Source of the DNA: Aeoliella mucimassa
Lineage (GTDB): Bacteria; Planctomycetota; Planctomycetia; Pirellulales; Lacipirellulaceae
NCBI RefSeq assembly: GCF_007748035.1
Contig: NZ_CP036278.1
Span: forward strand, 5,704,001 to 5,768,000
Reading direction: 5' to 3'
DNA length: 64,000 nt
Shown: positions 1 through 64,000 of the stretch, piece after piece
Layout: every line of letters starts with the position of its first letter
Position numbering within the stretch: position 1 is the first letter of the stretch
The notes under the pieces: model-generated
Seen by the model: the letters and a program-made list of their open reading frames with translations, nothing else
What the model was told of the DNA's origin: nothing
Database searches by the model: none
Made by a program: the position numbers and the translations under genes

Positions 1-1440
1 GATGCGGTGGAGGTCGAGCTGAATCTCGAGCCGGGACAGACCAACACCTGCATCGGCAAATTGATTGAAGGCAAACTGCTACGCAAAGATCCGGTGACGA
101 TGCCGGAGGATCAAGAAGAACGCGATAAGGTCACACAGAAGTTCTACGTGGAGGTCGACGGCCGGGAGCGATGCTTCGTGGCCGCCAACCCCAACCAAGG
201 CGACACGGTGCCCGAAGGAGCCGAGGCTTGCCGGGTGGTGACGCTCGACTTCGACGAAGTTGGTATTCGGGTGATCGACGACCATACGCTGGTTACCGAG
301 CTCGACAATCCCACTCCGTTCTGGCTGCAGCTGTTGGGATTCTATCCGCTGTTTCCTGTGCATCGCGGTTGTGTCGAAGAGTTTGGAGCCCCCGCCTGGA
401 CGCGTCCTGAGAACATCGTGTCCAACGGCCCTTTCCGTATTGAGTTCCGTCGGCCCCGCGATCGGATCCGCTTGGTGAAGAACGAGAAGTACTGGAACAA
501 AGAGAACATCCGCCTGAACACGATCGACGCGGTGGCGGTGGAGAACGAGACGACCTCGCTCAACATGTACATGCTCGGCGACGTCGATTGGATCGAGCAA
601 CCCCCTAATAACTTGCTGCGTGAGTTGATTGAGAGCGATCCACCTCGCGACGATTTCAATCCCGCTCCGCAGCTCGCGATCTACATGTACAAGCTCAATG
701 TCGCGCGGGGAGCTTTGGCCGACAAGCGAGTTCGGCTGGCGCTGTCGCTCTCGCTCGATCGCGAGGAGATTATTCGCACCGCAGTGCGTGGACCTCAGAA
801 GCCGGCCCATAGTTTGGTGCCGCCCGGGGTGGTCGGCTATACGTCGCCGCACATGCCGACGCCCGATGCCGAGCGGGCGCGGCAGTTGATGGCCGACGCA
901 GGATTTCCCGGCGGGAGCGGTTTCCAGAACCTGACGATTCTCTACAACACCAACGACTCGCACGAAGCGATTGCCGAGCTGATGCGCAAGCAATGGCAGG
1001 AAGAACTCGGCATCAACGTAACGCTACGAAACATGGCATGGGCCGCATACCAGGATAAGTTGCGACTCACCGAGTACGACGTGGGTCGGCAAGGCTGGAT
1101 CGCTGATTATAACGACGCGAATACGTTCCTCGATTTGTTCGTGAGCGACAACGAGAACAATCAAACCAATTGGGCGAACGACCGCTACGACGAGCTGATC
1201 AAGCAAGCCGAGTCGGAACCCAACCCGCAGCGTCGCAACGAGATACTACAGGAGGCCGAGGCGATTGTGCTCGACGAGATGCCAATCATTCCGCTGTACT
1301 ATTACTACTCGCGGAACATGGTGAAGCCGCACGTGCGGGGCTTCTACAACAACTCCCAAGACTTCCATCCGCTGCATGCGATTTGGATCGATCACGAGTC
1401 GGGCGGGCTCAATGAATACATGCGAGGTGCCCCCCGATGA
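1..1440 (+). CDS. Peptide ABC transporter substrate-binding protein (5' partial)
   Basis: The reading frame is open at the window edge, so the N-terminus and signal peptide lie outside. The visible part of about 479 residues reads as a family 5 (OppA/DppA-like) solute-binding protein, which captures peptides or similar solutes outside the cytoplasmic membrane and passes them to an ABC permease. Support comes from the middle region (SNGPF, then a charged stretch ending in YWNKENIRL), and from the C-terminal lobe with ELGINVTLRN and the YDVGRQGWIADYNDANTFLD segment, where family 5 proteins usually read W-x-x-D-Y-x-D. The stop codon overlaps the ATG of the following permease (ATGA), which supports a translationally coupled transport operon. 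Substrate specificity cannot be read from the sequence. Confidence 0.9.
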   Translation, partial: DAVEVELNLEPGQTNTCIGKLIEGKLLRKDPVTMPEDQEERDKVTQKFYVEVDGRERCFVAANPNQGDTVPEGAEACRVVTLDFDEVGIRVIDDHTLVTELDNPTPFWLQLLGFYPLFPVHRGCVEEFGAPAWTRPENIVSNGPFRIEFRRPRDRIRLVKNEKYWNKENIRLNTIDAVAVENETTSLNMYMLGDVDWIEQPPNNLLRELIESDPPRDDFNPAPQLAIYMYKLNVARGALADKRVRLALSLSLDREEIIRTAVRGPQKPAHSLVPPGVVGYTSPHMPTPDAERARQLMADAGFPGGSGFQNLTILYNTNDSHEAIAELMRKQWQEELGINVTLRNMAWAAYQDKLRLTEYDVGRQGWIADYNDANTFLDLFVSDNENNQTNWANDRYDELIKQAESEPNPQRRNEILQEAEAIVLDEMPIIPLYYYYSRNMVKPHVRGFYNNSQDFHPLHAIWIDHESGGLNEYMRGAPR

Positions 1441-2360
1441 TTGCCTACCTGCTGAAACGCTTTGCATGGCTGCTGCTCACCGTGTGGGTGGTGTTCACGG
1501 TTACTTGGATCCTGGCGAATAATTCGCCTGGCTCGCCATTTACCAGCGAGCGGAGTTTGCCCCCGGAGATCGAAGCCAACCTGCGACGGCACTATAATCT
1601 CGACAAGCCCGCTCCGGTGCGTTACTGGCTCGATCTCAAAAAGCTGGCCGTGTTCGACTTGGGAGTGTCGAGCAAGCAAGTTGACTTCACGGTGAACGAA
1701 CTGGTGCGACTCTGCTGGCCGGTGTCGGCCGCGCTAGGGCTGGCCGCGCTCGCCTGGGCAGCGGTCGTGGGGTTGCTGGCTGGCGTCGTGTCGGCCGCGC
1801 GACGAGGAACCATCGAAGACCTGGGACTCATGTCCCTGGCGACCCTGGGCATCGCGCTACCAAACTTCGTGATCGCAGGCGTTTGCATTCTGCTGTTCTG
1901 TTTCTTGATCCCGATGTTGCCGCCAGCCGGATGGGGGAGCCTGAGTCACCTGCTGCTGCCAGCGTTCTGCCTGGGCGCACCGTACGCGGCCTACATCGCC
2001 CGCATCGCACGCACGGGGATGCTCGATGTCCTCTCGAAAGACTACATCCGCACCGCCCGGGCGAAAGGGCTGTCGCGGCGGGCGGTCATCCTGAAGCACG
2101 CGATGCCGACGGCCGTGATTCCAGTGGTATCGTTCCTCGGCCCCGCGGTGGCCGGCATTATCACCGGATCGTTGGTGATCGAGAAGGTGTTCGCGATACC
2201 GGGCATTGGCTATTCGTTCGTGCAATCGGCCCTCGATAACGACACCCCGATGGCCATGGGCATCGTGGTGCTCTATACCGTGCTACTCTTCACAATGAAT
2301 ACACTGGTAGATGCAGCTTACACTTGGCTCGACCCGCGAGTAAGCTGGGAAGACGTATAA
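1437..2360 (+). CDS. ABC transporter permease, OppB/DppB type
   Basis: A 307-residue integral membrane protein of the binding-protein-dependent transport inner membrane family (OppB/DppB branch). It starts MIAYLLKRFAWLLLTVWVVF, the usual N-terminal helix of this branch, and has about six hydrophobic segments. The cytoplasmic EAA loop that contacts the ATPase is visible around residues 195-225 (DYIRTARAKGLSRRAVILKH). It overlaps the binding-protein gene by 4 bp. The partner permease (OppC type) and the ATPases are not downstream, where a DUF1080 gene follows, so they must be upstream of the window or elsewhere. Function as a peptide or nickel-type permease follows from the family; the exact substrate is unknown. 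Confidence 0.9.
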   Translation: MIAYLLKRFAWLLLTVWVVFTVTWILANNSPGSPFTSERSLPPEIEANLRRHYNLDKPAPVRYWLDLKKLAVFDLGVSSKQVDFTVNELVRLCWPVSAALGLAALAWAAVVGLLAGVVSAARRGTIEDLGLMSLATLGIALPNFVIAGVCILLFCFLIPMLPPAGWGSLSHLLLPAFCLGAPYAAYIARIARTGMLDVLSKDYIRTARAKGLSRRAVILKHAMPTAVIPVVSFLGPAVAGIITGSLVIEKVFAIPGIGYSFVQSALDNDTPMAMGIVVLYTVLLFTMNTLVDAAYTWLDPRVSWEDV

Positions 2361-2485
2361 CCTGCGATCCAGAGGGGTCGCGATCCAGCGATGGATGCCG
2401 AGCAGCGAGGTGCGGCGCGGTTTTGTAGCCACGCGCTCGGCGAGCGTTCGATTCAGCTTTCGTTCATCACTACAGGGAGAGATAC

Positions 2486-3283
2486 ATGACGACGCGATTA
2501 AGCCAACTACTGCTCCTGAGTTTGCTCGTGTTGCAGGCGACAAGTGGCATCTCGATTGCCGAAGAACAGTGGCGGCAATTGTTCAACGGCAAAGACCTGG
2601 AGGGGTGGACCCCGAAGATCCGCTACTCGGAAGCCGGTGAGAACTACAACGACACCTTCCGTGTGGAAGATGGCGTGATCAAGGTTTGCTACGACAAGTA
2701 CGATAAGTTCGGCGCCCGCTTCGGCCACCTGTTCTTCAACGAGGAGTTCTCAAGCTACCGATTGCGGGTGGAGTACCGCGTGGTCGGCGAGCAAGTCACC
2801 GGCGGCGCCGGTTGGGCACTCAAGAACAGCGGCCTGATGATTCATGGCCAAAAGCCCGAGACGATGGCCGTGGATCAGCAGTTCCCGGTGAGCATCGAAG
2901 TGCAACTGCTCGGCGGTACCGGCAGCGGCAAACGCCCGACCTGCAACCTCTGTACGCCTGGTACCAACGTGGTAATGGAAGGCGAACTGCACACGCAGCA
3001 CTGCACCAATTCAACATCGCCGACGTTCCATGGCGACGAATGGGTAACCGCCGAGGTCGAAGTGCATGGCTCTGGCAAGATCAAGCACTTCATCAATGGC
3101 GAGCTCGTGCTGGAGTACGAACAGCCGCAGTACGATCCGAAGGACGAAACGGCCAAGCAGTTCGTCGACGCCCGCAAGGATAACAACTTGCTGATCGACA
3201 AAGGCACCATCTCGATCCAGAGCGAGAGCCACCCCTTTGAATTCCGTAAGATCGAGATTCTCGTGCTCGACGAAGAAGAGTAG
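2486..3283 (+). CDS. Secreted DUF1080 (3-keto-disaccharide hydrolase-like) protein
   Basis: This 265-residue protein starts at an ATG preceded by AGGGAGA at good spacing. The first 25 or so residues are a signal peptide (hydrophobic run LLLLSLLVLQATSG ending near SIAEE). The mature part begins with the DUF1080 hallmark LFNGKDLEGW and continues with the beta-sandwich signatures FRVEDGVIKV, NSGLMIHG and HFINGELVLEY. The family has a concanavalin-like fold and includes 3-keto-glycoside hydrolases; it is very abundant in planctomycetes. A periplasmic or extracellular carbohydrate role is inferred from the family. It lies 125 bp after the permease gene and ends just before a strong terminator, so it may be its own transcription unit. 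Confidence 0.88.
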   Translation: MTTRLSQLLLLSLLVLQATSGISIAEEQWRQLFNGKDLEGWTPKIRYSEAGENYNDTFRVEDGVIKVCYDKYDKFGARFGHLFFNEEFSSYRLRVEYRVVGEQVTGGAGWALKNSGLMIHGQKPETMAVDQQFPVSIEVQLLGGTGSGKRPTCNLCTPGTNVVMEGELHTQHCTNSTSPTFHGDEWVTAEVEVHGSGKIKHFINGELVLEYEQPQYDPKDETAKQFVDARKDNNLLIDKGTISIQSESHPFEFRKIEILVLDEEE

Positions 3284-3323
3284 CGAATTGATAGCCGGTG
3301 AACGCTGGCTCATGACGGTCACG

Positions 3324-3365
3324 AAAAAGCCCCCCTGACGAGTTCGTCAGGGGGGCTTTGTTTTT
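3324..3365. terminator. Bidirectional intrinsic terminator
   Basis: A nearly perfect palindrome at 3326-3359 (arms AAAGCCCCCCTGACGA and TCGTCAGGGGGGCTTT) is followed by T-rich sequence on the plus strand and by T-rich sequence on the minus strand as well. It lies between two converging genes, so it can end transcription from both sides. Confidence 0.93.
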
Positions 3366-3396
3366 CTAACACTTCGTTGCGATCAGTAAGCGGTGC

Positions 3397-4500
3397 TTAC
3401 TCTTCGCAGTACGACAAAGCGATCAGCACGTAACCGGTCACCAGATTGGGATCGGCTTCCATCCAACGCTCGTCGCTGTTCAACCAGCTGCCATCGGACT
3501 TTTGCATCTCGGCCAACTTGGATACCAGCTCGTCGCTCCAGTCGTGCTCGTTTCCATCTTCATCCACCAGCACATCGTCGCCCAATAGCGACAGGGCTTT
3601 GGCAAAAGTGTGGTAGTAGTAGAACTGCCCCGAGGTGCCCATGCCGGGATTGTTGTCGAGCGTGTAGTTCTTCTTGATCCAGCTAGTCGCAGCCTTCACG
3701 CGAACGTCGTCCTTATCCAGGCCGGCGTAAATCAGGCTCTTGAGCCCCGCGTAGGTCATCGAGCCGTAGCTGCGAAGCCCGCCGTTCTCGGTTTCGCCCG
3801 CTTTGCTTTGGCCACCGCTGGCCGGAGTGTAGAAGAATCCGCCGTCGCCGATCTTGGCGGCAAACTCGGTCGAGTTGAATTCCGACTCCAGGTTCTGGGT
3901 GCGGGACACGAAGACCAAGGCCTTTTGGATGGCAGGATCATCGGCACCGTTGCCGGCAGCGGTCAGGGCGTCGAGCAGGAACGAGGTGTTCGACAGGTCG
4001 GGGCGATCGTGCGAGCCGTAGCCGCCACCACCGTAGTAGAGGTTGTCTTTCTCGGTGCCGTCTTCTTCGTCCCATTGAATGTTCTTAAGGAACGCTTCGG
4101 CCTTGGCGATGATCTCGTCGTACTTGCCATCCTTGTTGGCTTCGGCAAGGCAAACCACCGCCAGGGCGGTCTCGTAGTTGCGGTGGTTGGAACCCTCGCC
4201 GTAGATGCCGCCATCCTCGCGGCGATGCTTCAGCAAGTAGTCAATCGCCTTGGCGACCGCCGGATCGGAGGTCGATACCCCGCTGCGTTGCAGGCCGGTC
4301 GCTGCCAAGGCGGTAATCGCTGGACCAGCAAAGCTGCTGAACGATCCATCGTCGTCCTGCGAGCTACGCAGGAACGCGACCCCGCGGGCAGCAAGCTGTT
4401 TGGCCGACGGCTTGACCGCGGTTGCATCCTGGGCTTGAGCCATCGGAGCGGCGGTAAACGTGATCGCTAAAGCTAACGAAAGGAAAACGCGGAGAATCAT
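3397..4500 (-). CDS. Secreted prenyltransferase/squalene-oxidase repeat protein
   Basis: A 367-residue protein with a clear signal peptide (residues 1-24, cleavage near AQAQDA). The rest is built of alpha/alpha-barrel repeats of the terpenoid cyclase/prenyltransferase fold: GVAFLRSSQDDDGSF, AIDYLLKHRREDGGIYGEG, AETENGGLRSYGSMTYAGL and KLAEMQKSDGSWLN. Such secreted repeat proteins are common in planctomycetes. No DxDD cyclase motif was seen, so a cyclase activity should not be assumed and a binding or scaffold role is equally possible. The start is supported by a GAGG element upstream. It converges on the DUF1080 gene across a shared terminator. Confidence 0.82.
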   Translation of the reverse strand: MILRVFLSLALAITFTAAPMAQAQDATAVKPSAKQLAARGVAFLRSSQDDDGSFSSFAGPAITALAATGLQRSGVSTSDPAVAKAIDYLLKHRREDGGIYGEGSNHRNYETALAVVCLAEANKDGKYDEIIAKAEAFLKNIQWDEEDGTEKDNLYYGGGGYGSHDRPDLSNTSFLLDALTAAGNGADDPAIQKALVFVSRTQNLESEFNSTEFAAKIGDGGFFYTPASGGQSKAGETENGGLRSYGSMTYAGLKSLIYAGLDKDDVRVKAATSWIKKNYTLDNNPGMGTSGQFYYYHTFAKALSLLGDDVLVDEDGNEHDWSDELVSKLAEMQKSDGSWLNSDERWMEADPNLVTGYVLIALSYCEE

Positions 4501-4623
4501 GGGTACCTCTATCTTCTCAACAGTTCACAAACAAACAGAACCGCGTCGCATTAGGCTAGCGCTGGTTGGAAAATTATAGAACGTTACAGCGGGATGATGC
4601 TACCGAACGCCTGGGTTCCGGTA

Positions 4624-4803
4624 TCAATCGCCGTAATTCAGGGCCAAATAGGCCAGAAAAAGCAGCCAAGCGGCCACGCAGGCCGCCGCTAGCGTGATTT
4701 GCCACTTGCGTGCTATGGGAGGGGCCCAACGCTCAGGCGTGGCAGGAGCTTCGTCCACACTAGCGGTGTTGGGTTGCTTGGTTGATTTTTTCCGCCGACT
4801 CAC
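4624..4803 (-). CDS. Small single-pass membrane protein, GTG start
   Basis: A 59-codon reading frame that would be missed by a length cutoff. It starts with GTG two bases after the stop of the Minf_1886-family gene, with GGGG overlapping that stop as a possible ribosome site. The N-terminal half is basic and polar (SRRKKSTKQ, then a proline-rich stretch) and the C-terminal half is one hydrophobic helix (ITLAAACVAAWLLFLAYLAL) ending NYGD. An in-frame stop just upstream excludes a longer start. Tight spacing suggests translational coupling to the upstream gene. Function is unknown. Confidence 0.62.
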   Translation of the reverse strand: MSRRKKSTKQPNTASVDEAPATPERWAPPIARKWQITLAAACVAAWLLFLAYLALNYGD

Positions 4804-4805
4804 CC

Positions 4806-5270
4806 CTAGATCCCCCGTTTGGGGTCGTAAGCACTGAATTTGAACTCTTGGCGGAACGCCTGATCGAAGTCGTAGACGTTTTCAAAGTCCTCGCGACGAT
4901 CGTGCTCGGTCTTTTTCATCTTCTTGATATCGATCAAGTTGAACACGATATTGCCGAAGTCGCCGGTGCTACGAATTCCCCAGTCGGCCAGCACTGCCCG
5001 GGCCATCAGCCCGTACTGTTCCAAGGCAAACTGACGGATCGCTTCGCAGAGGTCTTGTCCCGACACGTGATGCTCGATCTGGTCTTCCAGATTCTCGAAG
5101 TCTTCCAGGTCGGTCGGTTCCTCGGGCGCGTACGGTTTTCCCATGTCGAGCCGGGTTTGTCCGTAGTGCAGTGCATCGAACACGAACAAGTAAGCGTCGA
5201 ACTTGTACCGCTTGTCCCTTTCCAATAGGTCGACCATGGGGTCGCCGGGGTCTAGCATCGACTTACTCAT
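4806..5270 (-). CDS. Minf_1886 family conserved protein
   Basis: A 154-residue soluble protein recognised as the Minf_1886 family, which is widely conserved in Planctomycetes and Verrucomicrobia. The typical opening appears around residues 15-45 (RDKRYKFDAYLFVFDALHYG), followed by GQDLCEAIRQFALEQYG and a WGIRSTGDFGNIVFNLI segment. No catalytic motif is obvious and the biochemical role of the family is not known to me. It is followed within 2 bp by a small membrane protein gene, so the two are probably co-translated. RicT lies 117 bp upstream on the same strand. Confidence 0.82.
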   Translation of the reverse strand: MSKSMLDPGDPMVDLLERDKRYKFDAYLFVFDALHYGQTRLDMGKPYAPEEPTDLEDFENLEDQIEHHVSGQDLCEAIRQFALEQYGLMARAVLADWGIRSTGDFGNIVFNLIDIKKMKKTEHDRREDFENVYDFDQAFRQEFKFSAYDPKRGI

Positions 5271-5386
5271 AACAGCAGCTGATTAATTGGGCGGATCGAA
5301 AATTAGGAAGGGCTATTTGTATTCTAACACCGAGAGTTCCGTTGAGGCCAATGCCGAAGCATGGAATTCTGCGGGGAAAGCCCAAC

Positions 5387-6277
5387 TCACTCTTCTTCGG
5401 AACTATCGGCAGCAGGCGGCGGCGGCGAAGGTTTCGACTGCTTCGGTTTAGGTTTTCCGCCCCCCTTGGGTTTGGGGATCACGGTCAAAACCTCCGAAGC
5501 GTCGATCATCACTCGCCGCATGTCTTCGGTCTCCACTAACAATTGGCCGGCAAGAATCTCTTGCGACAGCACTTTCGACCGGCCTTTGTCGGTAATCACG
5601 CTCGAGCCGATCGGCGGCAACTCGCGGCGGAGGTCTTGGTAGGTATCGTACTCGTATCGCAGGCAGCATTTCAAACGCCCGCAGCGACCCGAAATCTTGG
5701 TCGGATCGAGGGTGGCCTTCTGCAGCTTAGCCATTTTCATGCTAACGGGTGGCATTTCCGATAGATGGGTGTTGCAACACACCGGCTTGCCGCAGTCGCC
5801 GTAGTCGGCCAGCAGCTTGGCTTCGTCTCGCACGCCAATTTGGCGCATTTCGATGCGAGTCTGAAACTCGGTGGCCAGCACTTTGACCAGCTCGCGGAAA
5901 TCGACCCGCTCTTCGGCCAGGTAGTAGACGATGACCCGCTCGCCGCCGTACAGGTGCTCGACGTCGACAAGCTGCATGTTCAGTCCGAGTTCGGCAATGC
6001 GTTTGCCGCAGGCTTCGAACTCTTGCCGCTGTTGACCGAGCATGCGAAAGATCTCGCGACGATCGTCTTCGGTCTGTTCGCGAATGATCGATCCACGAAA
6101 GGGATCCTTGAGCTGAGCCAGCGCCTGCTCGGTCGCTTCGCTCAGAACCTCGCCCGACTCCATGCCGCGCCCGGTGCGGGCAATTACCTGCGTGCCCCGG
6201 CGATAGTCGCTCGTCCCCTTGGCAGAGAAGACGCCCAGGTTGCGCATCGAACCGTAGCGGACAATGTACTTCGGCAT
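5387..6277 (-). CDS. ricT: PSP1/RicT family regulatory protein
   Basis: A 296-residue protein of the PSP1 C-terminal family (RicT, formerly YaaT). In Bacillus RicT works with RicA and RicF in an iron-sulfur complex that affects mRNA maturation by RNase Y. The conserved cysteine-rich core is present: GDCGKPVCC around residue 165 and SGRCGRLKCCLRYE around residue 195. The N-terminal part begins MPKYIVRYGSMRNLGVF, and the C-terminal tail is lysine- and proline-rich with an acidic end (DSSEEE) that is probably disordered. The gene sits between Minf_1886 and a HIT-family gene on the same strand. The planctomycete role is inferred from the Bacillus work only. Confidence 0.88.
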   Translation of the reverse strand: MPKYIVRYGSMRNLGVFSAKGTSDYRRGTQVIARTGRGMESGEVLSEATEQALAQLKDPFRGSIIREQTEDDRREIFRMLGQQRQEFEACGKRIAELGLNMQLVDVEHLYGGERVIVYYLAEERVDFRELVKVLATEFQTRIEMRQIGVRDEAKLLADYGDCGKPVCCNTHLSEMPPVSMKMAKLQKATLDPTKISGRCGRLKCCLRYEYDTYQDLRRELPPIGSSVITDKGRSKVLSQEILAGQLLVETEDMRRVMIDASEVLTVIPKPKGGGKPKPKQSKPSPPPPAADSSEEE

Positions 6278-6409
6278 ACGACTTTCGCAGGAAAAATAGG
6301 AGTCGGAAACAACGTTGAAATCAGCTTATTAGCATACCGCGATCCGGCGATTGGGGCTAGCTCGGCGGTCGAAACGGCTCGGCAGTTCGCGAAGCGGTCC
6401 CAGCGACCA

Positions 6410-6751
6410 CTAACCAGGCGGCCAGCTCAGACTCCGTCCGCCAAGCAGGTGGAAATGCAGGTGATCGACCGATTGCCCGCCATCGCGACCACAATTCACT
6501 ACCACCCGGTACCCGTCGCCAAGCTCGAGTTCAGCGGCCAGCTTGCGGATGATCATCCACAGATGGCCCATGAGCGCCTGGTCGGCCTCTTCTAGTTGAT
6601 CGATCGACTCGATGGGCTTCTTGGGAATCACCAGCACATGGGTCGGCGCCTGGGGGGCGACGTCGTGGAAAGCCAGGCACTGGTCGTCTTCGTGGACAAT
6701 CTTGGCCGGGATTTCCTTGTTGATGATCTTAGTGAAGATAGTTTCGGCCAT
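6410..6751 (-). CDS. HIT family (HINT-like) nucleotide-binding protein
   Basis: A 113-residue cytosolic protein of the normal HINT length. It opens with the family signature [16 protein letters not shown] and has the active histidine triad [10 protein letters not shown] near residues 97-106. HINT proteins hydrolyse purine nucleoside phosphoramidates and bind nucleotides as dimers. Residues [12 protein letters not shown] and [10 protein letters not shown] match the family closely, so the assignment is firm while the physiological substrate is unknown. It lies 132 bp upstream of ricT on the same strand. Confidence 0.93.
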
Positions 6752-6885
6752 GAATCCTGGACTCCTGCAGGGGAAAAGGTTCGGGCTGCCCTGGGAGGAT
6801 GGCGTCGTCTGGTGCGGTAGGGCAGGGGGCGACGGCTCACTCGGCGTTGGGCGTCACTCCAGCAGAACATGCTTGGAAACGAGCG

Positions 6886-7185
6886 TCAATCGGCAGTTTC
6901 GGCCGCGTCATGTTCCTCGGTCGATGGAGATCCAAGCTGGGTAAGCGCGATCGCCTCGTCGGGCACCAGCACCGGAATACCATCGAGCACCAGGTAGGCG
7001 AGCGATGCGGTGCGGCAAACCAGGGCTGCAGCGGGCTCGCGGGTCACCAGGTCGCCAGCTCGGTTGACGAGTCGCGACTCGGCAATGGCCTGACGCAGCG
7101 CTGCCAATTCGGGCTCTGGCATCCACTCAAGCACTCCAGCGGAGGCAGGGCAGCGAAGGTGCGCGATGGCGACGGGGTGATCCAT
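6886..7185 (-). CDS. Trm112-like small protein
   Basis: A 99-residue protein read from the ATG at 7185 (MDHPVAIAHLRCPAS); a longer frame upstream exists but lacks similarity. It matches the Trm112/YcaR pattern: an N-terminal LRCP segment, a middle part, then LVCRTASLAYLVLDGIPVLVPDEA, where family members usually read LxC-x5-LAYPIxDGIPV. The usual CPxC knuckle is CPAS here, so one zinc ligand is missing and zinc binding is uncertain. Trm112 proteins typically activate methyltransferases in eukaryotes and archaea; bacterial ones are poorly understood. The tail is acidic. It lies 134 bp upstream of the HIT gene on the same strand. Confidence 0.68.
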   Translation of the reverse strand: MDHPVAIAHLRCPASAGVLEWMPEPELAALRQAIAESRLVNRAGDLVTREPAAALVCRTASLAYLVLDGIPVLVPDEAIALTQLGSPSTEEHDAAETAD

Positions 7186-7451
7186 GCTAGCTAACTGGTG
7201 GGGCTGGCGGCGGGGGAGAGAAAAAACGCAAAAACGGCAACCAGCGCTAAACCATGTTGTCGCTTTGCGTTGGATCATTTTGACGCATGATCCGGCCGCT
7301 TGCTAGCGTGCTGGCAGGTGATGCTGGGTAACCGAATCGGCCGATATTCGCCTAAGTGCACCTTCGGCCGGCTGTCTGTTGCGAGCCATGCGTCGAAGGT
7401 GCCAGAGGTACGTCCCCCAATACTCGATTATCCAAGGAGGGAAATCGGGCC

Positions 7452-8090
7452 ATGTGTCACCGCACCATCGCTACTTCGCTTGCTTCGCTCGTGCTGTTGT
7501 CGCTCGCCTCGATGGCTGGCGCGCAATCCACCACGAAAATTGTTACCGGTGCCGACGGACAGTCGTACCGCGAAACACGCACGGTCACCCAACAGCTTGT
7601 GCCGTCCACCGAGTACCAGACCCGTCAGGAGCAGGTGCTCACTCCGCAGACCACCACCACGTACCAAACCTATCAGCAGACGTACCTCACGCCGGTCACG
7701 GAGTACCGCTGGGTCTCTCGCCGGCGGGGCATGCTGAATCCGTTTGTCGAGCCGTACTGGACACACGAGCTCGAGCCCTTCACCCGTTGGGAATCGAAGC
7801 CGGTTACTACCCAAGTGCCGATTACCAACACGCAGTGGGTCGCGGGGACGCGGACCGTGCAAACGCCGATCACCACGTACAAATCGGTGCCGACCGAAAC
7901 CATCGTCAAGGTTCCAGTGTCGGCTCCTCAGAGCACAGTGCCTTCGCTATCGCCGAGCACGCAGCCGGCTACGGCCATTGCCAGCCAGCCGGTTCGTTCG
8001 CTCCCGATCGGGGGAGTGCAGCAAATGCAGAGCGATCCGCCACGTACTGCCGCTGGTTGGAATACCGTGGGCGGCAGCCGCTATCGTTAG
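7452..8090 (+). CDS. Secreted Thr/Gln-rich hypothetical protein
   Basis: A 212-residue protein from the ATG at 7452, chosen because AAGGAGGGA lies about 9 bp upstream and a signal peptide follows at once (cleavage near MAGAQS). The mature part is rich in Thr, Gln, Tyr and Val, with loose internal repeats of the form TPxTTTYxT / TPVTEYRW / TPITTYKS, each of which ends near an aromatic residue. A central WVSRRRGMLNPFVEPYWTHELEPF block looks like the most specific part. I do not recognise the family beyond planctomycete secreted hypotheticals. It may be an envelope or wall-associated protein, but that is a guess. Confidence 0.7.
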   Translation: MCHRTIATSLASLVLLSLASMAGAQSTTKIVTGADGQSYRETRTVTQQLVPSTEYQTRQEQVLTPQTTTTYQTYQQTYLTPVTEYRWVSRRRGMLNPFVEPYWTHELEPFTRWESKPVTTQVPITNTQWVAGTRTVQTPITTYKSVPTETIVKVPVSAPQSTVPSLSPSTQPATAIASQPVRSLPIGGVQQMQSDPPRTAAGWNTVGGSRYR

Positions 8091-8095
8091 GCGGT

Positions 8096-8383
8096 TCAGC
8101 TTACGGTGCGGCGACGGCGACGTTTCGGCGTTGCCGAAGCACTCCATTCCTTCGTGAGGGTTTCGAACACTTCAGGCGATTCGTAACGCACGATGCCCTT
8201 GCTCTCGGGCATAGGGCCGATCAAACCGCGAAATACCGGCATGCCTCGCAGTGACAGGTCGGTGCTGCAGTCGTCGATTCCGATCTGCGCGTGCATTTTG
8301 AGCACCGAGTCGGTATGCGTGTAATCCTTCGTGCGAATCTCGCCGTTGCTGCCGCGAGTAACGATGCGGATGGTCGGTTCCAT
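8096..8383 (-). CDS. Conserved hypothetical protein with basic tail
   Basis: A 95-residue protein without signal peptide or membrane segment. It starts MEPTIRIVTRGSNGEIRTKD and ends with a strongly basic run KRRRRRTVS. The middle (DDCSTDLSLRGMPVFRGLIGPM) is well-structured in appearance. It converges on the Thr/Gln-rich secreted protein gene, the two stops being 5 bp apart. No family is recognised; the basic tail could bind nucleic acid or membranes, but nothing else supports this. Confidence 0.5.
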   Translation of the reverse strand: MEPTIRIVTRGSNGEIRTKDYTHTDSVLKMHAQIGIDDCSTDLSLRGMPVFRGLIGPMPESKGIVRYESPEVFETLTKEWSASATPKRRRRRTVS

Positions 8384-8686
8384 AGGGGGATTGGCTCGGA
8401 AACGGGGACGGGAGGGGGGAGGATACCCCTTACTTCGTCCGCGACCGCCCTACAAGCTGAGCCAGGCCGAACCTGCCTGTCGTGACGGGAGTCATGCTAT
8501 CATCCGCTACATCCAGCGCGGGGGGTGCGGCCGTTAAATCCGGCCCCGGTTCGTGCGGGTACTGCGGAACATAGCAATTATTCGTGCCTGGGGAAGCCGC
8601 CTCCCTCGCTTGCCTGAGGCCGAAAAGCCCGGTAAACTTGCACGTTCGAGCAATGGCTCCCCGAAAGGGGGTGCCAAGGTGCTTGA
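8384..8686. other. Non-coding stretch before tRNA-Ser with hairpin potential
   Basis: About 300 bp without a credible gene. It holds a strong hairpin at roughly 8653-8674 (GGC and CCCC paired with GGGG and GCC around a GAAA-type loop), and CGTGC at about 8582 is matched by GCACG at about 8641. This could be a structured leader or small RNA transcribed ahead of tRNA-Ser. I looked for SRP RNA, 6S RNA and tmRNA signatures and did not find them. Confidence 0.35.
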
Positions 8687-8768
8687 GGAGGGTATGCGAA
8701 TGGCTAGCAGACTGATTCGAAATCAGTTGCCCCGCAAGGGGTTGAGGGTTCGAGTCCCTTGCCCTCCG
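8687..8768 (+). tRNA. tRNA-Ser (anticodon CGA)
   Basis: A cloverleaf is readable. The acceptor arm GGAGGGT pairs with GCCCTCC, the T-arm is GAGGG-TTCGAGT-CCCTT, and the anticodon loop TTCGAAA lies in a CTGA/TCAG-type stem and gives anticodon CGA for UCG codons. A long variable arm (GCCCC-GCAA-GGGGT) is present, as expected for tRNA-Ser. CCA is not encoded. A strong terminator follows 8 bp later. Confidence 0.93.
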
Positions 8769-8775
8769 CTCTAAA

Positions 8776-8812
8776 GATCCCGGCGAGCTACGGCTCGCCG
8801 GGATCTTCTTTT
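8776..8812 (+). terminator. Intrinsic terminator after tRNA-Ser
   Basis: Perfect 13-bp stem GATCCCGGCGAGC / GCTCGCCGGGATC with a TACG loop, followed by TTCTTTT. It ends the tRNA-Ser transcript. It also lies about 40 bp beyond the end of the minus-strand gene at 8851 and could serve that gene as a hairpin. Confidence 0.93.
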
Positions 8813-8850
8813 GTGCATCGCCCATCCGGCTCCCAGTAGTACTCTGCGGA

Positions 8851-9528
8851 CTACCCTCGCTGCCAGCCGAACGAGAAGAGTTCGTTCAAGGCTTCGGCCA
8901 ACTGTTCTTCGGTGCCAAAGTAGATGCGCATTTCGCACGCGATGAGCAGTACGATGGCTGCACTCAGCAGCAGGGCTGCTGGGGGATGCGGGGCGGACGA
9001 CACCCCCCGCAAATTGGCCCTCAGCTGCTTGGCCAGGCGATGCCAGCCTTCGATGCTCTGATGCGGGCCGCTCGATACGAGCGACGTGTTGCGGAACAGG
9101 GCGAAGCCGTCGATGTGCAGTTGCACGCCGATGCGGGGCAAGCACAAGCAGTCGCCCGCCCAGCGGAACGAAGCATCGACCACGCTAGCCGCTTCGGAGA
9201 GCAGCGGTCGCAGTTCGTCGGGCGTGATGTTGTAGACCACTAGGCGAGGTCTCGAGATCATCGCAGCCAGTGTTACCCACAGCAGGTACAAAGCAAGCAG
9301 CACGAACCAGATGTAATTCAAGAACTGAGCGGTCGCCAGCTCAGGGCGGAACAGCTCGATCGGTCCCACGAACACCAAACCGGTCAGGCCGAGGCCGAGG
9401 GCGAAGATCTCGCTGGCACCACTCGTGACGATGGGTTTCCGGCGGCAATTCGTCAGGCCCATCACCAGCAAGTAAGCGGCCAATGGAACGAAGGCGATCG
9501 CGAAGCGAATGGGGTCAAAATTGCTCAA
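8851..9528 (-). CDS. Hypothetical membrane protein
   Basis: A 225-residue protein read from a TTG start (MSNFDPIRFAIAFVPLAAYL). Three hydrophobic segments lie in the first half (around residues 8-25, 42-60 and 70-95), then a soluble domain of about 90 residues with conserved-looking RPRLVVYNITPDELRPLL, then one more helix (AALLLSAAIVLLIACEM) before the C-terminus. No family is recognised. The next gene upstream on the same strand (9583-9984) also encodes a membrane protein, and the 54-bp gap suggests one operon. Confidence 0.6.
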   Translation of the reverse strand: MSNFDPIRFAIAFVPLAAYLLVMGLTNCRRKPIVTSGASEIFALGLGLTGLVFVGPIELFRPELATAQFLNYIWFVLLALYLLWVTLAAMISRPRLVVYNITPDELRPLLSEAASVVDASFRWAGDCLCLPRIGVQLHIDGFALFRNTSLVSSGPHQSIEGWHRLAKQLRANLRGVSSAPHPPAALLLSAAIVLLIACEMRIYFGTEEQLAEALNELFSFGWQRG

Positions 9529-9582
9529 GGTTCTAGCGATACGTAGTGATCAGCGGGCAGTGACAAAACATAAATTCGTTGA

Positions 9583-9984
9583 CTAGTCTTTCTCGTGCTG
9601 CTTGCGGAATTCCTGTAGCTCGGCTTCGAGCTTGGCTTCCAACGAGGCCGTTTCGCGCCGCGAGCGACGGAGCCGCAGTTGGGTGGCAAAGCTATCTACC
9701 AACGCCAGCATGAAGATCCAGCCGCACAGCACGACCAGTACCAGCACATACAGTGTAAAAAGCAACGGCTCGCGTGGCACGATGGGCTTCACGATCAGCA
9801 GCAGGGCAATCACCCCGATCGCCCCGCTGGCTCGCATCCGCCGCAGGTACTGGGCGCGGGCGGCGCGTTGGTCTCTGTTATCGATCGAGTCGCTGTGCTT
9901 TGCCTCGAGCCAGGTTCGGCGATGCTGGTCGAGCATCAAACCCGAGATTACCAGCAACAGAAGTGCGAACACAGGCAGCAACAT
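9583..9984 (-). CDS. Small hypothetical membrane protein with coiled-coil tail
   Basis: A 133-residue protein starting MLLPVFALLLLVISGLMLDQ, with a second hydrophobic segment near residues 53-68 and a third near 72-96. The C-terminal 30 residues form a probable amphipathic coiled coil (RRSRRETASLEAKLEAELQEF). No known domain is recognised. It precedes another membrane protein gene on the same strand, and the two may form a complex, which is inference from adjacency only. Confidence 0.58.
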   Translation of the reverse strand: MLLPVFALLLLVISGLMLDQHRRTWLEAKHSDSIDNRDQRAARAQYLRRMRASGAIGVIALLLIVKPIVPREPLLFTLYVLVLVVLCGWIFMLALVDSFATQLRLRRSRRETASLEAKLEAELQEFRKQHEKD

Positions 9985-10028
9985 AGGATCAATCGGCTTT
10001 GCGAAATCTTACGTGGAGGGAAGCGAAG

Positions 10029-11129
10029 TTACTTGCTCTCGGCCGGTTGCGACTTGAGCCATTCCAGCAGCACCCAACTGACCTTGGCAAGAGACTCGCC
10101 GGAGCAGTTCTGCGGGATATCCTGCTCGGTGTGCCAGTAAGCTCCGGGCGCACCGAAGGGGACATCGGGGTAGTCGGCGTCGATGATATCGCAGCTCGGG
10201 ATCTTAGCGATTTGGTTCAATGGAATGTGATCGTCGCGGATAAAGCCATCGGTGCGGCGTCGCTTCGTGCGGGGGACGAACTCGTCGACTCCCAACCGAG
10301 CGGCGGTCTGCCAGATCTCCATCACCAGCGGGCGGCAATACTGCAGGCTGTACTTCTCTTGCAGCAGTTCCAGCTCGGCGTCGCCGACCATGTCGAGCAG
10401 CACTCCCCAGCGATACTTGTAAGCAGGTGGCTTTTGTTTGTACTGGTTCGCAAAGTAGCTGCTGCCCCAGAAGTACTCCCCTCGCCGGCGACCATAGTCG
10501 TCTTCAAACAGCATCTCTTCGGCATCGAACATCACCATGTCGACACCGACTTCGAGCTTGGTATCTGCCAGATGGTTCCCCAATTCCATCAGCACGGCAA
10601 CTCCGCTCGCTCCGTCGTTCGCACCGACAAACACCCCTTCCCGTCGTCGGCGTGGATTCGGGTCGCGATCGGGCAGCGGTCGGGTATCGTAGTGAGCACA
10701 GAGCAGCACGCGTTCTTTTGCTTCCGGTTGCCATTCGACTATCAGGTTCACGCAGTCGATCTGCTGCCTGGTAATCGGGTGCGGCATTTTGAACTCCTGC
10801 TCTCGCACGGTGGCGCCGAGCGATTCGAAGAGCTTGGCGATCATCGCCCGCTGGCGGAGCATGCCGGCGCTGCCGCTGTAGCGTGGTCCAAACGCGCACA
10901 TCTGAGTCAGGTAGCTCATCGCCCGCTCGGCATCCATGGGATTGGTTGCCTTGGTCGTCGCGACGGTTGGCGTCGCTGGGGTGGGCGTTCGTTTGACCAC
11001 CGGCTTCATTTCGGCCGGCGTCTTGCCAGCTGTTTTGCTATCGTTGCAGCCGGCGAGTGCAGTGACCATCAGGCACGCACAGGCGAGCAGCAGCGTTGTC
11101 GGGCGGTTACTAGTGAGGGTTGCGTTCAT
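10029..11129 (-). CDS. M28 family metallopeptidase lipoprotein (glutaminyl cyclase-like)
   Basis: A lipoprotein by its N-terminus: MNATLTSNRPTTLLLACACL followed by the lipobox LAGC. After a Thr/Pro-rich linker comes an M28 zinc peptidase domain. Candidate metal ligands are His in LLCAHYDTR, Asp in GANDGASG, Glu pair in DAEEM, Asp in LLDMVGD and His in AYWHTEQD. The order and spacing fit the glutaminyl-peptide cyclotransferase branch (M28F), which makes N-terminal pyroglutamate or acts as an aminopeptidase. Two further in-frame ATGs lie 9 and 21 bp upstream; 11129 was chosen because the signal peptide fits best. It probably acts in the periplasm or at the outer membrane. Confidence 0.85.
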   Translation of the reverse strand: MNATLTSNRPTTLLLACACLMVTALAGCNDSKTAGKTPAEMKPVVKRTPTPATPTVATTKATNPMDAERAMSYLTQMCAFGPRYSGSAGMLRQRAMIAKLFESLGATVREQEFKMPHPITRQQIDCVNLIVEWQPEAKERVLLCAHYDTRPLPDRDPNPRRRREGVFVGANDGASGVAVLMELGNHLADTKLEVGVDMVMFDAEEMLFEDDYGRRRGEYFWGSSYFANQYKQKPPAYKYRWGVLLDMVGDAELELLQEKYSLQYCRPLVMEIWQTAARLGVDEFVPRTKRRRTDGFIRDDHIPLNQIAKIPSCDIIDADYPDVPFGAPGAYWHTEQDIPQNCSGESLAKVSWVLLEWLKSQPAESK

Positions 11130-11202
11130 CCCTAGCATTGTAGCGCCCAACCCCTGGCAAAGCGACCCGGCTTACCGAGCGAAACAAGGCAAACCACCGC
11201 GT

Positions 11203-12465
11203 CTAGGGATCGGTCGCCACCGCTTTACCGCCGGCCGGCGTTGGTTCCCCTTCGGGGCGATTCGCCAACCGTGGGGTGGGCCCCAGGATTTGGGCCAGGG
11301 TTTGATGCAGATTCTTGCCCCGCAGATTCATATGGATCACGTTGCCCTCCTGATCGACCAAGATGGCCCGGGGGATGGTGTTAATCGCATATTTGCTGGC
11401 CAGCGGGTGATTCCAATGGCTCGAGTCGTCGCTGCTCACCGTCTCGCTTTGATTGTAAATCACCGGCCAGGGAATTTTGCGATCGGCCACAAACGTGCGA
11501 ACCGCTTCCTGGTTCGTGTCGAGGCTGACTCCGATCACCTCGAAGCCGCGATCATGGTAAGCGTTGTAGGCAGTTTTGATGTTGCTGACTTCGCCGGTCG
11601 AGGGGCGAGACCAGGTGGCCCAAAAGCCCACGAGCACCACTTTGCCGCGGTAATCCTGCCAGTCGAGTTGGTCGCCAGAGAGTAACTCTCCCTCGACCTC
11701 CAGCGCGTTGCCTGGGAGCTTGAGCCGACGAGCCACCCCTTCGAGCCAAGGTAGGTGGGCGGTGATGCTCGCGTTCGGCGAATTGGCAAGCTGGGGAAGC
11801 AGTTGCTCGATGACTTCGGCCACCTTCGTCGCATCTGGCGACTCGGCAACCGTGTCGGCTAGCTTCAGCAGCAGGGCCAGGTCGTGCTCGTCGGCCTGGG
11901 GAGCTTCGATGCCGCTGCGAACCTCGGCGATAATCGCCTGGCGGTCTTGGTCGCAAAGGTGCTGCCAGGCGTCGAGCTGGCGATCGAGTTGCGTGTAACG
12001 GGCAAACGCCTGCAACCGCGGGGCGGGATCGTTCGCCACGTTCGACAGGAACGCATCGAGCTTGTGCCCCGATTCCTTCACGCCTAGCAGTCGCAAGCGG
12101 TGCAAGAACTTCACCCGCAAGCTGGCCGCTAGCAACCGCTGCTGGTCGCTCGCTTCTTGCGAGGCGAAGATCCGCTGGGCGGCCATGTCGAGCGATTGGT
12201 TCATCCGGCGAAGGTCGAGCACCGACCGAGGCCGCATGTGAACCGGGCCGGTCTGGATGTAGCCTAGTAGGTCGTCGACCGATCCCTCGGGAACTTCGTA
12301 CGGGTCCCGCGAGGAGTTCGTGGTTGCTTTGGCCGGGGTCGGCTCATCGGCCTGCTCGGCCGACTTCGGTTCGACCGCACTGGCTATCGCTGCTGACAGA
12401 CAGCTGCCGAGTGGTACTGCGAGCAGTAACGCAAAAATACGCCATTGCGAGTTTTGCATGGTCAT
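11203..12465 (-). CDS. Secreted TlpA-like thioredoxin-fold protein lacking CxxC
   Basis: About 420 residues from MTMQNSQWRIF, with a signal peptide ending near IASAVEP. A helical N-terminal region of about 230 residues is followed by a C-terminal AhpC/TSA-redoxin (TlpA-like) domain (about residues 265-395) with GKVVLVGFWATWSRPSTGEV, then GFEVIGVSLD and IPRAILVDQEG containing the cis-proline that is typical of the fold. The active site, which is WCxPC in TlpA-type reductases, is WSRPS here, so both redox cysteines are serines. The enzyme is therefore unlikely to act as a disulfide reductase; a binding or structural role is more likely. Planctomycetes have many such proteins. Confidence 0.82.
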   Translation of the reverse strand: MTMQNSQWRIFALLLAVPLGSCLSAAIASAVEPKSAEQADEPTPAKATTNSSRDPYEVPEGSVDDLLGYIQTGPVHMRPRSVLDLRRMNQSLDMAAQRIFASQEASDQQRLLAASLRVKFLHRLRLLGVKESGHKLDAFLSNVANDPAPRLQAFARYTQLDRQLDAWQHLCDQDRQAIIAEVRSGIEAPQADEHDLALLLKLADTVAESPDATKVAEVIEQLLPQLANSPNASITAHLPWLEGVARRLKLPGNALEVEGELLSGDQLDWQDYRGKVVLVGFWATWSRPSTGEVSNIKTAYNAYHDRGFEVIGVSLDTNQEAVRTFVADRKIPWPVIYNQSETVSSDDSSHWNHPLASKYAINTIPRAILVDQEGNVIHMNLRGKNLHQTLAQILGPTPRLANRPEGEPTPAGGKAVATDP

Positions 12466-12865
12466 GGAACGCGCCCGTCGAGACAGTAACATCAAGCCAC
12501 CAAGGGATCGCCGACGAAAAATGCGGCGATTCCAAGCTGCGAATGGTGCAATCCAGGTAGGGGGTCGCCAGCGACTCCATTGGTGCGTGGCCGACCTGAG
12601 GGGTGGGAGAGACACAGCCGTGCGTCTCGGGTGGCAGCTACCACCTCGCTTGCTGCCATTCGGTGAATTTAACGCTGGACGACTCATCGGTCAATTCATA
12701 ACTAAATCGCAAGATGAAAAACGGTTCAGAATTGCGCAGGAATTCGAACAAGTAGTCGACGGGTTCCCCCATTTGGTTTACCGATGTTGCTGCTCGTCAA
12801 GTTGTCTAGTTTCGCCAACTCCCCTCAGGGAGCCAGTTTCCCACAAGCGGGTTTCCACTCAGAGC

Positions 12866-13600
12866 GATAGTTTCCCATCGGTGAGCAAATAGATTCCCAC
12901 CGCTTGCGAATAGATTCCCAATTTACCCACCGATGGGAAAATTGAATCTCCACGCACTCTACAAACCCCGTGGTTTTCGCGCTCGAATAGATTCCCATTC
13001 CCCAAAACGCATCGAGTGGGAATCTATTCGAGCCGTGGGAATCTATCGCAAGTCGTTTACCACTAACAAGTTGCATCAACACCTCCGGGATAGTTGCCCA
13101 AAATAGATTCCCATGGGTGGGTAACTATTCTGGAAGGAGTCAGGAAACAGGATTCGGGGGCCAGGGGAGTTTGGGATTTATGATTTCTGAATGGTGATTT
13201 CTGACTTGGGGATGTCATCTTGAAGGAGCTTCCAGCGACTGAAAGATCTCAGCTAGCCACTTCGAACGCACTACCAACGCGTAAGCCGTAGGATGCGGTC
13301 CAGGAGCGACAGCGACGCAGCCCCATCACCCACACGCGCAGCAGCGAACGCCCACGCCGGCAAACCTTCGCCTGCGCGTCGCCAGTAATCCGATATTTAG
13401 ACAAGCATCACATTTTATTCACCTCCAATCACTAAAAAGCCAACAGCCGATAGCCGACAGCCAACGACTACCTGTTCATTGGAACACCATAGGTGGCCAT
13501 TTTCCAGCGAAAACTGGAGCATTAAGAAAAATCGTTTAGCCCTCGACTTTACCCTCCGTTTGCGGAGGGTCGGCCTCTCAGGGCCGGGGAGGTGGGAAGC
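12866..13600. repeat. Dispersed intergenic repeat, copy 1
   Basis: First of three copies. It starts with motifs of the form AATAGATTCCCA at 12866 (variant), 12888 and 12909, spaced 22 and 21 bp, with a further one at 12986. Inverted motifs TGGGAATCTAT lie at about 13018 and 13037, and outlying ones near 13102 (forward) and 13118 (inverted). From about 13130 a long segment shared with copy 2 follows (GGAGTCAGGAAACAGGATTC, later CGCAGCAGCGAACGCCCACG, CACCTCCAATCACTAAAAA, GCCGACAGCCAACGAC), ending around the hairpin ACCCTCCGTTTGCGGAGGGT at 13551-13570. No coding function is apparent. Confidence 0.85.
12909..12949. repeat. 41-bp conserved hairpin core of the dispersed repeat
   Basis: These 41 bases are identical in all three copies (also 41718-41758 and 63930-63970). 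They fold as an imperfect hairpin: CCCA/TGGG around a CCGA loop, one A/A mismatch, six pairs (AATTT region), a two-base bulge, then AGATT/AATCT. Perfect conservation against diverged flanks suggests this is the functional core of the element. Confidence 0.85.
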
Positions 13601-14048
13601 GGAGAACGGCACGACAATCGAGCCAGAATGGCAGGGAGGTACCGAGCCCGCGGAGCAACAGGGTAGCACCGACAGCTGGGCGCACCACGCATTGCCACTC
13701 CGCAAAACGCAACACGCCCAGTTGTCGGTGGGCGAAGCCCAAGAGGCTATCCCATCCGTGATGATCGGTGTTCATCCGTGGCTAGAACAAAACCGCTACC
13801 CACGTCCTAGACGACGCACTACCGCCGATCAGTGGTTTGGGGGTCGTAGCTGCTCAGTTCTTCGAGTGTCGCGACGCCACACACCAAGCATCCAACGCAC
13901 TGCTGGTCATTGGGTAACGTGGCGGATCATCATCAAGCCGTTGCTACTGCCATGCGATCTGGAAAGGCCGTCCGCGACAAGCCAGCAGTGGCACCGGAAA
14001 AGTGGACGTCGTGGAAACGTAATCCCGGTGCACCGGATACTCGGTCAG
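13601..14048. other. Non-coding accessory stretch with a long inverted repeat
   Basis: No supportable gene. An open frame covers it on the plus strand but has no recognisable composition and runs into the minus-strand gene. Besides the inverted repeat at 13667-13730 it carries GTTCATCCGTGGCTA at about 13770, a phrase resembling intergenic repeats I associate with planctomycetes and verrucomicrobia. Confidence 0.5.
13667..13730. repeat. 16-bp inverted repeat
   Basis: CACCGACAGCTGGGCG at 13667-13682 pairs with CGCCCAGTTGTCGGTG at 13715-13730 (15 Watson-Crick pairs plus one G-U in RNA) around a 32-base loop. There is no T-tract, so it is not a normal intrinsic terminator. Confidence 0.7.
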
Positions 14049-14735
14049 CTACTTGCTAGAAATGTGCACCACTTTAAAAGAGAGGGGTCCTTCGGGAACC
14101 TCGAGATCATCCGGTATTTTGTAGATTGCTACGAATGGATCTCCGACAGATTCGGGGTGTTCATAATCCCTTAGATAAACAATAGCCCCAGCCAGCGGAC
14201 CTTCCTTGATACGGACATTAAGACTGTAGCCGCCTTGCAAAGTACTCTCCCCAAGGCGAGTTATCCCTACGATATAGAGACTATCTTTACGGATGGGGAG
14301 CTTCACGCCAGTCGGTTGAGGTGGAATACGGCGTTCAAGTGGTAGCTCTCCCTCTTCGTATCGCGGGAGCGGAACCTTCGTCATGAAGAACAAGGTGCTC
14401 ACTTCGCCATTGACTAGTGTCGTATACCCATTCGGTGTCTCGGGTAACTTAACCTTCGAACCACGAATCACTTGCAGATCGATTTGGCCACCATTTTCCT
14501 TCCAACGATCATCGATAAGATCATAATCAGAAGCAACAAAGTCTCTTGGATCCGACGGTCCCCAAGATAAAAACGGGCGGGAAACGTTGGTTTGTCGACC
14601 TAACCACAGAGCAAACGAGTTTTGCTGTGGATCAGGCTCCTGCTGCGGCTCTTCGCCGCTGGAGATAGCGGAAGTGCCGCAAGCGTAAAGCAGGGCCAAC
14701 AACAAAGCAGCGGTCGAACGTCTTATGGGATTCAT
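14049..14735 (-). CDS. Secreted hypothetical protein
   Basis: A 228-residue protein from MNPIRRSTAALLLALLYACG, chosen because a signal peptide begins there; the frame upstream has no such signal. The cysteine in YACGTS is not in a convincing lipobox, but lipid modification cannot be excluded. The mature part contains WLGRQTNVSRPFLSWG, a DLIDDRWKENGG segment and a C-terminal half with alternating beta-type sequence (KDSLYIVGITRLGE, GGYSLNVRIKEGPLAGAIVY). No family is recognised. The gene is isolated between the repeat block and the IS4 element. Confidence 0.6.
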   Translation of the reverse strand: MNPIRRSTAALLLALLYACGTSAISSGEEPQQEPDPQQNSFALWLGRQTNVSRPFLSWGPSDPRDFVASDYDLIDDRWKENGGQIDLQVIRGSKVKLPETPNGYTTLVNGEVSTLFFMTKVPLPRYEEGELPLERRIPPQPTGVKLPIRKDSLYIVGITRLGESTLQGGYSLNVRIKEGPLAGAIVYLRDYEHPESVGDPFVAIYKIPDDLEVPEGPLSFKVVHISSK

Positions 14736-14847
14736 GGCCTCGTCCCCTTGTCTACCCGTTAAAGCGACATCGGTGAAACACTGGTAGATCCATCGTATCA
14801 CAGAGTTGCAGAGATTAGCACTACTTTGTAGCCAACTCTCCGCGTGC

Positions 14848-14864
14848 CACGGGCTTCGCCCGTG
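14848..14864. repeat. REP-like palindrome
   Basis: CACGGGC-TTC-GCCCGTG, a perfect 7-bp stem with a three-base loop, in the gap between the secreted protein gene and the IS4 element. It is similar in style to the palindrome into which the IS inserted. Confidence 0.55.
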
Positions 14865-14970
14865 AGGATAACTCCGTTGGATCACTACCATTGGCAGCGT
14901 GTTCCTCGGAGCAGTACAGTCCTCACACACTCTAACAGGTCACCCGGCAAACCATCCCGCAGCAAACACT

Positions 14971-14979
14971 GGCGGAGCC
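14971..14979. repeat. Left target-site duplication of the IS4-family element
   Basis: GGCGGAGCC directly before the left terminal repeat. The same nine bases follow the right end at 16479-16487. Confidence 0.88.
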
Positions 14980-16478
14980 CATTACTGTCCGGAGTTCGGT
15001 TCTTTGCATTCCGGGAGTGTTGCGCGGCGTCTTATGATTGCATGGATTGGCTTACGCGATCAAGACTCGCCGCCTTTTTCCTTTCACATTGCGCAGGCGG
15101 CAGCGTGAGAATCGCGGCCGAGTGGCAGCGTCTCTAAGTCGATTGCTGTTTCTTTTTCTCGCTCCGCCGCGCGGCCGACTGCCGGGCCAGTTCGTTCTGA
15201 CGTTCTCGCTCGCGGAGGATCGGCAGGATCTCTTCCAGGGTTGCCGCCCCGCGGCCGACCTGTCCCATTAGGGCGAACAGGTACTTGCTCGGTCGATAAC
15301 CGGTGTGCAGGTACATCAGCAACACGGCAATGACCGCCACGTAGAAGTGCGTTTGCACCCCTTCGCTTGCGTGGCTGATCAAGTGTCCGAAGTTCGCAGA
15401 GCTCTTCAGCCACCGAAAGAACAGTTCTACTTGCCAACGATAGCGATACAGCATGGCAATCACGTGCGCCGGTACATCGAGCAGGTTGGTGATCAACCGC
15501 AGTTGCGACGGTTTTCCCTTTTCTTCGCAAGCGACGATGACTTCGCGAAGCTGCACTCGGGGAACTCGATGTCGGCTCGGATTCGAAGACTTGAAATGTC
15601 CCACTCCATCGCTGAGCACGCCGGCCGCTTTGTCTTTTTCGGTGAGTTCGCGACTTTTCACTTCCCGCAGCGTGGGCGAATTGCCCCCCGCTGGGCGATA
15701 ACGAGCCACGAAGTGCGATTGCAACGCGTGTGTGTCGTCGTAGTGCGCTGCCAAGAGCGCGAAACTCATGAAGCCGCGGTCGTACAGATAGATACGACCG
15801 GGCTGCAACCGTTCGATGGCTGAATCGGCCTCGCTCTGGCCAGGGGATGGAATGACGATTGCCTCGGGAAGCCACGTGCTCACCGGCAAATGGACATCCA
15901 CCCGCGCTCGATGCTTCTTCGCCCCATGATTGTTCGTATTGCACATGGCCCAGGCGACTTCGGCCACGGCCGGGAGAAACGTGCCATCGACGGCCACGGT
16001 CTGCTGGAGCAGTTCGTCGAGATCGTCGTCACCTATCGATTGCCGTTTTGACTTGCGGGCAAGTTGCCGGCGGAGGGCATCGAGAATCGGCTGCAATCGC
16101 TCGGGGTCGGCCAGTTGATTGAAGTCTGAGAGCGTACTTCTAGTGATCTTGCGAATCGAAAGGTGTTTCTGAGCCTGTACCGTTTGGCTGAAATCTTCGA
16201 TGGTTCGCAAACTGCGGATGGTGGGATTGAAGAACGCCAGCAGGTAGGCTACGAACACGTCATCGAGAAATAACTTGCGATTACCGTGGGCGTCTTCCGA
16301 GCGGAGTTGTTTGAGAAACTTCTCCAAAAGCCGGACATACTTCCCCCCAATGACCTGCTCGGGCCACACTGGTAGCTCGTCTTTAGCAACTCGCTGGGAA
16401 GGCATGGACTATGTCGTACCACACCACTCCCCACCGCGCAAGTTCAGAATCGGTTAAGATTAATTCCGGACAGTAATG
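14980..16478 (-). mobile_element. IS4-family insertion sequence, complete (1499 bp)
   Basis: The ends are CATTACTGTCCGGA at 14980-14993 and its exact complement TCCGGACAGTAATG at 16465-16478, giving a 14-bp perfect terminal inverted repeat. It is flanked by the 9-bp direct repeat GGCGGAGCC. One intact transposase gene fills the inside. Length, repeats and duplication size all fit the IS4 family. With the element and one duplicate removed, the target reads as the palindrome CACTGGC-GGA-GCCAGTG, so insertion was into the loop of a REP-like hairpin. Intact ends and an intact gene suggest recent insertion. Confidence 0.93.
15134..16405 (-). CDS. IS4-family transposase
   Basis: A 423-residue DDE transposase. 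The N-terminal part carries the DUF4372-like segment usual in this group (SEDAHGNRKLFLDDVFVAYL, PTIRSLRTIEDFSQ). Catalytic residues are visible: first Asp in TVAVDGTFLP, second Asp in IYLYDRGFMSF, and Glu in the YREK-type signature RYRWQVELFFRWLKS. It is full length without frameshift and ends in a lysine-rich tail, so it should be active. The gene lies wholly within the inverted repeats. Confidence 0.95.
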   Translation of the reverse strand: MPSQRVAKDELPVWPEQVIGGKYVRLLEKFLKQLRSEDAHGNRKLFLDDVFVAYLLAFFNPTIRSLRTIEDFSQTVQAQKHLSIRKITRSTLSDFNQLADPERLQPILDALRRQLARKSKRQSIGDDDLDELLQQTVAVDGTFLPAVAEVAWAMCNTNNHGAKKHRARVDVHLPVSTWLPEAIVIPSPGQSEADSAIERLQPGRIYLYDRGFMSFALLAAHYDDTHALQSHFVARYRPAGGNSPTLREVKSRELTEKDKAAGVLSDGVGHFKSSNPSRHRVPRVQLREVIVACEEKGKPSQLRLITNLLDVPAHVIAMLYRYRWQVELFFRWLKSSANFGHLISHASEGVQTHFYVAVIAVLLMYLHTGYRPSKYLFALMGQVGRGAATLEEILPILRERERQNELARQSAARRSEKKKQQST

Positions 16479-16487
16479 GGCGGAGCC
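16479..16487. repeat. Right target-site duplication of the IS4-family element
   Basis: GGCGGAGCC immediately after the right inverted repeat, matching 14971-14979. The following AGTGGCACCC completes the split palindrome. Confidence 0.88.
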
Positions 16488-16559
16488 AGTGGCACCCGGG
16501 GGTGTTCCGATCGCTTGGCGATTCATTCCGCCATCAGCAATCCGAACTCTGCATTCCAT

Positions 16560-16838
16560 TCATTCGCTGCCCCAGCGTTTGGTGAGTCCGTTGTCGACCT
16601 CCAGTTGGTCGAGAATGCGGGCGACGATGAAGTCGACCAGATCCTTGACCGTCTCGACGCCTTGATAGAAGCCGGGCGAGGCGGGCAGCACGATGGCACC
16701 GGCCTCGGTCGCGCGGCGCATGTTGTCGATCGCTGGCAGCGACAGGGGCGTTTCGCGGGGCATCAGCACCAGCCGGCGGCGCTCCTTCAGGTGTACTTCA
16801 GCCGCGCGTTGAATCAAATTGCCCGCCATGCCGGCCGC
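16560..16838 (-). pseudogene. ubiX: 5'-truncated flavin prenyltransferase (ubiX fragment)
   Basis: The minus strand encodes the C-terminal half of UbiX, which makes prenylated FMN for UbiD decarboxylases. The frame reads GMAGNLIQRAAEVHLKERRR, then LVLMPRETPLSL, AGAIVLPASPGFYQG and LVDFIVARILDQLEVDNGL before the stop, matching the last 90 or so residues of the usual 190-200. The N-terminal half with the GASGA FMN site is absent; upstream of about 16840 the frame is only the antisense of the adjacent plus-strand gene. No start with a ribosome site is apparent. It is interpreted as a remnant left by a deletion whose other edge also lies close to the neighbouring gene. Confidence 0.8.
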
Positions 16839-16862
16839 ACCCGCGGGCGAGCGGGCGTCAGC

Positions 16863-19208
16863 ATGCAGGACTTCAACGAATCGCGGGCCATCCGCGCGTT
16901 TCGCTTCGAGGTACCCCGACAACTATTGCCATTGGATCCCCCCAGCCGCCCGGCGATGTTCGGGCGACTAGTTTGCCATACGCTTTATGAGTCGTGGAAG
17001 ATAATGGTCGGCGTGCTACTTATCTGCATCTTTTTGACCTGCATGTTCGAGCTGTATCGTCGCGAGTTCGGCGTGCACTTTGGCGCCATCTTGCCGATTG
17101 CCATCCTGTTTTTGCCAGGGCTTTGCGGGGCGATGGTGTTTCGCACCGAACAGCGTCACAACCAGTATCGCTTCCTGGCCGAGCACGCCGGCCGGCCCCG
17201 ACTAGTGTGGTTCACTCGTCTTTCGATCTGGACTGGGTATCTGGTCCTGGTGCTAGTGATGACTCTCGGCGTGTTCTATTTCAACCTGGGTAGCCAGGTG
17301 GTCGGCAGCCTGTCGCAGGCGATCGACTCGTCTGGAGCATCGCAAGCGATGGGGTACTACGGGGAAGAAGCAACTGAGCTCGGTGCCACGGAACGGTTCG
17401 TCGATTTCCTGTGGTGGGGAATGTTGAATGTATTGCTCGCCAGCTTCACCGCGTTTGCGGCGGGGCAATTGATTTCGATCCTGCTGAAGAGCGAGATCCT
17501 CGCGGCCGGAAGCTCGATGTTCGCCAGCATTCTAGTGATCGGATTAGCCAGCATGGTTGTCTGCTGGCGATTGCCGCTGTTCTGGATCTACTTGCCGATT
17601 ATCCTTGGCTTGCTGGCGGCCAGCTTCGCGCGACTGCCGGAGCGACTGGTCGATAGAAACCGCCCAGTGCATTGGGGGCTTGTTGCTACGCTGGCGATTG
17701 GTTCGATCGCGCTAGTGCTCTGCTCGATCCCCTCCATTCGCTACCAACAAGTCGACTCGGCCATGAAGAGTGCCTGCCAGGTCGACCTTGCGGTCTGGCC
17801 TGCCGACAGGAAGCAGGGCCCCATGGGCGATGCACCTCAACTGATGCCTGCAGCGGCCTACTATCGGCAGAGCTTGGCGAACTCCGACAAAACCGCAACC
17901 GAGTTGCGAAGTGCGTTAAGCGAACTACTCAACGCGGGGCGCTCGACGGAGGAAAAGCCTGACATTGAGAACCATGTTTGGCTTCAGGAATCGCAAGCGG
18001 GCATCGAGAAACTAGTGGAGCTCTCCCGCGAGCCATTGGAAAGTTCACGGCCGGTGGACGCCGACCTGAAGACGATTGTTCGCGTGATCGAAGCCGACTT
18101 TGAGCGGCTACTCGACAATGGCGATTTGGATGCAGCTCGCGATCGGGCGATGGCGAGCATTCGTTTCCGGGTGAATCTGGAGACCGATCGGCGAAACAGC
18201 AAGTTGCTCGAGCAGTGGATCGCCGCGCCGGGGCAGAGCGCGTCGCGATTAAAAGTTGCGGCCGCCATGCTGGCCGAGATCGAACAACAGTTGCCCAAGG
18301 CCGAAGATCGCGTGCTGGCTGCATACATCGAAGCGGCTCAGTCCTACGAGCTGCGTGATCCAATGCAGTACAGTCCGAAAACGGTGGCCTTTGAAACCGC
18401 GGCCTCTCTCGACCGCTTGCCTGGGGAACACGCCCGCGGAGAGCAGGCCCTGAAGGTGCTTGCCGAACTCGCCCTGCGCCGGGTGCGACTCGCCGAGCGG
18501 TTGACTGGTGAGGCAACCAGCTTCTATGTGCAACCAGCTTTCCGAGCGAGCCCACCTCCCCATGGAGAGTTGGCTATGACACTTGCTTTGAACCAAACTA
18601 GGCTCGTCGAGAGTCACCGACTAGCAAGCAGCAGTTACTTGGCAACGGGTTACTGGTATGGCAGCGATAGTTTGACAAGCGTGCTGTTACAAGACTTTGC
18701 GGCCAAGACTTATCTTCGTTTGGAGCAGTGCCGCATGGCATTGGTCGCTTACCGACTCGACCATGGCAGCTACCCCGAAAGTCTACGAGACCTGAACCCC
18801 AACTACCTGCCGGCAGGTGTTCCGCTTGAGGTTATCGGTGGCCAATCTTTTGGCTACGAACCGAATGGGTTTGCTGCTCCTGTAGTGGTAAGCAGTTCCA
18901 ACCAAGCGGTATGGGGAGACTTTGTTGCGATGGCTGGCGAGCCAGTGATCTGGAGCGCCGGCCTGTCGAACTTCACTCCCTATGAAAACTGGACTCATTT
19001 CGCGCCGGATAGCCCCGAAGAGGACCTCGGCGGTTACGCAGTAGAATTCGATAGCAGGGGAGTCAAGCAGGTAAGCATGCGAGTAACCCACTTCACGTGG
19101 GATGGATACTACTACGCAGGCGACGAATTGCAGCTACTAACGCTGCCGACGCTCGACGCTTCGCAGGATTCCGAAGACTCTAGTTCCAACGACGAAGACA
19201 AACCCTAG
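16863..19208 (+). CDS. Membrane protein, ABC permease-like, probably 5'-truncated
   Basis: About 781 residues from the ATG at 16863; the next candidate is 16956 (MFGRLVCHTLYESW). The frame is open further upstream, but that part is antisense to the ubiX fragment and is ignored. Around six hydrophobic segments lie in the first 280 residues, for instance KIMVGVLLICIFLTCMF and FASILVIGLASMVVCW, then a soluble region of about 450 residues. Near the end AYRLDHGSYPESLRDLNPNY resembles the tail of large planctomycete permease-like proteins. In those proteins a stretch like RFEVPRQLLPLDPPSRPAMF tends to follow a first membrane half, so the true N-terminal half may be missing. Role unknown. Confidence 0.6.
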   Translation: MQDFNESRAIRAFRFEVPRQLLPLDPPSRPAMFGRLVCHTLYESWKIMVGVLLICIFLTCMFELYRREFGVHFGAILPIAILFLPGLCGAMVFRTEQRHNQYRFLAEHAGRPRLVWFTRLSIWTGYLVLVLVMTLGVFYFNLGSQVVGSLSQAIDSSGASQAMGYYGEEATELGATERFVDFLWWGMLNVLLASFTAFAAGQLISILLKSEILAAGSSMFASILVIGLASMVVCWRLPLFWIYLPIILGLLAASFARLPERLVDRNRPVHWGLVATLAIGSIALVLCSIPSIRYQQVDSAMKSACQVDLAVWPADRKQGPMGDAPQLMPAAAYYRQSLANSDKTATELRSALSELLNAGRSTEEKPDIENHVWLQESQAGIEKLVELSREPLESSRPVDADLKTIVRVIEADFERLLDNGDLDAARDRAMASIRFRVNLETDRRNSKLLEQWIAAPGQSASRLKVAAAMLAEIEQQLPKAEDRVLAAYIEAAQSYELRDPMQYSPKTVAFETAASLDRLPGEHARGEQALKVLAELALRRVRLAERLTGEATSFYVQPAFRASPPPHGELAMTLALNQTRLVESHRLASSSYLATGYWYGSDSLTSVLLQDFAAKTYLRLEQCRMALVAYRLDHGSYPESLRDLNPNYLPAGVPLEVIGGQSFGYEPNGFAAPVVVSSSNQAVWGDFVAMAGEPVIWSAGLSNFTPYENWTHFAPDSPEEDLGGYAVEFDSRGVKQVSMRVTHFTWDGYYYAGDELQLLTLPTLDASQDSEDSSSNDEDKP

Positions 19209-19412
19209 TCGCCTTATGTGGTTTCAACGGAAGCCCAAGCATCGCTTCGTGGCGGGCGGATCAATCAACAGTCACCACATGGGTGTTTGTTAATGCGGCA
19301 ACTCCACGCTCGCGGTTAGTGGCAAACTGCCGGGGGATGGCTTGCCTCGTGTTTGCCGTAACCTAGCTTTTCGCAACCCGAATGACGTCCACAGAGCCGC
19401 CCACCAAGCGTT

Positions 19413-20825
19413 ATGGAAAAAGCACGAGTCACGCCTGTGAACGAAGAACGCTTCTTTGAACCGCATGAATTGTTCTTCTCGCTTACCGATCCCAAAGGGG
19501 TGATCCGGTACGGCAACGACGTATTCACGCGCATTGCTGCTTACGACGAAGCAGAACTGATCGGCGCGCCGCACAACATCATTCGCCATCCCGATATGCC
19601 GAGGGCGGCTTTCAAGCTGCTGTGGGACTATCTGCAATCGGACAGGACAATTGCCGCCTATGTAAAAAACATGGCGAAGGATGGCCGGTACTACTGGGTG
19701 GTCGCGACCGCCATGCCGTGCAAAGGGGGCTATCTGTCGGTGCGTCTAAAGCCGAGCAGCCCACTCTTTGAAGTGGTACAGAAGATGTACCACAGAACGC
19801 TGCAAGTCGAGAAGCAATGCGAAGAGGAAACCGGCAATCGCAAGCTGGCGATCGAACGCGGGGTGAAGCATCTGCTCGCGGAAGTGAAAGCCGCGGGGTT
19901 CGATAGCTACGAATCGTTCATGAGCGAGATGCTGGCCGCCGAACTCTCTTCGCGAGCGGAGTTACTAAGAGCAAGTGGTTACACCGCCAAGCGATCGATC
20001 GACAGCAGTGGACGTCGTGGCATTCGACAGCTCGAAAGCACGTGCCGTTTGATTGGCACGATGATTGGTAAGTTGTTCAAGTCGGTTGACGATTTTCGGC
20101 GGCTGGAAAAACAGCTGGCCGCCAAATACGACGACATCCAAAAGCTCGGTATGACACTGCATCTGCTCTCGATCAACGCTAGCATTGCAGCATCGCGGCT
20201 TGGCTCTCAAGGTGCAGTACTTGGCGCAGTGGCCGACGCGTTGAGCGATATGTCGAAGCAAATGGAAGTGTCCATCAACCATCGGGCTAGTCGACTCGGC
20301 CCACTGCAGGAAGCCTGCGGCAAGCTGGTATTCGGCATTGCCGTCGCGATGTTCGAGGCCGAAGTCGCCTGCGACTTTGCCATCGAGCTGCAGACCTCGA
20401 CCGATACCTGCCATAACGCGACTGTGCTGGAGAGCCTCGACGCGATGGTCGACGAGTTCGAGAATCGCTGCCGCGACGTGATCGTCGGGATGAGGGCGTC
20501 GGGCGAGGAGATCTCGCGGACGCGTCGCGAAGTTCGGGAACTGGTGAATCGATTCATCGAAATGAAGGCCATCCAAATCAACGGCAAGGCCGAAGCGGCC
20601 AACAGCGGAGCTAATAGCGAGTTCTCGGTGATTTTCGACGAAGTCGCCAAACTGGTCGACAAAGGTCGCGATGATAGCGACCAACTCCTCACGGTGCTCA
20701 TTGCTTGCACCGATCGAGTGCGTGAGTTCGATAAGCTCTCGCTCTCTTTCGAGTTCGAGCTCGATGCGCTGCAAAAATCGCTCGCCATGGTCAACGAGGA
20801 CCGCCTGCAACTGGCCGCGGTCTAG
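19413..20825 (+). CDS. Aer-like PAS domain protein with degenerate MCP-type signalling region
   Basis: A 470-residue soluble protein. Residues about 15-120 form a PAS domain of the Aer aerotaxis type (FFSLTDPKGVIRYGNDVF, HNIIRHPDMPRAAFKLLWDY, AAYVKNMAKDGRYYWVVATA). A helical region follows. Around residues 245-285, LHLLSINASIAASRLGSQGA and AVADALSDMSKQM align with the methyl-accepting core that usually reads LLALNAAIEAARAGEQG, but with substitutions. The rest is helical to the end. No transmembrane segment is seen, so it would be a cytoplasmic redox or oxygen sensor. Flavin binding is inferred from Aer. No chemotaxis genes are adjacent, which leaves the output unclear. Confidence 0.78.
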   Translation: MEKARVTPVNEERFFEPHELFFSLTDPKGVIRYGNDVFTRIAAYDEAELIGAPHNIIRHPDMPRAAFKLLWDYLQSDRTIAAYVKNMAKDGRYYWVVATAMPCKGGYLSVRLKPSSPLFEVVQKMYHRTLQVEKQCEEETGNRKLAIERGVKHLLAEVKAAGFDSYESFMSEMLAAELSSRAELLRASGYTAKRSIDSSGRRGIRQLESTCRLIGTMIGKLFKSVDDFRRLEKQLAAKYDDIQKLGMTLHLLSINASIAASRLGSQGAVLGAVADALSDMSKQMEVSINHRASRLGPLQEACGKLVFGIAVAMFEAEVACDFAIELQTSTDTCHNATVLESLDAMVDEFENRCRDVIVGMRASGEEISRTRREVRELVNRFIEMKAIQINGKAEAANSGANSEFSVIFDEVAKLVDKGRDDSDQLLTVLIACTDRVREFDKLSLSFEFELDALQKSLAMVNEDRLQLAAV

Positions 20826-21037
20826 TCACCCAACTGGGGTACTTTCTCGCTAAGTTCAGTGAGCGACGGGCACTTCGGGCCCCCGCGCGGCTGCTGGCAC
20901 TCTCGCGGCAAAAATATCTGGCGAAAAATCTTCTCTTTTCGCAGTCCGCTGGTGCTTAAATCGACTCTAACTAGTTAGAAGCGACCACCCATCGGGCGTT
21001 TTGGCCCGCTGCTGACCGTCAGCCAGAAAGCACAACG

Positions 21038-23302
21038 TTGTCCACATCCACGATTCCCACGTCCGCCGACGTCGACCAGCAGGTGGTTGCGCCCACCCCG
21101 CGGGTGCCGACGACCGACGGAGAGCTGCTGCTACGGTTTACCCGCCATAGTGACCAGGAGGCCTTTGCTCGCTTGGTGAACCGGCACGCGGCGCTAGTCT
21201 GGAGCGGCTGCCGACAGGTGCTCAAGCATCGCGAGGATATCGAAGACGCTTTTCAGGCGACCTTTCTGATCCTGGCGAAGCGGGCAAGCGACATCCGGGC
21301 GTGCGACTCCGCGGCCGGATGGCTGTATCGGGTCGCCCACCGCACTTCGCTATCGCTACTTCGCAAGAAACGATCCACCCGCGAGCAGCCGCTTGCCGAG
21401 CCCGACACCCTCGACGGCGAGTGCGATCCCCTTGAACAACTCCATCGTCAGTACGCCATCGGGGTACTGACCGAAGAACTGCAAGCACTTCCCCGGCGAT
21501 ATCGCGAACCGCTGGTGCTGTGCTACCTCGAAGGTCGCTCGCGTAGCGGTGCGGCCGACGAGTTGGATGTGACCACCGCCACGGTGAAAGGCCGGCTGAC
21601 CCGTGGTCGGAGGATGTTACGGCAGCGATTGGCTCGCCGTGGAATTGCGCTGTCGATGGCCGTGGGTTTCGCCTCGGCAGCGGTCCGAGGTGCCGAGGCG
21701 GTTGCCGCCTCGCCGCTTACTGCCAGCACCACGTTGGCGGCTAGCGACTTTGTTTCGAACACGGCGGGCGGCCCTTCGACGGCCGGCTCCACCGTGCAAT
21801 CCTTAGCTCAACACGGAGTTTCCGCGATGTATTATGCTTCGCTGGCCAAGCCAGTTCTCTGTTTTCTCGCCCTTGCTGCAGTTGGTGTGGGAGTCGCCCT
21901 GGCCGCAGAGCCAGCCAACTCGCCCGCACTATCCCCGAACAACACAACAGGCGTAGCCCTGGTCGTGACCACCGATGGTGAAGGTGAAGAGCCCGCAACC
22001 GCATCGATTTCGCTTTCCGCTCCATCGTCAGCGACGGAGGACGTTGCCGCCGACGAAGCGGTCGAGGTGGAAAGCGACGCAACGATCGAAGTTCAAGTAT
22101 CCCGCGATCAGAAAACCGGTACCATCACGGCTACTGCGGGAAATCAAGCGACCCCAGTGACTCCCTCACAGCATGCGGTGGTTATCGATACCCGATCGAT
22201 AACTACCGGCGCGCCAGCCACCGCTGGCAGCTTTGCCTGGGCCCAGAATCCGATGGAGGGAGTACCGACCGCCGAAGAATTCGACCTGCAACGCAAGTAC
22301 TGGGAGACCCGCGCCGAGGGCTTAAAGCAAAAGTCGCACGCCATCGTCAAACAGTACGATCGAATCCAAACGCTCATTGAGCAAGGGGTGGCCGATCAGG
22401 CCACGCTGGACAAGTCGAACGAACTGCTCAGCGAGGCGATCCTGGTGAAAGCAGAAGTGTATCAGGCCCAGGCGAAGGTGTTGGAAATGGAGCGATTGAA
22501 GAAGCAAGCGCAACAAGTTTCGGCCGCTCCAACTCCAGCGTTCCTGCCAGCAGCTACCGATAGTAGCGTCCCCTTCTCACCACCTGCTCTAAGAGGCGGA
22601 CAGAATTACTCGGCCTCCACCAGTCAGATTCCTACGGCCCCGCCTGCTCCGCCAACGGGGCACAACTACACGGCACCTGCGGCTCCTGGCCCCTCATCGT
22701 TCTCTCCCCCGACAGCGGCGAACATCGTTGTTTCCGGGCGAAGCTTGCCATCGTTGCCTCCAGCTCCCATGGTGTGGTTTCAAGACGCCGAAGGGGCAGT
22801 GAAAACCGCTCGCGAAAACGGGCGGGTTGCCGTGCTGAACTTTGTGAGTCCCCAATACGCTCCGAGCCAGGAGTTCCTAAAGATGCTCCGGGAGACACCG
22901 AAGGTTACCGCGTATTTGCAGGGAAACGCGGTTCCGGCGGTAATCGATATCGAACAGCACCCCGAGATCGTGCGTGAATTCAAGGTTACCGGCATGCCCT
23001 CGGTCTGCGTGGTCGGCCCCAACGGGGCGGTGCTCGAGTCGTTCAAGGCTCCCCAGCAACCAAAGAACTATCTCAAGAAACTGCAAACCTGGGTTCAAAT
23101 CGTCGAAGGCCAGCCCAGCAACACGGCAGCGGAACCTCATCCGCCGACTGCCGTTTGGGAATCGTCGCCCGTTCCCGCAACTGCCCAACAGCCGCCGGCA
23201 GACGCCAGGGAAGTGCAGGCATTGCAGAGCGAGTTGGAGTCGCTCCGCCAGCAATTGAAGGAGCTGAAGCAGCAGTTGCAGGACTCGGAATCCGAGAACT
23301 AG
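21038..23302 (+). CDS. ECF sigma factor with membrane and thioredoxin-like extension
   Basis: About 754 residues. Residues 25-105 form sigma-70 region 2 (LVNRHAALVWSGCRQVLKH, DAFQATFLILAKRA, AAGWLYRVAHRTSLSLLRKK), and 145-205 region 4 (ALPRRYREPLVLCYLEGRS, ATVKGRLTRGRRMLRQRLAR). One transmembrane helix lies near 265-288. Beyond it are a low-complexity stretch, a coiled coil at about 414-492, a Pro-rich linker, a thioredoxin-like domain at about 580-690 without CxxC (SPQYAPS at the expected site) and a final coiled coil. The architecture joins a promoter selector to an extracytoplasmic sensor in one chain. The start is a TTG with a weak ribosome site, so the first residues are uncertain. Confidence 0.85.
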   Translation: MSTSTIPTSADVDQQVVAPTPRVPTTDGELLLRFTRHSDQEAFARLVNRHAALVWSGCRQVLKHREDIEDAFQATFLILAKRASDIRACDSAAGWLYRVAHRTSLSLLRKKRSTREQPLAEPDTLDGECDPLEQLHRQYAIGVLTEELQALPRRYREPLVLCYLEGRSRSGAADELDVTTATVKGRLTRGRRMLRQRLARRGIALSMAVGFASAAVRGAEAVAASPLTASTTLAASDFVSNTAGGPSTAGSTVQSLAQHGVSAMYYASLAKPVLCFLALAAVGVGVALAAEPANSPALSPNNTTGVALVVTTDGEGEEPATASISLSAPSSATEDVAADEAVEVESDATIEVQVSRDQKTGTITATAGNQATPVTPSQHAVVIDTRSITTGAPATAGSFAWAQNPMEGVPTAEEFDLQRKYWETRAEGLKQKSHAIVKQYDRIQTLIEQGVADQATLDKSNELLSEAILVKAEVYQAQAKVLEMERLKKQAQQVSAAPTPAFLPAATDSSVPFSPPALRGGQNYSASTSQIPTAPPAPPTGHNYTAPAAPGPSSFSPPTAANIVVSGRSLPSLPPAPMVWFQDAEGAVKTARENGRVAVLNFVSPQYAPSQEFLKMLRETPKVTAYLQGNAVPAVIDIEQHPEIVREFKVTGMPSVCVVGPNGAVLESFKAPQQPKNYLKKLQTWVQIVEGQPSNTAAEPHPPTAVWESSPVPATAQQPPADAREVQALQSELESLRQQLKELKQQLQDSESEN

Positions 23303-23440
23303 CCGCAAGCGAACTGGGACGGTTGAAGGGGGCCGGTCGGGCGTGGTACGCTGGAGCGATTTTACCCGCCTAGGGCAGGTGGGCGTCAGGGTGAGTGGTC
23401 CCCCTGGCCCCCGCCCCTTGACCCATGCCCCCCCTGTGCA

Positions 23441-26400
23441 ATGCCTCGACGCGACGACATTCATAAGATTTTGATTATCGGTTCTGGTCCCATCGTGATT
23501 GGCCAGGCCTGCGAGTTCGATTACTCTGGCACCCAAGCCTGTAAGGCCCTCCGCGAGGAGGGATACGAGGTGGTGCTCGTGAATTCGAACCCGGCCACGA
23601 TCATGACCGATCCAGCCACGGCCGATCGCACTTACATCGAGCCCCTCACGTGGGAGGTAGTCGAAAAGATTATCGCCCGCGAAAAGCCCGATGCATTGTT
23701 GCCGACCCTCGGCGGGCAGACCGGCCTGAACTTGGCCATGGATCTCGAGAAATTCGGCGTGCTCAAGAAGCACGGCGTCGAAATGGTAGGTGCCAGAGCC
23801 GACGTGATCGACAAGGCGGAGAATCGTGAGCGATTCAAAGCAGCCATGGAAAAGATCGGTCTCGGCGTCTGCAAGGGAACTACTGTGCAGACGCTCGACG
23901 CAGCCCGGGAATGGCTCGACGAAATCGGCCTGCCGGCGATTATCCGCCCCAGCTTCACCATGGGTGGCTCCGGCGGCGGCATCGCCTACAACCGCCAGGA
24001 GTACGATCAGATGGTCCGGCACGGCCTGGACCTCTCGCCCACCTGCGAAGTGCTGATCGAAGAGTCGATTCTTGGCTGGAAAGAGTACGAGATGGAGGTG
24101 ATGCGCGACGTCGACGACAACGTCGTGATCATCTGCTCGATCGAAAACTTCGATGCGATGGGCATCCACACCGGCGACTCCATCACCGTGGCTCCCGCTC
24201 AGACGCTGACCGATAAAGAGTACCAGCGGATGCGCGACGCCAGCCTGGCGGTGATCCGCGAGATTGGTGTCGAGACCGGCGGTTCGAACATTCAGTTCGC
24301 CATCAATCCCGTCGATGGTCGAATGATCGTGATCGAAATGAACCCCCGGGTCAGTCGTAGTAGTGCGCTGGCTTCGAAAGCAACCGGCTTCCCGATTGCC
24401 AAGATCGCAGCCAAACTCGCGGTGGGTTACCGCTTGCACGAGTTGCCGAACGACATCACCCGCGAGACGACCGCCTGCTTCGAGCCGTCGATCGACTACG
24501 TGGTTACCAAGATTCCGCGTTTCGCGTTCGAGAAGTTCCCCGACGCCGACGACAAGCTCACCACGCAGATGAAGAGCGTCGGCGAAACCATGGCCATCGG
24601 CTCGACCTTCAAAGAGAGCTTTCAAAAGGCCCTCCGCGGCCTGGAAGTCGGTGCCGACGGTTTCGGTTCCGACAACAAAGACCTGTGGTACAACGACCAA
24701 GGCGGAGTCGGCGAGTTTCGTCCCAGCGAGGAAGAGATTCGCGTCAAGCTGCAGTCGGCCGGCCCCGATCGCGTGTGGTACCTGCGATACGCCTTCAAGC
24801 TTGGGCTCAGCGTCGAAGAGGTGTTCGAGCTAACCAGCATCGACCCTTGGTTCCTCGATAACCTGATGGAGATCGTGGAGACCGAGAACGAATTGCGGGC
24901 CTTGGTCCGCCAGAATCCGCCGCAAGATGGAGCGGGCTACGACCTTACGACGCTCAGCGATCGGGAACTGCGAACCGCCAAGCGGCAAGGGTTCTCCGAT
25001 AAGCAGTTGGCCAACATGTTTGGTCGCACGGCGACCGAAATTCGCGCCGAGCGTCTTAAGCGCGGGATTCGCACCGTGTTCAAATCGGTGGATACCTGTG
25101 CTGCCGAGTTCGAGGCCTACACTCCGTACTTCTACTCCACGTACGAGACCGAAGACGAAACCCCACCGAAGGGCGATGCCAAACGCATCATGATCCTCGG
25201 CGGCGGTCCCAATCGTATCGGCCAGGGCATCGAGTTCGACTACTGTTGTTGCCATGCCAGCTTCGCGCTTCGCGAGCTGGGCATCGAGTCGATCATGGTG
25301 AACTCGAACCCCGAGACCGTGAGTACCGACTACGATACGAGCGACCTGCTGTTCTTCGAACCGCTGACCGTGGAAGACGTGCTGAACATCTGCGATCAGG
25401 TGCAGCCCGACGGCGTCATCGTGCAATTCGGTGGTCAGACTCCGCTGAATCTGGCTCGCGAGCTGAACGACGCCGGAGTGCCGATCATCGGTACCAGTGT
25501 CGATGCGATTGAAGACGCCGAAGATCGCGACAAGTTCCATCAATTGATCAAGCGTCTGGGGCTCAAGCAGCCGCCAGGTGGCATCGCCCAGACCATGGAC
25601 GAAGCCCGCAAGCTGGCCGACGATATCGGCTTCCCCGTGCTGGTCCGCCCCAGTTTCGTGCTGGGTGGCCGCGCGATGGAGATTTGCTACGACCACGCCC
25701 AGCTCGACCAGTTCGTCGCCCAGGCCTTTATTGCGGCCGAGGGGCAACCAGTGCTGATCGATAGTTTCCTGGAACGCGCGATCGAAGTGGATGCCGATGC
25801 CGTGTCGGACGGAGAAGTGGTCATCGTGCCGGGCGTGATGGAACACATCGAAGAGGCCGGCGTGCACTCCGGCGACTCCGCGTGTGCGATACCACCTTAC
25901 AGCCTGCCAGGCCCGGTGGTGGCCGAGATTCGCGCGGCCGCAGTAGCGCTAGCCAAGGAACTCGGTGTGAACGGGCTGATGAACGTGCAGTTCGCGGTGC
26001 AGGACGATGCCGATGGGCGCCCTCAGGTCTACGTGATCGAGGTGAATCCCCGCGCCAGCCGCACGGTGCCTTTCGTCGCCAAGGCAACCGGTTTGCCAGT
26101 GGCGAAGGTCGCTGCCAAGGTGATGGCTGGAGTCTCGCTCACCGAACAACAGGTGACCGAGGATCCGGTGCCCGCCCACGTAAGCGTGAAAGAAGCGGTC
26201 TTCCCTTTCATTAAATTCCGCGGCGTCGACATCGTGCTCGGCCCCGAAATGCGTAGCACCGGCGAAGTGATGGGCATCAGCCCCCGCTTCAGCATGGCGT
26301 TCGCCAAGAGCCAGCTGGCCGCTGGTACGGTGCTGCCAAGCTCGGGCAACGTGTTCCTGAGCGTCGCCCCGCGTCACAAGCAGCGGGCGATCGAGCTGGC

Positions 26401-26737
26401 CCGCCGTCTGTCGGCCATGAACTACGGCATCCTCGCCACCCGCGGCACCGCCGAAGCCCTAGAGCAGGCCGGTATGCAGTGCACCCGCGTGAAGAAGCTC
26501 AAGGAAGGTCACCCGAACCTGCTCGACTTCCTGGCCGACGAAGAGGTCGCCTTGGTGATGAATAGCCCAGTCGGTAAAGGCGCTCGAACCGATGAAGGCA
26601 AGATTCGCGCTGCAACCGTTGCAGCCGGTGTACCCTGCTTAACCACGATCGAAGCCGCGGAAGCCGCCATCAAAGCGATGGAAGCCTTGCGGGAAGAGGA
26701 AATGCAGGTGGAAAGCCTGCAGGAACGGTTTAGCTAA
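23441..26737 (+). CDS. carB: Carbamoyl-phosphate synthase large subunit
   Basis: A full-length 1098-residue CarB, close to the usual 1070-1080. It makes carbamoyl phosphate from ammonia, bicarbonate and two ATP for pyrimidine and arginine synthesis. Two homologous ATP-grasp halves are visible. The first opens [20 protein letters not shown] with [14 protein letters not shown] and [19 protein letters not shown]. The second opens [20 protein letters not shown] with [19 protein letters not shown]. The C-terminal MGS-like allosteric domain is at about 960-1098 ([35 protein letters not shown]). carA is not in the window. The gene stands alone, 138 bp after the sigma fusion. Confidence 0.98.
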
Positions 26738-26890
26738 GACCTGCTAACGAAATGCTATATTGTGAGATACAGCCCTCTCTCCCGATGATCCCACGGATAG
26801 CTTTTCGGAAGAAACGCGGTTGTGTCCTGAGCGCTCCAACACGACTAGCGCCCTGCGATTTCGCACCTGGACCTCCGATTTCAAGCAATC

Positions 26891-28468
26891 ATGATTCTCG
26901 ACAGCATTAAGGAATGGAAGGAAGCCGAGAACGATCCCATTGTAGTAGTTGGAGCGGGTGCAGTTGGAATTCACCTGTCCGTCCTACTGGCCAGGCAGGG
27001 TCGCAAGGTAGTACTTCTGGAGTCGGGCAATCATATCCTGTCCAGCTTTGCGAGCAACGCCTATCGCACGGAAGGACGAGAGCACAATGGCATCCGACTT
27101 GGTCGCTCCGTCGCCCTGGGGGGGACAACGAACCTATGGGGTGGCCAGCTCGTTGAGTTCGAAGCACTCGACTTTGAGTCACGTGACTGGGTAGCCAATT
27201 CAGGATGGCCCGTCGGATACGAAGAGTTCTCTCGATACTTTGGACCAACCTACGACGCTCTCGGCTACGAAGGCGAAACACAAAACGACGAACAAGTCTG
27301 GGCACTCATCAACCGCCGCCCTCCGCAGATAAGTGACGACCTACTGGTCTTCCTCACTCGCTGGCTCAAGCAGCCCAACCTTGCCAAGCATTATCGCGAG
27401 GACTTGGAAACAAATCCGAACCTTCAAGTGGTCCTTAACACAAAGGTGGTTGGCTTTGCCGGGCAGCAGAACCGCGTTGAGGGAGTAAAACTTGCCGACG
27501 GAAAAGGTGGATTCGACATCCTACCAGGCTCTCACTTTGTGCTCGGAGCGGGGACCATCGAGAACGCCAGATTGTTGCTGGCGACCGCCCTCGATGATCA
27601 ATGGTATTGTCCCTGGAAAGAGAACGATAAAATCGGTCGGTACTTCCACGATCATTTGGGCGGGCCTGTTGCTAAAATCACTCCCAAAGACCACAAAGAA
27701 TTTTTTGGTGAGTTTTCAACCATCGTCTTCAAAGGCCGCAAGTACTTACCGAAGGTTCGCTCTCAGCCTTCGTTTGTTAGAGAGAATCGCATCCTTGGCG
27801 TGCAGGCGATGCTTACCTTCGAACACTCCGTAAAAGAGCACCTGGTATTCCTGAAACAATTTGTGAAAGCAGCTTTAGGTAGCCGAGAAATCGGTTCCAT
27901 TACGAAGTTCTTTCGACACGCCTGGGCCTGCTTGCGATACCTGCCGCCGTTGATGTGGACTTATATCGTTGAGCACCGGCTATTGGTTCCGCGAGGGTCC
28001 GATATCCAAATCATCGTCCAGGCGGAAGTCGAACCTCTACCTGAGAGTCGGATCACCGTAGACCCGCAGAAACGCGACGCTTATGGCTTGCCGATGGCGG
28101 TTTTGGATTGGCAACTCTCCGGCAAGGAACTCGAATCGCTGGCATGTTTCGCGGAAATGGTAAAGCGATCGTTTGAAGATTCGGGAAAAGCCACGGTTCA
28201 AATTGATCGCCAATTGGTGGATCGGGATCCACAGTTCTTAGACACTCTTCATGACACTAACCACCAAGGTGGTGGGTGCATCATGGGTACTAGCGCCGAG
28301 AATGGTGTTGTGGATCAAGACCTTAAAGTCTTTGGTAGCGACAACATGTTCGTGATCGGGCCAAGCATTTTCCGAACTGCCAGTCATGCGAATTGCACCT
28401 TCACAGCGCTGACATTCGCGACCAGACTTTCCAAGCACCTCGTTGAGGCAACCCATGCAGCAGATTGA
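26891..28468 (+). CDS. GMC family FAD-dependent oxidoreductase
   Basis: A 525-residue flavoprotein. An FAD-binding Rossmann motif is near residues 17-45 (IVVVGAGAVGIHLSVLLARQ, then LLESG), and the C-terminal GMC domain carries HDTNHQGGGCIMGTSAENGV with the conserved His, followed by DNMFVIGPSIFRTASHANCT. GMC enzymes oxidise alcohols, often sugars, to aldehydes, ketones or lactones. The gene overlaps the next (an aldo/keto reductase) by 14 bp, and a glycosyltransferase follows, so a role in making or altering a sugar for a surface polysaccharide is likely. Base composition looks more AT-rich than the flanking carB gene, which may indicate horizontal origin. Confidence 0.87.
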   Translation: MILDSIKEWKEAENDPIVVVGAGAVGIHLSVLLARQGRKVVLLESGNHILSSFASNAYRTEGREHNGIRLGRSVALGGTTNLWGGQLVEFEALDFESRDWVANSGWPVGYEEFSRYFGPTYDALGYEGETQNDEQVWALINRRPPQISDDLLVFLTRWLKQPNLAKHYREDLETNPNLQVVLNTKVVGFAGQQNRVEGVKLADGKGGFDILPGSHFVLGAGTIENARLLLATALDDQWYCPWKENDKIGRYFHDHLGGPVAKITPKDHKEFFGEFSTIVFKGRKYLPKVRSQPSFVRENRILGVQAMLTFEHSVKEHLVFLKQFVKAALGSREIGSITKFFRHAWACLRYLPPLMWTYIVEHRLLVPRGSDIQIIVQAEVEPLPESRITVDPQKRDAYGLPMAVLDWQLSGKELESLACFAEMVKRSFEDSGKATVQIDRQLVDRDPQFLDTLHDTNHQGGGCIMGTSAENGVVDQDLKVFGSDNMFVIGPSIFRTASHANCTFTALTFATRLSKHLVEATHAAD

Positions 28469-29285
28469 TTTTCCACCCTTGGGAAGAAAAGTCTCTTGCA
28501 TCGGATTTGGCTGCGGAGGACTCGATGGCAGATATGGCCTGAAACGATCCGCAAGGCTTATCGAAGCAGCATTAGATCTTGGAATCAACTACTTCGACGT
28601 CGCCCCTTCGTACGGCACAGCTGAAGAAGCACTCGGCAAGGTAATTGGCGATGACTCGCAAGTGGTGGTTACCACGAAGGTTGGTCAGCCTCACCTTCCG
28701 TATCCCACAGCGAAAATGTTTCTGCGCGAGACGATTAAACCAGCGCTCGATCGCGCGACATTCTTCAAGCGATGGCTCACCAAGCGAGTCGTTTCCACTG
28801 CTCCTCCAACGAACCGCCCTCGCTATGATTTTTCACTCGAGACCATGGAGAAATCCATCGCCAAGAGCTTGGCAAATCTGCGTCGCAGCAAACTGGATGT
28901 GGTCCTTGCTCACGAACCTCACCCCGACGACTTAGGTGCAGAGCTCGCGGAGAGATTCAACTTGCTCGTCGAGCGTGGAGCACTCTCGAGCTATGGGGTC
29001 GGTATTGGAGCCATCTCGGATCAGTGGAGTCCGTTTGGCCAAGTTTGGCAATCCGCATGGCCTGGTGACAACGTGATCCAAGACTACCGGTCCGATGTCT
29101 TCTACATTTTCCACCGAGTCATCCGCAACGCTCCACAAGTCGCGTGTCAAAACGACGGGGTAGTGCACGCGACAGAGTTGATAAAACGTGCCCGCTCGTT
29201 GTCTCCCAACAGTCTGTTTCTTGTCGCTGCTTCCACGCCAAAACGGCTTCGCGAAATGGTGGAAGCTGCAAACGAGGTCTCGTAA
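28455..29285 (+). CDS. Aldo/keto reductase
   Basis: A 276-residue cytosolic protein starting at the ATG at 28455 (MQQIDFPPLGRKVSCIGFGC). An upstream TTG at 28443 is in frame but less likely. The catalytic tetrad is visible: Asp and Tyr in INYFDVAPSYGTAEEALG, Lys in VVVTTKVG, and His in VVLAHEPHP. The family reduces aldehydes and ketones with NADPH. The 14-bp overlap with the GMC oxidoreductase gene implies coupled expression, and the oxidise/reduce pair would suit epimerisation or deoxygenation of a sugar. That pairing is an inference. The glycosyltransferase gene follows after 25 bp. Confidence 0.87.
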   Translation: MQQIDFPPLGRKVSCIGFGCGGLDGRYGLKRSARLIEAALDLGINYFDVAPSYGTAEEALGKVIGDDSQVVVTTKVGQPHLPYPTAKMFLRETIKPALDRATFFKRWLTKRVVSTAPPTNRPRYDFSLETMEKSIAKSLANLRRSKLDVVLAHEPHPDDLGAELAERFNLLVERGALSSYGVGIGAISDQWSPFGQVWQSAWPGDNVIQDYRSDVFYIFHRVIRNAPQVACQNDGVVHATELIKRARSLSPNSLFLVAASTPKRLREMVEAANEVS

Positions 29286-29310
29286 ATACGACTGGAAGCT
29301 TGCTCACGTT

Positions 29311-30231
29311 ATGTCGAACGAACTTGATAACCTGCCGCTGATTTCGGTCATCATCCCGGTCTACGAAAATGCGCGAGATTTGGAAATCTGCCTCAGCACT
29401 CTGGCCGCGCAGACAATTCCACCAAGCAACTTCGAAGTGATTGTAGTAGACAATGGTTCTAAGGACCCCCCCAAGTCGCTCGTAGCCAACTACCCTTTCG
29501 CCCGCTTTGGTTCCGAAACGAAGCCTGGCTCTTATGCCGCCAGAAACACTGGCCTGCAGCTTGCCCGTGCGTCGTTGCTGGCATTTACCGATTCCGATTG
29601 CCAACCGCATCCTACATGGCTGGAGAAGGGGATCGATGCCTTACGAGATGCCGACAAAGTAGACGTCGTCGCAGGACGAATTGATGTTTCGGCCAAAGAT
29701 GAACGCAAGCCAACCCTGGCCGAACTCTACGACATGGCGACGCGTTTTGATCAGAAAGATCGAGTTGCTCGAGAGAATGGCGTCGTCACCGCGAACATGT
29801 TAACCCGGCGAGATGTCTTTGACCGCGCAGGTCCTTTTGACGATTCGCTAATGAGTGGAGCGGATGGCTTGTGGTCGCAACATGCCGCCGATGTAGGGTT
29901 TAAAGTGGTTTATGTCGACGACGTTCCAGTCACGCACCCCGCCAGGGCGTCGATCGCTCAGATCTGTCAGCAGAACAGTCGTTTTGCACACGGACGTTTT
30001 GACATTGTGACAAGCGAACGCAAAAGGAGCCCTCTGTTTTGGTTGAGAATCGCGATTCGCAAGATACTGCCCCGCTTCCAGGGGACTGGCAAGATGTATC
30101 AACGACTCCGCAAGCGTGGCTACGGCTTTTGGTCGTGGATAAAAGTCTGTATGGTCCTCCAGCGCATTCACTACTCGGCAACCTGCTCGCAAGTAGCGAG
30201 GCTATTCGGTGGCAAGTCGGCAAGGCGATAG
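29311..30231 (+). CDS. Glycosyltransferase family 2
   Basis: A 306-residue protein from the ATG at 29311 (MSNELDNLPLISVIIPVYEN). The GT-A fold is clear: ISVIIPVYENARDLEICLST, EVIVVDNGSKDPP, NTGLQLARASLLAFTDSDCQ with the metal-binding DSD, and VVAGRIDV. Residues ENGVVTANMLTRRDVFDRAG and MSGADGLWSQHAADVGFKVV complete the acceptor side. No transmembrane domain is obvious, but a basic, hydrophobic C-terminal region could attach to the membrane. It closes the GMC-AKR-GT2 operon and converges with the pyruvyl transferase gene, 22 bp between stops. Donor and acceptor sugars are unknown. Confidence 0.9.
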   Translation: MSNELDNLPLISVIIPVYENARDLEICLSTLAAQTIPPSNFEVIVVDNGSKDPPKSLVANYPFARFGSETKPGSYAARNTGLQLARASLLAFTDSDCQPHPTWLEKGIDALRDADKVDVVAGRIDVSAKDERKPTLAELYDMATRFDQKDRVARENGVVTANMLTRRDVFDRAGPFDDSLMSGADGLWSQHAADVGFKVVYVDDVPVTHPARASIAQICQQNSRFAHGRFDIVTSERKRSPLFWLRIAIRKILPRFQGTGKMYQRLRKRGYGFWSWIKVCMVLQRIHYSATCSQVARLFGGKSARR

Positions 30232-30253
30232 CGTGAGATCGGATGACAAGTTC

Positions 30254-31474
30254 TCACGATCGAGCCGCTGACTCAAGCACTCGAAACACGTTGTCCCACA
30301 TCAACTCCGACTGAGTGCGCATGGCCTCTCGACGGTCTACGAGAATATTGCGAAGTCGCTGATTCTCTTCGAGGTTCGATAATGCATCGACCTGCACTAG
30401 CAGATCGTCCGTGTTATTCGCCCCTCGATGAATTAGTTCGGGGATCCCGAAGTCGCTTGCTAGCATTTCATACTTATGCGCCCAACCCAAGGCAATACCG
30501 GGAACTCCGGACGACAAGGCGGCTACCAGGCTATGGAACCGAGAGCCAACCAGATATCGGGCACCAGCGATGAACTGCTTGAGCACAAGTGGATTCTGGT
30601 GGGTGAAGATAAATGGCTTTTGCTGGTCGACCAACGGCTCTAGTTGAGCATAAAGTTCCTCGGCTAACTTCTTGTCGCCTTCATCGCCGGAGTGTATGAC
30701 GATTGCCGGCCGAAAACCGTGCGAAGCAATTTGCTTGCCAGCCGCAACAAGCCGTGGTAGGTAGGTGTCGCCCCACTCTCCACGTCCTTGATCAAGCATC
30801 CGTTCATTGGGAACTAGCACCGCATACGACTCGGCTTCGTGCCCTGTGACCACTTCGGGACCGTGTGGACTAAAGATCGTGATATCGGGAGCCATGTGTA
30901 GCCGAGGGTCGTCACCGATCACTTCTCGTACCGCATCATACGAAGCGTGCTCGCGGGCGTAGATCAACGTAGCGGCATCGCAAAGCTTCTGAAACGCGCT
31001 GCGCACTTTTGGCTTTTCAAATGGCCCAAACATCTGGGGCATCAAGATCACAGGCTTGCCCCGGCGATTTAAACGACGCGCCTGAATTGCTGCTAGGTTG
31101 GTGCGAATCCAATGAAAGCCATCGCCGAAGGAGTATCCAGAGATGTCTACGAGTGCATCTACTTGATCCTGATCTATCAGCCCGTACATCGATAATGCAT
31201 GACTGGGAGTCAGCCATCGATAGGGGGCTTCGGCCAAGAAAGTCGCCAGTTTCGATCGCACCAAAAGTTTGCGAAGCTGTGGATTGAAGAATTGATGATT
31301 CGGATAGATGTGGGCCAAGCGTAATTCCGCACGCTGCTCATAGGGTGTCTGACGATCGGGAGTAACGGCCAGTCTTGCGTCAGGCATCCGTTCTCGAAGT
31401 CGAGCAATTACCGTGCGGAGCATCAACTCAGCACCTTTGTTGGTAAATCCGGCACCAAATAATTGGATATTCAT
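30254..31474 (-). CDS. Polysaccharide pyruvyl transferase family protein
   Basis: A 406-residue protein from the ATG at 31474 (MNIQLFGAGFTNKGAELMLR), the start that directly gives the family opening (GaxxxNKGxExM). Later segments fit the PS_pyruv_trans fold: GKPVILMPQMFGPFEKPKVR, ATLIYAREHASYDAV, MAPDITIF, and the conserved RFHSLVAALSSGVPGIALGW near residue 325. The family transfers pyruvate ketals from phosphoenolpyruvate to sugars in exopolysaccharides. Some members have other roles, so the donor is inferred. It is the last gene of a three-gene minus-strand group with nitroreductase and flippase genes. Confidence 0.88.
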   Translation of the reverse strand: MNIQLFGAGFTNKGAELMLRTVIARLRERMPDARLAVTPDRQTPYEQRAELRLAHIYPNHQFFNPQLRKLLVRSKLATFLAEAPYRWLTPSHALSMYGLIDQDQVDALVDISGYSFGDGFHWIRTNLAAIQARRLNRRGKPVILMPQMFGPFEKPKVRSAFQKLCDAATLIYAREHASYDAVREVIGDDPRLHMAPDITIFSPHGPEVVTGHEAESYAVLVPNERMLDQGRGEWGDTYLPRLVAAGKQIASHGFRPAIVIHSGDEGDKKLAEELYAQLEPLVDQQKPFIFTHQNPLVLKQFIAGARYLVGSRFHSLVAALSSGVPGIALGWAHKYEMLASDFGIPELIHRGANNTDDLLVQVDALSNLEENQRLRNILVDRREAMRTQSELMWDNVFRVLESAARS

Positions 31475-31536
31475 ATTCGTTCGAAAGCGAGTTGGCGGCG
31501 GAAGCAAAGTGAGAACAGGCAACAGTATTGGCGAGC

Positions 31537-32589
31537 CTATTTGGACACCTTATTGTAGCTTCTGATTTCATCCAAACTCTTCTTTTGCGAGTAAGGAACC
31601 GTGCCTGTGGGGTCGGGATAACCCAGTGAAATGCACATGACTGGGCGGTGGTTGTAATCCAAGTTCAAGGCCTTTGCCATTTTCTTCTCGAGCGGTTCAA
31701 TATCGGGCCAATTGATACAACAGGAGCCAACTCCTTGCACTTCCAGGGCGAACTGAAATGCCATGGCCGCCAGCCCGCCATCCACGTAAATCACATGGCG
31801 ATCTCGCTCGCTAAAGTAGGCATTCAGGTCGCCGACAATCACAACCAAGCAGGGGAAGTTCTGCGAGAATCCTGTGGTCCCCATGGGAATTGCCCCGACC
31901 TTTCGAGCAAGCTCCACATCGTCAAGTACGCGAAACTCAAACGGCTGTCGATTGCAGGCACTCGGTGACAGCTTGGCGACTTCCATGGCTCGATCAATCA
32001 CTTCGCGCGGCACCGGTTTATCCTGATACCAGCGGACGCTTCTTCTCCGCCAAGCCAGTTTCTCTAAATCTTCGATCGTGATGTTGAGCGGAGTGGAATC
32101 GCGTTGGTAAGGAATCCACTCTTCCGCAGCAGAAGTACAAGCTGAGCAAGGAGGGAGTGCTGCAAACTTCTCGCGAGGAGGATCAATCGCTGGATCGCTA
32201 GCAACGACCGAGAAGTACTCCTTAAGAACGTCGTGCGCCCATTTTAGAAGCGGTGCAATGCGTTCGTTCGGGTCTTGCAGAAGCACTTGATAAATCGCAA
32301 CGGTGTCGCCGATGTAGTCGCGGGCAAACACATCACGCCGGGGGCGATAGACCAACCCCTTTTCCAAGCGATGCACATTGCGACGCAACGTGTAGATCGA
32401 TCCTTGATCGTCCGCTTCTTTTGTCGCACTCGTATGCTGCAACTTTCCATGCAACACCGCTCGATGCTCTCGACGAAACGTACCGCTGAACACGAAGTAG
32501 ATGTCAGCCAACAAAGGCCACCACACAGCAAGCCGCCAGAGTGGGGGAAGAAAGTAAGTGTTAATGAGTTTCTTGATGAGACTACGCAT
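31537..32589 (-). CDS. Nitroreductase family protein with N-terminal extension
   Basis: A 350-residue protein. Its ATG overlaps the stop of the upstream flippase gene by one base (TAATG), which fixes the start. The first 130 or so residues form an extension including HRLEKGLVYRPRRDVFARDY and a PCSACTSA cysteine pair. The FMN-dependent nitroreductase domain follows: RRSVRWYQDKPVPREVIDRA, KLSPSACNRQPFEFRVLDD, VVIVGDLNAYFSERDRHVIY and ISLGYPDP. Nitroreductase-like proteins are often found beside pyruvyl transferases in glycan clusters, where their substrate is not established. A redox modification of a glycan precursor is a reasonable but unproven role. Confidence 0.85.
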   Translation of the reverse strand: MRSLIKKLINTYFLPPLWRLAVWWPLLADIYFVFSGTFRREHRAVLHGKLQHTSATKEADDQGSIYTLRRNVHRLEKGLVYRPRRDVFARDYIGDTVAIYQVLLQDPNERIAPLLKWAHDVLKEYFSVVASDPAIDPPREKFAALPPCSACTSAAEEWIPYQRDSTPLNITIEDLEKLAWRRRSVRWYQDKPVPREVIDRAMEVAKLSPSACNRQPFEFRVLDDVELARKVGAIPMGTTGFSQNFPCLVVIVGDLNAYFSERDRHVIYVDGGLAAMAFQFALEVQGVGSCCINWPDIEPLEKKMAKALNLDYNHRPVMCISLGYPDPTGTVPYSQKKSLDEIRSYNKVSK

Positions 32590-34193
32590 TATTGTGCTTT
32601 CCCCGGCTTCTTCATCGATAGTCTGGCAATGTTGCCTATGTTCCGAATCTCTTCCAAGGCACCTGGAATCGCTAACAAACAGCCTACTCCGGCTATAGCA
32701 AATACAAGAGTCGTTGCGAGAAGTTCGCTCGCAGCGCTGGAGTTTCCCAGCCATGGCCAAGCCAAGTCTCTGGCAATCGACATATCACGCAGCCAGTAAT
32801 GGTGAGCGATTCCAGCAATGGCTGCCGCGATGGCCGGGATCAACGTTGGATACCAAATCATGCGAATCAAACTGCGAACGCTTAATGGTGTGTTATGGAA
32901 ACAATAAATGAATCCCGGCAAGCGCATCACGACGTAAGCTATACTCACTCCCCAAGCAATCTGTAGCACTCCGTAAGGGACACAAGCCAGCATCACAATC
33001 ACCAGCACCACCGAATGCACCGTTCCCCAGATAAGCATCTCACGGACCCGCCCCGAAGAAGTGAAGGCCCAACCGGATGCTGGGATAATACAGTTCGCCC
33101 ACGCTGCAGGCAGAAGCGCCTGGAGCAATGGCGTCACCGGTTCCCACTTCGCGCCCATGTAAATGTAGATCAATGGATCAGCCGAGCAAGCTAGCCAACC
33201 AATCACTGGCACCGAAGTCCAAGCGAAGGCGTTAATAGCACGGTAGTAAGCACGGGTGTAGCCTTCTTGGTCGCCGTTCAAGCGGCTAAGTGCAGGGATA
33301 ACTACAGCTCCGAAGGGAGGAGCAATTTGCTGTAGTGGAAGTAGCAGCAACCGATACGCTCGCTCGTAGTAGCCAAGCAGGACCTTGCCCCAGAACAAGC
33401 CAATCAGCAAGTTATCGGCATTGCGTGCGAAGTAGTTTACAAACGAAAATGCGGTGAGGTTAGCTCCAAATACGGCCAACTCGCGAGTGCCTGCGTTGCG
33501 TTGCGGTAGCGAAGGCCGCCAATGGCATAATCCCCAAGCGGTTACCATCGTCGTTGCGGCAGTGGTCACGGGAATAAGCACTAAGGCCCAGTAAGCATTC
33601 GGCTGACCACGGAAATGCCAAGCCCACAGAATGCCAGCGGTTTGTCCCGCAATAAAAGCAATGAGACTTGTCGTTGCCAGCATGTGGAACTGCATCCCTC
33701 GTCGCATCATCGCCTCATGCTGAATTGAGAGGCCGCTGAAGAGGAACGAAAACGACAGAACTATCGTAATAGCAACGAGCTTAGGCTCCCCGTACATCCA
33801 GCCAACCAGTGGTGCCAGCCCGGAAGTGATGAGAGCGACTGTAGTGCCAAGGGTTGCCGCAATCCAGAACAGATTGCTTACCTGTTGATGGGTTATCTCG
33901 TCGCGTTGGACGGTCGCAGTGGAGAAGCCCGAGTTAACGAACATCGTTGCGAAGTTCGTTAACACCGTAACCATGGCGACCAGACCAAAATCTTCCGGCT
34001 CAAGCAGCCGGGCAAAGATCGGGATCGTGGCCATGCCGATCACCACGCGCGCAGCTTGTGCGGTAGCAGTCGACATGCCGCCGCGCACGGTTTTGCTCTT
34101 CAAGTCCCGACGCAATGTCTCACTTGAAAAATAATCGATCTTGGGACTTGAAGCGTTCAACCTTTTCGCTCGTGGTAAAGAAACACAGCGCAA
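32589..34193 (-). CDS. Wzx-type oligosaccharide flippase
   Basis: About 12-14 hydrophobic segments over up to 534 residues identify a polysaccharide export protein of the MATE/MOP superfamily. The family opening KTVRGGMSTATAQAARVVIG is followed by PIFARLLEPEDFGLVAMVTV, typical of Wzx/lipopolysaccharide flippases. It would move lipid-linked repeat units across the cytoplasmic membrane. The start is uncertain: the longest frame begins with TTG, and the first ATG (34076) lies inside the conserved opening, so a TTG or GTG start is needed. Its stop overlaps the nitroreductase start, which supports an operon of flippase, nitroreductase and pyruvyl transferase. Confidence 0.86.
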   Translation of the reverse strand: MRCVSLPRAKRLNASSPKIDYFSSETLRRDLKSKTVRGGMSTATAQAARVVIGMATIPIFARLLEPEDFGLVAMVTVLTNFATMFVNSGFSTATVQRDEITHQQVSNLFWIAATLGTTVALITSGLAPLVGWMYGEPKLVAITIVLSFSFLFSGLSIQHEAMMRRGMQFHMLATTSLIAFIAGQTAGILWAWHFRGQPNAYWALVLIPVTTAATTMVTAWGLCHWRPSLPQRNAGTRELAVFGANLTAFSFVNYFARNADNLLIGLFWGKVLLGYYERAYRLLLLPLQQIAPPFGAVVIPALSRLNGDQEGYTRAYYRAINAFAWTSVPVIGWLACSADPLIYIYMGAKWEPVTPLLQALLPAAWANCIIPASGWAFTSSGRVREMLIWGTVHSVVLVIVMLACVPYGVLQIAWGVSIAYVVMRLPGFIYCFHNTPLSVRSLIRMIWYPTLIPAIAAAIAGIAHHYWLRDMSIARDLAWPWLGNSSAASELLATTLVFAIAGVGCLLAIPGALEEIRNIGNIARLSMKKPGKAQ

Positions 34194-34209
34194 GCAGGAA
34201 AGTGCTCAC

Positions 34210-34872
34210 TCATCGCACTCGGCGACCTGAAAACTCTGTGTTATTAATTTTGTAGTTTTGCCCCGCGTAATTCCCACTAGAAAGGTCGACCTTAATGATC
34301 GATAGAATGTTGGGTTTTGCTGTTGCGACGAACACATTGCCCCTTGCGTCCACTTGCCATAGGCGCGAATTAGGCTGTTTGTCTTGGGTTGCCGAGGCGA
34401 TACCACCAGGCAGAAAAGTAATGTTATTTCCATCGCCCCAACTCCATGTAGAACCAATCAATTGACGGGCGACGTTGCCTGCGTCTCCGGTGCTCTCTAC
34501 CGCATCAGGGACCACTGGCTCTTCCTCAAGTTCCTCAAGCACTTCTTCCAAGCGACCAATCGCTTTAAAATGAGCAACCGCCTTTTTGTTGTCGCGGTCG
34601 AGCCAGAGCACCTGCTTCATGGCCGCAGTGGCCCCCGCCAGGTCGCCATCTCGCACTGCACTCGCGGCGGTTTTCTCAAGCTTCGACACCGCAATGCGGG
34701 CATGGCGACGCAGTTCTTTGTGATAGGCCTCCTGGGCTTCCATCGCTTCTTTCAGAAACGCTTCGCGGACGTCCTTCACTTCGTCGCTGGCATTTGCCGC
34801 CAAGGCTTGCGGAGCAATCAGCAATCCGAGGAAGGTGGCTGCGAGACCGGTTGCGAGAGCAGTTTTGAACAT
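34210..34872 (-). CDS. Secreted hypothetical protein, helical N-terminus plus beta C-terminus
   Basis: A 220-residue protein with a signal peptide (cleavage near ALAANA). Residues about 28-115 are highly charged helices (VREAFLKEAMEAQEAYHKEL, GDLAGATAAMKQVLWLDRDN), and residues 135-220 look like a lipocalin- or META-style beta unit (IGSTWSWGDGNNITFLPGG, SRLWQVDARGNVFVAT). The GSTWSW-x-ITFLPGG pattern is common in short secreted planctomycete proteins. No enzymatic motif is seen. It lies 16 bp from the longest flippase frame on the same strand, so it may be the first gene of that operon, though its composition differs. Confidence 0.65.
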   Translation of the reverse strand: MFKTALATGLAATFLGLLIAPQALAANASDEVKDVREAFLKEAMEAQEAYHKELRRHARIAVSKLEKTAASAVRDGDLAGATAAMKQVLWLDRDNKKAVAHFKAIGRLEEVLEELEEEPVVPDAVESTGDAGNVARQLIGSTWSWGDGNNITFLPGGIASATQDKQPNSRLWQVDARGNVFVATAKPNILSIIKVDLSSGNYAGQNYKINNTEFSGRRVR

Positions 34873-35017
34873 GGTCTTCCTTTCAAGCGGTAAATGCGCT
34901 GTTGGTTGACACTGGTTAAAGGGATGGTGAACAGCAAGAGAGCTTAAACACCTCTTGCCGCAAAGCTGAAAACCTGTCGTCGATCGAGTGCCGGTTTTCA
35001 GCGGATCAGGCTTGGGG

Positions 35018-36181
35018 CTATTCGGTAGTTACTTTACTTACAATCATGTCGCAGAGTTGACGAACCGCTCCACGCCCTCCAGGGTAGTCGAGCACCAGAT
35101 TCGCAACGGGCAACACATCGGGGTGGGCGTCGGCCGGCACCGTGCCACAGCCGACCGCGGCCAGGCATTCGATGTCGTTGATGTCGTTGCCCATATAAAC
35201 CGTGTTTTGGCGGTCGACACCATGCTCGGCGAGCCACTTGTCGAGCAACGGAAGCTTGTTATCGACACCATGCAAGCATTCGAGGCCGAGCTTACCGCAG
35301 CGATGCATTACGATCGGTACCGGTTCCTTCGAGAGCACCAGCAGTGGAATGCCTGTTTTCTTGAGCTGACCGATACCCATGCCATCGCCGCGGCTGCAGA
35401 GGGTCGACTCGCGCCCCTCCTGATCAACCGTCACCGAGTTATCGGTGAACACGCCATCGAAATCGAATACGACCGCTCCAATCGAATCAGGCAGCAGCTT
35501 GTCGCGGAGCATGGCAAAGCGTCGCCGCAATCGAAGCTCGGCGACGTCGAGGTCCGAGCTATCCGACAACACCAGATGCCGGTCGCGAGGCATCTCGACC
35601 AAGGCGGTCTTACCAAAGAAACGTTGTTTGGTTTCGAGCAGCCCGCTAGTTCGCATCGCGTACACCGCATGAGCCTCGAGGAATTGTGGGGCCGAGTCGT
35701 CCGAATGATCACCGGAGGGGCGATCGTGGTTCACCCCGACTCCACAGCCAGATGCGTCGTGCTGCCAGACAAACTTTGGAAACTCCACCACAGCCAGGGC
35801 GGAGTCGGCTTGCTGCTGTGCAAGCGCGTCGACCGTGCGGTCGATCTCTTCAGATGTCGTCAGCGGAGCCGACCATGCCAACTGCACCACCACGTCGGGG
35901 CGGTAGTTCTCGGATGCTTGCAACTGTTCCAGCACCTCGAGCATCGCGTCGGTGTCGTTCGTCTCGCGTTGCTGCATCACGACCTGTCCCCCGAACCGGC
36001 GAGCCACGTCGGCGATGCCCGAGTGGGGAGTCGCGACCACAATGCGAGTCACGCTCTTCGACATGCGGGCGGCCGTCACGGTGTGCCCGATCAGTGGGTG
36101 TCCGGCCACCGGCGAGAGCGGGTTGACCGAAGTGCGCGTACTTCCATCGCGGGCTGGTAAAATTGCAAGCACTTCAGTCAT
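35018..36181 (-). CDS. Cytidylyltransferase-like / KdsC-type HAD phosphatase fusion
   Basis: A 387-residue two-domain protein from MTEVLAILPARDGSTR. The N-terminal 220 residues resemble acylneuraminate or Kdo cytidylyltransferases (VVVATPHSGIADVARRFGG, TDAMLEVLEQL), and the C-terminal 160 residues are a HAD phosphatase of the KdsC type (VVFDFDGVFTDNSV with the Asp pair, LLVLSKEP, NKLPLLDKWL, MGNDINDIECLAAVGCG). Such fusions activate and dephosphorylate nonulosonic or Kdo-type acids for surface glycans. The nucleotide loop, usually ARxGSKxxxxKN, reads ARDGSTRTSVNPL here, with the key Lys and Arg positions changed, so transferase activity is doubtful. It stands upstream of hemL on the same strand. 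Confidence 0.78.
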   Translation of the reverse strand: MTEVLAILPARDGSTRTSVNPLSPVAGHPLIGHTVTAARMSKSVTRIVVATPHSGIADVARRFGGQVVMQQRETNDTDAMLEVLEQLQASENYRPDVVVQLAWSAPLTTSEEIDRTVDALAQQQADSALAVVEFPKFVWQHDASGCGVGVNHDRPSGDHSDDSAPQFLEAHAVYAMRTSGLLETKQRFFGKTALVEMPRDRHLVLSDSSDLDVAELRLRRRFAMLRDKLLPDSIGAVVFDFDGVFTDNSVTVDQEGRESTLCSRGDGMGIGQLKKTGIPLLVLSKEPVPIVMHRCGKLGLECLHGVDNKLPLLDKWLAEHGVDRQNTVYMGNDINDIECLAAVGCGTVPADAHPDVLPVANLVLDYPGGRGAVRQLCDMIVSKVTTE

Positions 36182-36420
36182 AGAATCCTTCCTCGTCAAT
36201 GATGGTCAATTCGCGAGTACGCCCTCGTAGTAATCGACTGCGTACGACAGCGACGAATAAGGACTGATTCTATCATGAAAGAGCAAGTTGGTGAGGCTAG
36301 AGCCAGCGGGCTTCGGACGCGGAATTTCCCGCCCCACACGGCGTTAATCCCCCTACAACCGGCGCAGCACGGCGATTTTGCTACGTGCTAAGTGGATGTT
36401 TGGTTCGCCGCGGACGGCCG

Positions 36421-37716
36421 CTACAGCGTGGCCAGCACCTCGCGGGCGGCAGTAATCGTGGCGTCGATTTCCTCCGGCGTGTGGGCGGCCGACACGAACA
36501 TGGCCTCGTACTGGCTGCATGGCAGGTAGAATCCCCGGTCCATCATCCCCCAGAAATACTGGGCGAATCGCTTGATATCGCACGTTGCTGCGGTCGACCA
36601 ATCGGTGATCGGCTGCTCGCTGAAGAACAGCGTGATCATGCTGCCGATCCGCGCGACGTTGGCCGTCACTCCGGTGCTTTGGATCGCCTCGTTGAGCCCC
36701 GCTTCCAGCTGGGCGGTGAGTGCTTCGAGTCGTTCGTAGGGAGGATTGTCGCGCAGGGTTCGCAAGGTGGTGGAACCGGCCGCCGTGGCCAGTGGGTTGC
36801 CGCTGAGCGTCCCTGCCTGAAACACTTTGCCTTCGGGCAGGATGTGTCCCATGATTTCGGCAGAACCACCATAGGCTCCCACCGGCAAACCACCTCCCAC
36901 GATTTTGCCGAGTGTTGTGATGTCGGGCTCGATGCCAAGCAACTGCTGGGCACCGCCGGGCGACAGACGGAAGCCGGTCATCACCTCGTCGCAGATCAAT
37001 AGCGCACCATGTTCTCGCGTGAGCGAACGCAGGGCGGTAAGGAACTCGGTGGTGGGAATCACCACGCCCATGTTTCCGCAGACTGGTTCAAAGATCACTC
37101 CCGCAATCTCGCTACCATGCTGAGCAAAGGCGGCCGCCAGGGCTTCGGCGTCGTTGTATTCCAACACGATGGTATCGGTCGACGCTCCAGACGTAACCCC
37201 CGGCGAGTTAGGCACCGCCAGCGTTGCAGCAGCACTACCGGCTGCAACCAGCAAGCTATCGACATGCCCATGATAGTTGCCCGCGAACTTCAAGATCTTG
37301 TCTCTACCGGTCGCTCCGCGGGCGAGGCGAATCGCGCTCATCGTCGCTTCGGTGCCGGAGTTGACGAGCCGTACTTTGTCGACCGAAGGCACCAACTCGA
37401 TAATCAGTTCCGCGAGTTCGTTCTCTCCGGGGGTCGGTGCTCCGTAGCTAGTGCCGCGAGCGATGGAGTGCTGCAACGCTTCAATCACCGGCGGGTAAGC
37501 GTGCCCCAGGATCATCGGGCCCCACGAACCGATGTAGTCGAGATAGCGGTTGCCATCCACGTCGATCAGGTAGGCTCCCTCGGCCTGCTCGATGAAAATC
37601 GGCTCGCCGCCGACCGCTCCAAAGGCCCGCGCCGGGCTGTTCACCCCGCCAGGCATCAGTTGCTTGGCACGTTCGAAGGCTTGGCTGCTGAGAGGACGAT
37701 CGGCAACAGAAGACAT
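36421..37716 (-). CDS. hemL: Glutamate-1-semialdehyde 2,1-aminomutase
   Basis: A 431-residue PLP enzyme from the ATG at 37716 (MSSVADRPLSSQAFERAKQL). It converts glutamate-1-semialdehyde into 5-aminolevulinate for tetrapyrrole synthesis. The pattern is complete: LMPGGVNSPARAFG, VNSGTEATMSAIRLARGATG, FAGNYHGHVDSLLV, ICDEVMTGFRLS, the catalytic Lys in TLGKIVGGGLPVGAYGG, and FQAGTLSGNPLATAAG. Length fits the family. It is not clustered with other haem genes; the kinase gene lies upstream and the CMP-transferase fusion downstream on the same strand. Confidence 0.97.
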   Translation of the reverse strand: MSSVADRPLSSQAFERAKQLMPGGVNSPARAFGAVGGEPIFIEQAEGAYLIDVDGNRYLDYIGSWGPMILGHAYPPVIEALQHSIARGTSYGAPTPGENELAELIIELVPSVDKVRLVNSGTEATMSAIRLARGATGRDKILKFAGNYHGHVDSLLVAAGSAAATLAVPNSPGVTSGASTDTIVLEYNDAEALAAAFAQHGSEIAGVIFEPVCGNMGVVIPTTEFLTALRSLTREHGALLICDEVMTGFRLSPGGAQQLLGIEPDITTLGKIVGGGLPVGAYGGSAEIMGHILPEGKVFQAGTLSGNPLATAAGSTTLRTLRDNPPYERLEALTAQLEAGLNEAIQSTGVTANVARIGSMITLFFSEQPITDWSTAATCDIKRFAQYFWGMMDRGFYLPCSQYEAMFVSAAHTPEEIDATITAAREVLATL

Positions 37717-37827
37717 AGCGTCGCTTTCGATGGTTGCTGGCCAGCACACGTCAGCGATCGGGCCGCGGTGCGCGTGGGAGTGTGGACTTCGACAAAGCCT
37801 TAAAATACAACGCCGCCGGCGTTGCCG

Positions 37828-39639
37828 CTACCGCCACGCTTCGAGCAACTCACGAGCCCTCCTCACCATCGGTTCAGCCCAAGGATCGTTGCCATAGAGT
37901 TCGACCACCGCAGTGCAGATGGCCGTCGCCTGAGCAGGGTCCGACTCGTACAAGCTTTCCGCATGGTCGAGTCGACTCGCGAGCGTCGCCAGGTCGTCCT
38001 CGTGCTGAGCCGCAAGGCGCTGCTCGAGCAATGCCCGCTGGCGACGAGCTAGCTCCACGCAGGCGGCCACCCGTTCGAGCTGCTCGGCATCTTGCGAACC
38101 CTCGTCGCCCACTTGGCCGAACAACTGCTCGAGATGCTCCAACTCTTTGGCGGCCTGCACCGGATCGGCGTCGAGCTTCCGCATGGCTGCCAAGTAAAGT
38201 CGCTCGGCCGTGTTCAAGTCGCCCCGCTCGCCGCGCCCGCGAACCAGGGTATCGAACCGCCGCTGCAGCTTTTCGAGTAGCAGCTCCTCTTGGTACCCAA
38301 GCACCTCGCCGGCCCGCGGATCGTCCGAAAACCGAGCAACGAACTCATTCACCTCGGCTTCGTAACCACGCAAATGATCGATGTCAGGCATCTCTTCCAC
38401 CGGGCGGATTTTTGCGTACAGCTCATCGGCTGTCGATGGTTGCATCACCTGCCAGACGAACCAGGTGGAGATGCCAACCAGTGCCAGTAGTCCGAGACTT
38501 GCGATCCACACCGATGGCGAAACACCGCTCGACGATGGGCGTGAACCGTGATCCACTGCGGTGAAGTGATCGGTCTTCGTCGCGTCGAACATCGCCCGTC
38601 GGGTGGACGAATCGGTAAGGCTATCGACGGTTACCGCATCGCGTACCGCGGTCGGCACCACGTCGATGTCGATCGATGCCTGCGATTCGGGCGATGAGTG
38701 TTCGGTACCGGCCACCGTTGCTGCGTAAGCCAAGGGAGGCTTAGGGGAATCAGGCTTGGGTGGATCGAGGATGCTCGGCATGCCGTCGTTCGACGCCAGC
38801 TCCGGCGCATCGATCGGCCTCGATAACGCTTTGCGCATCGCTTCCAGATGCCGGGAGAGCACCAGCGTGTTCGGGAACCGATCGCTCGCATTCTTTTTTA
38901 GCAACTGCATGATGCAATGCTCGAGTTGCTCCGGAGCATCCGGTGCGTAGCGCCGCACTGGCTCCGGCTCGGCGAAGCGCTGCAGCTGCAACATTTCGGG
39001 CAGGCTCTTCGCCCGAAACGGCGGTCGCCCCGCCAGCAGTGCGTACATCACGCATCCCAAGCTGTACTGATCGCAACGGTCGGTAACCGGCCGGCCATCA
39101 GCTTGCTCGGGCGACATGTAGTCGGCTGTGCCGAGTACGCCGCCGGCCATGGTGAGCTGCGTGCCCCCGAACAGGCGGGCGATGCCGAAGTCGGCTAGCT
39201 TCACATGCTCGTTCGTATCGAGCAGGATGTTCGCCGGTTTGATGTCGCGGTGCACGATGCCGTGGTCGTGGGCATGCTTCAGCGCCCGGCAAACCTGGAT
39301 CGAGATGTCGACCACCTCGCGCCAGGAGAACCGTCGGCCAGCCTTCAGTTCTTCCTCCAGACTGCGACCATCCACCAGCTCCATGGCATAGAACAGCGTG
39401 CCTGACTCCTCGCCGTAGCCGAACAGCCGCACGATGCCGTCGTGCTGCAGGGTTTTAAGCGACTCGATCTCGGCCTCGAAACGCTCGCGAAACCCCTCGC
39501 TCGTGGCCAGCTGCGGAGCCAACGCCTTGACGGCCACTACCTGGCCGGTGTCGTTGTGCTCGCCACGGTAGACCGATCCCATGCCCCCTTTGCCGAGGCG
39601 GTTGCCGATGCGGTACGGTCCTAGTTTTTCGAAGTCCAT
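37828..39639 (-). CDS. Membrane-anchored Ser/Thr protein kinase
   Basis: A 603-residue Hanks-type kinase. The catalytic domain spans residues 8-275, with Gly loop GKGGMGSVYRG, VAVK lysine, HRDIKPANIL catalytic loop, DFGIARLFGG and MSPEQADGRPV activation segment. A linker rich in Ser/Pro/Asp follows, then one transmembrane helix at about 376-396 (SLGLLALVGISTWFVW) and an extracytoplasmic helical region of about 200 residues with several Glu/Arg-rich coils. The kinase domain is cytoplasmic by topology, and the outer region presumably senses or scaffolds. The gene is divergent from trpC. The substrate is unknown. Confidence 0.95.
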   Translation of the reverse strand: MDFEKLGPYRIGNRLGKGGMGSVYRGEHNDTGQVVAVKALAPQLATSEGFRERFEAEIESLKTLQHDGIVRLFGYGEESGTLFYAMELVDGRSLEEELKAGRRFSWREVVDISIQVCRALKHAHDHGIVHRDIKPANILLDTNEHVKLADFGIARLFGGTQLTMAGGVLGTADYMSPEQADGRPVTDRCDQYSLGCVMYALLAGRPPFRAKSLPEMLQLQRFAEPEPVRRYAPDAPEQLEHCIMQLLKKNASDRFPNTLVLSRHLEAMRKALSRPIDAPELASNDGMPSILDPPKPDSPKPPLAYAATVAGTEHSSPESQASIDIDVVPTAVRDAVTVDSLTDSSTRRAMFDATKTDHFTAVDHGSRPSSSGVSPSVWIASLGLLALVGISTWFVWQVMQPSTADELYAKIRPVEEMPDIDHLRGYEAEVNEFVARFSDDPRAGEVLGYQEELLLEKLQRRFDTLVRGRGERGDLNTAERLYLAAMRKLDADPVQAAKELEHLEQLFGQVGDEGSQDAEQLERVAACVELARRQRALLEQRLAAQHEDDLATLASRLDHAESLYESDPAQATAICTAVVELYGNDPWAEPMVRRARELLEAWR

Positions 39640-39761
39640 AGTCGCCCAATGCGGTGTTTAGCTTTCCATCTCCATGCTACTTACCAGCCGCGGTTAAGGC
39701 CAGCAGACAGCAGTCGCTCGAGTCCTGTTCTTCGACGTTGTGCCAGGTTATCCTACGAAGC

Positions 39762-40553
39762 ATGCCTACGATCCTCGACAAAATTGTTGCTACCAAACGC
39801 CAGGAAATCGCGCGGGCTCAGTCGCAGACACCGCTGCAGGAGCTCCAGTCGCAGCTGGCCGACGCACCGCCGGTTCGCGATTTTTTCGCCGCCCTGGCGG
39901 CCGATGGTCCTATTAAGTTGATTGCCGAGGTCAAAAAGGCCAGCCCTTCGGCCGGGTTGATCCGCGAGGATTTCCACCCCGCGACTATCGCCAAAACCTA
40001 CGAGCAGCACGGCGCGAGCTGCATCAGCGTGCTGACCGACGAGTCGTACTTCCAAGGACACCTCGACTACCTGCGGCAGGTTCGCGCGGAGGTCGCCATT
40101 CCGGTACTGCGGAAGGACTTCATTCTCGACGAGTACCAATTGGTCGAAGCCCGTGCCGCGGGAGCCGATGCAGTACTGCTGATTGCCGAGTGCCTGAGCC
40201 CCGCCGAGCTTGCAACGCTCCACGCCCAGGCGACCAACCTGGGTCTGACCGCGCTGGTGGAACTCTACGATCCCGAGAATCTCGAGTCGGTGCTAGCAGC
40301 CGGCGCGCGACTGATTGGGGTGAACAATCGCAACCTGCACACCTTCGAAGTCGACCTCGGCCATACGCTCGCGATCCGCCAGCAGGTGCCAAGCGACAAA
40401 CTGCTGGTTGGCGAAAGCGGCATTCGTACCCACGACGATGTTGCCATGCTAGCAGCCGCCGGGGTCGATGCCATCCTGGTCGGCGAGTCGCTAATGCGCC
40501 AGCCCGACATCGGCGCGGCCGTCGATGCCCTGCTGGGCCGCACCGCGGGCTAA
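39762..40553 (+). CDS. trpC: Indole-3-glycerol phosphate synthase
   Basis: A 263-residue TIM-barrel enzyme from the ATG at 39762 (MPTILDKIVATKRQEIARAQ). It converts the anthranilate-derived carboxyphenylamino-deoxyribulose phosphate to indole-3-glycerol phosphate in tryptophan synthesis. Active-site segments are present: IAEVKKASPSAGLIREDF, ISVLTDESYFQGHLDYL, LRKDFILDEYQ, VLLIAECL, GVNNRNLHTFEVDL, LLVGESGIRTHDD and ILVGESLMR. Length is standard. No other trp gene is nearby. It is divergent from the kinase and followed by mscS after 100 bp. Confidence 0.97.
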   Translation: MPTILDKIVATKRQEIARAQSQTPLQELQSQLADAPPVRDFFAALAADGPIKLIAEVKKASPSAGLIREDFHPATIAKTYEQHGASCISVLTDESYFQGHLDYLRQVRAEVAIPVLRKDFILDEYQLVEARAAGADAVLLIAECLSPAELATLHAQATNLGLTALVELYDPENLESVLAAGARLIGVNNRNLHTFEVDLGHTLAIRQQVPSDKLLVGESGIRTHDDVAMLAAAGVDAILVGESLMRQPDIGAAVDALLGRTAG

Positions 40554-40653
40554 CGCCAAGCTTGGCATCAAGCTGGCATTGAGTCGCTCGCACGTTTTTT
40601 GCTATTCCTTCGCTGAGATTGCGTCCGTACGCCCCAATCCAGGAAGAGAATCG

Positions 40654-41571
40654 ATGCTCTACTTGCTTGCCGAAGCGACTACTGGTGAGTCGTCGGAGTC
40701 CACCAAAATAACGATTCCGCAGGAACAAGCCGAAGCTGTCAAGAAGTTGATGCAGTTCGACTTCGATCTGACCAGCGACCAATGGCTGTCGCTCGCGCAA
40801 TACTATGGTTTGCGGGTCGCACTGGTACTCGTGCTGCTGACGCTGGCCTGGACCCTCGCTGGTTGGGCGTCGAGCATGGTTCGCGCTGGGCTGCGGCGTC
40901 TGAAGTTCGATGAAACGCTCACTTTGTTCATCGCGAAGCTCACTTGGTGGGGCATCATTCTCCTGGCCGCGCTGGCCTGTATGAGTAAGTTCGGCATCGA
41001 GACCACCAGCTTCGCGGCAGTCATCGGTGCGGCTGGTTTCGCTGTCGGTCTGGCGTTTCAAGGCACACTCTCCAACTTTGCTGCGGGGGCCATGCTGCTG
41101 GTCTTCCGCCCCTACCGCGTCGGCGACGTCGTCAACGTGGCCGACAATCTGGGTAAGGTCGACGAAATCGAGTTGTTCACCACCACGATCGATACGTTCG
41201 ATAACCGGCGGATCATCATCCCCAACAGCTCGATCTATGGCTCGGTGATCGAGAACATCACCTTCCATCGCAAACGCCGCATCGACGTCGATGTCGGCGT
41301 TTCGTACTCGGCCGACATCGACGAAACCCGCCGAGTGCTGACCGAGGCCGCCAACGCGACCGAAGGAACCCTGCCCGACACCGAGCCAGCCATCGTGCTG
41401 CTGGGGCTCGGGGCGTCGAGCGTCGACTGGTCGGTGCGGGTCTGGGGCCCCACCGACAAGTACCTGGACGTTAAGCAGGTGCTGATCCGACACGTGAAAA
41501 TGCACCTCGATTCGGCCGGCATCGAGATTCCGTTTCCGCAGATGGATATCCATCTCGATCGCTCGAAATAA
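40654..41571 (+). CDS. mscS: MscS-type mechanosensitive channel
   Basis: A 305-residue inner-membrane channel, similar in length to E. coli MscS (286). The ATG at 40654 has AGGAAGAGA at correct spacing. Two outer helices (about 52-75 and 95-115) precede the pore helix TM3, which carries the Gly/Ala packing pattern in AAVIGAAGFAVGLAFQGTLS and NFAAGAMLLVFRPYRVGDVV. The beta domain (EIELFTTTIDTFDNRRIIIP, NSSIYGSVIENIT) and an alpha/beta C-terminal domain follow. It releases osmolytes on hypo-osmotic shock. It is followed by the second dispersed-repeat copy. Confidence 0.95.
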   Translation: MLYLLAEATTGESSESTKITIPQEQAEAVKKLMQFDFDLTSDQWLSLAQYYGLRVALVLVLLTLAWTLAGWASSMVRAGLRRLKFDETLTLFIAKLTWWGIILLAALACMSKFGIETTSFAAVIGAAGFAVGLAFQGTLSNFAAGAMLLVFRPYRVGDVVNVADNLGKVDEIELFTTTIDTFDNRRIIIPNSSIYGSVIENITFHRKRRIDVDVGVSYSADIDETRRVLTEAANATEGTLPDTEPAIVLLGLGASSVDWSVRVWGPTDKYLDVKQVLIRHVKMHLDSAGIEIPFPQMDIHLDRSK

Positions 41572-41675
41572 ACGCACCGAGCACGCAGCTCTCGAGCAGT
41601 AGCAAACGTCGCAAGAGTCCGTCGAACGCGAGTTGTCGCTGCCCGCAACCAACCAATCTTCCCGCCCCCCGGAGG

Positions 41676-42270
41676 GATAGATTCCCACTGCTCACAAATA
41701 GATTCCCAACGCTGGGCAATAGATTCCCAATTTACCCACCGATGGGAAAATTGAATCTCCGCTGACTCTACAAAACCAGTGGTTTTCGAGTGCGAATAGA
41801 TTCCCATTTCCCAAAACGCATCGAGTGGGAAAGTATTCTTGGGGAGGAGTCAGGAAACAGGATTCGGGGGGCAGGGGAGTTTGGGATTTATGATTTCTGA
41901 GTGATGATTTCTGACTTGCGGATGTCATCTTGAGGGAGCTTCCGGCGACTGAAAGATCTCCGCCTACTGCTTACAGCTTAAGGCCTACAGCTTCGACAAC
42001 CGCGCAGCAGCGAACGCCCACGCCAGCAACCCTTCGCCAGCGCGTCGCTAGGAGTCTGACATTTAGACCAGCATCACATCGCAATCACCTCCAATCACTA
42101 AAAAAGCCAACAGCCGATAGCTGAAAGCCGACAGCCAACGACCACCTGTCCATTAGAACACCACGGGTGGCCAATTCCTAGCGAAAAATTGAAAACCCAA
42201 TAAGACGCAATTTCACCTAAATTTAACCCTCCCGCTTGCGGGACGGGTCGGGCTATCAGGCCCGGGGAGG
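41676..42270. repeat. Dispersed intergenic repeat, copy 2
   Basis: Second copy of the element at 12866. Motifs AATAGATTCCCA (or GATAGATTCCCA) lie at 41676, 41697 and 41718, each 21 bp apart, and another at 41795, 77 bp after the third exactly as in copy 1. The 41-bp core is at 41718-41758. The region of inverted motifs found in copy 1 (about 95 bp) is absent; the sequence passes directly from CGAGTGGGAA to the shared GGAGTCAGGAAACAGG part, which then runs to about 42270 in parallel with copy 1 but with scattered substitutions. Confidence 0.85.
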
Positions 42271-42651
42271 GTAGCACCCGAGCGTGGCTCGCCCACCGAC
42301 GCAACCTGACTGAATTAGCGGCCCCCTCTCAAGCATTCGGTGAAAGGAAAACATCCCCTCGCGAAGGGTTGCGCCGCCGGGGGGAGTGAACTGCGAAAGT
42401 CTCGGCAAGGTTAACTTACTTGGGCCGATGAAGCCGAGGCCGTTTAGGAGATCATCGAATGGATTGAGGTGGTGACAACCCCAGCAGCCTGGGTTGGGGA
42501 AAAATTGCGGTAAGGGACGAGATCCGCTAGGAGGTTCGACGGAGCCAAAGCGGTGCGGTTCTGCTACAATCGAAGACATGCTTATCCACAGTTCTTGTAG
42601 GTAAGCAGGTCCTGCATGGGCTTATCTATCTTTTTTGTGTCGAATCAAGTC
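42271..42651. other. Non-coding stretch upstream of the cassette array
   Basis: No supportable gene. A minus-strand frame (42256-42579) contains a CWGCHHLNPFDDLLNGLG phrase but has no ribosome site and overlaps repeat sequence. A consensus DnaA box TTATCCACA lies at about 42583. The left boundary of the cassette array must lie here, but no clear attI or attC is seen. Confidence 0.4.
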
Positions 42652-43005
42652 ATGTCGCAAGTACGTTTACTCGCCGTCGTGATGCTACTTCTCGTGCTGC
42701 TGCCGAGTTGCTCTCGCTCTACAGTTTCACCGCTAAAGCCTTCGCCGAACGGCTCGATGTTGTTGCTGACCGCTGTCAACCAAAGCCAAGCTGATCCGCG
42801 AAAATATCTTTGCGTGATCGTCGAGATTCAAGATGCCTCTGACACGACCCTGCACCGCGAGGTGACGCCCGCTTCTGACACTCAGCGCTGGACCATTCAA
42901 TGGGTTAGCGACAATGAGATCCTTTTAGACAGTTCCGATGTCGGCCGCTACCGCATCCATCGTCAACCTGATGACACATGGAAAGGTGAGCTGGGGGCGA
43001 CATAA
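42652..43005 (+). CDS. Small lipoprotein (cassette gene 1)
   Basis: A 117-residue protein from MSQVRLLAVVMLLLVLLPSC, a signal peptide with lipobox LPSC, so it is probably lipid-anchored in the envelope. The mature part (NGSMLLLTAVNQSQADPRKY, RWTIQWVSDNEILLDSSDVG) looks like a small beta domain. No family is recognised. The stop codon TAA at 43003 lies inside the start of an attC-like element, as in integron gene cassettes. A longer in-frame start at 42616 would add 12 residues that weaken the signal peptide. Confidence 0.65.
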   Translation: MSQVRLLAVVMLLLVLLPSCSRSTVSPLKPSPNGSMLLLTAVNQSQADPRKYLCVIVEIQDASDTTLHREVTPASDTQRWTIQWVSDNEILLDSSDVGRYRIHRQPDDTWKGELGAT

Positions 43006-43107
43006 CCACCGACTGCAGTTGACCAGCAGCGCCCGCGATATGATGTGGTTGTCGGTTTGGAGCCTGCACTCCGCGGGCGGCCGGCAACTGAGTTTTTTAC
43101 GTTAGGT
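43001..43107 (+). repeat. attC-like element A
   Basis: Begins CATAAC (near the R'' core RYYYAAC) and ends GTTAGGT, which fits the R' core GTTRRRY. Between them an imperfect hairpin forms: CAGTTG (43016) with CAACTG (43085), and CGCCCGCG (43030) with CGCGGGCG (43072). It starts within the preceding stop codon and ends 8 bp before the next ATG, exactly the placement expected of an integron recombination site. Confidence 0.6.
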
Positions 43108-43362
43108 GTCAATAATGAACCACTACAGTTCGCGGATTACTGCTTCTGTTCTGACCGTAGTTTGCTGCCTCGGTTGTGGAACCGACTCGCCCAGTTCTAC
43201 CCCGAAGGTGGAGGATCGCGTCGCCGAACCATGGATCTCGAAACCCAAGGCCGAATGGCCACAAATCGTGTTGACCAATCATGCCGAATTCAACGGTCAC
43301 AGTTCACTTCAGGGTGCTAGTACGTCTTTCCTGAAATCCATTCCGCTGCTATATGCTGCGGA

Positions 43363-44462
43363 ATGAAAAAGCACATTGTTTGCCTGGACCACCAGGCCCG
43401 TGGAGGTTTGGAGCAGCTAGCACGCTCAGGCGCCCGCGCGGCGCAAGTGGTGCGTCGCTGCCAGATATTATTGAAATCGGACTCGGGATGCACCGACGAA
43501 GAGATCGCCGAGCATGTGGGCTGCACGACGCGCAACGTCCGAGCCGTCCGAAAGCGGTTCTGCGAAGAGGGCGTCCAGCGGGCGGTGTACGATGCGCCTC
43601 GCTCGGGCCGCCCCCCAGAGTTCACCAAGCGGCAGCAGCAACAGGTAATCGCCCTGGCGTGCAGCGAGCCGCCCGAGGGACGGGCTCGCTGGACGCTGGA
43701 ATTGTTGTGCGAGCACGCGGTGAAGGAAGGCTTCGTCGATTCGCTCAGCGTGACGGAGGTCTCGCTGTGGCTCAAGGAACACGACCTGAAGCCGTGGCGA
43801 AAAAAACTTGGTGCGTGCCCAAGCTGAACGACGAGTTCTGTGAGCGGATGGAGGACGTCCTCGAGCAGTACGAGAAGCCGCTCGACCCGAACGAGCCGGT
43901 CGTCTGCCTCGACGAGCAGCCCTATCAGAGGGTCGACGACGCGCGGCCGCCCGAGCCCGCGGCACCCGGCAAGATCGCGAAGCAGGACTACGAGTACCGC
44001 CGCTGCGGAACCTGCAGCGTGTTCGTGGCGGTCGAGCCGAAGGCGGGCAAGCGATTCGTTCAGGCCAAGCGTCACCGCAAGCGAGCCGACTTCGCCCGGT
44101 TCGTCCGCGACCTCTTGAAGCGCTATCCCGACGCAGAGCGGGTTCATCTGGTGATGGACAACCTCAACACGCACAACGAGAAGTCGTTGATCGAAACCTT
44201 TGGCGAGGAGGCGGCTCGGCCAATGCTGGAGCGGATTGTGTGGCATTTTACCCCCAAGCATGCCAGTTGGCTCAACATGGCCGAGATCGAAATCTCGGCC
44301 ATACAGCGACAATGCCTGGGACGTCGGTTGGCTTCGCTCGACAAGGTTCAAAGCGAACTCTCCCACTGTTCACGCGACCGCAATCGGAAGAAAATCAAAA
44401 TCAATTGGACCTTCCATCGAAAAGACGCCAAACGCGTCTTCCCTGAACTCTATAGGAAATGA
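43363..44462 (+). CDS. IS630-family transposase, two frames joined by probable -1 frameshift
   Basis: Frame A (43363-43827, 154 residues) carries the helix-turn-helix part (SGCTDEEIAEHVGCTTRNVR, RSGRPPEFTKRQQQQV). Frame B supplies the DDE_3 catalytic part to 44462: first Asp in VVCLDEQPYQ, second in HLVMDNLNTH, and Glu in ASWLNMAEIEISAIQRQC. The frames meet at a run of seven A followed by C (43800-43806). A shift back by one base there joins LKPWRKK to TWCVPKLNDE, as expected for a continuous IS630 transposase. This may be programmed frameshifting; a simple one-base loss in the A-run is the alternative. Confidence 0.88.
43800..43806 (+). promoter_or_regulatory. Candidate -1 ribosomal frameshift site A_AAA_AAA
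   Basis: In frame A the codons are CGA AAA AAA CTT. The heptamer A-AAA-AAA is a classical slippery sequence, and a -1 slip enters frame B at ACT TGG. Nothing here proves that slippage occurs. Confidence 0.55.
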
Positions 44463-45064
44463 CTTCCGGGACGACGTACTAGCAGCTTTTTGATCAAAAC
44501 CCACGATGATCGTGTTCTGGCCGCTACCGCCGCTCACTTGATTGGATCTGCAGGCGGTGTCGAACCAGAAATCCCGATCAATCAGCTGAATTCGAAGATT
44601 CGAGCATGGAAGATGTTCCCACGCACAATGCCCGATGACTATATCGAGGTTCATTCGCTCGGCGTGCGAGGACTCGATGATGAAATCCTCGATTGGTTAG
44701 TACTTTCAATCGAGAACGCCGATCCACTTCCTGGATATCCGCTCAAACTACGCAAGGAACCTGTTCGGATTGGTGAGACCGTCTATCTGATCGGATGCCC
44801 CTACATCGAACAAGACTGCAAACAAAATGTGTATACAGGCACGATCACCGAACGAGCATTTGGCGATCGTTTTCGCTATGACATTGAACCACCCGTTGAT
44901 ATTCGCGGGTTCAGCGGCGCGCCCATCATTGACGAGAAGGGCTACGTCGTCGGGGTAATGACGGTGTGGTTCGATCCCAAGATGTCCGGTGACGAATATC
45001 TCGAAGCTGGTGGTGAGGATATCGCGTCGATCTATGAATTGGTCCAACGCAGCAACTGAATGGC

Positions 45065-45158
45065 ACCTAACAATCGGTCAACCGGAGTTGGCTCGCCTTT
45101 CGTTTTTTCAACTTCGCTTCCTTTCAGCTTAGTGCTATTCCATGTCTGCGAGTTAGGC
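45065..45158 (+). repeat. attC-like element B
   Basis: The outer cores match the consensus exactly: ACCTAAC (RYYYAAC) at 45065-45071 and GTTAGGC (GTTRRRY) at 45152-45158. It begins 5 bp after the stop of the split peptidase. The 5' half (TAACAATCGGTCAACCGGAG) resembles planctomycete attC sites as I remember them. Internal pairing between the halves is weaker than in A, so it may be chimeric or degraded. Confidence 0.5.
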
Positions 45159-45234
45159 CGCAAATGTGCGGCCTACAGGTGATAGGCAGAAACTTCCTAT
45201 AACCAAGTTACCCCTGAGGAGTTCCGCCTACCCA

Positions 45235-45606
45235 ATGGGCAGCGACATAAAGTCAATTCTCGACCGCATCAACGAGATCGTGGCGACAACGAACACGACC
45301 GACTTTATCGTCCATTCGTTCGCCGGCGATTCGCTATTACTAATAGGTAGCTTTGACCTCTGTTACTACCATGAACTCGAAATCCGTTTTCATGATGTGT
45401 CGTATATCGGATTGACAGTCTACGCCCTTAATTCGCCAAGACTCACCGTGGCGTCAGAGAAAGAACGAAAGGCTCACGCCCATCTCGAATTGGATGATGA
45501 CGACGTGTTGTTTCGCGTGCATGTTGATCCGAGTTTAAAGGGTGGGCATGTTTATTACGTTGCTGCGAAACGAGTGTCGATATCCGAGGACATCGTGTAC
45601 CATTGA
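45235..45606 (+). CDS. Hypothetical protein (cassette gene 3)
   Basis: A 123-residue soluble protein from MGSDIKSILDRINEIVATTN. It has a mixed alpha/beta look, with LLLIGSFDLCYYHELEIRFH in the middle and an acidic patch HLELDDDDVLFRVHVD. No family is recognised; the sequence is reminiscent of small immunity-like cassette proteins but this is only an impression. A hairpin GGCCGC/GCGGCC at about 45155-45172 lies in its leader. Same strand and orientation as the other cassette genes. Confidence 0.55.
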   Translation: MGSDIKSILDRINEIVATTNTTDFIVHSFAGDSLLLIGSFDLCYYHELEIRFHDVSYIGLTVYALNSPRLTVASEKERKAHAHLELDDDDVLFRVHVDPSLKGGHVYYVAAKRVSISEDIVYH

Positions 45607-45652
45607 CTTGAAGGACGGTGAACGTGTTGCCCAATGGGGCAAGGAAAAGAAG

Positions 45653-45740
45653 TAGCAATCGGTTGAATGGGAGCGGCGGATCACGTTGGTTTTGAAGTCT
45701 ACGGTTACTGGCCGCCGCCACGTAAACCGTGACGTTAGCT
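45653..45740 (+). repeat. attC-like element C
   Basis: Ends in GTTAGCT at 45734-45740, 25 bp before the next ATG. Inside, GCGGCGG (about 45673) pairs with CCGCCGC (about 45712) and GGTT with AACC outside it, giving an imperfect hairpin like element A. The 5' core AGTAGCAAT is degenerate, so the assignment rests on position and folding. Confidence 0.42.
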
Positions 45741-45765
45741 ACCTATTGCGATTCCGGAGTACGAC

Positions 45766-46107
45766 ATGCCAGTAACGAACGACAAGATCAAAGCCCGCGA
45801 CATACTCAGCGAGATGTACGCCGACGGCTACTTCCCCGACTTCCTCGTAGACAAGATCAAGGTCATCCTCCTTGATATGTGTGAACAGATCGAGCACGAG
45901 CAACCCAAGGACGAAGATTCGCTTCTTAAGCTGACGCATGCAGCTACAAAACGAATCAACGACCTCGAAGAAGAGTTTGAAGAAAACGATAGCGAGTTGG
46001 AGACAGGAGCCCGAGAAGCGCTGGGAGCCGAGTTCGACTTCATCGTGCGTGCTTACGGCTTTGCGGACGTCGACATCGAAGATGTGATAGCTCCCCGTGA
46101 GTGGTAG
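45766..46107 (+). CDS. DUF5713 family protein (cassette gene 4)
   Basis: A 113-residue acidic protein from MPVTNDKIKARDILSEMYAD. It matches my memory of DUF5713: a DGYFPDFLVDKIKVILLDMC opening, a LLKLTHAATKRINDLEEEFE helix, ENDSELETGAREALGAEFDF and a closing IAPREW. The family is small, soluble, of unknown function and scattered across bacteria, which fits cassette-borne movement. Elements C and D flank it. Confidence 0.75.
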   Translation: MPVTNDKIKARDILSEMYADGYFPDFLVDKIKVILLDMCEQIEHEQPKDEDSLLKLTHAATKRINDLEEEFEENDSELETGAREALGAEFDFIVRAYGFADVDIEDVIAPREW

Positions 46108-46114
46108 AAGCGGC

Positions 46115-46213
46115 AGCTAACCACCGACTGCAATTGACCAGCATCGCCCGCGATATGATGTTGTTGTCGGTTTGGAGCCTGCTCTCCGCAGGCGGTCGGC
46201 AACTAAGTTTTTG
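46115..46213 (+). repeat. attC-like element D (close relative of A, 3' end altered)
   Basis: From AGCTAAC onward it aligns with element A over about 95 bp with roughly eight substitutions (TAACCACCGACTGC, GCGATATGATG, GTCGGTTTGGAGCCTGC shared). The expected GTTAGG core is replaced by GACCTTCGCC, so the 3' end was lost at a recombination or deletion point. The stop of the DUF5713 gene lies 8 bp upstream. Confidence 0.55.
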
Positions 46214-46440
46214 ACCTTCGCCGAACCGGACCACTTTTGCGCCAGCGACACCTCGGGCAGTTCGGCCAACGCTCAAGAAGCTTCGGCGGCTCCAACGCAG
46301 GATTCATTGCTTTGGCCGCAGGGGAGGGTTAGGATTTACCCATGGCTTGGCGATGTAGGCCCAAAGATTGTGGATAAGCAACGTTTATACCCAAATTGGT
46401 GTGTCCAATAACAAGTTCTGTCGCTGAACGGAGCCGAAAC
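46214..46440 (+). other. Cassette remnant and leader of the next gene
   Basis: After the broken end of element D comes a short open stretch ending at 46411 (SLLWPQGRVRIYPWLGDVGP), which may be the 3' end of a lost gene. Then CAATAACAAGTTCTG and CGCTGAACGGAGCCG follow, resembling the 5' half of an attC site. A consensus DnaA box lies at about 46367 on the minus strand. No complete gene. Confidence 0.4.
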
Positions 46441-47295
46441 ATGAAGCTGACCGTAATGGCTGCAACCTTGAGCATGCTCCTTTGCGTTTCTTCGTCAGAC
46501 GAAATAGAGCGGATACTTGCGAAATACGACCAGATTGAATACTCCCATCAGTATGGCGACTTCTACAGATCGCTGTTTGCGGCTTGCGATGAATCCGACT
46601 TATCCGCTTTGAGCTCAAATAAGAACAATTCGATTGCCACGCAATCAGCATGGGAGATCGTCACTCAAACAGTGCCCAAAGAAGATGGCCCCAAGGTCTA
46701 CCGACCAGATTCACACAAGCTTGTATGGTTCGTAGGCTTTTTTGAAGGGCGGAACCGAATTACTACGCCGGATTGGTGGCGCGCAATTGTCATTGACGCT
46801 CGCGCAAATCGACGCAACAACATTTATCCGGGCGAGCCTAAAGAACGACCATATCATCGCTCGGAAGTTGAGGGAGTGACGTGCCCGAAAGATGCAACCG
46901 TTACGGAAAAAGATCGTGTAGTCACGTATCGGGCCAACGAGAATTCGATTGTACTTCCTGAAGAACTGCTCGATCGCTCGGATGATAGCAGCTTGTGGTG
47001 CAATATTTCCTGTGCTTTCACGAATGATCATTGCTTTGTCGCGGTACATGATGATTTCGGGTATTCACATGATGTATCCTGCATTGATCGCAAGACGGAC
47101 AAGATCGTGTGGAAATCTGAAGCATGTGGTTGCTGGTGGGGCGGTGCGAGTGGTATCCATGAATCATGGGTCACTCTCGTACCGACGGATGACGGCCGGG
47201 TATTTGCATTTGGTTCAGCGTCTATGGGGTTTTACGCCCACGGATTCGACGCATCAAATGGAAAGACACTTGTTCAATTCTCAAACAACTACTGA
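46441..47295 (+). CDS. Secreted hypothetical protein with possible beta-propeller repeat (cassette gene 5)
   Basis: A 284-residue protein from the ATG at 46441. The N-terminus MKLTVMAATLSMLLCVSSSD looks like a short signal peptide, possibly a lipoprotein although the C lies in an imperfect lipobox. Residues about 190-284 contain DVSCIDRKTDKIVWKSEACG and DDGRVFAFGSASMGFYAHGF followed by DASNGKTLVQF, typical of PQQ/WD-like propeller blades. The rest is unassigned. It is on the plus strand like the other cassette genes and is followed by an attC-like half-site. Confidence 0.6.
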   Translation: MKLTVMAATLSMLLCVSSSDEIERILAKYDQIEYSHQYGDFYRSLFAACDESDLSALSSNKNNSIATQSAWEIVTQTVPKEDGPKVYRPDSHKLVWFVGFFEGRNRITTPDWWRAIVIDARANRRNNIYPGEPKERPYHRSEVEGVTCPKDATVTEKDRVVTYRANENSIVLPEELLDRSDDSSLWCNISCAFTNDHCFVAVHDDFGYSHDVSCIDRKTDKIVWKSEACGCWWGGASGIHESWVTLVPTDDGRVFAFGSASMGFYAHGFDASNGKTLVQFSNNY

Positions 47296-47300
47296 AAAAC

Positions 47301-47345
47301 GCGACAGAACCATGCGGTGAACAGAAGCCGCCGATGACGCAGGTT
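47301..47345 (+). repeat. attC-like half-site E
   Basis: GAACCATGCGGTGAACAGAA followed by GCCGCCGATGACGC, a phrase like the 5' half of planctomycete attC elements (AATGxxxTGAAC..GAGCCGCC). The 3' half and R' core are missing. It lies 6 bp after the stop of cassette gene 5 and marks the likely right limit of the array. Confidence 0.35.
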
Positions 47346-47508
47346 TTGAATACTTAATTTCTGGGCGCGGTCCCCGCTGCCGTTCGCGGGTCGCCCCCCG
47401 GCCAGCGGGAAATGCGGCCAAATTTTCGCCCGACGGTCCTGAAGCGGGGTTCGCTCCCAGGCTCTTGAGCACTTGCTGCCTTGCGGGCAGGCAAGCCATA
47501 ATTGTGGG

Positions 47509-49317
47509 ATGTCTACGCTCAATGTTGCTGCCTATAAGTTCGTTTCGCTCGATCAGCTCGAGGATCGCCGCAGTCGGTTACGCCGCTTTTGCCACGAGCA
47601 AGAGTTGCGGGGGACCATATTGATTGCCCCCGAAGGCATCAATATGTTCATCGCCGGCGAGCGGCCCAATGTCGACGCCCTGATGGAGTTGCTGCAGTCC
47701 GACCCGGCCATCGGGCCGCTGGAGATCAAGGAGAGCTACTCCGACTACCAGCCGTTCACCCGGATGCTGGTGAAAATCAAACGGGAGATCATTGCGTTTG
47801 GTATCGAAGGCATCGATCCGGCGCAGTACACCTCCAAGCGCATCGAGCCGGCTGAGCTCAAGCAATGGCTCGACGAAGGACGCCCGGTCACGCTGCTCGA
47901 CACGCGGAACGACTACGAAGTGGAGCTCGGCACCTTTGAAAACGCGGTGCATCTCGACATCGATCACTTTCGCGACTTCCCCGAACGGGTCGAAGCGATG
48001 CCGGCCGAAGTGCGTGAGCAACCGGTGGTGACCTTTTGCACGGGTGGGATTCGCTGCGAGAAGGCGGCCCCGATGCTCGAGCGACTTGGCTTTCGCGATG
48101 TCTATCAGCTGCATGGCGGCATTCTGAATTACTTCGAGCAAGTCGGCGGCGAGCACTACCGCGGCGACTGCTTTGTGTTCGATCAGCGGGTCGCTGTGGA
48201 TGCGGCCTTGAGCGAAACCGACGCGGCCCAGTGCTACGCGTGCCAGTCGATTCTCTCGCCCGAAGATCAGCAATCGCCCTACTACGTGAAGGGCAAGTCG
48301 TGTCCCCGCTGCTACCAAACCAGCGACGAGGCCATGCAGCAGTCGATTGCCCAGAGGCATCGCGAGATCGCTGAGTACACGTCGCCGCTCCCCGGCAGCA
48401 CGCCTTACGACAACTATCTGCCAGCCCACGTGTCGCAAGCACTCGATGGGCTGACCGTGCTGGAGTTTCTGCAAGCGGTGATTCCAGCGGTGGATGAGGA
48501 CGTGTGGAAGCAGAAGATCAGCGAAGGCCGCATTCTGCTCGAAGGCAAGGCGGTGGCGGAAGATCGTCGCGTCGCGGTCGGCGAGAAGTACATGCACTGG
48601 CTCAGCGACGTGGTCGAGCCCGAAGTGAACGTCGACATTCGTATTCTCTACGAGGATGTCGACTTGGTGGTCGTCGACAAACCGGCACCGCTGCCGATGC
48701 ACGAGGGGGGGCGGTACTGCAAGAACACGCTCTCCGCCATTTTGAATCAGGTGTACTATCCCGAACGCCTGCGGCACGCCCATCGGTTGGATGCCAACAC
48801 GACCGGCCTGGTGCTGTGGTCGCGGAATCGAAGGTTTGCCAAGTTGCTGCAGCCGCAATTCACCCGTGGCGAAGTGCAGAAGTGGTACGTGGCCCGCGTG
48901 ATTGGCCATCCCGAGCAGGACGAGTTCACCTGCAACCAGCCGATCGCGGTCGAGCCCACCCTTATCGGCGCCCGCATCGCCGAGACCGATGGCAAGCCGG
49001 CCGAAACCCGGTTTACCGTGCACTCTCGCAACGACGATGGTACCTCGCTGCTGATCGTCCAACCGATTACCGGGCGCACCAACCAGATTCGGGTGCACCT
49101 GTGGTCGCTGGGGCTGCCGATCGTGGGCGATCCCACCTACCTGACCGAAGGCCGCCTGGGAGATCAGCAGACGCTCTCTATGGACCAACCCCCGATGTGC
49201 CTACACGCTTGGCGCATCGCGTTCCGACGTCCGCAGGCGACCGAGCTTACCGAATTCGCCGCTCCGCTCCCTGAGTGGGCTGCTGAGATGGAAACGCCAG
49301 TAGGGCAGGGCGGATGA
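47509..49317 (+). CDS. TrhO rhodanese (tRNA U34 hydroxylase) fused to RluA-type pseudouridine synthase
   Basis: A 602-residue fusion from the ATG at 47509. Residues 1-300 match TrhO/YceA: AYKFVSLDQLEDRRSRLRRF, GTILIAPEGINMFIAG, a rhodanese domain with catalytic Cys near residue 176 (TFCTGGIRCEKAAP) and a CxxC pair of the TrhO tail (CYACQ, CPRCYQ). TrhO hydroxylates wobble uridine in tRNA. Residues about 315-590 are an RluA-family pseudouridine synthase with an S4-like opening (FLQAVIPAVDEDVWKQKISE) and the catalytic Asp near 428 (HAHRLDANTTGL), then RFTVHSR and ITGRTNQIRVHL. Both halves look intact. The last four bases overlap the TrmH-type methyltransferase gene, so two RNA-modifying proteins are co-expressed. 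Confidence 0.9.
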   Translation: MSTLNVAAYKFVSLDQLEDRRSRLRRFCHEQELRGTILIAPEGINMFIAGERPNVDALMELLQSDPAIGPLEIKESYSDYQPFTRMLVKIKREIIAFGIEGIDPAQYTSKRIEPAELKQWLDEGRPVTLLDTRNDYEVELGTFENAVHLDIDHFRDFPERVEAMPAEVREQPVVTFCTGGIRCEKAAPMLERLGFRDVYQLHGGILNYFEQVGGEHYRGDCFVFDQRVAVDAALSETDAAQCYACQSILSPEDQQSPYYVKGKSCPRCYQTSDEAMQQSIAQRHREIAEYTSPLPGSTPYDNYLPAHVSQALDGLTVLEFLQAVIPAVDEDVWKQKISEGRILLEGKAVAEDRRVAVGEKYMHWLSDVVEPEVNVDIRILYEDVDLVVVDKPAPLPMHEGGRYCKNTLSAILNQVYYPERLRHAHRLDANTTGLVLWSRNRRFAKLLQPQFTRGEVQKWYVARVIGHPEQDEFTCNQPIAVEPTLIGARIAETDGKPAETRFTVHSRNDDGTSLLIVQPITGRTNQIRVHLWSLGLPIVGDPTYLTEGRLGDQQTLSMDQPPMCLHAWRIAFRRPQATELTEFAAPLPEWAAEMETPVGQGG

Positions 49318-50111
49318 TCACCAGTCGCCAGAACCCTCGCATCAAAGCCGCTTGCGCGCTGCGGAATCGCAGCACCCGCGAGCAAGAGTCGAAGGCCCTT
49401 GTGTACGGAGTCCGCGAGTCGGCCCGCGCCCTGGCGGTGGGGGCCAAGCCACTGGAGTGCCTGTGGTGCAGCAAGTACTTTCGCAGCGACGAAGCGTCGG
49501 CCGTGGTCGACGAGCTGCGACAAGCCGGGGCCGATGTGGTGGAGCTCTCCGACGACGCGTTCGACAAACTCGCCTACGGCGATCGGCTCGATGGGGTCGT
49601 TTCGGTCTTTGCGACCAAGCCCCGCGGGGTGGCCGACCTCGAACTGCCTGACCGCCCGCTGGTAGCGGTGCTTGAAGGCATCGAGAAACCTGGCAACCTG
49701 GGTGCCATCCTGCGTTCGGCCGACGGAGCGGGAGTCGACGCGGTGGTGGTCGCCGACCCGGTGATCGATCTTTACAACCCGAATGCTATTCGCGCCAGCG
49801 TGGCTGCGGTGTTTCAGCCCAACGTGGTCACGGCCACCTCGGCCGAGGTGATTGCCTGGCTGCGTGATCGCTCGCTCGCCATCTGGGCTGCGAGGCCTGA
49901 TGCCGAGGGGCCGTACTGGGCGGCCGATTATTGCCAGGGGGGAGCCATCGTGCTCGGCAGCGAGTCGCAAGGGCTGACCGACGCCTGGCTCGGCAGCGGC
50001 ATGCAACCGGTGATGCTCCCCATGCTCGGAGTGGCCGACAGCCTGAACGTATCGGTCACCGCGGCCATCCTGTTCTACGAAGCCCGCCGACAACGCTCGA
50101 TCGCGCCCTAA
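49314..50111 (+). CDS. TrmH/SpoU family RNA 2'-O-methyltransferase
   Basis: A 265-residue SPOUT methyltransferase whose ATG overlaps the previous stop (ATGA). Motif 1 is VAVLEGIEKPGNLGAILRSA, motif 2 is AIVLGSESQGL and motif 3 is MLGVADSLNVSVTAAILFYE, which together form the trefoil-knot SAM site. An N-terminal RNA-binding substrate domain (SRQNPRIKAACALRNRSTRE) is present. Such enzymes methylate ribose in rRNA or tRNA; the target base is not predictable. Coupling with the TrhO-RluA fusion suggests a shared role in RNA maturation. Confidence 0.93.
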   Translation: MITSRQNPRIKAACALRNRSTREQESKALVYGVRESARALAVGAKPLECLWCSKYFRSDEASAVVDELRQAGADVVELSDDAFDKLAYGDRLDGVVSVFATKPRGVADLELPDRPLVAVLEGIEKPGNLGAILRSADGAGVDAVVVADPVIDLYNPNAIRASVAAVFQPNVVTATSAEVIAWLRDRSLAIWAARPDAEGPYWAADYCQGGAIVLGSESQGLTDAWLGSGMQPVMLPMLGVADSLNVSVTAAILFYEARRQRSIAP

Positions 50112-50121
50112 CCCGCTGACT

Positions 50122-51198
50122 CTATTGAGCCTTCCGCAGGGTTTCGAGCTGCTCGTCGATATCGCGGACAATCTCCCAGTCGGTTTTGTAATCGACCGGC
50201 ACAAACCGGTCGCGGCCCGAAGCCCCATACGATTCGGCCAGCGGAGTTCCTTCCCAGGTGAAGTCGAGAAACGTTTGCTTGATCGTATCGCGTAGCTCTG
50301 GCTTCAGATTGTAGGCATAGCCAAGTGCGACTGGGGGGAAAGTGTTCGACTCGTAGATCACACGAATCGCGTCGGCCGAAACCTCGCCGCTCTTGACCAA
50401 CCGGTCGAACAGATCGCTGGCCACCGGGGCCGCATCGGCGTGGCCAGCCAGGAGTTCCTTGATCGACAAGTCGTGCCCCATCGAAAAACCATACTCGTAG
50501 TCCCGCCCGGCAAGCATTTGCTGTTCGTTCATGAGATACGAGAAAGCCGCTTTGAAGCCCGAGTTGGAGTTGGGCCGGACGAACATCACGCGTTTGCCCT
50601 TCAGGTCGGCCGTGTCTTGAATCTCGCTATCGGCTTTCACCAACAGCTTCATCTTGTAGCCAAAGCCATCTGCCGAGCCGAGCGTGCAGACCGGGATGAA
50701 TCCGGCCGTCGTGACCGCCGATGGGACCGCCCCGGTGTTGAAAGCAGTCACGTGCAACTCTCCGGCCGCCATCGCCGAAAGTTGTTTGGGGACAGTTTCG
50801 TACTGCGTGGCCTCGGTTGGCAAACCGGTCTTCTCGGCCAAGGCATCGAGAAATGGCTGCCAGGCCTGCAGTTCGGTTTCGCTCGGCTCTTTCGAAGCAA
50901 CGTAACTGAACACCAGTTTTTCAGGCGCGACGCCCTCGTCGGCCGGCGGGGCATCGGGCAGCAGGTCGCCGTCGCTGTCGGTCCACCCTTCAAGCGGTTC
51001 GCGATCACTTTGGGCCAGCAGACGCGAGAGTTGATCGCTCTCCAGCTTCTTCTTCGTGGCCGCAGGTTGATTCTTCTGGTAGAGCCAGATGCCTACCAGA
51101 ACAACGGCGATCGGAATCACAATTGCTCCCACGCGAGAGATCGACAGGGAGGAGGATTCGCTAGTGGTAGCAGGCGGGGTGTTCTCAGCGTCGGCCAT
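50122..51198 (-). CDS. PhnD-type phosphate/phosphonate-binding protein, membrane-anchored
   Basis: A 358-residue protein with one N-terminal transmembrane helix (residues 22-42, GAIVIPIAVVLVGIWLY) rather than a cleaved signal, leaving a periplasmic binding domain. The PhnD pattern is clear: YVASKEPSETELQAWQPFLD, YETVPKQLSAMAAGELHVTA, FNTGAVPSAVTTAGFIPVC, DLKGKRVMFVRPNSNSGFKA and HADAAPVASDLFDRL. It would bind phosphate, phosphite or phosphonate for an ABC transporter or a sensor. No permease or ATPase gene is adjacent. It converges with the TrmH gene, 10 bp between ends. Confidence 0.88.
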   Translation of the reverse strand: MADAENTPPATTSESSSLSISRVGAIVIPIAVVLVGIWLYQKNQPAATKKKLESDQLSRLLAQSDREPLEGWTDSDGDLLPDAPPADEGVAPEKLVFSYVASKEPSETELQAWQPFLDALAEKTGLPTEATQYETVPKQLSAMAAGELHVTAFNTGAVPSAVTTAGFIPVCTLGSADGFGYKMKLLVKADSEIQDTADLKGKRVMFVRPNSNSGFKAAFSYLMNEQQMLAGRDYEYGFSMGHDLSIKELLAGHADAAPVASDLFDRLVKSGEVSADAIRVIYESNTFPPVALGYAYNLKPELRDTIKQTFLDFTWEGTPLAESYGASGRDRFVPVDYKTDWEIVRDIDEQLETLRKAQ

Positions 51199-51327
51199 CG
51201 GGCCCCTCCGAACAGAGCTGGTGGCTAGGGAAAATCGAATGGAAGTTCCCAGCGTACCAGACTTGCCGCAGGGCGCGAATCACGCGCAGTTCGGAATTAA
51301 CAATCCACCAAGGCCGACTGGAATCGC

Positions 51328-52902
51328 TTATTGAACCGACGGCTTTTGTCGCTTCCGCCAGCACCAGCCGAAGCCGAGCGACGCCAAACCAGCGAGTAAA
51401 GCAGCCGAACCGGGTTCGGGGACCACGGTCACACCGCTACCACCGACCACGGCTGCGAAGGAGAGTTGGGCTCCGGTGGTCTCTGCGATGCCTTGCCGCA
51501 GCAGGGCGAAGTCGCTCCAGTCGGTCACGCCATCTTGATTCAGGTCGCCTCGTTTCCAGGAGAACATATCGCCGGACGCTTGCTCCCAGCCCCACCCTTG
51601 GGCGAAGGCCGTGACGTCGTCGTCTTCCCAGCTGCCGGTTCCGTCGCCGGAGACGACTCCATCGAGATTGATGTCGCCCCACACGCCGGCGCTGAGTTGC
51701 ACCAGGTTGCCAGTGGAATCGTAGCCATACTCGCGGTTCACTAAAGAGAAGAAGCGAGTATCGTCGCCGGTGCCGGCCCACTCATAACCTTCGGGCGCGG
51801 AGATGTAGGCTTCGATCTGCGAGGAGTAATAGCTAAGGTCGGCGAACACATTCAGGTCGCCGTATACGATGTCGTCGCCTGAACCGTTGTCTTGATGAAT
51901 CGCCTTGGCGTAACCACTGTGAATGTAGTTGGCCACCGCCAACATGGTGCCATTGAGTTCCCAGGAGCTACCATTCCAACTAAAGATGCCACCGCCCGAG
52001 TCGCCAGCGGCCGCCTGCATTTCGTTCCCCCCACCCGAAGTCGGAGTGCGCGTTCCGTCGAGGGTAAACTCGTAGTCGTCGAAGTAGAAACCTTGGGCGA
52101 CCGTATCGACACTGTCGTCAAGCAGGTAGTAGCCGCTACCTGCCGACTTAAAGTCTTCCAGTCGTTGAGCAATCTGTGAACTCGATTCCACTTTGTTCGT
52201 ACCCCAAGCGTAACCGCTAGTTGTCTGGCTAATCTGATAGCCAACCGCGAGCTGTCTGTTACTCGGTGCGTATTGATCGGGGTCCGACGAGTTAAAGCAA
52301 CCGATACAATCGGTTTGGCCTTGCCAGGTGGGATCCGAGGTTTTGTCACCGGTCCAGTACACCAGATCGGAATTGGACCGTATCCGACCTTCAGTCATCA
52401 CCACGACTTCCTTGTTAGTCGACATTCGACTATGTCCGATAGAAAGACGTTGAATGGTCGAGCCATCTACCGATACAACTTGCTCGGGAGTGCCATCGAA
52501 CTGCGATTGGCTGTTAAGTCGGTACAGTTTCAGGTCGGCATTAGTCGTGTAGCCAGCGTTGGTCAACAATGCGGTGTTCTTGAGCCGAATGGTCGAGTTC
52601 GGCACGATGTCGAATGCTTCGTCACGGAACTTATCTTGCGTGGTCGAAGAATCGAACGTGTGATTCGCCGATAGCACCCATCCGTTACCAAGGTAAACCC
52701 CGCGTTGCGTTATATTGGCCCAGCCGGGATCGGTGTGCCCTGCAAATTCCGGCAGCGAGGTGTCGTTCGGCGCGGCGTAGTTGGCCGTTGGGTCGAGATT
52801 CATCACCACGATCGCCTCGGCTGCGGAACCACCAAATGCCAGCGCCGCCCAAAGCACGAGCAAGCGTGCTGCTAGAGGAGTGGAGGGGTACTTTTCGCGC
52901 AT
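51328..52902 (-). CDS. Secreted trypsin-like protease with dockerin-like loops and PEP-CTERM anchor
   Basis: About 524 residues from the ATG at 52902, with a signal peptide ending near GGSAAEA. The chymotrypsin-fold domain has a candidate His in GNGWVLSANHTF and Ser in QAAAGDSGGGIFSW, with a candidate Asp in between. Two calcium-loop-like repeats follow: GDINLDGVVSGDGTGSWEDD and GDLNQDGVTDWSDFALL. The C-terminus is a PEP-CTERM sorting signal (VPEPGSAALLAGLASLGFGW, then an Arg/Lys cluster), which exosortase processes for surface attachment. Self-association through the dockerin-like loops is an inference. The 363 bp upstream hold no gene. Confidence 0.85.
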   Translation of the reverse strand: MREKYPSTPLAARLLVLWAALAFGGSAAEAIVVMNLDPTANYAAPNDTSLPEFAGHTDPGWANITQRGVYLGNGWVLSANHTFDSSTTQDKFRDEAFDIVPNSTIRLKNTALLTNAGYTTNADLKLYRLNSQSQFDGTPEQVVSVDGSTIQRLSIGHSRMSTNKEVVVMTEGRIRSNSDLVYWTGDKTSDPTWQGQTDCIGCFNSSDPDQYAPSNRQLAVGYQISQTTSGYAWGTNKVESSSQIAQRLEDFKSAGSGYYLLDDSVDTVAQGFYFDDYEFTLDGTRTPTSGGGNEMQAAAGDSGGGIFSWNGSSWELNGTMLAVANYIHSGYAKAIHQDNGSGDDIVYGDLNVFADLSYYSSQIEAYISAPEGYEWAGTGDDTRFFSLVNREYGYDSTGNLVQLSAGVWGDINLDGVVSGDGTGSWEDDDVTAFAQGWGWEQASGDMFSWKRGDLNQDGVTDWSDFALLRQGIAETTGAQLSFAAVVGGSGVTVVPEPGSAALLAGLASLGFGWCWRKRQKPSVQ

Positions 52903-53265
52903 CAATCTCTGTCCAGTAAAGGTGCGGTGTTCCGCCCCCGCTAGAAGTGATTCGCTGCGGGGAAAGCGATATAGCTGGTGGTGGAGAAGTCGATATCTAC
53001 CTTCCATCTTATCGAAGCCGGTTATTTTAGCAAGTTTTGTGCAGTTCCTGCAGTGAATTTCGGCGGGGCTTCCTGCCGGCATAACCGCTCCAATAGTTGC
53101 GTCGGCCGCGCCGACTGGCTCATTACGCCTTGTTGGCGGACAATCGCGAATCATACTGGCTCTTGGCGGTTGGATACCGAGCTGGCGACGTGCGTGGCTC
53201 CCCATTGGCGGTTGGCCAATCGCCAGCTTCGCGATCCGCCAACTCCAACCCCCTAAACTTGTGCG
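52903..53265. other. Intergenic region between PEP-CTERM protease and wecB
   Basis: Divergent promoter space for the flanking genes. It holds short palindromes such as GGCGGTTGGCCAATCGCC at about 53206-53223 and GTCGGCCGCGCCGAC at about 53100. No gene, RNA gene or clear promoter consensus is seen. Confidence 0.5.
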
Positions 53266-54408
53266 ATGCGTGTTGCGGTTGTCATGGGCACTCGGCCCGA
53301 AGCCATCAAAATGGCTCCTGTGATTCAGGCTCTAGAGAAGCAACCTGGACTCGAACCGTGGGTGGTTCACACGGGACAGCATCGTGAGCTGATCGACCAG
53401 GTGATCGATTTGTTCGAGCTTCGCGTCGACCGCCGGCTCGATGTGATGCAGCCGGGGCAAACCTTGGCGTCGCTTACTTCGCGACTGGTCGAGCGGTTCG
53501 ACGAGGTGCTGGTCGCTGATCGCCCCGACCTGGTGCTCGTGCAGGGCGATACGACCTCGGTGCTGTCGTGCGCCCTGGCGTCGTTTTACCGCGGCATTCC
53601 CGTGGGACACGTGGAGGCAGGTCTGCGGACCGGCAACATGGCGGCTCCGTTTCCCGAGGAAGCCAATCGGCGGTTGACCACACCGCTGGCGAGTTTGCAT
53701 TTTGCTCCGACCACCACCGCCCAGCAGCATTTGCTGGACGAGCACGTTCCCCAAGAGCAGATCCACGTGACTGGCAACACGGTGATCGACGCCCTGGCGT
53801 GGGAGATCGATCGCCAGCAGCAACCCAGCACCGCGGCGGCCCTGCAGCAACAGCTGACCGAGCTAGTAGGGCCCGATTATGGCAGCAAGCGTTATGTGCT
53901 GGTCACCGGCCATCGCCGCGAAAACTTCGGCGACGGCTTTGCCCAAATCTGTCAGGCGCTAAAATCGCTGGCCGATCAGTTTGCGGACCACCTGTTTGTG
54001 TACCCGGTGCATCTGAACCCAAACGTCAAGCAGATCGTGCATCAGCAACTCGGCGAGACTCCGAACATTCGCCTGATCCCTCCGCAGCCCTATCGCGAGT
54101 TTGTCGCTTTACTGGCAGGTTGTCACGTGGTGCTTACCGACTCGGGCGGCGTGCAGGAGGAAGCCCCCAGCCTGGGCAAGCCGGTGCTGGTGATGCGAGA
54201 GACGACCGAACGCCCTGAAGGGGTGGTTGCGGGAACCGTGAAGCTCGTCGGCGCGAAAGCCGAGGTGATTGTCGAGCAGGTGTCCACGTTGCTCTCCGAC
54301 TCGCAGGCGTATCGCGCGATGGCCGAAGTGGCGAATCCCTACGGGGATGGTCATGCGGCGCAGCGGATCGTCGAAGCCATCCTCGAGAAGTACGGCCGCG
54401 AGCAATAA
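53266..54408 (+). CDS. wecB: UDP-N-acetylglucosamine 2-epimerase (non-hydrolysing)
   Basis: A 380-residue protein of family-standard length (E. coli WecB is 376). It converts UDP-GlcNAc to UDP-ManNAc for surface polysaccharides. The pattern is complete: VVMGTRPEAIKMAPVIQALE, VVHTGQHRELIDQVIDLF, LVLVQGDTTSVLSCALASFY, GHVEAGLRTGNMAAPFPEEA, VTGNTVIDAL, LVTGHRRENFGDGF and LTDSGGVQEEAPSLGKPVLV. It is convergent with the glycosyltransferase gene, with 18 bp between stops, and opens the second polysaccharide group. Confidence 0.97.
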   Translation: MRVAVVMGTRPEAIKMAPVIQALEKQPGLEPWVVHTGQHRELIDQVIDLFELRVDRRLDVMQPGQTLASLTSRLVERFDEVLVADRPDLVLVQGDTTSVLSCALASFYRGIPVGHVEAGLRTGNMAAPFPEEANRRLTTPLASLHFAPTTTAQQHLLDEHVPQEQIHVTGNTVIDALAWEIDRQQQPSTAAALQQQLTELVGPDYGSKRYVLVTGHRRENFGDGFAQICQALKSLADQFADHLFVYPVHLNPNVKQIVHQQLGETPNIRLIPPQPYREFVALLAGCHVVLTDSGGVQEEAPSLGKPVLVMRETTERPEGVVAGTVKLVGAKAEVIVEQVSTLLSDSQAYRAMAEVANPYGDGHAAQRIVEAILEKYGREQ

Positions 54409-54426
54409 GTTCGCTAGCCGAGCGGG

Positions 54427-55698
54427 CTAGCTGCTCGCGGTGGAAGTGGTCGTCGAGGTAGCCTCAACCCGTTGCTTGAGCGTGCCTTCAACGATTTCGC
54501 AGAAGCGGTCGCAGAGCTTCGCTTTGCTAAATCGGTCGTCGATCAGCGCCCGGGCTTGGCGTCCCATATCGGCGAGTTGCTCATCCGAGGTGTTATCGAT
54601 TTCTTTCAGTACTTCGCGTACTGCGTTCGGATCGCCGGTCGGAATCTGCCAGCCGATGGGGGCCAGCTCGAGAATCTCCGAGATGTGGCTCGGCACCGGA
54701 CCGAGGAACAGGATCGGCTTGCCAACGGCCATCGCCCCATACACTTTGCAAGGATGCACGATGCCGATCAGTGCCTCGGACATCAGCACCAGATGCACGT
54801 CGGCCGCCGAGAGCGAGTTACCTATCTCTGATAGCGGTTGGTAGGGAAGCGACACCAGGTTGCGAGGATGATGCTTGGCGATCGCCTCGTCGACCACCTG
54901 CTTGCCTGCCCCTGCTCCGATGAACATGAAGTGCAGGTGTTCGTTATCTTGCAGCTCGAGCGCTGCATCCACCAGCGGGTCGACCGGAGTCGTTACGCCA
55001 TGGTTGCCGCTGTACATGATCACGCGTTTGTTCTCGAGCCCATGCTCTTTCACAAACGGGTTTTCCTGCTTCGGCACGATTCGCAGGCTGTCTTCCATCG
55101 GCCAGGGAGGAAACACAAACGTCTTGTCACGCACGTCGAGTTTGGCGTACAGCCGCTCGGCCATGAAACTGTCGAGGGCGATAATCGCCGACGCGGCATG
55201 CAGGTTCCGGCGATTGAGCCAGTTCATGGCTTTCACTGCCGGCGACGAAGGCTTCATCGCCCCGGTGGCCAACACCTGGTCGGGATTCAAATCCATCGCC
55301 CAGAAGGTGAAGGGGATGCCGCGCAGCCAATGAATCAGCAGCGCTGCCAACGACGCCATGGGAGGCGAGGTGCTTACGACCATGCCGGCCAAGCGGGGCA
55401 TGAACAGCCCGCGGATCACCGCTTGCAGCAAGAACATCAACTGCCCGACGACTCGATGCAAAATGGTTCGCTTGCCGAGCGAAGAGAGCGGCAAACGAAT
55501 CACATCGACTCCGTCGAGCACCTCGCGGCTGGGGTACTTCACCGATGGATCGGCGTACCCCCGCGCGGAGGTCAGTACTTTGACTTCGTACCCACGTTCC
55601 ACCATGGCCACGGCCGCATCGGCCATATGTTGCCCTACCGAAGCAGGGTCTGGAACATAGACCTGGCTAATAAACAGTACGCGTGGCTTCGCCGTCAT
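54427..55698 (-). CDS. Glycosyltransferase family 4 (GT-B)
   Basis: A 423-residue GT-B glycosyltransferase. The N-terminal Rossmann half reads RVLFISQVYVPDPASVGQHM and the C-terminal donor half has KRVIMYSGNHGVTTPVDPLV, HFMFIGAGAGKQVVDEA and SAADVHLVLMSEALIGIVHP with KVYGAMAVGKPILFLG. This resembles the WbuB/WcaI group that adds GlcNAc or fucose-type sugars to lipid-linked glycans. It precedes the SDR epimerase gene on the same strand (34 bp between them), probably one operon with it and gmd. Confidence 0.9.
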   Translation of the reverse strand: MTAKPRVLFISQVYVPDPASVGQHMADAAVAMVERGYEVKVLTSARGYADPSVKYPSREVLDGVDVIRLPLSSLGKRTILHRVVGQLMFLLQAVIRGLFMPRLAGMVVSTSPPMASLAALLIHWLRGIPFTFWAMDLNPDQVLATGAMKPSSPAVKAMNWLNRRNLHAASAIIALDSFMAERLYAKLDVRDKTFVFPPWPMEDSLRIVPKQENPFVKEHGLENKRVIMYSGNHGVTTPVDPLVDAALELQDNEHLHFMFIGAGAGKQVVDEAIAKHHPRNLVSLPYQPLSEIGNSLSAADVHLVLMSEALIGIVHPCKVYGAMAVGKPILFLGPVPSHISEILELAPIGWQIPTGDPNAVREVLKEIDNTSDEQLADMGRQARALIDDRFSKAKLCDRFCEIVEGTLKQRVEATSTTTSTASS

Positions 55699-55732
55699 GG
55701 AGTCGAGTCGCTAAGTCGGAGGGCTCGTCGTT

Positions 55733-56728
55733 TTAGGTGGCCGATGCAGAACCGTGCGTGGCCAGATATTCTCCATGAATCCATTCGTAGGTCTTGGCCA
55801 TGCCTTCACGCAAGGTGATGCCAGGGGCCCAGCCCAACAGCTCTTGGATGAGCGTGTTGTCGCTGTTACGACCATTCACCCCCTTGGGGGCGCTAAGGTT
55901 GTGATCGCGTTCGACCTGGATACCAGCGATGTCGGCGACCATATCGACCAGCCCGTTGATGGTGGTCAGTTCGTCGGAACCGAGATTGATCGGCTCGATG
56001 ATGTCGCTATCGGTAATCTTCAGAATGCCTTCGATGCAGTCATCGATGTACATGAAGCTGCGGGTTTGCTTGCCGTCGCCCCACACTTCGATGGTGTGAT
56101 CGCCAGTTTCCTTGGCGTGAATGATCTTGCGGCAGATCGCAGCAGGAGCCTTCTCACGACCACCGTCCCAGGTGCCGAACGGGCCATACACGTTGTGGAA
56201 CCGCGCGACGCGAGTGGTCAGACCGTAGTCTTCACGGAAGTGGCGACACATCCGCTCGCTGAACAGCTTCTCCCAGCCGTAGCCATCTTCGGGCATCGCG
56301 GGATAGGCGTCTTCTTCCTTCAGCGGAACGACGTCTTCGCACTTTTGCTTGTCCGCGTTGTACACGCAGGCGCTCGACGCATAGAAGTAGCGATCGACGC
56401 CGGCGTCCTTCGCGGCTTGCAGCAGGTGCGTGTTGATCAACACGCTCAGCATGCAGAGCGCCTTGTTGTTTTCGATGAAGCCCATGCCGCCCATGTCGGC
56501 AGCCAGGTTGTAAACACGCGAAACACCCTTGCAGGCGGCTTCGCACGTCTCTTTGAGCTTCAGATCGCCCTGGATGTTTTCGGCTTGGTCGGAAACCTGG
56601 TACCACTCATCGAAAGGCTTGATATCGACGCTACGTACGTTCTTATGGCCCATTTCCAGAAGTTTGGCCACGAGATGCCCGCCAATAAAACCGCCACCGC
56701 CGGCAACCAAAATCACGTCGTTCGCCAT
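55733..56728 (-). CDS. NAD-dependent SDR epimerase, GDP-mannose 3,5-epimerase-like
   Basis: A 331-residue extended SDR. The NAD motif is VILVAGGGGFIGGHLVAKLL; the catalytic Ser/Tyr/Lys are in YASSACVYNADKQ and EDGYGWEKLFSERMC. The context NLAADMGGMGFIENN closely resembles GDP-mannose 3,5-epimerase (GME), and ARFHNVYGPFGTWDGGREKA and RSFMYIDDCIEGI complete the fold. The GDP-mannose dehydratase gene is the next one upstream, which supports a GDP-hexose substrate. Exact product (for example GDP-galactose) is inferred from similarity. Confidence 0.88.
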   Translation of the reverse strand: MANDVILVAGGGGFIGGHLVAKLLEMGHKNVRSVDIKPFDEWYQVSDQAENIQGDLKLKETCEAACKGVSRVYNLAADMGGMGFIENNKALCMLSVLINTHLLQAAKDAGVDRYFYASSACVYNADKQKCEDVVPLKEEDAYPAMPEDGYGWEKLFSERMCRHFREDYGLTTRVARFHNVYGPFGTWDGGREKAPAAICRKIIHAKETGDHTIEVWGDGKQTRSFMYIDDCIEGILKITDSDIIEPINLGSDELTTINGLVDMVADIAGIQVERDHNLSAPKGVNGRNSDNTLIQELLGWAPGITLREGMAKTYEWIHGEYLATHGSASAT

Positions 56729-56919
56729 GGTCCAGGAGTCCTGTCGAAATTGAAGAAGCTGAAGATATCTAAAGTTAGGTTACAACCAAGCTTAGCTGAC
56801 AGAAAAGCTATTGTGGCCCACGATTTTGGATTCCACAAGCATCGCGACACCCGCGGCATCACTCCCGACTTGCGGAGTAACCGTTACAGACCAAACTCAG
56901 GCTATCGGGCGGCGACTTC

Positions 56920-57990
56920 TTAGGCGACATCCGCCCGTGCGGCATCGCGCTCGACCAACTCCAGGTCGTGAGCCAGCATCATGCTGACCAGTTCGCGGAA
57001 GCTCACGCTCGGCTGCCAGCCCAGCAGTTCGCGGGCGCGACTTGCGTCGCCCTGCAGCATGTCGACCTCCGAAGGCCGGTAGAACTCGGGACTGATCTGA
57101 ATCAGTTTGCGACCATCGGGCGCTTGGCCGTACTCTTCGAGGCCGCGACCGTGCCAGGTGATCGGCTGGCCAAGCTCTTCGAAGACGATTTCGCAGAATT
57201 CCCGCACCGAGTGCGACTCGCCGGTCGCGAGCACGTAATCGCTCGGCTCATCGGCCTGGAGCATCATCCAGGCACCTTCCATGTAGTCGCCGGCAAATCC
57301 CCAGTCGCGTCGAGCGTCGAGGTTGCCCAGCAGTAGCATGTTCTGCAGGCCATGTTGGATGCGCGCGGCCGCCATTGTGATCTTGCGAGTGACGAACGAA
57401 TCGCCACGCCGCGGCGATTCGTGATTGAACATCACCCCGTTCACGGCATACAGACCGTACGCTTCGCGGTAGTTGCGGGTGTTATGGTAAGCAAATGCCT
57501 TGGCGCTGCCATAAGGGCTGCGGGGATAGAACGGGGTATTCTCGTTCTGAGGGGTTTCCTGCACTTTGCCAAACATCTCGGACGACGATGCTTGGAAAAA
57601 CCGCGAGGGGAGATCGAGCTCGCGAAGCGACTCGAGCAATCGCAGGGGGCCGAGTCCGGTGACGTCGGCCGTGTATTCGGGCAGGTCGAACGATACTTTC
57701 ACGTCCGACTGGGCAGCCAGGTTGTAGACCTCATCGGGGCGGACCTGGCGAAGGATCTTGAGCAGCGAGCCGGTGTCGCGGAGGTCGCCATGCACCAGAT
57801 GAAGAGCTCCCTGGTCGCTTGCCCCCTTTTCCAGAAGGTGCTCGATGCGATCGTAGGCGGTCGACGAGTGGCGGCGGACCATGCCCCAAACTTCATACCC
57901 TTTATTCAGCAACATCTCAGCCAAGTACGAGCCATCCTGGCCGGTGATCCCTGTGACCAAAGCTCGCTTAGGGGAGGGGGAATGCAACAT
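56920..57990 (-). CDS. gmd: GDP-mannose 4,6-dehydratase
   Basis: A 356-residue SDR of standard length. It makes GDP-4-keto-6-deoxymannose, the precursor of fucose, rhamnose and related sugars. The NADP motif [20 protein letters not shown] and the pattern [74 protein letters not shown] and [14 protein letters not shown] match Gmd closely. It lies upstream of the SDR epimerase gene, and both act on GDP-sugars. The flanking WecA-like and GT genes place it in a glycan cluster. Confidence 0.97.
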
Positions 57991-58110
57991 CAGATATCCA
58001 AATCCATTGAATAGGCGCGGAGGGACTAATGAATCCGTTGCTTCAGCCTAATGACCAACGGACTCGGTTGGAACCGCCTGAAGGGGGGCGGCGGCTGGCT
58101 TGGTTCAGGA

Positions 58111-59712
58111 CTAACGAACCAAATCGGCGGGGGGGGACTCCAAAGGACCTTGGGACGCCGACGACGGAGACTGCGGGTTGGCAACGGCCTTGGCAGCTCC
58201 CATCGACAGGTGTTCCGTTTCAATATCCTCTCGAATATACCGAATATCCTCCTCGATTGGCTCGAAGAAATCGAGAATCTGGGATATCTGAGATATCGTG
58301 GAGTGTTTTTTGTCCGTCTGAACTTCGCCCGTAATGTCCATTTGCCCTACCATATCGCCGTCGACAATCAGTGGATGGGTCAGATGCCAGACTTGCGAAT
58401 CGCGGGAAACCGGGCGTGAGGTTTCCCAATTGGCATAAAAAGCCTCGTGAATCAGCGGAATATCAATGGTGAGCTTCATTCGCGTCAGTTTGTAGCCGTC
58501 GGCCGCTTCGACGATGGCCGCCCAGAGCTTGCTCCACTCGCGAGAGCCTTGCAGCTGGATCGAGCTTTCGCGGAAATTGTGCTCGCCGTGTGGTTCTTTG
58601 GTCGAAATCGAGGTCGCTAGTCTCCGCATGCGTCCACTGACCAGGGCAAACTCAATGTGCCCAAAGGTCTTGGTGAACACCAGAAATACCATCACTGCAA
58701 TCACGGTGAAGATCGCAATCCACTCGTTCCGCATGTAGATACTCAGTACCGCACTCAAGCAGGTGGTTGCGCAGATCAGCGAAATAAACAGCGATGCTTG
58801 TTGCACGCTCCACCCGCGAACGAGCAGCGAGTGATGCAGGTGACCACGATCAGGCGAGAACATGCTGCGGCCCGTCAGCTTGCGACGCAGCAACGCGGCA
58901 AACGAGTCGAGAATGGGGATCGACCATACCGCAATCGGTACGGCAAACGCCGCGGCGGCCGACGACTTGGCACTCGCTAGCACCGCGACGGTTCCGCACA
59001 CCAGACCTACCAGCATGCTCCCCGTGTCGCCGAGGTAGATCGTCGCGGGGGCGAAATTGTATCGCAGGAATGCTAGCAACGAACCACCCAAGGCCAGCAT
59101 CGTGGCCGTGAGCACCACGTTGTCTTGCAAACCACCGGTGATCGCAGCGAGTGTCAGACAGAGGATTAAACCAACGCTTCCTGCCAGACCGTCGATGCCA
59201 TCAATCAGGTTCACCGCGTTCGTCGTACCGAGCAGCCAGAAGGCAGTGGCCGGAATCGCCAGCCAGCCGAGATTCACCTGATAACCAAAGGCCGAGAAGC
59301 CTTCGATCAGTGCACCGCTCCAAATCAACAGCGCTGTCAACGCAACCTGACCAAGCAGCTTGTACCGCCCACGAAGGCCGGTAACATCGTCCACCCCCCC
59401 CAGCACCACGATGCCTGCAGCGGCAATCGCCAGACACGTAAGCGGCAGGAAGTTGCTCGCGGTAATCAGCGTGGCATTCGCAAACGTGGCGTAGCCAAAC
59501 ACCACGGCCATCGACACGACCAGGCCCAGGAACACGGCCACCCCGCCGCCCAAAGCAACAGGTGCCTTGTGGGCCTTGCGCCGACGATCGGGCTTGTCGA
59601 CAAACCCCAAGCGATGGGAAGTTGCGCGAACGATCGGGGTGATCATCAAGCTCAACAGAAACGAGCCGACACCAGCGATCAGATAGACAATAATGGTTGT
59701 TGAATCCAGCAT
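58111..59712 (-). CDS. WecA/MraY-family undecaprenyl-phosphate sugar-1-phosphate transferase
   Basis: A 533-residue protein. Residues 1-350 contain about ten transmembrane helices of the glycosyltransferase 4 family with DKPDRRRKAHKAPVALGGGV, GGVDDVTGLRGRYKLLGQV, NAVNLIDGIDGLAGSVGLIL and GDTGSMLVGLVCG, plus DRGHLHHSLLVRGWS in the cytoplasmic loop. It starts lipid-linked glycan synthesis by transferring sugar-1-phosphate to undecaprenyl phosphate. Residues about 360-533 form an extra soluble domain (REWSKLWAAIVEAADGYKLT) not found in WecA. It shares the strand with gmd downstream. Confidence 0.92.
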   Translation of the reverse strand: MLDSTTIIVYLIAGVGSFLLSLMITPIVRATSHRLGFVDKPDRRRKAHKAPVALGGGVAVFLGLVVSMAVVFGYATFANATLITASNFLPLTCLAIAAAGIVVLGGVDDVTGLRGRYKLLGQVALTALLIWSGALIEGFSAFGYQVNLGWLAIPATAFWLLGTTNAVNLIDGIDGLAGSVGLILCLTLAAITGGLQDNVVLTATMLALGGSLLAFLRYNFAPATIYLGDTGSMLVGLVCGTVAVLASAKSSAAAAFAVPIAVWSIPILDSFAALLRRKLTGRSMFSPDRGHLHHSLLVRGWSVQQASLFISLICATTCLSAVLSIYMRNEWIAIFTVIAVMVFLVFTKTFGHIEFALVSGRMRRLATSISTKEPHGEHNFRESSIQLQGSREWSKLWAAIVEAADGYKLTRMKLTIDIPLIHEAFYANWETSRPVSRDSQVWHLTHPLIVDGDMVGQMDITGEVQTDKKHSTISQISQILDFFEPIEEDIRYIREDIETEHLSMGAAKAVANPQSPSSASQGPLESPPADLVR

Positions 59713-60243
59713 TTACCGGACGCTCGTCAATTCGAAGGAGAAGGTCGGAGTGGGAAGCTCAAACGAATGCGTCATGCAGGCGACTTCCAATATATCTGTT
59801 GTTGCCAATCCGTCGACGAGGAAAACCGGCTCGTAGCAAACTTCCATTCACAACTACATTGCGTGAAATGGCCTGACTACTACGATTGGCAAGCTCTCTT
59901 CATTTTGACCCTTTTGTCCGTATGACGAAAGGGTTCTGCTCGCTTGCCTGGTTCCACGAAGTTGGTGACGCATATGCCGTGCCGGTAGGGTGGTTCTTCA
60001 TGCAAATCTCACAAGGTGCTTGCGAGTGCTCCCCCTGCACAACTGACAGATATCCTCCATCCAGCAGGTCGCGAGCCTTGCAAACCCTCTGATCGCTAGC
60101 AACCGACCCAATTTCGTCGCCGCATGGCGGCAAAAGGCGGATACTCCCTCGATTACGTAGATCGCGATCGGAATGTTCGTCCGCTTCCAGGTCGGACTCA
60201 CCGAGTTGCAAAAAAACGCCCAGCGTGGCGATTTGGCAACAGA
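59713..60243. other. Intergenic region downstream of the acetyltransferase
   Basis: About 530 bp with two short open frames on opposite strands, but neither has a ribosome site or recognisable similarity, and each covers the other. No RNA gene is recognised. Nothing supportable. Confidence 0.5.
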
Positions 60244-60864
60244 CTAGCTCCGATCGACGGGTGGCTCGCGATCGCGAATCACCTTTGCGGGGTTCCCCCC
60301 CACCATCACCCCGGCCGGCACGTCCTTATGTACCATGCTGCAAGCCGCTACCAACGCGTTCGCGCCGATGGTCACTCCGCCTATCAGCGTGCTACGCGTA
60401 GCAATCCAGGCTCCCTGCTCAATCGTGATCGGCGAGGTAATCAGATCGAACCCCCGCCGGCGGTGGTCATGGCTGCCGCAGCAGAAGTAGACCCCTTGCG
60501 ACACGCAGACATGGCTGCCTATGCGAACCTCGGCCAGATTGTCGATCCACGTCCCTTCGCCAATCCAGACGAAGCTGTCGATCTTCAGCTTCCACGGAAA
60601 CTTGATCCGCACCCACGGCTTGATCACCACCCCCTCGCCCAGCTTGGCACCGAACCAGCGAAGCACCATGCATTTCAGCCGACTCGGAATCGGCAGCGGC
60701 GAGTCAAACATCACCATGCTGGTAAAGTACCACAGCACCCGCGGAACCAGACCACCTGGATCGTAGTTGGTGACCTTGTAGTGCTCCAAGTCGACCCACG
60801 CAGCATCGCTGTTCGGCGAACTGCTGGGAGAGGAGGATGCCGGGTTGGAAGGTTCGGTCGCCAA
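60244..60864 (-). CDS. WcaF-like colanic-acid-type acetyltransferase
   Basis: A 206-residue left-handed beta-helix acetyltransferase. After a Ser/Pro-rich start come LEHYKVTNYDPGGLVPRVLW and hexapeptide turns (VRIGSHVCVSQGVYFCCGSH, ITIEQGAWIATRSTLIGGVT, IGANALVAACSMVHKDVP). The SHDHRRRGFDL part carries the catalytic His of WcaF/WbbJ-like enzymes. It would acetylate a sugar of the surface glycan. The longest frame starts with TTG, and no better start is seen. Confidence 0.88.
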   Translation of the reverse strand: MATEPSNPASSSPSSSPNSDAAWVDLEHYKVTNYDPGGLVPRVLWYFTSMVMFDSPLPIPSRLKCMVLRWFGAKLGEGVVIKPWVRIKFPWKLKIDSFVWIGEGTWIDNLAEVRIGSHVCVSQGVYFCCGSHDHRRRGFDLITSPITIEQGAWIATRSTLIGGVTIGANALVAACSMVHKDVPAGVMVGGNPAKVIRDREPPVDRS

Positions 60865-60983
60865 GTTCAGGGGCCAAATTGAATGCGGTGAAGGATTTGG
60901 AAAGCAATCAAACGTAGCTTCAGGAATAGGTCATTGTACGCTGCCGACGCTCAGGATGCTGGCGCACTCTCTTTGCAACTCGC

Positions 60984-62102
60984 TTATCGGCGAGGCGGGG
61001 CCGTGACGATCTTGGCGATTTTGCGGCCTGTGGTGCTCAGCGGGTAGTCGCCCAGCTTGGCGAGCGCTACCCACTCGGTGGGCGTCGCCCGCGTGGACTT
61101 CAGCCGACCTCCCCGATGCGCGGCATCGTAGCAGTCGAGCGTAATGCGGTACCGCGTGACCCCATGCTTGATGGTCTTGATTAGCGGACCCACGTTGGCT
61201 TCCACTCCCGTTTGCGCAGTGAGCTTCTCTTCCAGCTCCTTGGTCGCCCACAGTGGGCCTTCGCTTTCGACCGCGTACCGCGGGAAATCCCACAGCCCCG
61301 CCCAGCGTTCCCCTTCTCCGCACTGACGCAGCAGCACCTTCTCGCCCCGGCGAACCACCAGGGCGGCTTCTCGCAGATCGGTATAAGTGGTCTTCTTGGT
61401 TGTCGGCAGCAACTCCTCCAGCACGCCGAGTTGCCGCGCCTGGCAGAGCGACTCCGCTGGGCACTCGCTGCACTTCGGTTCCCGCGGAGTGCAGACCAGT
61501 GAGCCAAGTTCCATGAGCGCCTGATTGAACCGCGAGACTTCGCTGCCTGGCAGTAGCTCGCCGGCGACGCCCCACAGCAGTTTCTGCCCCGCCGACTTAG
61601 TGGGGTCCTCTCGCAGGGCGACGAGTCGTCCCAGCAGCCGGAGCGTGTTCGCTTCGAGGATCGGCGCCGGCTTGTCGTAGGCGATCGACACGATGGCTCC
61701 AGCGGTGTACCGACCGATACCCGGCAGTTGCATCAGCTCTTCGACCGTCTCGGGGAACTTGCCCTCCAGCTCGCGCGACACCTGCTGAGCGGCCGCATGC
61801 AACATCCTCGCCCGCCGGTAGTAGCCGAGTCCTTCCCACAAGCGGAGCACCTGCTGCTCGTCGGCGTCGGCCAGATGGTGCACCGTGGGGAAGGCAGCCG
61901 TGAACCGCTCGAAATACCCCTGCACCGTGGCGACCTGCGTTTGCTGCAGCATCACTTCGCTGACCCACACCCGGTAGGGATCGCGGCTCTTTCGCCAGGG
62001 CAGATCCCGCTCGTGCTTGGTGTACCAGGTTGCCAGCCGCCGGCGAAACGACTGTTTCCAGCGGGCGGTAAGGAATTCGAGGGAGGTCTTCGTCGCAGCC
62101 AT
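60984..62102 (-). CDS. mutY: A/G-specific adenine DNA glycosylase
   Basis: A 372-residue MutY from the ATG at 62102 (MAATKTSLEFLTARWKQSFR). It removes adenine mispaired with 8-oxoguanine. It has WVSEVMLQQTQVATV with the catalytic Glu, the helix-hairpin-helix LPGIGRYTAGAIVSIAYDKP, the 4Fe-4S ligands in CTPREPKCSECPAESLC, and a C-terminal NUDIX-like 8-oxoG recognition domain. The residue equivalent to the E. coli catalytic Asp138 (PILDGN) is Glu here (PILEANTLRLLGRL). The gene is divergent from folD. Confidence 0.93.
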   Translation of the reverse strand: MAATKTSLEFLTARWKQSFRRRLATWYTKHERDLPWRKSRDPYRVWVSEVMLQQTQVATVQGYFERFTAAFPTVHHLADADEQQVLRLWEGLGYYRRARMLHAAAQQVSRELEGKFPETVEELMQLPGIGRYTAGAIVSIAYDKPAPILEANTLRLLGRLVALREDPTKSAGQKLLWGVAGELLPGSEVSRFNQALMELGSLVCTPREPKCSECPAESLCQARQLGVLEELLPTTKKTTYTDLREAALVVRRGEKVLLRQCGEGERWAGLWDFPRYAVESEGPLWATKELEEKLTAQTGVEANVGPLIKTIKHGVTRYRITLDCYDAAHRGGRLKSTRATPTEWVALAKLGDYPLSTTGRKIAKIVTAPPRR

Positions 62103-62268
62103 GCGAGAAGTGTAGAAACTGCGACTCCCGACGAATAGTACCGACAGGTCAGATTTCGCGGTCCCTCGGGCGTGCGTCGCCGCCGACCGCTCCACCTGCA
62201 CCCGACCCGCCGGCAATGTTACAATCGGCCGTTTCACCAGCCCACCTTCCTTCATGGTTGATTCTCCA

Positions 62269-63132
62269 ATGTCCAATACGGCCAGCATCATCGACGGTAA
62301 GGCGATCGCTCAGCAGATGCGGAACGAACTAGCCGAAGAGGTCGCCGAGTTCATTCAGAACAACAGCGTCACTCCCTGCCTGGCCGCAGTGCTGGTAGGC
62401 GAAGACCCTGCTAGCGAGGTCTACGTTCGCAATAAACGCCGGGCGTGCGAGCATGCGAACATCGACAGCCAGCTGCACCGATTGCCGGCCGACATCACGC
62501 AGGACGACCTGCTCGCGCTGGTCACCAAACTCAACAAAGACGACGCCGTGCATGGCATCCTCGTGCAGTTGCCGCTGCCCGCCGGGTTGGATGCCGACCT
62601 CATCCTGCAGGCCATTTCGCCTTCGAAGGATGTCGATGCGTTTCATCCCACCAATGTGGGTCGGATGGTTCAGGGTAAACCTCGCTTTCTGCCATGCACT
62701 CCGCACGGCGTCATGCAGTTGCTCGACCGCTCCGGCGTCGACACGGCCGGCAAGCACGCAGTTGTTGTTGGTCGTAGCGACATCGTCGGCAAGCCGCTCG
62801 CCGTGCTGCTGGCCGCTCGTGGAGTCGACTGCACGGTCACCGTGTGCCATAGCCGCACGGCCGACCTCGGTTACCACACGCGTCAGGCCGATATCCTGAT
62901 CGCTGCCATCGGCAAGCCCGAGTTCATTACCGGCGACATGATCAAGCCCGGCGCGGTCGTCATCGACGTCGGCGTCAACCGTACCGATGCTGGACTTGTC
63001 GGCGATGTCGAGTTCGCCAGCGCCAGCCAAGTCGCCGGACTCATCACTCCGGTCCCCGGCGGGGTCGGACCAATGACCATCGCCATGCTGCTGGTCAACA
63101 CACTTCGCGCGGCCCAATCGCTTGAGCAGTAA
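62269..63132 (+). CDS. folD: Bifunctional methylene-THF dehydrogenase/cyclohydrolase
   Basis: A 287-residue protein of standard length. It interconverts methylene-, methenyl- and formyl-tetrahydrofolate. The start at 62269 ([16 protein letters not shown]) matches the family opening; an ATG at 62254 would add five residues. Key parts are [12 protein letters not shown] with the active Lys, [29 protein letters not shown] (usually DVDGFH), [34 protein letters not shown] and [17 protein letters not shown]. Function is firm. Confidence 0.96.
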
Positions 63133-63167
63133 AGCTGTCGCCCAAACAGGCGAATGCACTCGGCTGC

Positions 63168-63482
63168 TTAGTCCAAGCGATGCGTGGTGCTATTCAGCGA
63201 GTAAGCCGAGTTGGTGACCGGATCCACAGGGATTCCGTCGGGAAAGTACTCGAGGTCGCCATCGAGCACCGTAAGATCGGCCGGCCAGTCTCCTTCGAGC
63301 ACGTAATACCGCTCGACCGCCGAGTTGATGAGCACCCGATTCTCCGCGTCGACCTTCTCTTTGGCCGTCGAGGCCGTGACCGAAATACGCGGCACAATGA
63401 TCGCCGCCAGAATGCCCAGGATGGTGACCACCACCAGGAGTTCGATCAACGAAGAACCAGACTTACCAGAGGAGCGACGCAT
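63168..63482 (-). CDS. Type II secretion/type IV pilin-like pseudopilin
   Basis: A 104-residue protein with a prepilin N-terminus: short basic leader MRRSSGKSG, cleavage after Gly, then SSLIELLVVVTILGILAAII with Glu at mature position 5. The rest is a small globular domain (ENRVLINSAVERYYVLEGDW, DGDLEYFPDGIPVDPVTNSA). Size and the PVDPVTNSAY ending fit GspG/GspH-like pseudopilins. It stands alone, converging on folD; no other secretion genes are near. Assembly machinery must be elsewhere. Confidence 0.85.
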   Translation of the reverse strand: MRRSSGKSGSSLIELLVVVTILGILAAIIVPRISVTASTAKEKVDAENRVLINSAVERYYVLEGDWPADLTVLDGDLEYFPDGIPVDPVTNSAYSLNSTTHRLD

Positions 63483-63694
63483 GCTCAGACTACGAAAATC
63501 TCAAAAGGATCAGGCGCAAAAACTGGGCTCACAGCGAAACCCATAACTAAACGTACTACTTTTCCCCATCGCCTGAGGGGCGAAACCAGCCAGCCACGCC
63601 CGCCGGTTCGCCGGTACTCGGCCAGCCTGTACCGAATATACCGACAAAGACCAGTAGCCCCGGCCAGAGCGATCGGATACGATACAAGCACCCT

Positions 63695-63768
<74 letters not shown>

Positions 63769-63887
63769 TTTCGACTTCGCGATCCCTCCTTCCGATTCTC
63801 TTCAACCTTCGGAGGGCCGCCAGCAATACGCCCCCGTCGACCGACAAGCGCCTCCGCCCTCCCCTGCTCTGGCGACGCTCGCCCCCG

Positions 63888-64000
63888 AATAGATTCCCAC
63901 CGCTCCGAATAGATTCCCACGACACAGCAAATAGATTCCCAATTTACCCACCGATGGGAAAATTGAATCTGCTCGCACGCTATAAAACCAGTGGTTTTCG
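63888..64000. repeat. Dispersed intergenic repeat, copy 3 (cut by window end)
   Basis: Motifs AATAGATTCCCA at 63888, 63908 and 63930 (20 and 22 bp apart), then the 41-bp core at 63930-63970 without change, and the AAAACCAGTGGTTTTCG segment shared with the other copies. The part beyond the window is not visible. Confidence 0.85.

Follow-up and report, generated by a model that had tools for sequence, protein, structure and literature searches.

What kind of element is formed by a 12-bp word, here called W1 (AATAGATTCCCA), that stands in phased triplets in the chromosome of Aeoliella mucimassa, and what might such an element do there? The window analysed is a stretch of 64,000 nucleotides (C1:5704001-5768000) of the host genome (G000), which consists of a single contig of 6,608,792 bases. 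The 64-kb window holds 17 W1 matches at up to 2 mismatches, compared with an average of 2.44 and a maximum of 6 in shuffled sequences, and exact copies number 331 + 255 = 586 in the 6.6-Mb genome versus 0 + 0 for the backwards control. An initial annotation had placed three word triplets in the window, and all nine words are indeed present (with 2 mismatches at 12866, 1 mismatch at 41676 and exact matches elsewhere), as are the spacing of 20-22 bp within the triplets and a 41-bp stretch that begins at the third word and is identical in all three copies. Its count of three occurrences proved far too low, since the six blocks read from the genome (2.4 Mb of 6.61 Mb, or 36%) contain 44 full-length and 14 short, split or divergent W1 positions. 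Phased words were found in many copies outside the window, and neither a known insertion-sequence end nor a gene was identified at the element. Among the full W1 copies of these blocks, 32 of 44 lie on the plus strand.

Anatomy of the W1 elements

W1 belongs to composite elements of ~250-550 bp, most of them intergenic, whose modules follow a fixed order, as shown by alignments of 54 copies over their left halves and of 26 copies over their whole length. The span originally assigned to the element had therefore to be extended to ~550 bp so as to take in more word pairs, the dyad and the right block. The only full-length copy in the window is copy 1; copies 2 and 3 are short forms without the dyad D. 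In copy 3 (L051), H3 and the right block lie past the window end, and the dyad and H4 are absent. The parts within the window are as follows (window coordinates, strand, part, basis or quality of the match).

12866-12877, plus strand: copy 1, W1 variant GATAGTTTCCCA, the outermost word of the array (2 mismatches)
12888-12899, plus strand: copy 1, W1 word AATAGATTCCCA (word search)
12909-12949, plus strand: copy 1, third word and 41-bp imperfect inverted repeat H1 (strongly conserved, 54 copies)
12986-13028, plus strand: copy 1, H3, a word, a 19-bp loop and an inverted word (word search, alignment)
13036-13047, minus strand: copy 1, inverted word GATAGATTCCCA adjoining the dyad (1 mismatch)
13048-13075, no strand assigned: copy 1, dyad D, two 10-bp half-sites flanking 7 bp (pattern searches)
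13102-13129, plus strand: copy 1, H4, a word, 4 bp and an inverted word variant (word search, alignment)
13130-13469, no strand assigned: copy 1, variable linker with low-complexity runs and small repeats (whole-copy alignment)
13470-13513, plus strand: copy 1, right block ACCTGTTCATTGGAACACCATAGGTGGCCATTTTCCAGCGAAAA (right-block listing)
41676-41687, plus strand: copy 2, W1 word (1 mismatch)
41697-41708, plus strand: copy 2, W1 word (word search)
41718-41758, plus strand: copy 2, third word and H1 (word search)
41795-41837, plus strand: copy 2, H3 and H4 fused, dyad lost (word search)
42144-42187, plus strand: copy 2, right block (sequence)
63888-63899, plus strand: copy 3, W1 word (word search)
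63908-63919, plus strand: copy 3, W1 word (word search)
63930-63970, plus strand: copy 3, third word and H1 (word search)

A tRNA-Gly gene (window 63695-63766) ends 121 bp before copy 3.

Read from left to right, an element opens with a tandem array of one to five words, inside the last of which H1 begins. A short inverted repeat, AAAACCAGTGGTTTT, follows, and then H3, in which 19 bp separate a word from an inverted one. After one more inverted word come the dyad D and H4, the latter with 4 bp between a word and an inverted word variant. A variable linker containing small repeats leads to the right block, ACCTGTCCATTAGAACACC..GGTGGCCAATTTCCAGCGAAAA. Three words per array, suggested by the window copies, did not hold as a rule: the arrays of the 54 copies have one word in 20 cases, two in 22, three in 9, four in 1 and five in 2. 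All array spacings but one (50 of 51) measure 20-22 bp. Words exactly 21 bp apart are found at the first step in 35 of the 54 copies and at the second in 13 (0 and 0 in the offset control), and at the third in 6 copies versus 1 in the control. The right block is present in 46 of the 54 copies within the 1.4 kb read, and six of the 8 copies in which it was missed have a 1.1-kb insertion. In the first 1.6 Mb, where W1 elements were compared with genes predicted by a simple codon-score method, 36 of 37 are free of overlap (W1 only). In divergent copies (for example, those at C1:5841202, 2920270 and 3031324), H3, a stretch of ~75-95 bp and H4 are kept while the rest has changed, and the right block is usually kept too (both by eye). 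A protein-coding reading of the minus strand was rejected: the frame is free of stops in only 6 of 54 copies, the codon next to the ATG is a stop in 9 of 39 ATG-bearing copies, and one minus-strand frame looks open because the conserved words are open in it.

Several further features were seen inside the elements. The 4-bp centre of H4 (window 13114-13117) is often CCCA or TGGG, which are mutual reverse complements, as if flipped (by eye). The linkers of many copies, including that of copy 1 (window 13200-13250), carry a REP-like repeat, TGTCATCTTGAAGGAGCTTCCAGCGACTGAAAGATCT; similar intergenic repeats are common in other bacteria. The 1.1-kb insertion starts with GGCCTTGTTGAACAATTAGTCAC and lies in the linkers of six of the 54 W1 elements (L019, L031, L035, L078, L092 and L112); its aligned right halves are 94.8-100% alike, three block copies have a 327-aa reading frame, and it is read as an insertion sequence that may favour W1 elements. 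An insert with ACTACTACCGGCTGGAAGCCGGTAGG and TTCGCCTGAAGGCGAGGGTTCTAACC at its borders interrupts two W1 elements (C1:3885505-3886164 and C1:4148571-4149395) and resembles remnants of the IS200/IS605 type.

The dyad D and a second word family

D is a 28-bp dyad, GYAASTYRTT-N7-AAYRRSTTRYR. A search for GYAASTYRTT-N7-AAYRRBTTRYR at up to 1 mismatch gave 79 hits versus 0 backwards in the 2.4 Mb of G000; the pattern is nearly self-complementary and one site may count twice, and the distinct sites number 47, with 35 in W1 elements, 4 in elements of the second family (W2) and 8 alone. Across the order, with each species represented by one genome, the pattern is present in 179 of 216 genomes and the backwards control in 50 of 216, at 0-3 per genome, so that a single match in a given genome may be fortuitous. 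Around most dyads in other genomes, no flanking words were seen (by eye). Dyad strand counts are unusually high in four genomes of other families: G145 (108), G124 (70), G133 (41) and G157 (39). In G050, a protein (L212:2000-3028) encoded ~500 bp from a lone dyad by tRNA-Phe matches PF02371, an IS110-type transposase (35.1 bits).

With the dyad as a probe, a second element family was found in G000, with the word W2, GTTTTGCCCCC; the W2 search with TTTTGCCCCC gave 37 matches versus 2 backwards in the 2.4 Mb. Of 25 W2 clusters found, 5 were dropped, 4 because they span less than 60 bp and 1 because it apparently lies in coding sequence, and the remaining set of 20 was fixed before the W1-W2 spacing test. 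The common plan of both families consists of inverted word pairs flanking the dyad, then the right block, and W2 follows it to differing degrees: the dyad is found at up to 4 mismatches in 13 of the 20 clusters (a count without a control), with 4 sites only at up to 1 mismatch, and the right block GTGGCCA is readable in 8 of 20 clusters and as a variant in 5 more (by eye). Both dyad and right block are thus more degenerate here than in W1, where they stand out clearly.

The plan recurs in the genus under other words. The element that G000 carries 37 bp after the ftsH stop has a counterpart of the same plan at this locus in the congener G001, built with the word AGTTTTGTCCC; no element was found there in G002 or G003 (two of the four genus members). 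G001 has 3 exact inverted pairs of its own word, a pattern with 0 occurrences in 21 other family genomes, and a dyad of matching form can be seen by eye at each of the three loci, which together with G000 served to derive the initial dyad pattern. G003 has an element with the word GTTTTGCCCCA, a dyad and a right block, located beside tRNA-Thr CGT and a TPR/RNA_pol_A_CTD gene; the same locus carries the dyad alone in G077, a genome of another family whose TPR/RNA_pol_A_CTD protein is 60% identical over 363 aa to that of the G003 locus. The words of both congeners are close variants of W2. W2, W3 and W4 are variants of one word, with W1 as the outlier, and the case for word switching therefore rests on W1 versus that group.

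W1 element DNA was found in one of 43 family genomes, namely G000 (0 of 42 others). Profile R1 matched one of 296 order genomes, again G000, with 0 of 295 others at E<=1e-4 (strict filters, 10 candidates scored per genome shown), and the W1 inverted-pair pattern occurs in one of 392 phylum genomes (G000) and in 0 viral contigs. A collection of 84,980 species, in which the records of G000 may be left out, gave two single hits in unrelated species. The single word W1 occurs in 17 of 59 relatives including G000, at up to 4 copies outside G000. A gene next to one element, tried as a synteny marker, was not found in three congeners. A phage origin was rejected, as no viral contig has a W1 pair and the three with a W2-like pair show plain hairpins without a dyad (by eye).

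Constraint on each copy and spacing along the chromosome

No pair among the 54 left halves is closer than 6% divergence, and simple dispersal by recent duplication was rejected on this basis. In the ten closest disjoint pairs, 12 of 1393 comparisons show a difference at columns that the other 52 copies conserve, versus 122 of 545 at variable columns; each copy thus appears to be kept to its sites. Within W1 copies, the words are nearly invariant and the intervening DNA is highly variable. The right halves of L009 (C1:5716840) and L010 (C1:2530802) share 421 identical bp while their left halves are 88.5% alike, which is read as recent gene conversion between distant copies.

Compensatory change was found in 0 of 32 predicted pairs across the 54 copies. 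Moreover, the dyad halves vary independently in 115 sites drawn from the dyad matches of the order-wide search, with Watson-Crick pairs at the five degenerate positions in 63, 50, 44, 53 and 55 sites versus 56.1, 42.7, 44.7, 55.2 and 51.3 expected. Independent dyad halves, together with inverted pairs free of compensatory change, make the elements look like sites of protein-DNA type rather than RNA. The initial annotation had offered two ideas: helically phased and putatively cooperative protein binding, as at iterons or transposase-binding ends, and a single-strand or RNA role for the hairpin. Binding at phased sites gains support from the phasing in 50 of 51 spacings, from the invariance of the words amid variable DNA and from the same word-pair layout in divergent copies (by eye), and probably applies; the RNA role is not supported by the pair and dyad counts or by Rfam, which at the gathering threshold reports only a tRNA in the window and nothing in the element (two microRNA matches in copy 1 lie below the threshold, with E of 0.16 and 0.6).

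W1 and W2 together number 78 elements in the 2.4 Mb, separated by 72 gaps with a mean of 28.9 kb and a CV of 0.52, compared with 0.93 under a null of random placement among intergenic gaps of at least 200 bp (3000 draws). Gaps under 10 kb number 3 of 72 versus 20.0 expected, and both the CV and the short-gap count lie beyond all 3000 draws. For W1 alone, 1 of 52 gaps is under 10 kb versus 11.2 expected, and for full-length W1 alone, 0 of 38 versus 7.1, although the CV of the latter is less striking (0.73 versus 0.95 under the null, P 0.025); with all 25 W2 clusters kept, the count is 5 of 77 versus 22.7 expected. The two families also exclude each other: the nearest W1 to any of the 20 W2 clusters is 11,160 bp away, and 0 of 20 W2 clusters lie within 11 kb of W1 versus 10.8 expected, with no draw of 5000 giving 0. 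An early threshold of 11.9 kb was picked after the data had been seen; later spacing tests used round thresholds. Several large W1 gaps contain W2, and one 85-kb gap remains. The genome would hold ~215 elements in total if its remainder is alike. The mutual exclusion looks like a property of the shared design: as W1 and W2 have different words, it is unlikely to stem from recombination between like repeats. A role as DNA-uptake sequences was rejected because nearly all words lie in elements. Taken together, the elements are composite and constrained, resemble protein sites, and form a single quasi-regular ladder made up of two word families.

Candidate roles of the elements

Marks of REP, BIME and REPIN sequences are a GTAG or CGTC tag and an associated RAYT transposase. 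Their repeat unit is a palindrome of 20-40 bp (PMC3733652). They resemble the present elements as high-copy extragenic palindromic DNA of several types per genome, some species-specific, with palindromes oppositely oriented and often downstream of genes, and they are also reported from Planctomycetes (PMC3733652, PMC3116915, PMC2817692). In contrast, the unit described here is of ~250-550 bp with a fixed module order and constrained copies, and its quasi-regular spacing of ~29 kb forms one ladder common to two word families; D and H4 taken singly, however, are palindromes of 28 bp. Tandem words at 20-22 bp plus inverted copies are a feature that the W1 elements share with the iteron origins of plasmids. 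Nevertheless, copy 1 has no match in a collection of 72,556 plasmid records, and a plasmid origin was rejected. parS, matS and related chromosome-organising sites are single short dispersed sites for a structural protein, concentrated in one region; the elements described here are likewise dispersed, sequence-specific and putatively bound by a structural protein, but they are composite and evenly spaced wherever sampled.

The reading preferred here, tentatively and as a possible rather than a probable one, is that W1 and W2 elements are chromosome-organising nucleoprotein sites. In the proposed mechanism, a word-binding protein, whose specificity would differ by family and species, would occupy the tandem and inverted words; a second protein would bind the dyad as a dimer; and both proteins, with the right block, would fold the element into a compact complex. 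The folded complex would anchor, insulate or nucleate a chromosomal loop, and the spacing would be a functional property maintained by selection. That evenly spaced sites act in chromosome structure is our inference. The distribution along the chromosome is non-random, as expected of such sites, and even spacing, cross-exclusion, per-copy constraint and the protein-site signature point the same way, as do the shared plan under other words, the same-locus occurrence and the order-wide dyad. Against a chromosome-organising role stand the absence of W1 elements from every relative searched, which is odd for a host function, the low number of exact inverted word pairs in G001 (3), the two of four genus members without an ftsH element, the weaker dyad and right block of W2, and the wordless surroundings of most dyads in other genomes (by eye); transposition immunity can also give even spacing. 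More tentative still is a wider proposal, a Pirellulales 'ruler' of quasi-regular nucleoprotein sites in which a conserved dyad and right block would be joined by a fast-changing word, rewritten genome-wide with its protein. In G000, the W1 and W2 systems would then share a ladder, each closing gaps left by the other, as might be seen while one word system takes over from another.

The main rival is a non-autonomous mobile family whose words would be sites of a transposase with multi-site ends (Tn7/Mu/Tn3-like) and whose spacing would stem from target immunity. Ends of the Tn7/Mu type have several short tandem binding sites at ~20 bp, and neighbouring insertions are excluded; here too, dispersed copies carry short words in tandem at ~20 bp along with inverted ones, and near neighbours are excluded. 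The variable arrays and the restriction to one species in the searches made also suit a mobile family, as does the word core AATAG[A/T]T, which we take to resemble the TnsB sites of Tn7. However, target duplications at the copy borders, a mark that the initial annotation had proposed to look for, left no signal: 46 copies, whose exact ends are uncertain, show no position-specific k-mer excess over shuffled pairings. The left edge, a word array whose length varies, has no conserved terminus, the right block is unlike the left, and terminal inverted repeats at defined ends were not seen in W1 copies (all by eye). A complete unit stands at each place. Moreover, the absence of left-half pairs closer than 6% among the 54, the per-copy constraint, the mutual exclusion of W1 and W2 despite their different words and the use of the same locus after ftsH in two species all argue against mobility, which is considered rather unlikely. 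The limited searches made identified no partner enzyme; that of the genome for PF09299 (TnsB/MuA-type transposase) gave 0 matches, but its control was equally silent, so that the result weighs neither way.

A third and serious reading treats the elements as attachment-site-like, with D as a tyrosine-recombinase core, the words as arm-type sites and the lone D as a host target at gene or tRNA ends. In attP sites of phages and ICEs, inverted core half-sites surround 7 bp and repeated arm-type words lie alongside; D likewise has inverted half-sites around 7 bp flanked by repeated words, and its 10-7-10 geometry with independent halves agrees with an overlap of 6-8 bp (in geometry only). The words change while D stays. 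Among 25 loci of other genomes, D touches tRNA-Phe, tmRNA, tRNA-Pro and tRNA-Thr genes at four, the tRNA-Thr one being the G077 locus, and at a fifth it stands 24 bp away from tRNA-Ser; in addition, 4 of the 20 tRNA and tmRNA genes in the 2.4 Mb of G000 have an element within ~300 bp. Repeated 11-mers, some of which are ordinary hairpins, occur near D in 9 of 26 windows versus 14 of 156 control windows, in a test run at k = 9, 10 and 11 (18/26 versus 78/156, 15/26 versus 39/156 and 9/26 versus 14/156, respectively). The reading is weakened by the many intact copies with complete H-D-H units, as integration would cut an att-type site in two. It is further weakened by the lack of integrases: the tyrosine-recombinase motif was found in 0 of 29 D loci of other genomes (regular-expression scan, loci up to 3 kb), no integrase domain was found among 9 flanking proteins of other genomes, and integrase and cargo are absent beside the copies looked at. 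The same regular expression hit four times in the 2.4 Mb, and only one hit was judged a real integrase, a 133-aa tyrosine-recombinase fragment (C1:38376-38777, equal to L064:18376-18777, minus strand; PF00589, 77.5 bits) that lies ~1.3 kb past the right block of the W1 element at C1:36534 and could be there by chance. Attachment-site-like elements are, on this evidence, quite improbable.

Still less credit is given to a link with transcription, in which regulators would bind the elements as operators, terminators or 3'-end boundaries. Thirteen of 37 elements begin within 100 bp of a same-strand gene end, and D lies at the ends of some genes and tRNAs in other genomes, but the upstream gene is oppositely oriented in 16 of 37 elements, the few flanking genes looked at show no common function, and the chromosomal spacing is left unexplained. 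A structured RNA or single-strand DNA element, to which the predicted folding of the strong inverted repeats H1, H3 and part of H4 would point, is highly improbable given the lack of compensatory change and of dyad covariation and the sub-threshold Rfam matches of copy 1.

We know of no earlier set of sequence-defined, evenly spaced anchor or boundary sites in bacterial chromosomes. No published description of such elements was found in the literature searched, which largely excludes subscription journals, and the word W1 is in no paper of that literature. If target immunity is the cause of the spacing instead, the elements would form a large immune-element family in which two different words mutually exclude each other, which to our knowledge is also undescribed. 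If the chromosome-organising reading is true, they would be the first sites known to us that are sequence-defined and mark anchors or boundaries at even spacing along a bacterial chromosome, in a phylum known for condensed nucleoids. Both the setting of the size of bacterial chromosomal domains and the joint change of a genome-wide binding site and its protein would then become directly testable.
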